NCBI GenBank assembly: GCA_009921465.1
Contig: RFXS01000007.1
Span: forward strand, 1-34,530
Direction: 5' to 3'
Origin: Betaproteobacteria bacterium
GTDB taxonomy: Bacteria > Pseudomonadota > Gammaproteobacteria > Burkholderiales > Burkholderiaceae_C
Length of the DNA: 34,530 nt
Each line of letters opens with the position of its first letter. Position 1 is the stretch's first letter. Position numbers and translations under genes: made by a program. Positions 1 through 34,530 of this stretch are shown piece by piece. The notes below the pieces were generated by a model, which saw nothing but the letters and a program-made list of their open reading frames with translations, made no database searches and was not told the origin of the DNA.

Positions 1-347
1 CCCGCAATCAACACCACCGGGGACTGGCCTTCGACCAGTGCAAAGTGGTTGCGCGGGGCTTGCACCTGCACACGGTCCCCGGTTTTGAGTTGTTGGTGAA
101 TCCAAGCCGAGCCGCCCCGGCTTTGCGGGTCTTTTTGCACTGCCACCCAGTAGCGGTGGGTTTCGCCTGGCGCATTGAGCAGCGAATAACTGCGGGTCAG
201 GCCTTGGGGCAACACCAGGTCGATGTGGGCCCCGGCACTGGCCGGGGGCAAAGGGGAAAGGTCGGGGGCGCGCAGGTCATAGGAGTGGACACCTTCGGCC
301 TCCCAGGTGACCGATTTGACAAAAAGATCAAGCATAGGAATGAGCAT
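1..347 (-). CDS. Flavin/ferredoxin reductase of a Rieske oxygenase system, N-terminal part (cut by window edge)
   Basis: The visible N-terminal ~115 residues match the flavin-binding beta-barrel of VanB / phthalate-dioxygenase-reductase type proteins, which carry electrons from NAD(P)H to a Rieske oxygenase. The key motif is RSYSLLN (the RxYSL flavin-binding motif), and the visible part ends at a VVLIAG strand that opens the NAD-binding domain. The NAD and C-terminal 2Fe-2S domains lie outside the window. Two in-frame ATGs are possible, at 347 and 335; 347 is preferred because a G-rich Shine-Dalgarno-like stretch precedes it. It is the last visible gene of the leftward oxygenase operon, 59 nt after the ABM-domain gene, and is the obvious redox partner of the Rieske protein at 1164-2543. 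The family is clear; the substrate system is inferred from context. Confidence 0.85.
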   Translation of the reverse strand, partial: MLIPMLDLFVKSVTWEAEGVHSYDLRAPDLSPLPPASAGAHIDLVLPQGLTRSYSLLNAPGETHRYWVAVQKDPQSRGGSAWIHQQLKTGDRVQVQAPRNHFALVEGQSPVVLIA

Positions 348-352
348 AACAA

Positions 353-378
353 GCCCGCCCCTGACACAGGGCGCGGGC
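353..378 (-). promoter_or_regulatory. Hairpin covering the reductase ribosome-binding region
   Basis: An inverted repeat with arms 353-360 and 369-378 (GC-rich, two-base bulge, 7-nt loop) lies between the ABM-domain gene and the reductase. On the transcribed strand its downstream arm contains the G-rich sequence that would act as the reductase Shine-Dalgarno. It could hide the ribosome-binding site and lower reductase expression relative to the oxygenase. No T-tract follows, so it is not a standard terminator. Confidence 0.35.
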
Positions 379-406
379 AAACAAGAACAATTTTGATGTG
401 GGGGCT

Positions 407-721
407 TTAGCCCGCTTTGACCACGGGCGCCACCGAGCGCAGCCAACGGGTGGCAGCCTGGCGGGTGATCAAGGGTTTGGCAGCGGCCAAAAAGGTTTGG
501 GTGTGGGCCCAACCCATGTGCACCTTGAATGCCTCTTCACTGGCGTACACCTCGTAGAGCAATATTTTGTTGGGGTCTTCCATGCCACGCACCACATCAA
601 ATTGATAGCAACCGGCTTCGTTGGCCACCGAGGCATGGGCGTTGATGTCGATCAACCGGTTGAACTCGTCGAGGCACTCGGGCTTGACATCGAACTCCAC
701 CACCAAAACAAATTTATTCAC
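407..721 (-). CDS. ABM-domain protein (putative quinol monooxygenase, YgiN-like)
   Basis: A 104-residue single-domain protein of the antibiotic biosynthesis monooxygenase family, a dimeric alpha/beta ferredoxin-like fold. Visible family marks are the FVLVVEFDVKPE first strand, the NEAGCYQFDV strand, the LLYEVYASEEAF strand-helix and the HMGWAHTQTF helix. Relatives act on quinols or phenols, or serve as small accessory proteins in aromatic pathways. The start is taken as GTG at 721 because AAGGAAA sits 8 nt upstream; a TTG 33 nt further upstream has no ribosome-binding site. It lies between the RidA-like gene and the reductase in the oxygenase operon. A role in oxidising or detoxifying the hydroxylated product is plausible but inferred. 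Confidence 0.8.
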   Translation of the reverse strand: MNKFVLVVEFDVKPECLDEFNRLIDINAHASVANEAGCYQFDVVRGMEDPNKILLYEVYASEEAFKVHMGWAHTQTFLAAAKPLITRQAATRWLRSVAPVVKAG

Positions 722-750
722 GTTGTGTTTCCTTTTTAGACTGCCATTTT

Positions 751-1140
751 TCAACCGGCATGGACCACAAAGTCCATCGCCACCAAAGCCTCGCGGGGCA
801 ACTCCGTCACACCCACCAATGATCGGGTGGGGGCTTTTTCGGCCTCGAAAAACCCAGCATAAACTTTTTCGAATCTGGCCCCAAAACGGTTCATTTGCCG
901 CAAATGCACGGTCACTGCCACCACCTGGGTGCGCGCCAGCCCTTGGGCCGCAAGCAAGCTGTCGAGGTTGCGCATGATTTGGCGCGACTGCTCTTCCACC
1001 GACTCGGCCAAGGCCTTGCTCGGTTGCACCAAGTCAACCGGCAACACGCCATTGACAAAGGCCCAAGCTGCGGCCATGACCAGTGCGCTGCCCACCGGGG
1101 CTGCGGCATCGGCCACATGGGGTACATATTTGCGGCTCAT
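751..1140 (-). CDS. RidA/YjgF-family protein (enamine/imine deaminase family)
   Basis: A 129-residue protein with the full-length RidA fold: SxALVMAAAWAFVNGVLP strand pair, QSRQIMRNLDSLLAAQG helix, and a C-terminal TRSLVGVTELPREALVAMDFVV segment. Arg106 aligns with the essential Arg105 of E. coli RidA, while the usual terminal Glu is replaced by Asp123. True RidA proteins hydrolyse 2-aminoacrylate and other enamines/imines; some relatives act as aminomuconate deaminases in aromatic breakdown. It sits 23 nt after the Rieske oxygenase stop and directly before the ABM gene, so it is probably a pathway enzyme here rather than the housekeeping RidA. A GGAG motif precedes the ATG at somewhat long spacing. 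The family is sure; the substrate is unknown. Confidence 0.88.
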   Translation of the reverse strand: MSRKYVPHVADAAAPVGSALVMAAAWAFVNGVLPVDLVQPSKALAESVEEQSRQIMRNLDSLLAAQGLARTQVVAVTVHLRQMNRFGARFEKVYAGFFEAEKAPTRSLVGVTELPREALVAMDFVVHAG

Positions 1141-1163
1141 GATGTGTGGTCTCCGGTCAGTGT

Positions 1164-2543
1164 TTATTTGGCGCTTGCATGGGCCATGGATTGCAATATC
1201 TCGCGCACCTTTTTGTCGACGGCTCGCTCGCGCTCAAGAGGGGGCAGATGATCAAACTCGACAAAACTCAACGCCGCTTCGCGCCCGAACTGGGCCAATC
1301 GCTGTGGGTCGTCCAGATTCACATCGTCGGGCACCCGCATGACCACCTCGTGCGCATAGGTGCTCACCGGCTTGTCACCATTCAACCTGGGTTGCACCGG
1401 TACCTTGCCCTCGGCCGTGGTGCGGATGGCATTGGCCAGCAAGCGGCGAAACAGCACCACACCGCGGTCGGTCGTGCCCAGGTGTTCGGCCTTGCGGTTG
1501 GCCACAGCGCCTTGCGTGACCACCGCATCAAAGTCGCCGGGTTCGCGCTGGCGCTCGGCGTGGGGGCGGTCTTGGGTTTGGCCAATAAAAGGAATTTGGT
1601 CCACACCAAAATCCTCGCGGCTGATTTTGCGCACGCCAGCGTTGTAGCTGTTGAGGTGGGCAAAGCCCATGTAAAAAGAATTGTGGTCATCCACCGCCAC
1701 CGCCCAGCGGGTCAAGAAGGGGCGCAGCCCCACGCTTTCTGCGTCGACCCGGTTGGCCCCGTTTGGAAACTGGCCCATGTTGGGCAAGATGATGTCGCTG
1801 GCGCGGACAAACACATAGTCGCCCACTTTGCGCGTGGCCATGGACAAAAACCCCAGCGGTGTTTCTGGAAAGTCCAGTTGCGGCAAAACCTTGAACGCCG
1901 CTGAAAACTGCTGTCCCGCCACGATGGCATGCAAGTATGCGTTGTGGATGGGGTCTGATCCGTTCTCTACGATTTGCACCCAGTTGCATGGCAGGTTCAT
2001 GCGAAACGGCACCACCTCGTTGTCGGACGGGTTGTCCACGCAGTCATAGGTGGGGAATTCGGGTTCGGCGTCCACTGGACCCATGTAGGCAAACAACAGG
2101 CCCTTCCACTCATGGATGCGGTAAGCGCCTTGTACAAAGTTGTCCTTGATGCGGCTGGTCTGGGGCTCTGCGGGCGTGTCAAGCACGGTGCCGTCGACGT
2201 TGAAGTGCCAGCCGTGGTAGCAGCAGCGGATGCCACGCTCGGCCACGATGCCGTATTCCAGCGAGGTGCCGCGGTGGATGCAATGGCGGTGCAGCAAGCC
2301 CAACTGGCCCGACCCGTCGCGAAACACCACCAGGTCTTCGCCCAGCAACCGCACCGGCACTGGCAGGTCTTTGAGTTCTGAGGCCAGCAAAAATGGGTGC
2401 CAATAGCGACGCAGGTACTCACCCCCAGGGGTGCCGGGCCCGACCTGGGTGATGAAGCTGTCGTCGCTGGGCGCAGGCCGGTTGTGGTAGCCGCTGTAGG
2501 GCCGCAACTCACGCTGCGTGGCCGCTGTGCTTGGCTTGGTCAT
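1164..2543 (-). CDS. Rieske 2Fe-2S ring-hydroxylating oxygenase, catalytic subunit
   Basis: A 459-residue cytoplasmic oxygenase subunit. The Rieske centre is C88-x-H90 and C107-x2-H110 (HCIH ... CCYH). The mononuclear iron site reads D197-P-I-H200-N-A-Y-L-H205, with the Asp-3-His-5-His spacing of naphthalene-dioxygenase-type enzymes. Single-subunit oxygenases of this length (phthalate 4,5-dioxygenase or vanillate demethylase type) pair with a flavin/2Fe-2S reductase, matching the partial reductase at 1-347. It adds oxygen to, or O-demethylates, an aromatic acid; which one cannot be told. It is the first gene of a leftward operon, with an AAAGGAGA ribosome-binding site and a promoter overlapping putative operator half-sites shared with the divergent TetR gene. 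Confidence 0.92.
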   Translation of the reverse strand: MTKPSTAATQRELRPYSGYHNRPAPSDDSFITQVGPGTPGGEYLRRYWHPFLLASELKDLPVPVRLLGEDLVVFRDGSGQLGLLHRHCIHRGTSLEYGIVAERGIRCCYHGWHFNVDGTVLDTPAEPQTSRIKDNFVQGAYRIHEWKGLLFAYMGPVDAEPEFPTYDCVDNPSDNEVVPFRMNLPCNWVQIVENGSDPIHNAYLHAIVAGQQFSAAFKVLPQLDFPETPLGFLSMATRKVGDYVFVRASDIILPNMGQFPNGANRVDAESVGLRPFLTRWAVAVDDHNSFYMGFAHLNSYNAGVRKISREDFGVDQIPFIGQTQDRPHAERQREPGDFDAVVTQGAVANRKAEHLGTTDRGVVLFRRLLANAIRTTAEGKVPVQPRLNGDKPVSTYAHEVVMRVPDDVNLDDPQRLAQFGREAALSFVEFDHLPPLERERAVDKKVREILQSMAHASAK

Positions 2544-2565
2544 GGCTTGTCTCCTTTGCGCGGCG

Positions 2566-2594
2566 ATGCTATGCCAGGCGCTTGATTAAGTCAA
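2566..2594 (-). promoter_or_regulatory. Predicted sigma-70 promoter of the Rieske oxygenase operon
   Basis: On the minus strand a TTGACT -35 (2594-2589) is followed, after exactly 17 bp, by a TAGCAT -10 (2571-2566). The transcript would start just upstream of the AAAGGAGA ribosome-binding site of the oxygenase gene. The -35 overlaps the TTGATT repeat cluster, so a bound repressor would block it. Confidence 0.5.
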
Positions 2595-2604
2595 TCAATT
2601 GATT
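2582..2604. promoter_or_regulatory. Putative TetR operator: three TTGATT half-sites
   Basis: Three copies of TTGATT in alternating orientation occupy 2582-2587 (+), 2593-2598 (-) and 2599-2604 (+). The last two form a perfect 12-bp palindrome (AATCAATTGATT); the first two form an inverted repeat with a 5-bp spacer. The cluster lies in the divergent gap next to the TetR gene, the usual place for an autoregulatory operator. No binding data exist; the assignment is inferred. Confidence 0.5.
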
Positions 2605-2616
2605 TAGAGTCCGCGC

Positions 2617-3327
2617 ATGATTTCTACCTCCCCCATGTTGGACGCTTCAGCGCCCGCCGAATCAGGTCGCGGCCCACTGGCCCGTGCCGCTTTGATCCGC
2701 GCCGGTGTGCAGGTGTTTGGCGAGAACAGCCTGGCCAGCGCGACCACGCGTGAGATCGCCCAGCTTGCGGGCCAAAACATTTCGGCCATTGCCTATTACT
2801 TTGGCAACAAAGAGGGTTTGTACTTTGCCGTGGCCCATCACATCAGCGACACCTTGGTCGCTCGGCTGGGCCCACTGCTCGATGAAATTGAGATCCAACT
2901 TGGCCAGGGCCCCAGTGAGCCCGAATCGTACTTGGCCCTGTTTGGTCGCTTGATCGGTGCAAGCTTGTCAACTTACCAAGAGATGTTGGCCGTCACCAGC
3001 ATCGTGGTCAAGGAGCAAATGCACCCGACCCAGGCCTTTGATATCTTGTACGAAGGCTGCCTGGAGCGCTTGCACCAAGTGGGTGCGCGCCTGATCGAGG
3101 CTTACACTGGCGATACCCCTGGCCAACAAGAGACCGTGGTGCGCTTTCATGCACTGCTGGGCCAAAGTTTGGCTTTTCGCTTTGCCCGCGAGACCATCGT
3201 TCGGCGTGCCGGATGGGCCGACATCGGCCCCGAGCAGGTCGAGCTGATTGAGCGTGTGGTCACCGAACAGGTTTGCGACGCTTTGCGCGGCCTGCGTTGG
3301 CGCCACCTGGGTGCGCACCAACACTGA
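2617..3327 (+). CDS. TetR/AcrR-family repressor with CerR-type C-terminal domain
   Basis: A 236-residue regulator. The N-terminal TetR helix-turn-helix spans about residues 20-70, with the ATTREIAQLAGQNISAIAYYFGNKEGLY recognition region. The ligand-binding part, with the MLAVTSIVVKEQMHPTQAFDILYEG helix, resembles the CerR / DUF1956 C-terminal family. It is transcribed divergently from the Rieske operon and heads the Bug-Bug-FAH run, so it is the likely local repressor, with the pathway substrate or an intermediate as inducer. A second in-frame ATG at 2635 could be the real start, as the 2617 ATG has only a weak ribosome-binding site. Confidence 0.88.
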   Translation: MISTSPMLDASAPAESGRGPLARAALIRAGVQVFGENSLASATTREIAQLAGQNISAIAYYFGNKEGLYFAVAHHISDTLVARLGPLLDEIEIQLGQGPSEPESYLALFGRLIGASLSTYQEMLAVTSIVVKEQMHPTQAFDILYEGCLERLHQVGARLIEAYTGDTPGQQETVVRFHALLGQSLAFRFARETIVRRAGWADIGPEQVELIERVVTEQVCDALRGLRWRHLGAHQH

Positions 3328-3340
3328 ACTCTGGTGCTTG

Positions 3341-3370
3341 GCAGACCCGAATTTTTTCTGCGCTTTTTTT
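3341..3370 (+). terminator. Weak possible terminator after the TetR gene
   Basis: A 5-bp stem (GCAGA at 3341-3345, TCTGC at 3357-3361) with an 11-nt loop is followed by a run of T (3364-3370). The stem is short, so it may only attenuate readthrough into the Bug genes. Confidence 0.25.
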
Positions 3371-3396
3371 ATATACCCATGATTGGAGACCCCCCG

Positions 3397-4359
3397 ATGA
3401 TTCGACGCCGCCTGACATTGCTGGCCCTGCTGTGTGCGCCTTTGCTGGCTTGGTCACAGGCTTACCCCAACAAACCCATCCGCTTGGTGGTGCCCTACGC
3501 ACCGGGTGGCGCTGTGGACGCCTTGGCCCGACCCGTGGCGCAGCGCTTGAGCGAGATCTTGGGCCAACCGGTGATCGTGGACAACCGCCCTGGTGCCAAT
3601 GCCACCTTGGGCGCGGACAACGTGGCGCGCTCCAGCCCCGATGGCTATTCCATCGTGCTGACCTCCATCGTGCATTACCTGGTGCCGTTTTTCTCCAAAA
3701 ACGTGCCCTACGACACGATGAAAGACTTCACACCCATTGCCCAAGTGGCCGTGACGCCCAATATCTTGGCCGTGCACCCATCGCTGCCCGTCAACTCGGT
3801 CAAAGAACTGATTGACTACGCCAAAAAGAACCCCGGCAAACTGTTTTACGGCACCACCGGCGTGGGCTCCACCCACCACCTGGGTGGTGTGCTGTTTGCC
3901 CAAATGGCCAACATCAGCTTGGAGCACCTGCCCTACAAAGGCGGCAGCCCCACCATCAACGATGCGCTGGGTGGGCAAATCCCGGTGGTCATCCTCACCT
4001 CGCCCACCATCTTGCCCCACGCCAAAGCGGGCCGACTGCGTGCCCTGGGCGTGATCGAGGGCAAACGCGCGCGCTCTTCACCCGACGTGCCTTCCATCGG
4101 TGAAACGGTGCCCGGTTATGCCGTGCCCGACACCTGGTTTGGCGTGCTGGGGCCAGCCAACATGCCCAAGCCCATCGTGGACAAGCTCAATGCAGCTTTC
4201 CGCCAGGCCATCAACACGCCCGAGATCAAGCAGCGCTTGGAGGCCGGTGGCTATGAAATCACCGGCACCACCAGTGCCGACGAGTTCACCCAATCGATCA
4301 AGGCCGACACCGAGGTGTTTCGCAAGATCGTGGTCTCGGCCGGGATCAAACCCGAATGA
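3397..4359 (+). CDS. Bug-family (TctC-like) periplasmic solute receptor 1
   Basis: A 320-residue tripartite-tricarboxylate-type receptor. A Sec signal peptide (MIRRRLTLLALLCAPLLAWSQA) precedes the family opening YPNKPIRLVVPYAPGGAVD. Other Bug hallmarks are the VDNRPGANATLGADNVARS, PYDTMKDFTPIAQV and GTTGVGSTHHLGGVLF segments. Bug proteins bind carboxylated or amidated small molecules in the periplasm and pass them to TctAB permeases or act as sensors. The start at 3397 is chosen for a GGAG 8 nt upstream; an in-frame ATG at 3379 would spoil the signal peptide. It overlaps the next Bug gene by 4 nt. No tctA/tctB genes lie nearby, which is usual for Bug paralogues in this group. Confidence 0.93.
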   Translation: MIRRRLTLLALLCAPLLAWSQAYPNKPIRLVVPYAPGGAVDALARPVAQRLSEILGQPVIVDNRPGANATLGADNVARSSPDGYSIVLTSIVHYLVPFFSKNVPYDTMKDFTPIAQVAVTPNILAVHPSLPVNSVKELIDYAKKNPGKLFYGTTGVGSTHHLGGVLFAQMANISLEHLPYKGGSPTINDALGGQIPVVILTSPTILPHAKAGRLRALGVIEGKRARSSPDVPSIGETVPGYAVPDTWFGVLGPANMPKPIVDKLNAAFRQAINTPEIKQRLEAGGYEITGTTSADEFTQSIKADTEVFRKIVVSAGIKPE

Positions 4360-5324
4360 AGCGCCGCCACCTATTGGCCGCTGCGGCAGCAGGGGTCTTG
4401 ACCTCCCCCACCAGCTGGGCCCAAAACTACCCGAGCAAAGCCGTTCGCTTGGTGGTGCCCTATGCGCCCGGCGGCGGTCTCGATGTGTTCAACCGCCCCA
4501 TGTCCATCAAACTGGCTGAACTGATGGGCCAATCGGTGGTGATCGAAAACCGCGCTGGGGCTTCGGGCGTGATTGGGGCCGATGTGGTGGCCAAGTCAGC
4601 CCCCGACGGCCACACCCTTTTGAGCGCGTTTTCTTCGCAAATCTTGCAGCCACATGTGCTCAAAAACGTACCCTTTGACAACCAGCGCGACTTCACACCT
4701 ATCTTGGAAGCGGCGCGCGCGCCCATTGCCATCGTGGTCAACCCGGCACTGCCGGTGCAGTCGGTGAAAGAGCTGATCGCCTACGCCAAAGCCAACCCGG
4801 GCAAAGTCGGTTATGTGACGGCAGGTTCCAACACATCGCAACACCTGACCGGTCTGATGCTGGAAAAAGTCACTGGCGCACAGCTCATCCACGTGTCCTA
4901 CAAAGGCGGCGGCCCGGCCCTGACCGACTTGCTGGGCGGGCAGGTGCAAATGGGCATCTTGGTGCTGGGCCCCATCATGCAGCACGTGCAAAGCGGCAAG
5001 CTGCGCGCACTGGCGGTGATCGAGCCCACCCGCGCCAAGGCCGCGCCAACCATTCCCACATTGGAAGAGGCGGGCTTTGGCGGCGCCACCATGCCCGACA
5101 CCTGGATCGGCTACTTTGGCCCACGCGGCCTGAGTGCGCCCATCACCCGACAGCTCAATGGCTGGATTCAACAAGCCGCCCAGGCCAGCGATGTGCGCCC
5201 CCGACTGGAAGCCGCCGGCTACGAAGTCGGTGGCGGCACACCCGAGCAATTTGCCGACAAGATCCGCCAAACCAATGAAAACTACCGCCGCATCGTGGCG
5301 GCCGCCGACATCAAACCCGAATAA
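4356..5324 (+). CDS. Bug-family (TctC-like) periplasmic solute receptor 2
   Basis: A 322-residue paralogue of the preceding gene, joined to it by an ATGA overlap at 4356-4359, which suggests translational coupling. The signal peptide MKRRHLLAAAAAGVLTSPTSWAQ is followed by YPSKAVRLVVPYAPGGGLD, VIENRAGASGVIGADVVAKS and PFDNQRDFTPILEAARAPIA. The two receptors share the family scaffold but differ in the likely ligand-contact stretches (AVDALARPVAQRL versus LDVFNRPMSIKL), so they may bind different pathway compounds. It is followed after 15 nt by the FAH-family hydrolase. The ligand is unknown. Confidence 0.93.
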   Translation: MKRRHLLAAAAAGVLTSPTSWAQNYPSKAVRLVVPYAPGGGLDVFNRPMSIKLAELMGQSVVIENRAGASGVIGADVVAKSAPDGHTLLSAFSSQILQPHVLKNVPFDNQRDFTPILEAARAPIAIVVNPALPVQSVKELIAYAKANPGKVGYVTAGSNTSQHLTGLMLEKVTGAQLIHVSYKGGGPALTDLLGGQVQMGILVLGPIMQHVQSGKLRALAVIEPTRAKAAPTIPTLEEAGFGGATMPDTWIGYFGPRGLSAPITRQLNGWIQQAAQASDVRPRLEAAGYEVGGGTPEQFADKIRQTNENYRRIVAAADIKPE

Positions 5325-5339
5325 GCCCCCAGGACACCC

Positions 5340-6326
5340 ATGAAACTCGCCACCTTTATCGACCCCTCACAACACACCGCCATTGGCGCGGTCGACACCG
5401 CCAGCCAAACGGTGCTGTCGCTGCAAGCTGCGCACCACCAACACAAGGGCAACGACAGCCCGCACCTGGTGGACATGCTGGCCTTGATGGACGGCGGTGA
5501 ACCGGCCCTGGCGCTGGCGCGCGAAATTGAACGCCTCAGTGCTGGCGCAGGCCCACACCGCCACGCCCTGGCCAACGTCAAGCTGCTGGCACCCGTACCG
5601 CTGCCACGCCAAATTCGCGACTTCAACAACGCCGAAGACCACATGCGCAACGCCCCTGCGGGCATGCAAATGTTGGTGGCGCGCATGAAGGGCCTGCCCG
5701 TGCCCGCCCGCAACGATGTGCCCGTGAGCATCCCCGACGTGAACTTTGCCCAACCTATTTTTTACATCAGCAACCGCTTCAACGTGGTGGGCACAGACGC
5801 CACGGTCGAGTGGCCCAGCTACAGCGAATGGTTTGACTACGAAGGCGAGTTTGGCTTCTTCATTGGCAAGGGCGGAAAAAACATCAGCAAGGCCGATGCG
5901 CCCAAACACATTTTTGGCTACACCGTGTTCAACGACTTTTCAGCGCGCGACAAACAAATTCGCGAAATGGAAGGCCGCATGGGCCCGACCAAAGGCAAAA
6001 GTTTTGACACCGGCAACGCCATGGGCCCGTGGATCGTGACCGCTGACGAAATCCCCAACTCGCGCGACTTGAAGGTACAGGTGCGCGTCAACGGCGAGGC
6101 CTGGGGCAACAGTTCAACGAGCAGCATGATCCACAGCTTTGAGGACATGATCGCCTACATCTCCGAGTGCGAAACCCTGCACGTGGGCGAGTTTTTTGGC
6201 AGCGGCACCATGGCCGGCTGCTGCAGCCTGGAATGCGACCGCTGGATGAAAGACGGCGATGTGATCGAAGTCGAGTTCGAGCGCATTGGCGTGCTGCGCA
6301 ACCTGGTCAAGCGGCTGAGAAAATAA
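5340..6326 (+). CDS. Fumarylacetoacetate hydrolase (FAH)-family enzyme
   Basis: A 328-residue cytoplasmic enzyme. The metal site is visible as DYEGE (E168 and E170) and FNDFSARD (D199), followed by the substrate-loop KGKSFDTGNAMGPW and the C-terminal GTMAGC turn. Family members hydrolyse or hydrate 2-oxo-4-acyl acids at the end of aromatic ring-cleavage routes (fumarylpyruvate, 2-oxohepta-dienedioate and others). Its position after two Bug receptors, divergent from a Rieske oxygenase, suggests it handles a ring-cleavage or side-chain product of the same pathway, but no ring-cleavage dioxygenase is in the window. A strong hairpin terminator closes the operon 10 nt downstream. Confidence 0.9.
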   Translation: MKLATFIDPSQHTAIGAVDTASQTVLSLQAAHHQHKGNDSPHLVDMLALMDGGEPALALAREIERLSAGAGPHRHALANVKLLAPVPLPRQIRDFNNAEDHMRNAPAGMQMLVARMKGLPVPARNDVPVSIPDVNFAQPIFYISNRFNVVGTDATVEWPSYSEWFDYEGEFGFFIGKGGKNISKADAPKHIFGYTVFNDFSARDKQIREMEGRMGPTKGKSFDTGNAMGPWIVTADEIPNSRDLKVQVRVNGEAWGNSSTSSMIHSFEDMIAYISECETLHVGEFFGSGTMAGCCSLECDRWMKDGDVIEVEFERIGVLRNLVKRLRK

Positions 6327-6336
6327 ATCGCTTGAC

Positions 6337-6373
6337 GATCGGCCTGCGCAAGGCGGGCCGATCATGTTTTCTT
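6337..6373 (+). terminator. Rho-independent terminator of the TetR-Bug-FAH operon
   Basis: A perfect 8-bp stem (6337-6344 with 6356-6363, GATCGGCC/GGCCGATC) with an 11-nt loop is followed by a T-rich run (6365-6374). It lies between the FAH gene and the convergent toxin gene, and may also limit transcripts from the other side. Confidence 0.8.
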
Positions 6374-6377
6374 TGGG

Positions 6378-6803
6378 TCACGGTTTTCCAAAAATGGCAA
6401 CGCCTGCTGTGATGGCCGCTTTGGTCAAATCTGTGTCCAATGTGGCCAAAGGCAGCCCTTTGCGCATAGACAGCTCCAAGTAGGTCGCATCGTAAGCAGA
6501 CAGCTTGAAGCGCCGAGCCAGTTGAAGAATGTCCCCCAATGCCTGCACCCCTGTGGTGAGATCGGTCTCAATGTTCAAGCCTGCAAAGAGGGCCACAAAG
6601 CGTTGCGATTCAACTTCCTCGACGATGCCCTTGGCTTCTAACTTGGTGATCACATTGGCGATTTCCAATGCGCACAACGAAGGCACGACCGCCTGCCCTT
6701 CCTTGAGCGCCATCAAAGTGGCTTGGGCATACGCGATGCCTTTCGGGTTGGTCTGTGGCACGAACCAAAGCAGGGCCACAGAAGCGTCCAAAACGAACGT
6801 CAT
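6378..6803 (-). CDS. vapC: PIN-domain toxin ribonuclease (VapC-type)
   Basis: A 141-residue PIN-domain endoribonuclease. The acidic metal-binding residues are D6 (FVLDASVAL), E47 (CALEIANV), D105 (SAYDATYLE) and D123 (ATLDTDL), the full catalytic quartet. VapC toxins cut tRNA or rRNA and are silenced by their partner antitoxin. It overlaps the antitoxin gene by 4 nt (ATGA) as the second gene of the pair, the normal VapBC order. The site is intact, so it should be active. Its RNA target cannot be predicted. Confidence 0.9.
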   Translation of the reverse strand: MTFVLDASVALLWFVPQTNPKGIAYAQATLMALKEGQAVVPSLCALEIANVITKLEAKGIVEEVESQRFVALFAGLNIETDLTTGVQALGDILQLARRFKLSAYDATYLELSMRKGLPLATLDTDLTKAAITAGVAIFGKP

Positions 6804-7045
6804 TCCCGCCCTTCTTTGATCAATGCTTTGAGGTTGAACGAGGCCGCGGATTTGCGTTTTTTCATGAATGCCAGCATGTCATCCACTGCAGCCCCTTTGT
6901 CAGGAGTGGTGTCAAAGTGAGCGGGCACCAGTTCAGCCACAGCCTCACCCCTGAGGGTGATGGTGTAGTGATTCCCCGCCTGCACCCCGCGCAGCAACTC
7001 CGGCAATTTGGTCTTGGCTTCGTAAGAACCCACTTTGATGTTCAC
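6800..7045 (-). CDS. Phd/YefM-type antitoxin paired with the PIN toxin
   Basis: An 81-residue antitoxin. The start is GTG at 7045, 7 nt after a GGAGA ribosome-binding site; longer in-frame readings extend through the putative promoter and lack a site. The N-terminal half (VGSYEAKTKLPELLRGVQAG, then YTITLRGEAVAELVP) is the Phd/YefM DNA-binding and dimerisation fold. The C-terminal tail (FMKKRKSAASFNLKALIKEGRE) should wrap the toxin. Phd-type antitoxins often pair with PIN toxins in proteobacteria and repress their own operon, and a tandem repeat just upstream is a likely binding site. Confidence 0.88.
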   Translation of the reverse strand: MNIKVGSYEAKTKLPELLRGVQAGNHYTITLRGEAVAELVPAHFDTTPDKGAAVDDMLAFMKKRKSAASFNLKALIKEGRE

Positions 7046-7065
7046 AGCATTTCTCCAAGCATCGA

Positions 7066-7089
7066 TATAGACCAGTTTATAGACCAGTT
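7066..7089. repeat. Perfect 12-bp tandem repeat upstream of the toxin-antitoxin pair
   Basis: TATAGACCAGTT occurs twice, end to end, at 7066-7077 and 7078-7089. It begins 21 bp upstream of the antitoxin start. On the minus strand the second copy carries a TATA-rich stretch that may be the -10 element (TTGCAA, 18 bp, TATATC). The repeat is therefore a good candidate operator for antitoxin autoregulation. Confidence 0.6.
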
Positions 7090-7264
7090 GCAAGATGTCA
7101 AGTCTTTTGATGTTTTCACCTCGACAAGTCCCTATCTTGGTAACCCCAATGAGATACCCCCACCATGCCGGGATTGTCACCAGCGCCCGGAAACACGCAT
7201 GGCATAAGGCCTGCGCGCCTCACTCGACGAAAACTCCACTGTGTCGGTGGACGAGATCACCTGC

Positions 7265-7504
7265 TCACTGGGGCGTTACCTGTCTCACCTCATCCGGCGC
7301 GCTGGTTTCAATTCGGAAGTTTTGTTTTTCAACAACACGTCCCGATGTGGCGCGATCTTTACAACGCATCGCCATCGCAGGGTCCAGTTCTTTTTCACAT
7401 TCACGCAAACGTATCGACTGTTCGTTGATCAAGCGACCCACACCAGCAAGATCCGACAGGATCTGGGGCTGAGAAGTACAACCCATGCAACAGGTCAAGC
7501 ACAC
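7265..7504 (-). CDS. Doubtful small ORF in a gene-poor gap
   Basis: The stretch 7090-7617 has no convincing gene. The best reading is this 79-residue minus-strand frame from a GTG at 7504, with a Cys-rich start (LTCCMGCTSQP) and a charged middle (INEQSIRLRECEKELDP). The Cys-rich start hints at a lipoprotein, but there is no basic N-terminus, no good lipobox and no clear ribosome-binding site. I recognise no family. The gap is less GC-rich than its flanks and adjoins a toxin-antitoxin pair, so it may be decayed accessory DNA. Confidence 0.2.
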   Translation of the reverse strand: MCLTCCMGCTSQPQILSDLAGVGRLINEQSIRLRECEKELDPAMAMRCKDRATSGRVVEKQNFRIETSAPDEVRQVTPQ

Positions 7505-7617
7505 ATAAATGATCAGTGAACTTGGGTTTTCATACGTATCTTTGCAAACTACCGCGGCATCAGTTCCCGCGCAAATGAATGCAAAAATATTAACCTAAAG
7601 AGGTGAATGTCAAACGC

Positions 7618-8364
7618 TCACACCCCACCCGACACATCCACCACCGCGCCGGTTGAATAAGAAGCCGCATCGGACACCAGCCAGGCAATGGCTTGGGCCA
7701 CTTCTTCGGCGCGGCCAGCGCGTTTCATGGGCACAAAGTCTTTGGCTTTGTTGGCTCGGTCGGCGTCACCCGCTGCGGCATGGATTTCGGTGTCGATCAG
7801 GCCAGGGCGCACGGCATTGACGCGCACCCCCTCGGCAGCGACCTCGCGTGCCAACCCAATGGTGAAGGTTTCAATGGCCGACTTGGAGGCCGCGTAGTCG
7901 ACCGCCATGCCGGGCGCACCGGTTTTCACAAACGCAGTGGACAAGTTGACAATGCTGCCGCCCGCGCCGCCGTGGCGCGTTGACATGCGCTTGAGGGCCG
8001 CTTGCGCGCACATGAAACTGCCCATCACATTGGTGGCAAACACCCGCTGAAAACGCGCCACGTCCATGTCCTCAACCCGCGCATAAGGGGCCACGATGCC
8101 CGCGTTGTTGACCAAGGCATAAAGGGGTGGGCATTCGCGGTCGACAAAAGCAAACAAGGCTTGCACTTGGTCGGCTTGCGACACATCGGCGGCCACGCAC
8201 CATGCTTGACCACCCGCCGCCTGGATGTCTTTGACCACGGCCTGGGCGGTGGCTTGGTTGCTGGAGTAGTTGATGCAAATGGCATGGCCTTGCTGGGCCA
8301 ATAACCGAGCAGTGGCCGCGCCAATGCCGCGACCGCCGCCAGTGATGAGAATGGTTTTTTGCAT
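7618..8364 (-). CDS. Short-chain dehydrogenase/reductase (SDR), NAD(P)-dependent
   Basis: A 248-residue classical SDR. The cofactor motif TGGGRGIG is at residues 8-15, NNAG at 86-89, and the catalytic Ser142, Tyr157 and Lys161 (DYAASK) are all present. The C-terminal RAGRAEEVAQAIAWLVSDAASYSTGAVVDVSGG is the usual 3-oxoacyl-ACP-reductase-like ending. It oxidises or reduces a hydroxyl/keto group on an unknown substrate. The ATG at 8364 is chosen because the NAD-binding strand starts immediately; a TTG 39 nt upstream adds an unlikely extension. It follows the solute-binding-protein gene by 57 nt on the same strand. Confidence 0.92.
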   Translation of the reverse strand: MQKTILITGGGRGIGAATARLLAQQGHAICINYSSNQATAQAVVKDIQAAGGQAWCVAADVSQADQVQALFAFVDRECPPLYALVNNAGIVAPYARVEDMDVARFQRVFATNVMGSFMCAQAALKRMSTRHGGAGGSIVNLSTAFVKTGAPGMAVDYAASKSAIETFTIGLAREVAAEGVRVNAVRPGLIDTEIHAAAGDADRANKAKDFVPMKRAGRAEEVAQAIAWLVSDAASYSTGAVVDVSGGV

Positions 8365-8421
8365 GTGGCGGGTTGCCTGTTGGGTGTTCAAGGTAAAAAG
8401 CAAGTGGGGTGTGTGGTCGAT

Positions 8422-9159
8422 TCAGGTGGCCGGTCCAGCGACGGTAACGCCGCGCACACCGTTGCGCTCGATGATTTGCGCCACCAACCCAGAGGACTTG
8501 GCCTGCTCCACAAATTGGCGCAAATACGCTGCGGCTGCACTGCCCCCTTTGGGCACGCCGATGGCTTGGCCAATGGCAGTGAAGCGCCCGTCCAAGATGC
8601 GCGAACCGGGCAGCTTGGCCTGCTCTTGTACCAAACGCGGGCGCAGGCCCGATAAGGCTTCCATGCCTTGGGCCACAAACTGCTCAAACGAGGCATCCAT
8701 GCTGGCCAATTGCACCAGTTGTGCGTGTTTGAGGCTGCGACTGAGGTACAGGTCGTAAGCGCTTTTGTGCATGACGGCAATGCGCACACCAGCACGGTCA
8801 ACGTCCTCGATGCATTGCAGTGGCGAATTGGCAGGCACCAAATAAGTGGCCTCGATCTCCAGGTACGGCGCCGAAAAATCTATCACGTTTTGGCGCGCAG
8901 GCTCGACCGCCAGCAAGGCCATGTTCCACACGCCGCTTTGCGCGGCGTCGGCCATTTCACCCGGTGTGGCATATGGGAAGAACTCAATGGGCACGCCAAT
9001 TTGACGCGCCACTTCGCGGGCCAAATCGGGCGCAATGCCCTTGGGATCTTGTTGCGGGTCTTTCATGCTGACCAACAAAAAATTGGCCAGATTCAAACCA
9101 ACTTTCAGGGTGCCTTGGGGGGCGAGTTCTGCGCGAACGCTGTCGAGCGTTGGGGTCAT
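8422..9159 (-). CDS. Family-3 (amino-acid type) solute-binding protein without signal peptide
   Basis: A 245-residue protein with the SBP_bac_3 fold: GTLKVGLNLANFLLVS, DLAREVARQIGVPIEFFPY, IDFSAPYLEIEATYLVP and a C-terminal AIGQAIGVPKGGSAAAAYLRQFV segment. From the preferred ATG at 9159 the protein starts directly with the mature domain. A longer frame to 9243 adds a His/Cys-rich, non-hydrophobic stretch that is not a signal peptide and overlaps the soxXA gene. It therefore seems cytoplasmic, and no ABC permease or ATPase is adjacent. Such proteins may be ligand sensors or may have adopted enzyme activity, as cyclohexadienyl dehydratases have. Its role is unknown. Confidence 0.8.
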   Translation of the reverse strand: MTPTLDSVRAELAPQGTLKVGLNLANFLLVSMKDPQQDPKGIAPDLAREVARQIGVPIEFFPYATPGEMADAAQSGVWNMALLAVEPARQNVIDFSAPYLEIEATYLVPANSPLQCIEDVDRAGVRIAVMHKSAYDLYLSRSLKHAQLVQLASMDASFEQFVAQGMEALSGLRPRLVQEQAKLPGSRILDGRFTAIGQAIGVPKGGSAAAAYLRQFVEQAKSSGLVAQIIERNGVRGVTVAGPAT

Positions 9160-9199
9160 GGTGGGTTCTTTCTGTGAACAATGATGGAAATAAAAAACC

Positions 9200-10369
9200 T
9201 CAGCGTCGCACCGACGGCCCCTCCAGGGGCATGCCGTTGGCACGCACTTTCAAATACAGCTCCAGGCTGCGCAAAATGGCGCTGCCAGGCTCGGGCATCG
9301 CGGACTGTACGCCAGAGTAACAAGCCCGAAGGCGGCGGTCCATGCCGCCGGCTTGTTGCCAGGACACGCGATAAATGGGAAAGCCCGTTGGGTGGCCGGG
9401 GCTGATGGTGTCGCCGCGCATTTGCGCACCCACGCGCTGATCGTGGCAGTGCGCACACGAGAGGTTCATGCGGCCTTGCCGGGTTTGGTAATGATTGGCG
9501 CCCGCCTGCCACTGCGCTTGCCAAGCCGCTTGCTGCGCAGGAAGCGCTTGCACGGCGATGGGCTCACCACGGGCCGCATGGTGCAAGGCCGCACTCAAGG
9601 CCAACACGCTTTCATCGGGCCGGGCGCTGGAAGCACCTTGGCGTTGGCGGCACAGGCCAATTTGGTCATCGAGGTTGCGCAGGGTCTGCCCATCGGGGCC
9701 CAACTTGGGGTATTGCGCCACGGCTTTGCGCATCTCCTGCACTGGCCCATGGCAGGACTGGCAACTCGGGCCGCCACTAGTTTGACCCCATGCCGCCAAG
9801 CCGCGCTCAATCCACAGGCTCATGGGGTTGGCCATGTCGTCATCGTTCATTTGGCGCAGGCTGGGCGACAAAAAAGCCAAGCCACTTTGACGCGCGCCAG
9901 GGGTTGCGTTTGCATGAGCCATCGGTTCAGTCACACGGGCCGCAGCCGCATTGGGCGAAGCCGATGCAGTTGGCATGGGTGAAATGGCCGTGCGCTGTTG
10001 CAAAGCCAGCACCACCGCGTCAATTTGCTCAGCGCTGAGCACCGCTTGGACAGGCGCAGGTTGGCGCAGGCCGCTCACCGTGCCAAACACCGGCATCAAG
10101 GTGTCGGGCCGCAAATGGCGTGCATCGACCAACCATTGCCGCAACTGAGTTGCGCTGTAGCGTTGCGCCACCCCGTCCAGGGCTGGTGCAAAGGTGCTGG
10201 TGGAGGCTGGTGTCGCCTGCCATGCATGGCAAGCCCCGCAGTTGCCCAGGCTGCGCTCGGTGATGATGCGCCAGCCCAGTTCGGCACTGGCTTGAGCACC
10301 GATGGCCACGCCCAACCACAACATCCAACCAGCGCCAAGGCGCAGGGTTTGCATCCAAGGCTGGGTCAC
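9200..10369 (-). CDS. soxXA: SoxX-SoxA fusion, triheme c-type cytochrome (thiosulfate-oxidation type)
   Basis: A 389-residue exported cytochrome joining two normally separate Sox subunits. After a signal peptide (RLGAGWMLWLGVAIGAQA), residues ~30-125 are SoxX: GNCGACH haem site (C44/C47/H48) and TLMPVF with the Met92 ligand. A ~35-residue Ala/Pro-rich linker leads to SoxA: haem sites C203-QS-C206-H207 and C305-AH-C308-H309, the axial-Cys motif GLCRQ (C240), and RACYSGV with Cys350 at the persulfide-forming position. SoxXA links thiosulfate to the carrier protein SoxYZ in the periplasm. The GTG at 10369 gives a 4-nt overlap with the upstream stop and has AGAGGG before it; an ATG at 10354 is possible. 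No soxYZ, soxB or soxCD is in the window. Confidence 0.88.
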   Translation of the reverse strand: MTQPWMQTLRLGAGWMLWLGVAIGAQASAELGWRIITERSLGNCGACHAWQATPASTSTFAPALDGVAQRYSATQLRQWLVDARHLRPDTLMPVFGTVSGLRQPAPVQAVLSAEQIDAVVLALQQRTAISPMPTASASPNAAAARVTEPMAHANATPGARQSGLAFLSPSLRQMNDDDMANPMSLWIERGLAAWGQTSGGPSCQSCHGPVQEMRKAVAQYPKLGPDGQTLRNLDDQIGLCRQRQGASSARPDESVLALSAALHHAARGEPIAVQALPAQQAAWQAQWQAGANHYQTRQGRMNLSCAHCHDQRVGAQMRGDTISPGHPTGFPIYRVSWQQAGGMDRRLRACYSGVQSAMPEPGSAILRSLELYLKVRANGMPLEGPSVRR

Positions 10370-10926
10370 GCTGCCCTCTGGGTCTCGGCCAAATCGTTCC
10401 AAACCTCTTGCCGCGTCAACTGGCCATTGACCACTTCAAAGCGGTCGATGAAACGGATGCCTTCAAAGGAAGTGCCGTCATTCCAAACGCCAAACAATGT
10501 GCCGCTGCAATACACCACGGTGGTGTCACCTTGCCAACATTCATCAAAACGGTCGTAGTGCTTGCCCACTGAGCGGTAGCGCGGCTTGGCCCATTCCATC
10601 AACTGCTCCAAGCGGTGCATCACCGCATCGCCTGGAAAAACCATCTCAAAGCCCGGTGCCAAAAAACTTTGTGCCTGGGCCAAGTTGCGCGCGGCCATTG
10701 TTTCCAAAAAGCTTTTGACGCGGGCACTTGCGTCAGGCACCACGGTTGCGCCAGCGGCATAGACTTTGCCATCGCGCCGATAGGTGCTGGCTTCGTTGAT
10801 GAAAACAGTGGTGCCCGCATCGCTGGCTGACACCACCGAGCGGGCGGTATCGGCCAAGCGTTGCACCAAACGGTGCTGGGCTTCCACTGGGTAACCAGGC
10901 AACAGCGTGACAGTGATCACAGGCAT
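10366..10926 (-). CDS. Tautomerase-SnoaL (NTF2-like) fusion protein
   Basis: A 186-residue, two-domain protein. The N-terminal ~60 residues are 4-oxalocrotonate-tautomerase-like: the protein begins Met-Pro, giving the catalytic N-terminal proline after Met removal, then VITVTLLPGYP and GTTVFINEAS. Residues ~65-180 are a SnoaL/NTF2-like domain (RVKSFLETMAARNLAQAQSFLAPGFEMVFPG, then YCSGTLFGVWNDGTSFEGIRFIDRFEVVNGQL). Both halves typically bind small hydrophobic or keto compounds. The gene overlaps soxXA by GTGA and follows the NnrU gene by 24 nt. The connection to a Sox cytochrome is not explained by known Sox biology. Confidence 0.82.
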   Translation of the reverse strand: MPVITVTLLPGYPVEAQHRLVQRLADTARSVVSASDAGTTVFINEASTYRRDGKVYAAGATVVPDASARVKSFLETMAARNLAQAQSFLAPGFEMVFPGDAVMHRLEQLMEWAKPRYRSVGKHYDRFDECWQGDTTVVYCSGTLFGVWNDGTSFEGIRFIDRFEVVNGQLTRQEVWNDLAETQRAA

Positions 10927-10950
10927 TCGAAAACTCCCTGAAAAATGAGA

Positions 10951-11532
10951 TCAGTAGCCCAACGGGCTGACACCCACCAGCCAGGCGTGGGCTTTGAACA
11001 AAAACAGCGCATACAAGACCAAGCCACCCATCACCGCCACCATCGTGGCGCGCAAGTTCACCACCACCGGGGCGAGGTTGGCAGCACGGTCGCGCGCACG
11101 CGCGGCGCGAAAGCACAGCACCGCCCAGAGCAAAAACGAGCCAAACAAAATAACATCTTCCAGGTTGCCGTTGGCCAGCAAATGGGCCAGCGCCCAGACT
11201 TTGACACTGAGCACCATGGGGTGGCCCATGCGGGCTTTGATGTGATTGCCCGGCACAAAGGCGGCCACCATCAATACCGAGGCAATCAGCATGAACAATG
11301 CGGCCACATGGCGTGTGGCCACCGGAGGAACCCACAGCACCAAGGGTGTGGTGCGGGCCAAGTCATAACCCCAACACAACAGCCCAAACCCCAACAGCGA
11401 CACCAAGGTGTAAACGCCTTTGAAGGTTTTCTCGCCAAGGCGCTCTTTTTGCTGGCTGCGCCAAGCTGGGGCAAACACGCGCAACGAGTGCGTGCCCAAA
11501 AACAAAACCAATCCCAGCAGCATCCACTTCAT
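10951..11532 (-). CDS. NnrU-family integral membrane protein
   Basis: A 193-residue inner-membrane protein with about five hydrophobic segments (MKWMLLGLVLFLGTHSLRVF; GVYTLVSLLGFGLLCWGYDLA; HVAALFMLIASVLMVAAF; HPMVLSVKVWALAHLLANG; VAVMGGLVLYALFLF). The early GTHS, the GNHIKARMGHPM loop and the AHLLANG segment are NnrU/Z-ISO family marks; the conserved His residues bind haem in plant Z-ISO. NnrU was first named for denitrification loci, but most copies lie elsewhere and their role is unclear. The ATG at 11532 has GGGAG upstream; the longer reading overlaps the NUDIX gene. Confidence 0.88.
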   Translation of the reverse strand: MKWMLLGLVLFLGTHSLRVFAPAWRSQQKERLGEKTFKGVYTLVSLLGFGLLCWGYDLARTTPLVLWVPPVATRHVAALFMLIASVLMVAAFVPGNHIKARMGHPMVLSVKVWALAHLLANGNLEDVILFGSFLLWAVLCFRAARARDRAANLAPVVVNLRATMVAVMGGLVLYALFLFKAHAWLVGVSPLGY

Positions 11533-11608
11533 GGTGTTTCTCCCGCCCCGACCACCGGAGCACCAAGGCCCATGATACGCAAGGGCTTGAACCTCAGGCG
11601 CACACCCA

Positions 11609-12487
11609 TCAAACCCCAAATGCAGCCAAGCCGCCATCGGGTTCAAAGCGTTGGTTGACAAAGCGCAAACGGGTGGGGCCGGGCATGGCTTGCTGCCCCA
11701 CGCTGTGGCGCGGGTCGCCGGGGTAGCAAATCACCCGGGTACCGTTGTCGTCGTGCGGCTGGGGTTCGACCAAATGGGGGCCTCGCTCGGCCGCCTCTTG
11801 CAGCACCGCGTCCACCCGGTCAAAGCGCGCCAAATGCGCCAGGCTCATGATCTGCGGGGGGGCCATCTCCATCTGACCGGCCCAATAGCGGTGCAAAGCC
11901 GCGCGCGGGGTGACCCAAACGCTCTCGGTGGCCTCTACGTTGTCGTGCCCAGCTTGCTGGCCCTCGGGTGCACGGGCCACAAAAAAACGGGTGTCAAACC
12001 GCTTGTTGGTGACCGAGGGCACACGCGGCGTGATCCAGCGCGACCATGGCCACAAGGCCTCGCACTGCAATTGCAAATCGTGGCGATGGATCAAGTCGCC
12101 AAAGTCGCCCCCCTCGTGGCGCAAACCATCCCAATGCAGCCCATCGGCACCACCCCGGGCGAACAACACGCCGCATTCCTCAAAGGATTCGCGCAAGGCC
12201 GCCACCCACAGACTGGCTGCGGTATCTGTGCTCAGGTCGCCTTCGCGCAAGCGCTGGTGCAACACATCGGGGGCATGGTCGAGCCGCGCGTGCAAGCCTG
12301 GGTCGGCGTCATGGCGATCGAGCTTGCCGCCAGGGAAAACAAACACCCCACCCAAAACGGCCGAAGCACTGTGGCGTCGCAGCAAAAAAACCTCCATGCC
12401 CGAGGGGGCATCGCGCAGCATGATCACAGTGGCCGCGGGAACAGGGGGGGCGGTGACTTCGATTGAATTGATGTCCATGCAAACCAT
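11609..12487 (-). CDS. NUDIX hydrolase
   Basis: A 292-residue hydrolase with a NUDIX domain at residues ~17-200. The NUDIX box is interrupted by an insert: the FPGGKLD glycine motif at ~51-57 is followed by ~40 residues before ALRESFEECG (R99, E100, E103, E104). This spacing and the size fit the NUDT19/RM2-like subgroup, some of which hydrolyse CoA or acyl-CoA. The C-terminal part (GTRVICYPGDPRH ... RLRFVNQRFEP) is also seen in that group. Two ATGs are possible (12487 and 12478), neither with a clear ribosome-binding site. It heads the leftward run containing NnrU and soxXA. Confidence 0.85.
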   Translation of the reverse strand: MVCMDINSIEVTAPPVPAATVIMLRDAPSGMEVFLLRRHSASAVLGGVFVFPGGKLDRHDADPGLHARLDHAPDVLHQRLREGDLSTDTAASLWVAALRESFEECGVLFARGGADGLHWDGLRHEGGDFGDLIHRHDLQLQCEALWPWSRWITPRVPSVTNKRFDTRFFVARAPEGQQAGHDNVEATESVWVTPRAALHRYWAGQMEMAPPQIMSLAHLARFDRVDAVLQEAAERGPHLVEPQPHDDNGTRVICYPGDPRHSVGQQAMPGPTRLRFVNQRFEPDGGLAAFGV

Positions 12488-12570
12488 TCTGTCATGGGCC
12501 AGGGCATCGGGCTGTCACCTGCGCGAGTTGGGCACGGGCACAATGGCGGGCCACGTCTTTGCAACACCCC

Positions 12571-14355
12571 ATGGCCAAAAATACCTCTGCACGCCCCGCG
12601 GCGTCCACGCCCCGATCTTTGAGCGGACTGAAACCATTTTTAAGGCCCTACAAAACGGCCATGGCCGCTGCGGTCGCTTTTTTGCTGTTGGCCGCTGCGG
12701 CCACACTGGCCTTTCCATGGGCCTTGCGCCAACTCATTGACGGTGGGTTGGCCCAGGGTACCCAAGGCCAGACCGAGGGCTTGGCCAGCGACTTTGGTTT
12801 GTTGTTTTTGGTCGCCATGGGCTTGGCACTGTTTTCTGCCGCCCGCTTTTACGTGGTGAGTTGGTTGGGTGAGCGCATCACCGCCGATGTGCGGCAAGCG
12901 GTATACGCCCATGTGTTGCAGCAAAGCCCCTCGTTTTTCGAAACCACCCAAACGGGCGAAGTGCTTTCGCGTTTGAGTGCAGACACAACTTTGGTTCAAA
13001 CCGTGGTGGGCTCTTCGCTGTCGATGGGGCTGCGCAATGCGGTGATGGGCTCGGGTGCCTTGCTGATGTTGGTGTGGATGCGTCCCTGGCTGATGGTCCA
13101 AGTCATTGCCGTGCTGGTGCTGATCGTGCTGCCCAGCGTGTGGTTTGGTCGCCGGGTGCGCCGCTTGTCACGGGCCAGCCAAGACCGGGTGGCCGATACC
13201 AGTGCCATGGCCTCTGAGGTGCTTAACGCCATCAGTGTGGTGCAAAGCCATGGCGCCGAGCAACGTGAAGCGCGCCGCTATGAGGCCTCTACGCTGAGCG
13301 CGTTCAATACCGCAGTGCGGCGTGTGCGCGCCCGCGCTTTGCTGGTGGGCTTCATCATTTTGGCCAGCAGCGCAGCCCTGCTGTGGGGCTTGTACCAAGG
13401 CACTTTGGCGGTATATGCGGGCACCCTGAGCGCGGGCGAATTGGGCCAAATCATTGTGTACGTGATCTTGCTGGCCAGTGCGTTTGCGGTGCTGGGCGAA
13501 GTCTATGGCGACTTGTTGCGCGCCGCCGGTGCCACCGAGCGGCTGATGGAGTTGCTGCACACCGAGTCTGCCGTTGTCTCGCCTGCGCATCCACTGAGCG
13601 CCCCCTGGCCCCAAGCGGGCGCTGAACTGGCCTTGCATGGCGTGGGGTTTCACTACGCCTCGCGCCCACTCACGCTGGCCATTGATCAACTCAGCGCCCA
13701 TGTCCAAAGCGGACAAACGGTTGCCGTGGTCGGACCCAGTGGCGCGGGAAAAACAACGCTGTTTGACTTGTTGCTGCGCTTTCACGACCCGCAAGTGGGT
13801 CACATTGACATCGATGGCGTGCCCATCCACCGCATGGCTTTGCACGACTTGCGCGCGCGCATAGGCATCGTGCCGCAAGAGCCTGTGATCTTTTCGGGCA
13901 CCGCCTGGGACAATATTCGCTATGGTCGGCCTGATGCCAGCGACGCCGAAGTCATCACCGCTGCCCAAGCGGCCTACGCGCACGAATTTTTATCCGAACT
14001 GCCTGAGGGCTACGACAGCTTTTTGGGCGAACGCGGTGTGCGCTTGTCGGGTGGACAGCGCCAGCGCTTGGCCATTGCGCGGGCCATTTTGAAGAACCCG
14101 CCGCTGCTGCTGCTCGACGAGGCCACCAGTGCCTTGGACGCGCAAAGCGAACGCATGGTGCAAGCCGCGCTCGAACGCGCCATGCACAACCGCACCACCT
14201 TGGTCATCGCCCACCGATTGGCCACAGTGCAAAAGGCCGATGTCATTTGGGTGCTCGATCGCGGGCGCTTGATCGAACAAGGAACCCACGCCCAGCTGAT
14301 CGCCCAAGGCGGGCTGTATGCCAGCTTGGCCGCGTTGCAATTTCAGCCCAGTTGA
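12571..14355 (+). CDS. ABC exporter, fused membrane and ATPase domains (MsbA/lipid-type)
   Basis: A 594-residue half-transporter that works as a dimer. The N-terminal membrane domain (residues ~20-320) has six hydrophobic segments. The C-terminal ATPase carries Walker A GPSGAGKT (~387-394), the Q-loop VPQEPVIF, the signature LSGGQRQRLAIARA (~492), Walker B LLLLDEAT (~513-520) and the switch His in VIAHRLATV (~548). The closest architecture is the MsbA / lipid A and multidrug exporter group; the substrate is unknown. An ATG at 12571 is used; the TTG 12 nt upstream is possible and no clear ribosome-binding site is seen. It is divergent from the NUDIX gene and convergent with an MFS gene. Confidence 0.93.
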   Translation: MAKNTSARPAASTPRSLSGLKPFLRPYKTAMAAAVAFLLLAAAATLAFPWALRQLIDGGLAQGTQGQTEGLASDFGLLFLVAMGLALFSAARFYVVSWLGERITADVRQAVYAHVLQQSPSFFETTQTGEVLSRLSADTTLVQTVVGSSLSMGLRNAVMGSGALLMLVWMRPWLMVQVIAVLVLIVLPSVWFGRRVRRLSRASQDRVADTSAMASEVLNAISVVQSHGAEQREARRYEASTLSAFNTAVRRVRARALLVGFIILASSAALLWGLYQGTLAVYAGTLSAGELGQIIVYVILLASAFAVLGEVYGDLLRAAGATERLMELLHTESAVVSPAHPLSAPWPQAGAELALHGVGFHYASRPLTLAIDQLSAHVQSGQTVAVVGPSGAGKTTLFDLLLRFHDPQVGHIDIDGVPIHRMALHDLRARIGIVPQEPVIFSGTAWDNIRYGRPDASDAEVITAAQAAYAHEFLSELPEGYDSFLGERGVRLSGGQRQRLAIARAILKNPPLLLLDEATSALDAQSERMVQAALERAMHNRTTLVIAHRLATVQKADVIWVLDRGRLIEQGTHAQLIAQGGLYASLAALQFQPS

Positions 14356-14379
14356 TGTGTCAGCTTGCGCATGGATTGC

Positions 14380-15588
14380 TCAGGCAACCGCTTTGCCGGT
14401 CGCCTCAGCACCGGCTTGGAGCTGCGCCTGACTGGGCAACCACAACACGATCAAAGCGCTCACACAGGCGATGGCCGACATCGTCAGCATCAGGCTGGTA
14501 AAGCCTGATGCCTTGATGAAAGGCCCCAACACATACACCGCCAATGAGCTGATGCCAAACGACACGGCAATGCGCACCCCACTGACGCGCGAACGCATGG
14601 AGTTGTCGATATAGCGCACCACCATGGTTTCGTTGAACGGGATGGAGGCAAACACCGACACCATGTAGGCGATGGCTGCCACATACCAAAGCCAACCCGT
14701 GGTGTGGGCAGCCAGGTAAAACACCATCACCTGCATGGCCAGCACACCCAAGAACAAGGGCTTGACGGCCACCTTGTCGAGCAAGCGGCCCACCACCAAT
14801 TGGGCCAATGAAGCCACCGCATAAATGCCCGCCAGCAAAAACCCGATTTGGGCCGGGTCGGCCACCAAACCATCGAGCCGCTCGACCATCAATTGCGCGT
14901 TGCCGTTGGTGGTGAAATTGAACAACAAACTGCCTGTGGTGGCACTGGCCACCATCACGACAAAAGTGCGTATGGCCAAGTGACGAGGCAAATGCACTTG
15001 GGTGGGGGCTTTGCGCGCCGGCGCCGCATGCTCAGCAGGGGCACAGCGCGCAAACCAAAAACCACATGCGATAGACACCACACCTGGCACCACAAAGGCC
15101 ATGCGCCAGCCAAAGTACTTGACCAACAAACCGGTGGACAAGGCGGCCAAGGCAATGCCCAGGTTGCCTGCCAAACCGTTGAACCCAATGGTGCGCCCGG
15201 GGGTTGTGGAGTTTTGTACCAGCAGCGGAATGCCCACCGGGTGGTAAATGGCAGAAAACGCACCCAGCACCGTCAAGGCCAAACCCATTTGCCACGGGCT
15301 TTGGGTCAGCGCAACAACGATGGCACTGACCCCCATGCCATGGAAAAAAATCAGCATCATGCGCCGGCGCCCCCACAAGTCACCCCAGCGCCCAGCCGGC
15401 ACCGAGGCCAGACCAAACATCACAAAAGCCCCTGTGGTGTAGGGCATCAAGTCCTCCCAGCGCGCCACGCCAAAGTCGGTCGCGATCGCGGCGACCGCCG
15501 TGGCAAAGATCAGCAAGAACAAATGGTCCAGGGCGTGGGCAAAGTTCAATAAAAAAGCAGGGGTTCGGTTCATGCGGGCCATTGTCAT
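14380..15588 (-). CDS. MFS transporter
   Basis: A 402-residue, about 12-helix major facilitator transporter. The loop-2 motif is GRWGDLWGRRRMM, the cytoplasmic motif between helices 8 and 9 is GRLLDKVAVKPL, and a long loop after helix 6 (residues ~200-225) splits the two halves. It resembles sugar- or fosmidomycin-resistance-type (Fsr-like) MFS proteins, seen in the AIYHPVGIPLLV segment of helix 4. Substrate and direction of transport cannot be told. Three in-frame ATGs (15588, 15582, 15573) compete and none has a good ribosome-binding site. It follows the metallophosphoesterase by 5 nt, so it is probably co-transcribed and may be coupled. Confidence 0.9.
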   Translation of the reverse strand: MTMARMNRTPAFLLNFAHALDHLFLLIFATAVAAIATDFGVARWEDLMPYTTGAFVMFGLASVPAGRWGDLWGRRRMMLIFFHGMGVSAIVVALTQSPWQMGLALTVLGAFSAIYHPVGIPLLVQNSTTPGRTIGFNGLAGNLGIALAALSTGLLVKYFGWRMAFVVPGVVSIACGFWFARCAPAEHAAPARKAPTQVHLPRHLAIRTFVVMVASATTGSLLFNFTTNGNAQLMVERLDGLVADPAQIGFLLAGIYAVASLAQLVVGRLLDKVAVKPLFLGVLAMQVMVFYLAAHTTGWLWYVAAIAYMVSVFASIPFNETMVVRYIDNSMRSRVSGVRIAVSFGISSLAVYVLGPFIKASGFTSLMLTMSAIACVSALIVLWLPSQAQLQAGAEATGKAVA

Positions 15589-15593
15589 CGAAT

Positions 15594-16403
15594 TCACAAC
15601 ACCAAATCGACCCAGCACGGGGCCACAAAATCGGGGTTTTCAAAACCCCCTTGGCGGCGCATGGGGTAACCGCGTGGGTTGCACACCACCCGCGTACCGC
15701 CCAGCCCATAGTCAAAACTGCTGTGCGTGTGGCCGTGCACCCACAGCGCGGCACGGCCCATCCAGTGATCCAAATTGGAGCCAAAGGCGGCACTGCCCAG
15801 ATCACTTTGGTACATGGGTGCGGTGGAGCGAAAGCTCGGGTAGTGGTGGGTCACCACCACGGTGCGCTTTGGTGGGGTTTGCGCCAAGGCGGCGTCGAGC
15901 CAGGCACGGCTGTGGCGATGGCGCTCCAAGGTGTCCAAAGGCTGCAACTTGCCCTGCCCTGCCAGCCCATGATCAGCCCCGCGTTGGCCCACGGCAATGG
16001 CGCGGTAGTCGACCATGGTGCGCCGCGCCACCGCCATGGCCGCGTCGCGTTGATCGGCACCAAACAACTCAAAATCGGTCCACAACGTGGCACCCAAAAA
16101 CCGCACCCCGTCCAAGTCGATATGGTCGTTTTCTAAAAAATAAACGCCCAGTTGCTGCGCGCGCGTGCGCATCAGTTGCAGCCCCAGGTCCCAGTCGCCG
16201 TCATACAGCTCGTGGTTGCCTGCCACATAAACAATGGGTTTGTCGGGGAAAGTCTCGCGCGCCCACACCAGTCCTTGCACGCCCACGTGGATGTCGCCAG
16301 CGAGCACCACCACATCGACACCACGGTCGATGCGCTGCGCGCCCTCGAGCGCATCCATCGGGGCAAACTCCACATGCAAATCCGACAGCACCAACAAACG
16401 CAT
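15594..16403 (-). CDS. Calcineurin-like metallophosphoesterase
   Basis: A 269-residue cytoplasmic phosphoesterase. The dinuclear metal motifs are all present: SDLH (D8, H10), GDIH (D37), GNHE (N63, H64), THH and GHTH near the C-terminus. Targets in this superfamily range from phosphoproteins and nucleotides to cyclic nucleotides, and none can be chosen here. The ATG at 16403 is preferred because the protein then opens directly with MRLLVLSDLH and an AAGGA lies 10 nt upstream; an ATG 21 nt earlier (16424) is the alternative. It is divergent from the MFS gene at 16495 and just upstream of the MFS gene at 14380. Confidence 0.9.
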   Translation of the reverse strand: MRLLVLSDLHVEFAPMDALEGAQRIDRGVDVVVLAGDIHVGVQGLVWARETFPDKPIVYVAGNHELYDGDWDLGLQLMRTRAQQLGVYFLENDHIDLDGVRFLGATLWTDFELFGADQRDAAMAVARRTMVDYRAIAVGQRGADHGLAGQGKLQPLDTLERHRHSRAWLDAALAQTPPKRTVVVTHHYPSFRSTAPMYQSDLGSAAFGSNLDHWMGRAALWVHGHTHSSFDYGLGGTRVVCNPRGYPMRRQGGFENPDFVAPCWVDLVL

Positions 16404-16494
16404 GGCTTTCAGGTCCTTTTCCATCGATTGAAATCCCCCCGGACCCCGGGCGAATCCCCATGGTCAACGTGACAGGCCATGCTACCCTTTTCGC

Positions 16495-17733
16495 ATGCCC
16501 CACGCCCCCGCATCCGCCGATTGGATTGACTCGCGCCACGCCGCACGCAGGCTAGCCCTGACCTTGGCCATCATGACCTTGGGTTGCAGTTCCATGTACG
16601 TGGTGGCCGTGGTGCTGCCGGCTGTACAAACCGAATTTGGCGTGGGTCGCGCCGACGCTTCACTGCCCTACACACTGATGATGGTGTGCTTTGGCTTGGG
16701 CGGCATTTGGATGGGCCGCTTGGCCGACCGCATGGGCATTCAAAAAGTGCTGTGGCTGGGCTCTGCGGGCATTGTGGCGGGCTTTGTGGCCGCGGGCATG
16801 GCCCCCAATATATGGGTGTTTGTGTTGGCGCATGGCCTGTTGCTGGGTTTGTTGGGCAGTTCGTCGACTTTTGCGCCTTTGCTGGCCGACACATCGCTGT
16901 GGTGGAACAAGCGCCGTGGCATTGCGGTGGCGGTTTGCGCCAGTGGCAATTACTTGGCCGGCAGCATTTGGCCCACCCTGACGCAGTGGGGCGTGGAGCA
17001 TTGGGGTTGGCGCACCGCGTATGTGGTGCTGGGCCTGGTGTGCGGTGTGGGCATGGCGTTGCTCGCCTTTGGCATGCGCCAGCGCCCGCCCTTGTTGGCT
17101 GGCCCGACCCAAGGCAGCGTGCAAGCTTTGGCTTCGCAGCGGCCTTTTGGACTGAGCGTGGGCACGGCTCAAGCCTTGCTGTGCGTGGCCGGATTGGCCT
17201 GCTGCGTGGCCATGTCCATGCCCCAAGTGCACATCGTGGCTTATTGCACCGACCTGGGGTTTGGCGCGGCACGCGGCGCTGAAATGCTCTCGCTCATGCT
17301 GGCCTGCGGCATTGCCAGTCGCCTCATTTCAGGGGTGATATGCGACCGCATTGGCGGCTTGCGCACCCTCATGCTGGGCTCGGTCTTGCAAGGCATTGCA
17401 TTGCTGATGTTTTTGCCTTTTGATGGCCTGGTGTCGTTGTATGTGATTTCAGCCATGTTTGGCTTTTTTCAAGGCGGCATCGTGCCGTCTTACGCCATCA
17501 TCGTGCGCGAGTATTTCCCGCCCGAGCAAGCCGGCCAACGGGTGGGCGCGGTGATCATGGCCACGATGCTGGGCATGGCACTGGGCGGATGGATGTCGGG
17601 CAAGGTTTACGACTTGACAGGCTCCTACCATGCGGCCTTCATCAATGGCGCGCTCTGGAACCTGCTCAATGGCTTGATCGTTCTGGTTCTTTTTTGGCGC
17701 ATCCGTTCGGCCCAGCGATCGGTGCATACTTGA
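16495..17733 (+). CDS. MFS transporter, monocarboxylate/oxalate-formate-like
   Basis: A 412-residue, 12-helix MFS transporter. Visible marks are the MGRLADRMGIQKVL loop-2 motif, the long QRPPLLAGPTQGSVQALASQRP central loop and SRLISGVICDRIGGLRTL after helix 8. The ASLPYTLMMVCFGLGGIWMGRLAD start and the SSTFAPLLADTSLWWNKRRGIAVA segment recall the monocarboxylate / oxalate-formate antiporter group, which carries organic acids. It is followed after 25 nt by the VOC-domain gene and divides the region from the divergent phosphoesterase. The substrate is probably an organic acid, by family only. Confidence 0.9.
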   Translation: MPHAPASADWIDSRHAARRLALTLAIMTLGCSSMYVVAVVLPAVQTEFGVGRADASLPYTLMMVCFGLGGIWMGRLADRMGIQKVLWLGSAGIVAGFVAAGMAPNIWVFVLAHGLLLGLLGSSSTFAPLLADTSLWWNKRRGIAVAVCASGNYLAGSIWPTLTQWGVEHWGWRTAYVVLGLVCGVGMALLAFGMRQRPPLLAGPTQGSVQALASQRPFGLSVGTAQALLCVAGLACCVAMSMPQVHIVAYCTDLGFGAARGAEMLSLMLACGIASRLISGVICDRIGGLRTLMLGSVLQGIALLMFLPFDGLVSLYVISAMFGFFQGGIVPSYAIIVREYFPPEQAGQRVGAVIMATMLGMALGGWMSGKVYDLTGSYHAAFINGALWNLLNGLIVLVLFWRIRSAQRSVHT

Positions 17734-17758
17734 TGGCCTGACCACACCTGCAAACCCC

Positions 17759-18178
17759 ATGACATCTCACCGACCCCCCTTTGAAGTGCTGCGCCTGGAC
17801 CATGTGGTGCTGGCCGTGAGTGATTTACAACGTGCTGAAAATTTCTACACCCAGTTGCTGGGGGCGCACGTCGAGCGTCGGCTGGAAAAACCCGTGTTGG
17901 TTCAATTGCGCACCGGCGAGAGCTTGCTCGATTTGGTACCGGGGGCACCCGATGCGGCCCACCCCAACATGGCGCACTATTGCTTTCGCATCGACCCCTT
18001 TGACGAAGCCGCCATCACCGCCCACTTAAAAAGCCTCGGCATCGAAGTGGAAGTCAGTGGTCAGCGCTACGGGGCCGACGGCCATGGCCCGTCCATTTAT
18101 TTACGCGACCTCGATGGCAACCAATTGGAGCTCAAAGGCCCACCGGTGCGCCGCTTGGATGGCACGGCCATCGATTAA
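17759..18178 (+). CDS. VOC-superfamily metalloprotein (glyoxalase/dioxygenase-like)
   Basis: A 139-residue single VOC module pair. The metal ligands typical of glyoxalase/dioxygenase members are present: H15 (LDHVVLAVSD), H73 (MAHYCFRI) and E124 (DLDGNQLELKG). The layout of paired beta-alpha-beta-beta-beta units is clear. Such proteins act as lyases, isomerases or extradiol dioxygenases, or bind antibiotics. It lies 25 nt after an MFS gene on the same strand and is convergent with the FAH-family gene, ending 11 nt before it. A role in organic-acid or aromatic breakdown would fit, but nothing sets the substrate. Confidence 0.88.
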   Translation: MTSHRPPFEVLRLDHVVLAVSDLQRAENFYTQLLGAHVERRLEKPVLVQLRTGESLLDLVPGAPDAAHPNMAHYCFRIDPFDEAAITAHLKSLGIEVEVSGQRYGADGHGPSIYLRDLDGNQLELKGPPVRRLDGTAID

Positions 18179-18189
18179 AGCCAAGGGGT

Positions 18190-19053
18190 TCAATCTTTGG
18201 TGGAGCGCACCACCACGCGCATGTCGCCAATGCCTGCAAAAGAGGTGGTGATGACGTCACCCGGGTGCACTTGGGCCACGCCCTCGGGTGTGCCGGTGTA
18301 GAGCAAGTCGCCCGTGCGCAAGGTGTAAAAGGAAGAGGCGAATTCGATCAGGCGGGGGATGTCCAAAATCAGGTCGCGTGTATTGGCCTTTTGTCGCAGT
18401 TCACCATTGACATGCAAACTGAAATCAATTTGATCGGGGTGGGCGATCTCGTCGGCGGTGACCAACCATGGGCCCAGCACGCTGTAGGAATCCACCGATT
18501 TGCGCAGGCTGCGCTCTTCTGGGCCACGCACCGTCATGTCCAATCCACTGGTGTAGGCCGCCACATGGCGCATGGCGTTGGCACGGGTGATGTTGCGCCC
18601 ACCTAGGCCAATGATGACCACCAACTCGGCCTCATGGTCGTTGCGCCGATCCAAGTGCTCAATGGCCACGCCTGCGCTGGGCCCCACCAAGGAGCTGGTG
18701 GCTTTGAGGAACAAACCGATTTTTTGTATCTCGATGACCTGGTTGTTGTGGTGGATCTCCACTTGCTCACGCGCCTCGTCCAGGTGCTTTTGGTAGTTCA
18801 CCGGTGCGGCCACAATCTTGCCAGGGTTGGCCACCGGGGCCAACCAGGTGCGGCCTGCCAAGGGCAAGGATTTGGCACTCGGGGCCAAGCGGCGGATTTC
18901 AGCGCACACCTGATCCAAGTGGGCGATCAAGGGGTCGTGCACGGGCATGGGATAACCCACACGCGGCAAGATGTCCAGCGCAGCGGTTACATCTTTGACC
19001 TGATCACCTTCGACCAGGCCCAAACGGTTGTCATCAAAACGGGCAATTTTCAC
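18190..19053 (-). CDS. FAH-family hydrolase/lyase (second copy in window)
   Basis: A 287-residue FAH-fold enzyme. The N-terminal domain (MKIARFDDNRLGLVEGDQVKDVT) precedes the catalytic domain with metal ligands E141 and E143 (NDHEAELVVIIG) and D172 (SGLDMTVRG), and the closing GDLLYTGTPEGVAQVHPGD. This form is common in 5-oxopent-3-ene-tricarboxylate, fumarylpyruvate and ureidoglycolate-type enzymes. The start codon is GTG at 19053 with a poor ribosome-binding site. It lies 115 nt after the hydroxypyruvate-isomerase-like gene on the same strand. It is clearly different from the FAH gene at 5340, sharing only the catalytic core. Confidence 0.9.
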   Translation of the reverse strand: MKIARFDDNRLGLVEGDQVKDVTAALDILPRVGYPMPVHDPLIAHLDQVCAEIRRLAPSAKSLPLAGRTWLAPVANPGKIVAAPVNYQKHLDEAREQVEIHHNNQVIEIQKIGLFLKATSSLVGPSAGVAIEHLDRRNDHEAELVVIIGLGGRNITRANAMRHVAAYTSGLDMTVRGPEERSLRKSVDSYSVLGPWLVTADEIAHPDQIDFSLHVNGELRQKANTRDLILDIPRLIEFASSFYTLRTGDLLYTGTPEGVAQVHPGDVITTSFAGIGDMRVVVRSTKD

Positions 19054-19168
19054 AGGGGCTTTCTGAAATATTGAAGGGTGATTTCCACCAACGAGCGCTG
19101 AGCCTTTCGCCAGCTAACCAACGGGGGGAATTGCATGCGCTGATCCACCCCAGGCTCAGGAGTGCGCA

Positions 19169-20080
19169 TCATATATCGCTCGGGTGTTGGGCACGCCAGC
19201 GTCGCAACCATTCCAAACCGGCATGGGTCGCGCCAGGCTGCTCGCCGCGAATGGGGCGGTATTCGCAACCCACCCAGCCTTGCCAACCGCAGGCCAGAGA
19301 GACTTCGTCAATCACATCCAGCAAATAAGCGTAGTTTTGCTCACCACCGTCAGGCTCTTGGCGCTCAGGCGCACCCGCAATTTGGAAATGCCCGACCCGA
19401 CCCGTGGGCAAATAAGCCCGCACCTTGGCCGCCACATCCCCCTCTACCACTTGGCAGTGGTACAAGTCCATTTGCACTTTGAGGTTGGTCTCGCCCACCT
19501 CGGCCACGATGGCATGGGCGTCGGCTTGTCGGTTGAGAAAATAATGCGGGATGTCGCGCGTGTTGATCGGCTCGATCAGCACCTCACAGCCTTGCTGTGC
19601 CGCTTGTCGTGCGGCCCAACGGACATTGGTCATAAAGGTGTCGCGCAAAGTGCCACTTGCGCGTGCCAGTGGACCATGGGTGTCAAGCACTTCATGCGGG
19701 GCTGGATCGGTGCGGTAAGCCTGCGGGACCAAACCGGCCAAGATATGGATGCGTGGACACGCCAAGCGCCGGGCATAGTCCAGGGCCATTTCGATACCGC
19801 AGCGGAATTCTTTCTCTTGCCCTGGCTGGCAAGCACGGCCACGCTCCCCCGCTTCCCAGGCCCGGGCCATGTCGGCGCGATCCGTGCCCCCCGCTGGCGT
19901 GTTAAACAGCACCTGCTGCAAGCCGTGGGCCTGCAGTCGCGAAGCAATTTCGCTGGCCTCCCATTCATAGGGGGACATGTATTCCACCGCTTCAAACCCA
20001 TCGCTCGCAGCAGCTTCGAAGCGTTCTAAAAAGGGGAATTCAGCGTAAAGAAAGGACAGGTTGGCAGCGAATCGGGGCAT
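19169..20080 (-). CDS. Hydroxypyruvate-isomerase-like TIM-barrel protein (Hyi/OtnI family)
   Basis: A 303-residue TIM-barrel sugar isomerase/epimerase. The family signature runs through the sequence: NLSFLYAEFPFLERFEAAASDGFEAVE, VLFNTPAG, HILAGLVPQ, LIEPINTRDIPHYFLN, QMDLYHCQVVEGD, GHFQIAGAPERQEPDGGEQNYAYLLD and a final GCEYRP. These hold the metal-binding Glu/Asp/His residues. Known members interconvert hydroxypyruvate and tartronate semialdehyde (Hyi) or act on 2-oxo-tetronates (OtnI). The copy is about 45 residues longer than E. coli Hyi, with inserts after residues 80 and 125. It probably forms an operon with the following FAH gene. Confidence 0.88.
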   Translation of the reverse strand: MPRFAANLSFLYAEFPFLERFEAAASDGFEAVEYMSPYEWEASEIASRLQAHGLQQVLFNTPAGGTDRADMARAWEAGERGRACQPGQEKEFRCGIEMALDYARRLACPRIHILAGLVPQAYRTDPAPHEVLDTHGPLARASGTLRDTFMTNVRWAARQAAQQGCEVLIEPINTRDIPHYFLNRQADAHAIVAEVGETNLKVQMDLYHCQVVEGDVAAKVRAYLPTGRVGHFQIAGAPERQEPDGGEQNYAYLLDVIDEVSLACGWQGWVGCEYRPIRGEQPGATHAGLEWLRRWRAQHPSDI

Positions 20081-20148
20081 GGTTCATCCGTGGGGTCTGG
20101 CGTTACACCCATTGTGCCGCCACAAACCGCCGGATGATGGTTGACCGG

Positions 20149-20955
20149 TCAGGCCAGCACGCTGCGCAAAATTTCGTGCTTTTTATCCACGCCCATGCCT
20201 GTGTCAAAAAAGGTGGCAAATTGACGCGCCGCACGCAAGAACAAGCGGGTAGGCACCCCATTTTGGTAAGGCACCACATACTGGGTTCTGAACTGCGGCA
20301 AGGGGCTGGCTTCAACGGCTTCAAATTTCAGGGTGGGTACTTTTTCATTGGCCTGGGCCACCACTTTTTTCAATTCATCCAGGTTGCTCCATTCCTGAAT
20401 GTCTGCGGTCGCAAAAAACATGATTTGCTGGGTCTCACGCACGATGCGGGTCCAAAACGGATACGCGTAACCCCGGCTGGCGTAGATGTCGTTGTTGGCC
20501 TCCAAGCGCGCATCACCACGCTGTTTGTTGTAAAAGCGCAAAATATTTTCAGGTGTGATGTCCACAGGCTTCCATGATGTGATGACGATATCCTCGGCCT
20601 GGGCCCGTGACTCCTCGGCGATCTCCACAATGTGGGTAGACATGCGGGGCACAAAATCACGGTGCACGCCGGCCTCGGTCAATATTTTGCGCAGCACCAC
20701 CATGACTTCGTCGAACACACTGCCGCCGACCTGCACATCCAAGGGTGCCGACTGATAGGGCGACTCACGGTAAATGCGGTCGGGCTGGCGCATGATGAAG
20801 GCCATGTAATTGAGCTGGTCCTTCAAAAGTACCTCGGGTGTGACATTGATGAAATAGTGGCGGATGTCCCGCTCCTCGACCACATTTTCATGCCAAGCTG
20901 TGAGCACCTTTTTGAGGAATGGTGTGCCCCCATACTGGTTCAATAGCGTCAACAT
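20149..20955 (-). CDS. Truncated-globin-like protein without a proximal histidine, plus unknown C-terminal domain
   Basis: A 268-residue cytoplasmic protein. Residues 1-120 follow a truncated haemoglobin: LLNQYGGTPFLKKVLTAW (helices A-B), IRHYF with the CD1-type Phe35, LLKDQLNYM (helix E), IYRESPYQSAP (EF) and FDEVMVVLRKILTEAGV (G). The proximal-His position reads Pro71, and there is no His at all between residues 34 and 97, so ordinary haem ligation looks impossible. Residues 121-268 (ITSWKPVDITPENILRFYNKQRG ... FRTQYVVPYQNGVPTRLFLRAARQFATFFDTG) match nothing I recognise. An AAGGA lies 6 nt before the ATG. It is separated from the FDH operon by a strong terminator, so it has its own promoter. 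A non-haem sensor or partner protein is possible. Confidence 0.65.
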   Translation of the reverse strand: MLTLLNQYGGTPFLKKVLTAWHENVVEERDIRHYFINVTPEVLLKDQLNYMAFIMRQPDRIYRESPYQSAPLDVQVGGSVFDEVMVVLRKILTEAGVHRDFVPRMSTHIVEIAEESRAQAEDIVITSWKPVDITPENILRFYNKQRGDARLEANNDIYASRGYAYPFWTRIVRETQQIMFFATADIQEWSNLDELKKVVAQANEKVPTLKFEAVEASPLPQFRTQYVVPYQNGVPTRLFLRAARQFATFFDTGMGVDKKHEILRSVLA

Positions 20956-21014
20956 GCGAAATCCTTGAATCTAAAATCGGAAACCGCCAAACCGGCGGCG
21001 AAATTTCTGTTCGA

Positions 21015-21039
21015 TGACAGGTGTGTAATGTTACTGTCA
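21015..21039. promoter_or_regulatory. Inverted repeat upstream of the globin-like gene
   Basis: TGACAG at 21015-21020 and CTGTCA at 21034-21039 form a perfect 6-bp inverted repeat with a 13-bp spacer, about 60 bp before the globin-like start. A minus-strand TTGACA (21040-21035) overlaps it and could be a -35, but I find no good -10 at the right distance. It is a possible operator only. Confidence 0.3.
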
Positions 21040-21068
21040 AAAAGCAAAACGCCCATCCTTGGATGGGC
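21038..21068 (-). terminator. Rho-independent terminator of the FDH cluster
   Basis: A perfect stem (21051-21057 with 21062-21068, GCCCATC/GATGGGC) with a CTTG tetraloop is followed on the minus strand by GTTTTGCTTTTTG (21050-21038). It lies 33 nt after the last gene of the FDH cluster and marks its end. Confidence 0.85.
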
Positions 21069-21101
21069 CTGTTTTGATGCAGATCAGAAACGCAGGACGG
21101 C

Positions 21102-21428
21102 TCAGGATTTTTTAGCCCCCGCAGGCGCGGCAGGTGCGGCAGGCGCAGCAGCGGTGGGCGGGTTGGGGTTGTACTCGAACTTGCCTGGATCGGCACAAGC
21201 CGGCATGGCCGCAGGTTTGCCCGCTTTGGCCTTGTTGGTGCGCTGCACATGGGCGGCCACTTTGTCTTGCGATTTACACAACAAATAGCTGTCCACTTTG
21301 CCAGAGTGGGCCGTTTTGGCAGCGGCCTCTGCGGCCTTGGCCTTGGCTTCGTCACTGGGCGGGGGCAACTTGGCCCAAGCTGAGGTGGCGACCAGACTGG
21401 CCAAAAACCATGCAAATGCTTTGTTCAT
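21102..21428 (-). CDS. Small secreted Ala/Pro-rich protein at the end of the FDH cluster
   Basis: A 108-residue protein with a Sec signal peptide (MNKAFAWFLASLVATSAWAK). The mature part has an Ala/Lys-rich helix (DEAKAKAAEAAAKTAH), two cysteines (YLLCKSQDK and MPACADPGKFEY) that could form a disulfide, and a low-complexity Ala-Pro tail. A GGGAGAG ribosome-binding site precedes the ATG at 21428. It follows the FDH cytochrome b gene by 13 nt and ends just before the operon terminator, so it should be made with the enzyme in the periplasm. I recognise no family; a stability or scaffold role is a guess. Confidence 0.8.
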   Translation of the reverse strand: MNKAFAWFLASLVATSAWAKLPPPSDEAKAKAAEAAAKTAHSGKVDSYLLCKSQDKVAAHVQRTNKAKAGKPAAMPACADPGKFEYNPNPPTAAAPAAPAAPAGAKKS

Positions 21429-21441
21429 TGCTCTCTCCCGT

Positions 21442-22551
21442 TCAAACTTGGACTGGCCCAGATGCTGGTGCAGGGCTGCGGTGCGCGGGGATCTTGCCCG
21501 CTTGGATGTCGTCGTGCCACATGGCATGGTGTTCCTTGGCCCAGGTTTCGTCGACATATCCCGTTCGCATGGCATCGTAGGCACCTTCCATGCCCACGGT
21601 GCCCATGTAAATGTGCCCCAAAAACAAGGCCATCATCAACACCGTGGCCACCGCATGAACCATGTGTGCAATTTGCATTTCGCCCCTGGTGTAGACAAAG
21701 TTGGGCAGCAGTTTGTCCATGAACAAGCCCGAGACCACCACCACCGCCCCCAGCACAAACACACCGACCCAAAACAAAACCTTTTCACCCGCATTGAAAC
21801 GGTGCGAGGGGATCTCTTGGCCGCCGAACAGACCGCCGCCTTTGAGCAGCCAAGTCAAGTCACCTTTGCTGGGCATGTTGTCTTTGGCAAAGGTCACAAA
21901 CACCACCACCAAAGAGACCGCAAACAAGGGCCCCGCAAAGTTATGGGCATTTTTCAAGGCATAGGTGAGCCACCCAAACAAGCTGCTGCCCATGATGGGC
22001 AACAACAAAAACTTGCCAAAGGCCATCACCAAACCCGACACCGCCAATACACAAAACGCAATCGCATTGGTCCAATGCGCGCTGCGCTCAAATGGCGTGA
22101 AGCGTTCAATCTTGCGACCGGTGGTTTGCCCATGCAAGGTCATGGTGCCACGGCGCCAGTAAAAAATTCCTAAAGCGCCCAACACGATAAAAAGCAAAGA
22201 ACCACCATAGGGAATGATCCAGTTGTTGCGCACCTGCCGCCAGGCTTCGCCAGCGTTGGTCATGCTCGACCCAGGGTATTGCACAAAAGGCTGCACCAAA
22301 TTACCCGCTTCTGGCGCTTGGGTTTTGGGCAGGCTGCTGTAACCGGTGGCACCTTGGCCCACCTGGCGCCACACGGGCGCATTGTTGCCAGGCTGCACCT
22401 GGGCGCGCTGGGCGTTGCTTTGTTGCAGGTACTGCGGGTCTGCCGAAGCCTCGGCCGCCACCGCCGCAGTGGCCGGTTTGTCTTGCGCGGCCACGCCGCT
22501 GCACAGCCAAGGCAAAGCCCAAGCGATGACCCAAATCATGGTGCGTGACAT
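21442..22551 (-). CDS. Formate dehydrogenase cytochrome b subunit (gamma)
   Basis: A 369-residue FdnI/FdoI-type membrane subunit that takes electrons from the FeS subunit to quinone. A signal peptide (MSRTMIWVIAWALPWLCSGVAA) and a ~90-residue periplasmic stretch precede helices at about 113-132, 161-178, 204-222, 257-279 and 297-315. Likely haem b ligands are H159 (SAHWTN), H203 (KNAHNFAG), H296/H299 (AHMVHA) and H313. It is longer than E. coli FdnI (217 residues) because of the N-terminal part, as in other beta- and epsilonproteobacterial FdhC proteins. It sits 15 nt after the lipoprotein gene in the operon. Confidence 0.93.
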   Translation of the reverse strand: MSRTMIWVIAWALPWLCSGVAAQDKPATAAVAAEASADPQYLQQSNAQRAQVQPGNNAPVWRQVGQGATGYSSLPKTQAPEAGNLVQPFVQYPGSSMTNAGEAWRQVRNNWIIPYGGSLLFIVLGALGIFYWRRGTMTLHGQTTGRKIERFTPFERSAHWTNAIAFCVLAVSGLVMAFGKFLLLPIMGSSLFGWLTYALKNAHNFAGPLFAVSLVVVFVTFAKDNMPSKGDLTWLLKGGGLFGGQEIPSHRFNAGEKVLFWVGVFVLGAVVVVSGLFMDKLLPNFVYTRGEMQIAHMVHAVATVLMMALFLGHIYMGTVGMEGAYDAMRTGYVDETWAKEHHAMWHDDIQAGKIPAHRSPAPASGPVQV

Positions 22552-22566
22552 GTGGATGGCCTTTGC

Positions 22567-22800
22567 TCAGTTGGTTTTGGCGTAATCGTTTTGACCGGCT
22601 TGGGCACGCGTGCGCAAAGCCTGCTCCCAACTGGTTTTATCGCCAGCCTTCCAGCCACCATTGACAAAGGCGGTTGGTGCGTCACCAGTGCCTGTGAATG
22701 GGGCGGCGTCGGACTTGGTGCCCAGGGTCTGGGGTTTTTCCATGCAAGCGCTCAGGCCGCAGACTGCGACCAAGGCCATAGAGACGATGGTTTTGCTCAT
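22567..22800 (-). CDS. Small lipoprotein within the FDH operon
   Basis: A 77-residue predicted lipoprotein. The signal MSKTIVSMALVAVCGLSAC ends in the lipobox LSAC with lipidated Cys19; Met at +2 gives no inner-membrane retention signal, so the outer membrane is likely. The mature part (VNGGWKAGDKTSWEQALRTRAQAGQNDYAKTN) has a short aromatic-charged motif. It overlaps the FDH beta gene by 4 nt (ATGA) and precedes the gamma gene by 15 nt, so its synthesis is tightly tied to the enzyme. I recognise no named family, and the function is unknown. Confidence 0.82.
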   Translation of the reverse strand: MSKTIVSMALVAVCGLSACMEKPQTLGTKSDAAPFTGTGDAPTAFVNGGWKAGDKTSWEQALRTRAQAGQNDYAKTN

Positions 22801-23420
22801 GACTTGCCGCCTTCCTTGGCTGGCTGGCCGGCCTTGGTGCTGCCATACGCCGTGCCCCAACCCCACACCTCGGCACCTTTGTTGCGCTTGAGCACGCGGT
22901 TGCGGAAGATGTCGGCCACCACGTCACCGTCGCCGGCGAGCAAGGCCTTGGTCGAACACATTTCGGCGCAAGCTGGCAGTTTGCCCTCGGCCAAGCGGTT
23001 GCGACCGTATTTTTCAAATTCAGCCTGGCTGCCATTGGCCTCGGGCCCGCCGGCACAAAAGGTGCATTTGTCCATCTTGCCGCGCACGCCGAAAGTACCT
23101 TGTGAGGGAAACTGCGGTGCACCAAAGGGACAGGCATAAGAGCAATAGCCACAACCAATGCACACGTCTTTGTCGTGCAAGACCACGCCTTCATCGGTCT
23201 TGTAAAAACAATTGACCGGGCACACCGCCATACAAGGCGCGTCCGAGCAGTGCATGCAGGCCACTGAAATGGACTTTTCGCCGGGCACACCATCGTTGAG
23301 GGTGACCACCCGGCGGCGGTTCACGCCCCAGGGAACTTCGTGTTCGTTTTTGCAAGCGGTGACGCAACCATTGCATTCGATGCAACGCTCTGCATCACAG
23401 ATGAATTTCATGCGGGCCAT
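22797..23420 (-). CDS. Formate dehydrogenase iron-sulfur subunit (beta)
   Basis: A 207-residue electron-transfer subunit with four 4Fe-4S sites: C13/C16/C19/C23, C55/C58/C63/C67, C87/C90/C93/C97 and C119/C122/C151/C155. It passes electrons from the molybdenum subunit to the cytochrome b subunit on the periplasmic face, and is carried out by the TAT system with its partner since it has no signal of its own. It lacks the C-terminal membrane helix of E. coli FdnH (294 residues), ending in a polar GSTKAGQPAKEGGKS tail. The gene lies 31 nt after the catalytic subunit and overlaps the lipoprotein gene by 4 nt. Confidence 0.94.
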   Translation of the reverse strand: MARMKFICDAERCIECNGCVTACKNEHEVPWGVNRRRVVTLNDGVPGEKSISVACMHCSDAPCMAVCPVNCFYKTDEGVVLHDKDVCIGCGYCSYACPFGAPQFPSQGTFGVRGKMDKCTFCAGGPEANGSQAEFEKYGRNRLAEGKLPACAEMCSTKALLAGDGDVVADIFRNRVLKRNKGAEVWGWGTAYGSTKAGQPAKEGGKS

Positions 23421-23451
23421 GTGGATCTCCTATTCGGGTGTGGGGTGCTGA

Positions 23452-26409
23452 TCACGCCCGCTCAATATTGCAAACGGTGGTCTTGGTCTCTTGCATCATG
23501 GTCACGCTGTCGTAACCATAAGTGGTGGCTGTATTGACCGCCTCGCCACGCACCACCGGCGCCGCGCCATTGGGGTAGTGCGCGAGCATGTCAGCACCTT
23601 GCCAACGGCCTGAAAAGTGGAAGGGCAAGAACACGGTATCGGGACCCACCCGTTCGGTGACCATGGCCATGACCTTGATGCGCGCCCCCGTCGGGGTGCT
23701 GACCCAGACTTGCTCGCCATTGCGCACCCCCCGGTCGGCGGCGGCCTTGGGGTTGAGCTCCACAAACATGTCTTGCTGCAACTCGGCCAGCCACGGGTTG
23801 GAGCGGGTTTCTTCGCCGCCACCTTCGTACTCGACCAAACGGCCTGAGGTCATGATCAGCGGGTACTTTTCGTGCACCTTGTCGGCGATATTTTTGTCTT
23901 GCACGGTCTTGAACAAAGTGGGCAAGCGCCAGAAGGCTTTTTTGTCGTCGTGGGTGGGGTACTTGGCCATCAGATCAGGCCGGTTGCCATACAAGGGCTC
24001 GCGGTGCTGGGGGATGGCGTCGGGGAAGTTCCACACCACGGCCCGTGCCTTGGCATTGCCAAACGGGTGGCACCCATGGTTTTGCATGAACACGCGGATC
24101 ATGCCGCCCGAGCTGTCGGTCTTCCAGTTTTTGCCTTCGGCCGCAGCCTTCTCTGCATCGTTGAGCTCGTCCCACCATCCTAGTTTTTTAAGCAGCACAT
24201 GGTCCAACTCGGGGTAGCCGGTGGTGATGTCTGCACCCAATGAATGCGACCCGTCTTCGGCCAACAAACTCTTGCCTTCGCGCTCGACGCCGAAGTTGGC
24301 GCGGAAGTTACCTCCGCCGTCCATCACGTGCTTGGAGGTGTCATACAGATTGGGCGATCCGGGGTGTTTGAGCGCCGGTGTGCCCCAGCACGGCCAAGGC
24401 AAGCCAAAGTAATCGCCGGTGAAGTCGTACCCCGTGGCCGCGTCTTTGCCGCCTTTGGCCTTGAGGGTTTTGACATCAAACAAATGCATGTTGCGCATGT
24501 GCGCTTGCAGCCGCTCAGGGCTTTGACCGGTATAGCCAATGGTCCACACGCACTTGTTGATTTCGCGCAAGATGTCATCGGGCACAGGCTCGTCCAAGCC
24601 TTTGACCTTTTGCATTTTGTAATTTTTGACCAGTTCTTTATCGAACCCCAACTTTTGGGCCAACTGGTACATGATCATGTGGTCGGAGCGGCTCTCCCAC
24701 AGGGGATCAATGACTTTTTCACGCCACTGCAGTGATCGGTTGGAAGCCGTGCAAGAACCGCTGGTCTCAAACTGCGTGGCCGCAGGCAACAGGTACACCG
24801 CGCGGTTGGGGTTTTTGTCTTCGGCCTTGCCCGGCATGGCCGCCATGGCCGCTGTGGCCGATGGGTAGGGGTCCACCACCACCAACAAATCGAGCTTGTC
24901 CATCGCCCGCTTCATCTCCAAGCCACGGGTTTGTGAATTGGGCGCGTGCCCCCAAAAGAACACCCCGCGCAAATTGCTGTCTTGGTCGATGAACTCGTTT
25001 TTCTCCATCACGCCGTCAATCCAGCGCGAGACGGTGATGCCCGGCTTGCTCATCATGGCCGGGGCCGAGAAACGGCCCTTGATCCACTCAAAATCCACGC
25101 CCCAGCTTTTGGCGAAGTGCTTCCAAGAGCCTTCTACCAGGCCGTAATAGCCGGGCAGTGAGTCGGGGTTGGGGCCCACATCGGTGGCACCTTGCACGTT
25201 GTCGTGGCCGCGGAAGATGTTGGTGCCACCACCTGACTTGCCCACATTGCCCAAGGCCAATTGCAAGATGCAAGAGGCGCGCACCATGGCGTTGCCAATG
25301 GTGTGTTGGGTTTGGCCCATGCACCACACAATGGTGCCAGGGCGGTTTTCGTGCAGCCAGGTGGCGACCTTGAGCATTTGTTCGGGCTTGACGCCACAAG
25401 CCTCTTCCACCTTGTCGGGTGTCCATTTGGCGAGCACGTCTTCTTTGACCTTGTCCATGCCATAGACACGGTCGTTGATGTATTTTTTGTCTTCCCAACC
25501 ATTTTTGAAGATGATGTGCAGCAAGCCAAACAGAAAAGGAATATCAGAGCCCGAGCGGATGCGCACGTACTCGTCGGCCTTGGCCGCCGTGCGGGTAAAG
25601 CGCGGGTCAACCACGATCATCTTGGTACCCGTTTCTTTGGCATGCAGCATGTGCAGCAAGCTGACCGGGTGGGCCTCGGCAGCGTTGGAGCCAATGTACA
25701 AAGCGACTTTGCTGTTTTGCATGTCGTTGTACGAGTTGGTCATCGCACCATAGCCCCAGGTGTTGGCCACGCCAGCTACGGTGGTGGAGTGGCAAATGCG
25801 CGCTTGGTGGTCACAGTTGTTGCTGCCCCAAAAGCTGACAAACTTGCGCAGCAAATAAGCCTGCTCGTTGTTGTGCTTGCTCGAACCCACCCAATAAATG
25901 GAGTCTGGTCCGCTGGTTTTGCGCAGTTCAAGCAGCTTTTCGGAAATTTCATTGAGCGCCTGGTCCCAACTGATGCGTTGGTACTTGCCGTCAACCAACT
26001 TCATGGGGTAGCGCAGGCGAAACTCACCATGGCCGTGTTCGCGCAACGCTGCACCCTTGGCGCAATGCGCACCCAAATTGATGGGCGAGTCAAACACCGG
26101 TTCTTGGCGCACCCACACACCGTTTTCAACCACTGCATCGACCGCACAACCCACCGAACAGTGTGTGCACACGGTGCGCTTGACCTCGATCTTGCCCGAG
26201 CCATCGCCCTTGTTGGGCCCTGCGGCTTGGGATTTTTTCACCAAGGTCAACTGGCTGGCCGCCAGACCCACGCCCACGCCCAAACCGGAGCGGCGCAAAA
26301 AGGCACGCCTGTCCATGGTGGGAATGGCTTGGGCCAAGCCGCGCTGCAAGCGGTGCACAAAGGGTGAGCCTGCGCGCTGGGTGCTGTCGGATTTTTTGGT
26401 CAGTAGCAT
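23452..26409 (-). CDS. TAT-exported formate dehydrogenase catalytic subunit (Mo/W-bis-MGD, Cys type)
   Basis: A 985-residue molybdopterin oxidoreductase. A TAT signal DRRAFLRRSG (R34/R35) is preceded by an unusual ~31-residue extension. The proximal 4Fe-4S cluster ligands are C81, C84, C88 and C116. The active-site segment DHQARICHSTTVAG gives Cys206-His207 where E. coli FdnG has selenocysteine; the codon is TGC. The conserved Arg needed for formate is expected further on in the molybdopterin domains. The ATG at 26409 has GAGGA 6-7 nt upstream; an internal ATG at 26316 would place the TAT motif at the usual N-terminus. It follows the small TAT protein by 13 nt. Together with the beta and gamma subunits it should form a periplasm-facing formate:quinone oxidoreductase. 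Confidence 0.95.
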   Translation of the reverse strand: MLLTKKSDSTQRAGSPFVHRLQRGLAQAIPTMDRRAFLRRSGLGVGVGLAASQLTLVKKSQAAGPNKGDGSGKIEVKRTVCTHCSVGCAVDAVVENGVWVRQEPVFDSPINLGAHCAKGAALREHGHGEFRLRYPMKLVDGKYQRISWDQALNEISEKLLELRKTSGPDSIYWVGSSKHNNEQAYLLRKFVSFWGSNNCDHQARICHSTTVAGVANTWGYGAMTNSYNDMQNSKVALYIGSNAAEAHPVSLLHMLHAKETGTKMIVVDPRFTRTAAKADEYVRIRSGSDIPFLFGLLHIIFKNGWEDKKYINDRVYGMDKVKEDVLAKWTPDKVEEACGVKPEQMLKVATWLHENRPGTIVWCMGQTQHTIGNAMVRASCILQLALGNVGKSGGGTNIFRGHDNVQGATDVGPNPDSLPGYYGLVEGSWKHFAKSWGVDFEWIKGRFSAPAMMSKPGITVSRWIDGVMEKNEFIDQDSNLRGVFFWGHAPNSQTRGLEMKRAMDKLDLLVVVDPYPSATAAMAAMPGKAEDKNPNRAVYLLPAATQFETSGSCTASNRSLQWREKVIDPLWESRSDHMIMYQLAQKLGFDKELVKNYKMQKVKGLDEPVPDDILREINKCVWTIGYTGQSPERLQAHMRNMHLFDVKTLKAKGGKDAATGYDFTGDYFGLPWPCWGTPALKHPGSPNLYDTSKHVMDGGGNFRANFGVEREGKSLLAEDGSHSLGADITTGYPELDHVLLKKLGWWDELNDAEKAAAEGKNWKTDSSGGMIRVFMQNHGCHPFGNAKARAVVWNFPDAIPQHREPLYGNRPDLMAKYPTHDDKKAFWRLPTLFKTVQDKNIADKVHEKYPLIMTSGRLVEYEGGGEETRSNPWLAELQQDMFVELNPKAAADRGVRNGEQVWVSTPTGARIKVMAMVTERVGPDTVFLPFHFSGRWQGADMLAHYPNGAAPVVRGEAVNTATTYGYDSVTMMQETKTTVCNIERA

Positions 26410-26422
26410 GGGTTGTCCTCGT

Positions 26423-26632
26423 TCAGACGCGGGTGGTTTGGTAGTAACGCTTGACGTGTTCACTCAAGCTGTATCCGCCCCCATTGGGTGGGGCGGGGGG
26501 CAAACTTTCTGTGCTGGGCAAGGGCGCGGTGTCCAGCGCCTTGACGCCCGCCACGGTGGCCACCGCAGCACTGGCTGCAGCCGCACCCCAGAAAAACCCG
26601 CGGCGTGAGGTGGGCAACTGTTCGTTGTTCAT
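26423..26632 (-). CDS. Small TAT-signal protein of formate dehydrogenase regions
   Basis: A 69-residue protein with a TAT-type motif (TSRRGFFWGAAAASAAVATVAG) and a short C-terminal part (GGGYSLSEHVKRYYQTTRV). It fits the family described as formate-dehydrogenase-region TAT target (TIGR02811-like) in length and ending. The start at 26632 has GGAG 8 nt upstream. It lies directly before the catalytic subunit, with 13 nt between. The hydrophobic stretch may be an uncleaved anchor, making it a candidate small membrane subunit or assembly partner that could replace the missing anchor helix of the beta subunit. That role is inferred. Confidence 0.85.
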   Translation of the reverse strand: MNNEQLPTSRRGFFWGAAAASAAVATVAGVKALDTAPLPSTESLPPAPPNGGGYSLSEHVKRYYQTTRV

Positions 26633-26743
26633 GGGTATCTCCAAAAAGAAGGGCGGCGATTTAAGCCGCGGACCGGTGGGCATGGCGCCTACAAGGTCTA
26701 GAGCACATTTTCGCCTCATTTGCAATCAATTTCATAAGGGTTT

Positions 26744-26822
26744 CCCTGGGTGCATCCATGGACATGGGCGGGCAGGAAAGTGGTCGCTGTGGTATTGGCA
26801 CTTTATTTTTGCGCACCCAGGG
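26744..26822. repeat. 10-bp inverted repeat in the TorD-to-FDH gap
   Basis: CCCTGGGTGC (26744-26753) and GCACCCAGGG (26813-26822) are perfect inverted copies separated by 59 nt. They lie in the 199-bp gap (26633-26831) between the chaperone gene and the small TAT gene, the largest gap in the FDH cluster. The gap has only a weak promoter candidate (minus-strand TTGCAA, 17 bp, TCTAGA). The repeat could form a long stem-loop in the transcript or bound a regulatory element. Confidence 0.4.
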
Positions 26823-26831
26823 CCCCGGTGT

Positions 26832-27458
26832 TCAGTCCAACATGTCAAAGCCCTGGGCCTCGACCGAAGTGAAAGCGCGCAGCAAACCACCCAAAGCGGC
26901 ATAAAACTGTGCGCTGGGGTGGGCTTGCAAAGCGTCGCACAAGGCGGGCAACCAGGGTTGCAGGTGGCGCGCAAAAAACTCGCTTTGTCTCGTCAAGTTG
27001 GCCACTGCCACATCGTCACCAGCGATCAAGTAGCGCATCACCTCGCACAGGTAAGAGACATGGTCCTCTGTTTCTGGCAAGGTTTCATCGCGAGACAGCC
27101 CCATTTGGGTCAAATCAGTGCGCAAAGCGGCCAGGGGTTTTTCGTTCAAAAAGCCACTGAGGTGATGTGAAGCAAACAAATACACCTCGGGTTTGCCAAT
27201 GCCGCCAAACAATGCGTCGTGTTCCTGGGCAATTTGGCCTGTCGACTGGGCGCGGGCAGCGGCCACCAGTTGACGCCAGGGCTCTTCCAAAAATCCACCG
27301 GCTGCGGGGGCCTCGGTGGCGGCCACACGCAGTTGACCCAGCATGGCTTCGCCGGGCGGGGCGTAAAACAGTGTTGCAATCAAGCCGTACAACTCGGCCC
27401 GGGCCGTCTCTTCATCCAATGCCGAAGAGGTGGGGGGTGGGTTCAAGGGCAGGTTCAT
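26832..27458 (-). CDS. TorD/DmsD-family chaperone for molybdoenzyme assembly
   Basis: A 208-residue all-helical protein of the TorD family, which binds the TAT signal of a molybdoenzyme and holds it until cofactor is loaded. Visible marks are ARAELYGLIATLFYAPPG, EEHDALF-like QEHDALFGGIGKPEVYLFASHHL, GFLNEKPLAALRTDL, and the ETEDHVSYLCEVMRYLI motif (family ExxDHxxxxxE/M type). It lies two genes before the catalytic subunit and so probably serves it. The ATG at 27458 is used; a start at 27497 would overlap the polyferredoxin gene by 20 nt. Confidence 0.9.
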   Translation of the reverse strand: MNLPLNPPPTSSALDEETARAELYGLIATLFYAPPGEAMLGQLRVAATEAPAAGGFLEEPWRQLVAAARAQSTGQIAQEHDALFGGIGKPEVYLFASHHLSGFLNEKPLAALRTDLTQMGLSRDETLPETEDHVSYLCEVMRYLIAGDDVAVANLTRQSEFFARHLQPWLPALCDALQAHPSAQFYAALGGLLRAFTSVEAQGFDMLD

Positions 27459-27477
27459 GGTGCTTGCATACAGCGAT

Positions 27478-29568
27478 TTAAACGATGCGCTGCTCATCGC
27501 CAGCGGAGTAAATATCGATCACGCGGCAATCGCTGCACATCTTGAGCCGCTCGCCAGCTGCCCCTTGAAACATCGCGTGCCCACTGAGTTTTTCCAGCAT
27601 GCTTTCAATCGCCTTTAAAGTGCCAAAGGGCTTGCTGCAACGCACACAACTGTATGGGGCACTGCGGTTGAGCACTTGGCGCTCATGGCGCGCAGGGGTG
27701 AGCAACAAACGCGGCAGGGTTTGGATGGCGTTTTCAGGGCAGGTGGTGACGCACAAACCGCACTGCACACAGTTTTTTTCAATGATGGACAACTCTGGCT
27801 GTTCGGGGTTGTCTTGCAACGCCCCAGCCGGGCATGCACTGACACAACTCAGGCACAAGGTGCAGGCCTGTGAATCGACCTGAACGCCACCCCAAAAAGC
27901 ACCTTGGGCAGGCAATGTGATGGCCTGGGGCCACTGGGCCACGTCAGGGGCATGGCTCATCCAATGGTCCAAGGCCAGCGCCAAGGTGCTGCGCTTGTCG
28001 CTGGTCAGGGCAAATTTGGCTACCGGCACGGTGTGGACAGGCACTGGGGGCAAGGCCTTGAGTTGCGCGTCCAATTCACCGGCGTTGGTGGCCTGCAACC
28101 ATGCCAGGTGCTGGCCAGCGCAGCCCAGGCCATGCAACACGGCTTGCACCTGCGCCATTTGGGCTTGCACAGCGGTGGCGTAATCGGGGGCCTCCTCATC
28201 GGTGGCCAACACCACCACCTGCGCCGCACCGAAGGCGAGCATGGACAACCACACGTCAGCACCCACACTGGCGGTGTGCCACAGCGGGATGGGAATGACA
28301 CGGGCCGGCAAGCCATGCGCACGTTTTAACTGGGCATCTCGACCCAATTGATTGACCAACACTTGGCCACGTCCTTGGCTGTGCAGCAACAGCACGGCAT
28401 CGCGGCCACCGGCGCGGGCATACGTGGCCAACATGGTTTTGGTCGTGACCCCCAAGGCGCTGGCTTCGGGGTAGGCATAACTGAGCGCACCGGTGGGGCA
28501 CACCGTGGTGCAAGCCCCGCAGCCCACGCACAAATGGGGGTTGACCTTGATTTGCTGGCGCGCAGGCTCTGAAGAAATCGCCTGGGCAGAACACACCTCG
28601 ACACAGGCATTGCAACCAATTTGGGTATTGCGGCTGTGCGCACAAATGGAGGGCTTGTATTTAAAAAACTTGGGTTTTTCAAACTCTCCCACCATCTCGC
28701 GCAAGCGCATCAAAGTGGCTGCATCATCGCTGCGAAAGTAGCCCTGGGGGAGCGCGTGGCGTTCAAAAGCAGGGGTGGGGCGCAAGTCCAGCACCAGATC
28801 GAACTCAGCGCTTTCAATGCTGGGTGTGCGCTGAAAATCAATCGCACCGGCCACCCCGCAGGCTTTGACGCAATCGCGGTGCGATTGGCAAGCTTGCAAA
28901 TTAATTTGGTAGTCCAAGCCAATGGCTTGCTCGGGGCATGCGGCCACGCAGGCATTGCAGCGAGTACACAAATCCAAGTCGATCGGGTTGCTGCGCTGCC
29001 ACTGCAGCGTGAATGCCCCCAACCAACCGCTCAAGCCCACCCACTCACCCGCGATCACCGGGTAGCGGCGCTCTTGCGCTGGCACACCGCTCAACGCACC
29101 ATCGGCCATCAATGTGATTTCCAAGGCATCGCCCAACGCATCGGCCACCATTTGTGCACGGCCCAATTCACCCACGATGAGCAAGCGACCTGAACTCTTA
29201 TAAGTGACGGTGGGCACGGGCTCAGCATCGGGCAAATGGGCCTGGGCCAACAAAGCGGCGATCTTGGGTGTGGCCTGGGCCGCGTCGCGCCCCCAGCCTG
29301 CGGTCTCACGGATATTGACGAACTTCAACGGCACCCATGGCACAGCGGGGTCTGCGGCGCGCGCTTGCTGGGCCAAGTCTTCAAACAAGCGCTTCTCTTG
29401 GGTACAAGCCACCACCGTGGCTTCGCCATTTTTGAGTGCATCCAAAAAGCTTTGGGCTTCGCGACGGCACAGGCTGCTGTGCAAATGCAGTGGCTCGTTG
29501 CGGCTCAGTCCCAGTGCCTTGGCATCCAAGGGCATGGTTTGGTTGCAGTCGCAAATCAGGGTGGTCAT
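27478..29568 (-). CDS. Polyferredoxin-like 4Fe-4S protein of the FDH cluster
   Basis: A 696-residue cytoplasmic protein with at least five clear CxxCxxCxxxC(P)-type sites: C201-C211, C319-C326 region (split by an insert after C309), C347-C357, C569-C579 and C600-C610, plus C227/C233/C237. Between the two halves lies an alpha/beta domain (residues ~385-540) containing a VWLSMLAFGAAQVVVLATDEEAPDY helix-strand. A C-terminal pair of CxxC motifs (C641/C644 and C678/C681) looks like a zinc or FeS knuckle. It may relay electrons or help cluster insertion for the FDHs. Related genes sit in FDH clusters of other betaproteobacteria. It follows the DUF3306 gene by 41 nt. Confidence 0.85.
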   Translation of the reverse strand: MTTLICDCNQTMPLDAKALGLSRNEPLHLHSSLCRREAQSFLDALKNGEATVVACTQEKRLFEDLAQQARAADPAVPWVPLKFVNIRETAGWGRDAAQATPKIAALLAQAHLPDAEPVPTVTYKSSGRLLIVGELGRAQMVADALGDALEITLMADGALSGVPAQERRYPVIAGEWVGLSGWLGAFTLQWQRSNPIDLDLCTRCNACVAACPEQAIGLDYQINLQACQSHRDCVKACGVAGAIDFQRTPSIESAEFDLVLDLRPTPAFERHALPQGYFRSDDAATLMRLREMVGEFEKPKFFKYKPSICAHSRNTQIGCNACVEVCSAQAISSEPARQQIKVNPHLCVGCGACTTVCPTGALSYAYPEASALGVTTKTMLATYARAGGRDAVLLLHSQGRGQVLVNQLGRDAQLKRAHGLPARVIPIPLWHTASVGADVWLSMLAFGAAQVVVLATDEEAPDYATAVQAQMAQVQAVLHGLGCAGQHLAWLQATNAGELDAQLKALPPVPVHTVPVAKFALTSDKRSTLALALDHWMSHAPDVAQWPQAITLPAQGAFWGGVQVDSQACTLCLSCVSACPAGALQDNPEQPELSIIEKNCVQCGLCVTTCPENAIQTLPRLLLTPARHERQVLNRSAPYSCVRCSKPFGTLKAIESMLEKLSGHAMFQGAAGERLKMCSDCRVIDIYSAGDEQRIV

Positions 29569-29609
29569 TGGCCAGGATTGTGCATGAGGGCGACTTGCCC
29601 CTGTCTGAC

Positions 29610-30263
29610 TCAGGCCTTTGGTTCGGGCTTGTGCACCGCAGCAGGCTTTGGTGTGGCCTGGCTTGCGTGGGCTTCGTTGGCTGACAACTGGGAGGGCGCA
29701 TCGGTGTCGGCCACGGCACCTTCTGGGTTGGCCAGCACGCTGGGCAACTGTGTGCCCTCGGGCTTGGCCACCGCTTCCAACTCAGCCTTTTCCTCGTCCT
29801 CAAAGAGGTTTAAAAATTTGGCTCCATTCATTTGCCGCAACATGGCCAGAGGCAAGGGGTCGGGCTGGCTGTAGTCGTCGATGTAAATGTCCATGCGGTC
29901 CATCACATTGAAGTGTGGGTCGGCAAACAGTTTTTTCATGGCGGCATTTTTCACCTCAGGGGTCACGCCTTGACCCATGAAGGGGCGGAAATCCGATTCA
30001 GGCGTGAGCGCTTGGGTATCGGCCAAGCTCGGTGGTGGTTTGGGTGTGGCGTGCCCTTGGGTCGGCTCACCGTCAGTGCTTGGCCCCGAGCGCTCTTGCA
30101 GTGCTGCATTCGGTGGGCCGCCATCTTGGGCTTTGCGCTCAGCCGGTGGCATTGGGGCCAGGGAGGGCGAAGTGAGGCTGGGCTCTTGGGGCGAATCGGG
30201 CGCGTTGTCACGCTGCAAAGATTTGCGCTTGGACCACCGCTGCAAAAAACCATCATCAGACAT
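29610..30263 (-). CDS. DUF3306-family protein
   Basis: A 217-residue soluble protein. The opening SDDGFLQRWSKRK and the core VTPEVKNAAMKKLFADPHFNVMDRMDIYIDDYSQPDPLP are the DUF3306 hallmarks; the linker between (residues ~20-90) and the C-terminal third are low-complexity Pro/Ala/Glu-rich and likely disordered. DUF3306 genes occur with DUF3305, polyferredoxin and TorD genes next to formate dehydrogenases, so an assembly role is likely, but no activity is known to me. It lies 29 nt after the DUF3305 gene. Confidence 0.85.
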   Translation of the reverse strand: MSDDGFLQRWSKRKSLQRDNAPDSPQEPSLTSPSLAPMPPAERKAQDGGPPNAALQERSGPSTDGEPTQGHATPKPPPSLADTQALTPESDFRPFMGQGVTPEVKNAAMKKLFADPHFNVMDRMDIYIDDYSQPDPLPLAMLRQMNGAKFLNLFEDEEKAELEAVAKPEGTQLPSVLANPEGAVADTDAPSQLSANEAHASQATPKPAAVHKPEPKA

Positions 30264-30292
30264 GGCGCAATATTAAAGCGTGGGCCATGCCG

Positions 30293-30838
30293 TCAGCCTT
30301 TGCGGGTTTTGTCGGTGCTCACCGATGCGGGATTGCCAAAGCGGTCTTGCAAACCCCGAAAGCTTTCGGGGCGTTGGCGTTTCTTGCCTTCGGTCACCCA
30401 ATGGCTTTGGGCAAACTCGCTCATCCAAGCGATCACTGTGTCGGGGGCTGCGACTTGCTCAACGCTTTCTTGGGCATCGAGCCATCGGCCCGCATCGTGG
30501 TAACTCAGGCTGACCATGGTGGGCATCGCCACCGGCTCGTCACACACGGTGGCCTCCTCTGGCATGCGCCACAGCACAAACCAGCATGGCCGGGGCGAGG
30601 TGGCATTGAGGTAATAGCCTTCGGCGTCGTCGCGGTGCAAGCTCACTTCAAAGCCAGGGTGAAGCCAAATTTGCACGTCATCGCTGTCGCGCAACATGCG
30701 CACCTCACCGCTGTGGGTCGGCTCTTGCAGCACCACATCATGCAACACCCAGCGCCATGCTTGCCACTTGGCCATGGGCCCGGGCACGCGCTCGCGGCGC
30801 ATCAATACGCTGGTGGTCAAGGTCGGGGTTGCGGCCAC
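30293..30838 (-). CDS. DUF3305-family protein
   Basis: A 181-residue soluble protein. The N-terminal SVLMRRERVPGPMAKWQAWRWVLHDVV and middle LHPGFEVSLHRDDAEGYYLNATSPRPCWFVLWRM segments identify DUF3305. The C-terminus (SYHDAGRWLDAQESVEQV ... FAQSHWVTEGKKRQRPESF) is also typical. It is the partner of DUF3306 in FDH accessory clusters and lies 7 nt after the alpha/beta-hydrolase-like gene. The function is unknown; context suggests maturation or electron transfer. Confidence 0.85.
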   Translation of the reverse strand: MAATPTLTTSVLMRRERVPGPMAKWQAWRWVLHDVVLQEPTHSGEVRMLRDSDDVQIWLHPGFEVSLHRDDAEGYYLNATSPRPCWFVLWRMPEEATVCDEPVAMPTMVSLSYHDAGRWLDAQESVEQVAAPDTVIAWMSEFAQSHWVTEGKKRQRPESFRGLQDRFGNPASVSTDKTRKG

Positions 30839-30845
30839 GGGTGGT

Positions 30846-31751
30846 TCAGCGCAATTCGGCGTTGCTGGCTTGGCCAGTCTTGAGGATCTGGCCTATGTGC
30901 TGCATGACCTCGCGCTCTTTGCCGCGAAACCCGTGCTCACTGAAGGCCCGGCATGGATGGCCTTGGAAACCACTGCCCCCATGCACCGTCACCAAAGGAA
31001 TATTGAATTTTTGTGCCAAGCGTGCCGCGCCCGCATGGGTGGTCATCGGGCAAGGGTCATTTTGGTGGTGCACAAAGGCTTGCGCACCCCCGATTTGGCT
31101 GTAATCAAAACCACCCAACTCGCGGTATGAGTAGGCCGCGTAGGGCTCTGTGATGCTGGCGGTGTGGATCGCACCGGCATAAACCCCTTTGCCGTGCACC
31201 GGCATGAAGGCACTGGAGATGCTGCCCATGCTGGTGGAGACCAGCCACACCTTTTGGAGGCTGGGCAACTGCTGGCGCACCACATTGATCAGCATGGCCA
31301 CATCCGTTTGCCGGTTGATCGAAGCCTGGTATTTGGCCGAACATTCGTCGCCACTGTCGCTGCGGCAGTCCACCAATAACATGGCAATGCGCTCGTCGGC
31401 CAAATAACGCCTAGAGCGCACGAGGAAATTACCCTCTAGGCGAGACGACACCATGTGTTGATCACTCACCACCGGCCTCAACACCGATGGGTGACCAATC
31501 AGCAACACGGCCAACACATCTGGGTTTGGGGTACCACTGCGCACGGACAGCACCCCGTCTTGGCGCACCCCAGGTGCCAGTTCGACGGACACCAGTTGCT
31601 CGGTCAAACCGTCCCAAGCCGCAACATTTTGGGCCCCCACAGCTTGGGGCCACAACAGACTGACCCAACAAGCAGCCCCACCAACCATAAGGCCACGCAA
31701 GCATTTGCTCAAGTGGTTGGCGAGCATGTTCAAGGCAGTGGAATGGGGCAT
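30846..31751 (-). CDS. Secreted alpha/beta-hydrolase-like protein in the FDH cluster
   Basis: A 301-residue protein with a hydrophobic export signal (LMVGGAACWVSLLWPQAVGAQ, ending near residue 41). The fold looks like an alpha/beta hydrolase: AVLLIGHPS strand, MLLVDCRSDSGDEC, nucleophile elbow WLVSTSMGSISS (Ser174 in an S-x-S-x-G rather than the usual G-x-S-x-G), a possible acid at D232 (HHQNDPC) and His265 or His273 (GHPCRAFSEHGF). Several cysteines (129, 137, 234, 267) may form disulfides. It follows the FdhF-type gene by 26 nt and precedes DUF3305 by 7 nt. Similar proteins are found in FDH clusters; the substrate is unknown. ATGs at 31751 and 31727 both work. Confidence 0.75.
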   Translation of the reverse strand: MPHSTALNMLANHLSKCLRGLMVGGAACWVSLLWPQAVGAQNVAAWDGLTEQLVSVELAPGVRQDGVLSVRSGTPNPDVLAVLLIGHPSVLRPVVSDQHMVSSRLEGNFLVRSRRYLADERIAMLLVDCRSDSGDECSAKYQASINRQTDVAMLINVVRQQLPSLQKVWLVSTSMGSISSAFMPVHGKGVYAGAIHTASITEPYAAYSYRELGGFDYSQIGGAQAFVHHQNDPCPMTTHAGAARLAQKFNIPLVTVHGGSGFQGHPCRAFSEHGFRGKEREVMQHIGQILKTGQASNAELR

Positions 31752-31777
31752 GGCAGTGGGTGGATAAAGACGGGGTT

Positions 31778-34530
31778 TCAGACAGCGGTGTCGTGATGGG
31801 CAACGACCTGCACGGCACAAAACTTTAACTCAGGTATTTTGCCCACCGGATCGAGCGCGGCGTTGGTGAGCAAATTGGCTGCGGCCTCGCGGTATGCAAA
31901 AGGCAAGAACACCGTGCCCGCTGGTGTGCCCTCGTCTTGGCGCACACGGACCTGCAACGCACCCCGGCGTGACCGCACCTGAACCATGTCACCGGCTTGG
32001 ATGCCCAAGTGCAAGATATCAGCGGCGCACATCAACAGCGTGGCCTCGGGTTCAATCGCATCGAGCACCTGGGAGCGGCGAGTCATGCTGCCGGTGTGCC
32101 AGTGTTCGAGTTGGCGTCCTGTGATGAGCACAAAGGGGTGCTCGGCGTCGGGCAATTCGTTGGCCGAAATGAGCTCGGCCGGCACCAGCTTGACCCTTCC
32201 ATCGGGTGTGGGGAAGTCGTGTTCAAACACCATGGGCTGACCCGGGTCGGTGTCGCTCAAGCACGGATAGGTCACGCTGGACGCGTCCCATAAACGCTGC
32301 CAGGAAATACCCGCAATGACCCCGTGCATGGCTTGGCGCATTTCTTCATACACAGCGGCCACGCCCGCGTACTCGCCAGGGTAGTGCCAATCCAAACCCA
32401 TGCGCTGGGCCATTTGCTCAATGATCCACAAATCCAACTGGGCCTGCCCAGGCGGTGACAAAGCGGGGCGGCCCATTTGCACCATGCGGTCGGTGTTGGT
32501 CACGGTGCCCATTTTTTCGGGCCAAGCACTGGCGGGCAACACCACATCGGCCATCCATGCGGTTTCGGTCAAGAAAATGTCTTGCACCACCAAATGCTCT
32601 AACGCGGCCAGAGCAGCGCGGGCATGGTTCAAGTCAGGATCGCTCATCGCCGGGTTTTCGCCCATGATGTACATGCCCCGCACTTTGTGCGGATCGCCAT
32701 CATCGGCCAGGGCCTTGTCCATGATCTCGACCACCGTGTAACCCGGTTGGGCATCGAGCGGTTGGCCCCAAAATTGTTCAAACCATTTCAAGGCCAGCGG
32801 GTCGCTCACCCGCTGGTAGTTGGGCAGCATCATGGGGATGAGGCCTGCGTCGCTGGCACCTTGCACATTGTTTTGCCCACGCAAAGGGTGCAAGCCCGTA
32901 CCCGGTCGGCCTATTTGCCCCGTGATGCTGGCCAAGGCAATCAGGCAACGCACATTGTCCGTGCCATGCACGTGCTGGCTCACCCCCATGCCCCACAGCA
33001 CCATGGCCGCTGGCGAATGGGCATAGGCATGCGCCACTTCGCGCAAGGTGGCCACGTCGATGCCACAAATGGGTGCCATGCGCTCAGGCGCAAAGGCCTG
33101 CACATGGGTTTGAAGCGCCTCAAAATCTCGGGTGCGCGATTGCACAAAGTCTTGGTTGACCCACGCTTCGGTGACGATGATGTGGAGCAAGGCGTTGAGC
33201 AAGGCCACATCGGTGTCGGGCTTGAAGGCCAAATGGCGCCAAGCGTGGCGCGCCAAGTCGGTGCGGCGCGGGTCCAACACCACCAATCGCGCACCGCGTT
33301 CCACCGCGTTTTTGATCCAGGTGGCTGCCACCGGGTGGTTGGCACTGGGGTTGGCTCCGATCACCACAATCAACTCAGCATGCGCGACATCGCGCACTGG
33401 GTTGCTCACCGCCCCCGAGCCCACGCCCTCGAGCAAGGCCGCCACGCTGGAGGCGTGGCACAAGCGCGTGCAGTGGTCGACGTTGTTGCTGCCAAAGCCG
33501 GTGCGCACCAGTTTTTGAAACAAATAGGCTTCTTCGTTGCTGCCCTTGGCCGAGCCAAATCCGGCCAAACTTTTGGGTCCGTGCTGTTGGCGCAAACGTG
33601 ACAAACCTTGAGCGGCCACATCCAAAGCTTCGTCCCATGTCGCAGGGCGAAACACCTCGGCCCAGCGGCTGGGGTCGCGGTTCAGGTCGACCCCTTTGGG
33701 AACACCGGCTTTGCGCACCCATGGCGTGGTGAGCCGATCGGGATGGTGGGCGTAATCAAAACCAAAGCGCCCTTTGACGCACAAGCGGTCTTCGTTGGCC
33801 GGTCCTGCGCGGCCTTGCACTTTGACGATCCGCTCGTCCTTCACGTCGTAGGTGAGCAAGCACCCCACGCCACAAAACGGGCACACCGAATCCACCTGCC
33901 TGTCGAGCGCTTGGTCACCCACTTGTGATTTGGCACTGAGCGCGCCAGTGGGGCAAGCTTGCACACATTCGCCGCAGGCCACGCAGGAGCTCTCCCCCAT
34001 CGGGTCGGCCAGGTCAAACACGATGCGCGATGCTTGGCCCCTGCCCTGCACCCCAATGACTTGATTGACCTGCACCTCGCCACAAGCGCGCACACAGCGG
34101 TCGCATTGGATGCAGGCCGACAAATCGACGGCCATCGCCGGGTGCGATGTATCGCGCCATGCCACGCCATGTTCATCGGTGGGCGCGTGGTCACGCAAGG
34201 CTTGCAAAGCCGGGCGCACCGCAACGCCCATGTCGTGGGCCCACTGACTGAGTTCGCCATGGGGCAATTGGGCATCGCTGTTGACCCATTGCGCACCGCT
34301 GTCAGGTCGGTCGGCCAACAACAACTCCATCACCAAGTAGCGGCTTTTCACGGCCCGCTCGCTGTCGGTTTGCACCACCATACCGGGTTGCGGGGCGCGA
34401 CAGCAACTCGCCGCCAAAGTGCGCTCGCCTTTGACTTCCACTACGCAAGCGCGGCAATTGCCATCCGGCCGGTAGCCTGGCTTATGGCACAGGTGAGGGA
34501 TGTTCAAGCCCTGACGCTGCGCCACCTCCC
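31778..34530 (-). CDS. FdhF/FdsA-type formate dehydrogenase alpha subunit (5' end outside window)
   Basis: 917 codons of a cytoplasmic molybdenum enzyme are visible; the true start lies beyond the right edge. Counting from the GTG at 34525, the order is: 2Fe-2S domain (C13, C24, C27, C41), two 4Fe-4S sites (C138/C141/C144/C148 and C181/C184/C187/C191), molybdopterin-domain cluster (C215, C218, C222, C249), and active site DHCTRLCHASS with Cys356-His357 (codon TGC, not Sec). The His/Cys3 cluster usually found before SHPAMAVD is missing. FdsA-type enzymes oxidise formate and pass electrons to NAD or ferredoxin partners. It heads the visible FDH cluster. Confidence 0.92.
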   Translation of the reverse strand, partial: EVAQRQGLNIPHLCHKPGYRPDGNCRACVVEVKGERTLAASCCRAPQPGMVVQTDSERAVKSRYLVMELLLADRPDSGAQWVNSDAQLPHGELSQWAHDMGVAVRPALQALRDHAPTDEHGVAWRDTSHPAMAVDLSACIQCDRCVRACGEVQVNQVIGVQGRGQASRIVFDLADPMGESSCVACGECVQACPTGALSAKSQVGDQALDRQVDSVCPFCGVGCLLTYDVKDERIVKVQGRAGPANEDRLCVKGRFGFDYAHHPDRLTTPWVRKAGVPKGVDLNRDPSRWAEVFRPATWDEALDVAAQGLSRLRQQHGPKSLAGFGSAKGSNEEAYLFQKLVRTGFGSNNVDHCTRLCHASSVAALLEGVGSGAVSNPVRDVAHAELIVVIGANPSANHPVAATWIKNAVERGARLVVLDPRRTDLARHAWRHLAFKPDTDVALLNALLHIIVTEAWVNQDFVQSRTRDFEALQTHVQAFAPERMAPICGIDVATLREVAHAYAHSPAAMVLWGMGVSQHVHGTDNVRCLIALASITGQIGRPGTGLHPLRGQNNVQGASDAGLIPMMLPNYQRVSDPLALKWFEQFWGQPLDAQPGYTVVEIMDKALADDGDPHKVRGMYIMGENPAMSDPDLNHARAALAALEHLVVQDIFLTETAWMADVVLPASAWPEKMGTVTNTDRMVQMGRPALSPPGQAQLDLWIIEQMAQRMGLDWHYPGEYAGVAAVYEEMRQAMHGVIAGISWQRLWDASSVTYPCLSDTDPGQPMVFEHDFPTPDGRVKLVPAELISANELPDAEHPFVLITGRQLEHWHTGSMTRRSQVLDAIEPEATLLMCAADILHLGIQAGDMVQVRSRRGALQVRVRQDEGTPAGTVFLPFAYREAAANLLTNAALDPVGKIPELKFCAVQVVAHHDTAV

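Follow-up and report, generated by a model that had tools for sequence, protein, structure and literature searches.

Does a single gene of a betaproteobacterial genome encode SoxX and SoxA as one polypeptide, and which pathway would such a protein serve? The window, by which we mean the whole analysed stretch of 34,530 nucleotides, carries one uninterrupted frame on its minus strand (9200-10402) that contains both proteins. An earlier note had described this SoxX-linker-SoxA fusion without naming the strand, and the open frame and the domain models confirm it; no Sox protein was seen in frame 1 of the plus strand of 9200-10369. The ATG at 10354 is the first one past the stop codon of the upstream gene (10366-10368). 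The encoded protein begins with a signal-like stretch, followed by the SoxX haem domain, a linker rich in Ala and Pro and finally a dihaem SoxA domain; three CXXCH haem motifs are present in the frame (Table 1). It is probably exported by means of its N-terminal signal sequence, and no second signal peptide was seen by eye in the linker ahead of SoxA, as had been stated before.

Table 1. Features of the fused soxXA gene and its direct neighbours in the window (residue numbers count from the ATG at 10354)
Feature	Position	Strand	Basis or remark
Fused SoxXA coding sequence	9200..10354	-	ATG start, 384 aa, stop included; alternative starts GTG 10369 and TTG 10402
Putative Sec signal peptide, residues 1-24, ending AQASA	10283..10354	-	Hydrophobic N-terminus and AxA-like site by eye; AF2 helix 5-32
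SoxX-like monohaem domain, residues 25-121	9992..10282	-	TIGR04485, 56.0 bits against a cut-off of 61; matches to 1h31_B and 2c1d_B
SoxX haem site CGACH, residues 39-43	10226..10240	-	Both Cys and His invariant in the 8 genus fusions
Met87 in TLMP, putative distal SoxX haem ligand	10094..10096	-	Aligns with TVMP of 1h31_B; invariant in the 8 genus fusions
Ala/Pro-rich linker, 36 residues, TAISPMPTASASPNAAAARVTEPMAHANATPGARQS	9884..9991	-	pLDDT <50 at residues 125-151
Dihaem SoxA domain, residues ~158-384	9203..9883	-	TIGR04484; 1h31_A by sequence match and by Foldseek
SoxA haem 1 site CQSCH, residues 198-202	9749..9763	-	Alignment with solved SoxA
Cys235 in GLCRQ, putative haem 1 ligand	9650..9652	-	Aligns with Cys of NACRTSR in 1h31_A; alignment of the 8 genus fusions
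SoxA haem 2 (active-site) CAHCH, residues 300-304	9443..9457	-	Alignment with solved SoxA
Cys345 in RACYSG, putative active-site ligand	9320..9322	-	Aligns with Cys of FRGCIRD in 1h31_A; alignment of the 8 genus fusions
Upstream neighbour, 186 aa, weak tautomerase N-terminus	10366..10926	-	Adjoins XA also in G066 and G086
Downstream neighbour, SBP_bac_3 protein	8422..9159	-	Adjoins XA also in G066 and G086

The SoxA model TIGR04484 of NCBIfam matched residues 193-400 of the 400-aa frame with 169.4 bits (cut-off 110). The corresponding SoxX model matched residues 52-133 of the same frame just below its cut-off, which the fusion of a relative (G009) exceeded with 78.7 bits. Among solved structures, the SoxA half matched 1h31_A (E 2.4e-31) and 2c1d_A (E 4.2e-28), and the SoxX half matched 1h31_B (E 1.9e-12) and 2c1d_B (E 2.6e-11). 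The SoxAX proteins of Rhodovulum sulfidophilum (1h31) and Paracoccus pantotrophus (2c1d) resemble the fused protein in sequence, fold and the ligand residues of both subunits, but they consist of separate chains. They act in the canonical thiosulfate pathway together with a GGCGG-type SoxY and SoxB. The CXXCH and Met of SoxX, both haem sites of SoxA, and the Cys residues of GLCRQ and RACYSG all align with these structures, and the proposal of a dihaem SoxA domain with an intact Cys in RACYSGV is borne out by the alignment with 1h31_A. We take Met87 to be the distal ligand of the SoxX haem and Cys235, as in dihaem SoxA, to be the ligand of haem 1; Cys345 is presumably the ligand of the active-site haem. 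Judged from its sequence, the fused protein appears to qualify as a SoxAX by its SoxA domain and by the CXXCH and Met of its SoxX part.

An AF2 model of the fused protein, calculated without haems, has a pLDDT of 72.7 and a pTM of 0.60 with a low-confidence linker, and a model of such quality is too weak for judging how the domains dock. A Foldseek search with this model matched the SoxA structure 1h31_A with E 4.4e-11. The SoxX fold match was weak (E 4.5e-3 for 2c1d_B, to 1.5e-2). The TsdA fold was not the best match in this search (TsdBA 5lo9, E 0.027 with an rmsd of 22 Å; TsdA 4wq7, E 0.16).

All 84 genomes offered for the host genus were searched with SoxXA, and 65 of them matched at E 1e-17 or better. 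X and A share one frame in eight genomes. Clade A comprises the fusions of the window, G066 (CANFPJ010000007) and G086 (RFNL01000344), the latter two being MAGs whose SoxXA is 81 and 80% identical to that of the window; clade B comprises those of G092, G003 (where a contig end cuts the frame), G009, G001 and G100. The remaining SoxA frames of the genus have at most 357 aa. Because the linker is in frame in all eight fusions, a missed frame break is ruled out and the earlier claim of a true fusion holds. Misassembly is ruled out by the recurrence of the frame and its neighbours in G066 and G086, and confinement to one organism by the eight genomes that carry the fusion. The dN/dS values among the three clade A species are 0.055-0.113 in both domains, indicating purifying selection, and those of clade B reach up to 0.246. 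Between the clade A species, pN across the linker is 0.49-0.58: the linker sequence varies freely, and the reading frame is kept. Linker lengths are comparable only roughly, the boundaries having been set by two slightly differing rules. The window's assembly is 57.6% complete in 223 contigs and the partner genes were not found in it, which could be taken as a sign of an assembly error or a decaying pseudogene; with the same frame in two more MAGs, such low dN/dS values in clade A and intact ligand residues, this explanation retains next to no probability.

Outside the genus, a fusion with three CXXCH motifs was also found in two of 369 class genomes besides the window's own (G796, locus L177, and G602, locus L178), both of which belong to other families. 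Four more class entries that spanned X and A had in-frame stops, and on reading, SoxA lay in a separate frame in all four. No SoxX was present within the SoxA frame in 11 other class entries with long frames or in loci L172-L176, with G548 counted in both groups; all other class entries were assessed by frame length alone, and some class frames were shorter on re-reading than in the first search (e.g. G626, G719 and G579). In an order sample of 399 genomes, the fusion profile gave matches of 1e-40 or better in 52, of which only the window's own entry spanned both domains. A reading of 29 loci and five additional long frames from the order showed no SoxX within the SoxA frame. In locus L017 (G025; 1100-2235), the matches to soxX and soxA are in different frames with about 130 bases between them, possibly a picture of the state before fusion. 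The homologue count that had been proposed earlier accordingly finds the fusion in 8 of 84 genus and 2 of 369 class genomes, and the fusion is not unique to the window.

The architecture as such is already known. Passages of PMC8877833 describe a trihaem protein of thiosulfate-using Halorhodospira in which SoxX is joined to the N-terminal end of SoxA, and a fused SoxAX of Beggiatoaceae is reported in passages of PMC11172852. The Halorhodospira protein is like that of the window in that a single chain carries SoxX ahead of a dihaem SoxA. The view that the two proteins occur solely as separate subunits is not supported, and because these two fusions have been described, the earlier claim of novelty largely falls as far as the architecture is concerned. 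The passages concerned also list SoxB in the Halorhodospira and Beggiatoaceae lineages, whereas the family of the window is found in clusters with IorAB and another type of SoxY. In the tandem operons of Thioalkalivibrio, according to passages of PMC6382920, soxX lies directly 5' of soxA as a separate gene, and the word "fused" is absent from the main text of this paper. The interest of the present fusion lies in its SoxB-less, Mo-linked setting.

In the window, soxXA lies among unrelated genes, and soxYZ is not adjacent to it there, in G066 or in G086. An SDR gene is a further neighbour common to the window and G066, and the G086 contig ends before this point. Homologues of the 186-aa upstream gene in 11 other genus genomes had no XA within about 1.5 kb. 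Elsewhere on the minus strand, the window encodes a 1003-aa molybdopterin oxidoreductase with an Fe4S4 domain (23452-26463), whose Pfam families differ from those of IorB, and two small adjoining genes (6378-7180) that by eye resemble a PIN-domain toxin and its antitoxin. Neither SoxB nor SoxZ was found in the window's own genome, and its best IorB match had only 29% identity; because the assembly is so incomplete, these absences decide nothing. Since no close partners were found there, their probable existence is deduced from G066 and G086. G066 has iorA-iorB-soxY-soxZ without adjoining X and A, on a contig separate from that of XA (L061), and IorB is present in G086 (92% identical).

The relatives' cluster consists of iorA (2Fe-2S), iorB (molybdopterin), soxX, soxY, soxZ and soxA in varying order, and its SoxA is dihaem. 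The order iorA-iorB-X-Y-Z-A is seen also in Limnohabitans records, and in clade B the fused XA is convergent to iorAB-YZ (L032, L033, L065 and L066). We examined 48 relatives' loci with flanks of up to 6 kb, often ended by contig ends, and found IorB in 30, IorA or IorB in 31 and SoxZ in 41 of them. SoxB was found in none of the 48 when one SoxB reference was compared with these stretches of 3-13 kb. Seventeen loci had neither IorA nor IorB, many of them at contig ends. The Mo partner is thus not always there: L105, L106, L108 and L110 have X-Y-Z-A but no Ior, although at least about 4 kb of sequence flanks the genes on both sides. In L105 (4862-6747), L108, L110 and L093 (where SoxA alone was detected), large genes on the opposite strand follow, which by eye look like a 2-oxoacid:ferredoxin oxidoreductase set. 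Sets of iorA-iorB-soxY-soxZ without adjoining soxX or soxA, which we call r-type, occur in L062 (G066), L063 (G032) and L069 (G017); their genomes also have another Ior-Sox set, and one SoxXA may serve two carriers there. The MAG records of L088, L101, L110 and L113, titled Akkermansia muciniphila or Bordetella parapertussis, carry betaproteobacterial-like SoxA, so their titles look wrong or their bins mixed, as judged from the X+A tree for three of them and from the match to Limnohabitans-type genes for L088.

These counts bear on the idea of a free-standing, TsdA-like thiosulfate dehydrogenase, in which SoxXA would join pairs of small thiols or of thiosulfates with no SoxYZ involved. The lack of an adjacent soxYZ in all three clade A genomes would suit such an enzyme, and the Cys-ligated domain is common to SoxA and TsdA (PF21342 SoxA-TsdA; passages of PMC4423706). 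However, both NCBIfam and the fold search identify SoxA, with thiosulfate dehydrogenases far behind in the latter, SoxZ accompanies most of the relatives' loci, and G066 keeps soxYZ together with iorAB. We therefore regard this idea as improbable.

The partners differ from those of canonical Sox systems. SoxY of the relatives has C-x-[DE] near its end, mostly ACxD, in every non-canonical sequence inspected, a set that includes repeats from one genome; ACLDQT, ACFDET and ACMDAS are among the C-termini found. SoxY of G092 aligns with solved SoxY as far as the Cys. The best NCBIfam match of five partner-type SoxY was TIGR04487, the "SoxY-related AACIE arm protein" (four scored 108-122 bits, that of L034 66 bits), yet all scores are below its cut-off of 172 and the ends are not AACIE. 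The best solved relative of IorB from G100 is 8gy3_C (E 1e-65), the large subunit of a Mo-dependent aldehyde dehydrogenase, and the relatives' clusters also encode the FeS small subunit (IorA). The 8gy3 enzyme presumably has a cytochrome subunit of its own, in place of which the relatives have SoxX-Y-Z-A beside IorAB. The four canonical operons of the genus that were read (L148-L151) hold soxC, soxY ending in GGCGG, soxA, soxX and soxB together, and the relatives' loci contain neither SoxB nor a GGCGG arm of SoxY.

Ordinary thiosulfate oxidation would nevertheless be conceivable if the fused SoxXA replaced SoxAX and loaded SoxYZ, with SoxB supplied from a canonical operon elsewhere, as in Halorhodospira and Beggiatoaceae. 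The active-site Cys and neighbouring basic residues align by eye with 1h31, the fusion is published in thiosulfate users (passages of PMC8877833), and SoxB is found above the cut-off in 37 of 61 genus genomes, including G066 (L150), where it could cooperate. The canonical operons that were read, however, already contain a soxX and a soxA next to soxB and the GGCGG-type soxY, the SoxA of L148 being monohaem, and the relatives' loci lack SoxB. Among the 61 genomes, 29 have both SoxB and dihaem SoxA, 8 SoxB alone, 16 this SoxA alone and 8 neither, as counted by hand with SoxB over its cut-off and SoxA at E 1e-17 or better in genomes many of which are incomplete. This SoxA is thus present in 16 of 24 genomes without SoxB and missing from 8 of 37 with it. 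In 10 of 14 control genomes, too, the SoxB model gave matches below its cut-off. A contig end truncates the SoxB of G079, one of the 16, and four of the 16 (G005, G014, G015 and G064) are at least 97% complete. SoxB and the dihaem SoxA of this family do not go together, and we consider the thiosulfate explanation rather unlikely. The role in thiosulfate activation suggested in the earlier note finds no support in the SoxB-less cluster of the relatives with its non-GGCGG SoxY and Mo hydroxylase.

The fused genomes have a mosaic ancestry. We designate the unfused relatives around L034 and L072-L082 as p-type and those around L040 as s-type. In the X+A tree, which 56 of 57 chosen loci entered (L093 was left out because it had no SoxX match), all eight fusions lie inside a group with p-type genes (25 sequences, support 100/100), and joining their XA with four s-type sequences was rejected (AU p 6e-62). 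In the IorB tree, from which 10 of the 38 collected sequences were left out, IorB of the fused genomes groups with s-type (94/97), and joining it with p-type was rejected (AU p 3e-4). Joining their SoxYZ with p-type was just rejected (p 0.046) in a tree with long-branch warnings, from which L189 and, for SoxZ, L190 were left out and whose outgroup did not form one side of a branch. Because the XA and IorB trees place the fused genomes differently, a p-type XA now stands beside an s-type IorAB.

The number of fusion events was considered from the same trees. In the X+A tree, clade A stands next to the unfused L073, L074 and L078 (89/74), and an unfused group adjoins clade B (81/77). A single clade of genus fusions was nevertheless not rejected (AU p 0.252 for X+A and p 0.33 for IorB). 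In the YZ tree, G066 goes together with clade B (92/85). Because the mosaic is common to the fused genomes, one origin within the genus would be favoured rather than two, although the trees do not settle between them. A clade uniting the genus fusions with L177 and L178 was rejected (AU p 1.06e-5) in a quick tree that gave a long-branch warning at L177 and left out L011 and L028 as long branches, and the genus fusion seems to have arisen independently of these class fusions. The SoxXA of L028 (G016) groups on a long branch with two loci whose records are titled Beijerinckiaceae and Rhizobiales (L107 and L114; support 100/99), and it was perhaps acquired from outside the genus.

The frequent partnering with a Mo enzyme of the xanthine dehydrogenase family might also mean that SoxYZ and SoxXA deliver or repair sulfur, supplying the terminal sulfido ligand of the Mo site of IorAB with no substrate being degraded. 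However, sulfuration of the Mo enzymes of this family is cytoplasmic and precedes export, XYZA clusters without IorAB exist, and so do IorAB-YZ sets without adjoining XA (the r-type sets). An analogy can be drawn with the SoxYZ-like carrier that, together with a rhodanese-domain protein and a SoxH-like protein, accompanies PQQ dehydrogenases (TIGR04557; passages of PMC12997753). That system is similar in that a Sox-like carrier stands with a dehydrogenase of organic substrates, but its Y and Z are fused and its company is PQQ enzymes and a SoxH-like hydrolase according to the same passages, which make no mention of SoxXA. Sulfur delivery seems distinctly improbable to us. None of the matches listed in a search of open-licence papers was a paper linking SoxYZ to such a Mo hydroxylase.

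We therefore favour, with some reserve, the reading that the gene encodes a real single-chain trihaem cytochrome of the SoxAX type, with SoxX tethered to dihaem SoxA, which serves a SoxB-less, Sox-like carrier pathway and not the canonical thiosulfate Sox pathway. The electron route, the substrate and the location of IorAB are what we infer rather than observe. The Cys-ligated haem of SoxA would link a sulfur compound oxidatively to the Cys at the C-terminus of the SoxY-like arm, which is mostly of the ACxD type and would be carried together with SoxZ. Electrons would exit via the haem of SoxX, and the Mo hydroxylase IorAB may oxidise the carrier-bound or released product, replacing the chemistry of SoxB and SoxCD. 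The flexible tether would set X and A at 1:1 without subunit assembly. A broader proposal, which we rate somewhat below an even chance, is that SoxXA, ACxD-type SoxYZ and IorAB constitute a distinct SoxB-independent pathway across the genus and order, in which a sulfur substrate, possibly an organic one, is passed in covalently bound form from the carrier to the Mo hydroxylase. The fused SoxXA would then be a module complete in itself that has been transferred from one such system to another.

If true, this would be a new use of Sox carrier chemistry, in which SoxXAYZ is kept without SoxB or the GGCGG arm and is combined with a Mo hydroxylase. Counts of soxA, soxX, soxY and soxZ in such bacteria may then overstate thiosulfate oxidation. 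A natural single-chain SoxXA would also be a convenient object for three-haem electrochemistry.
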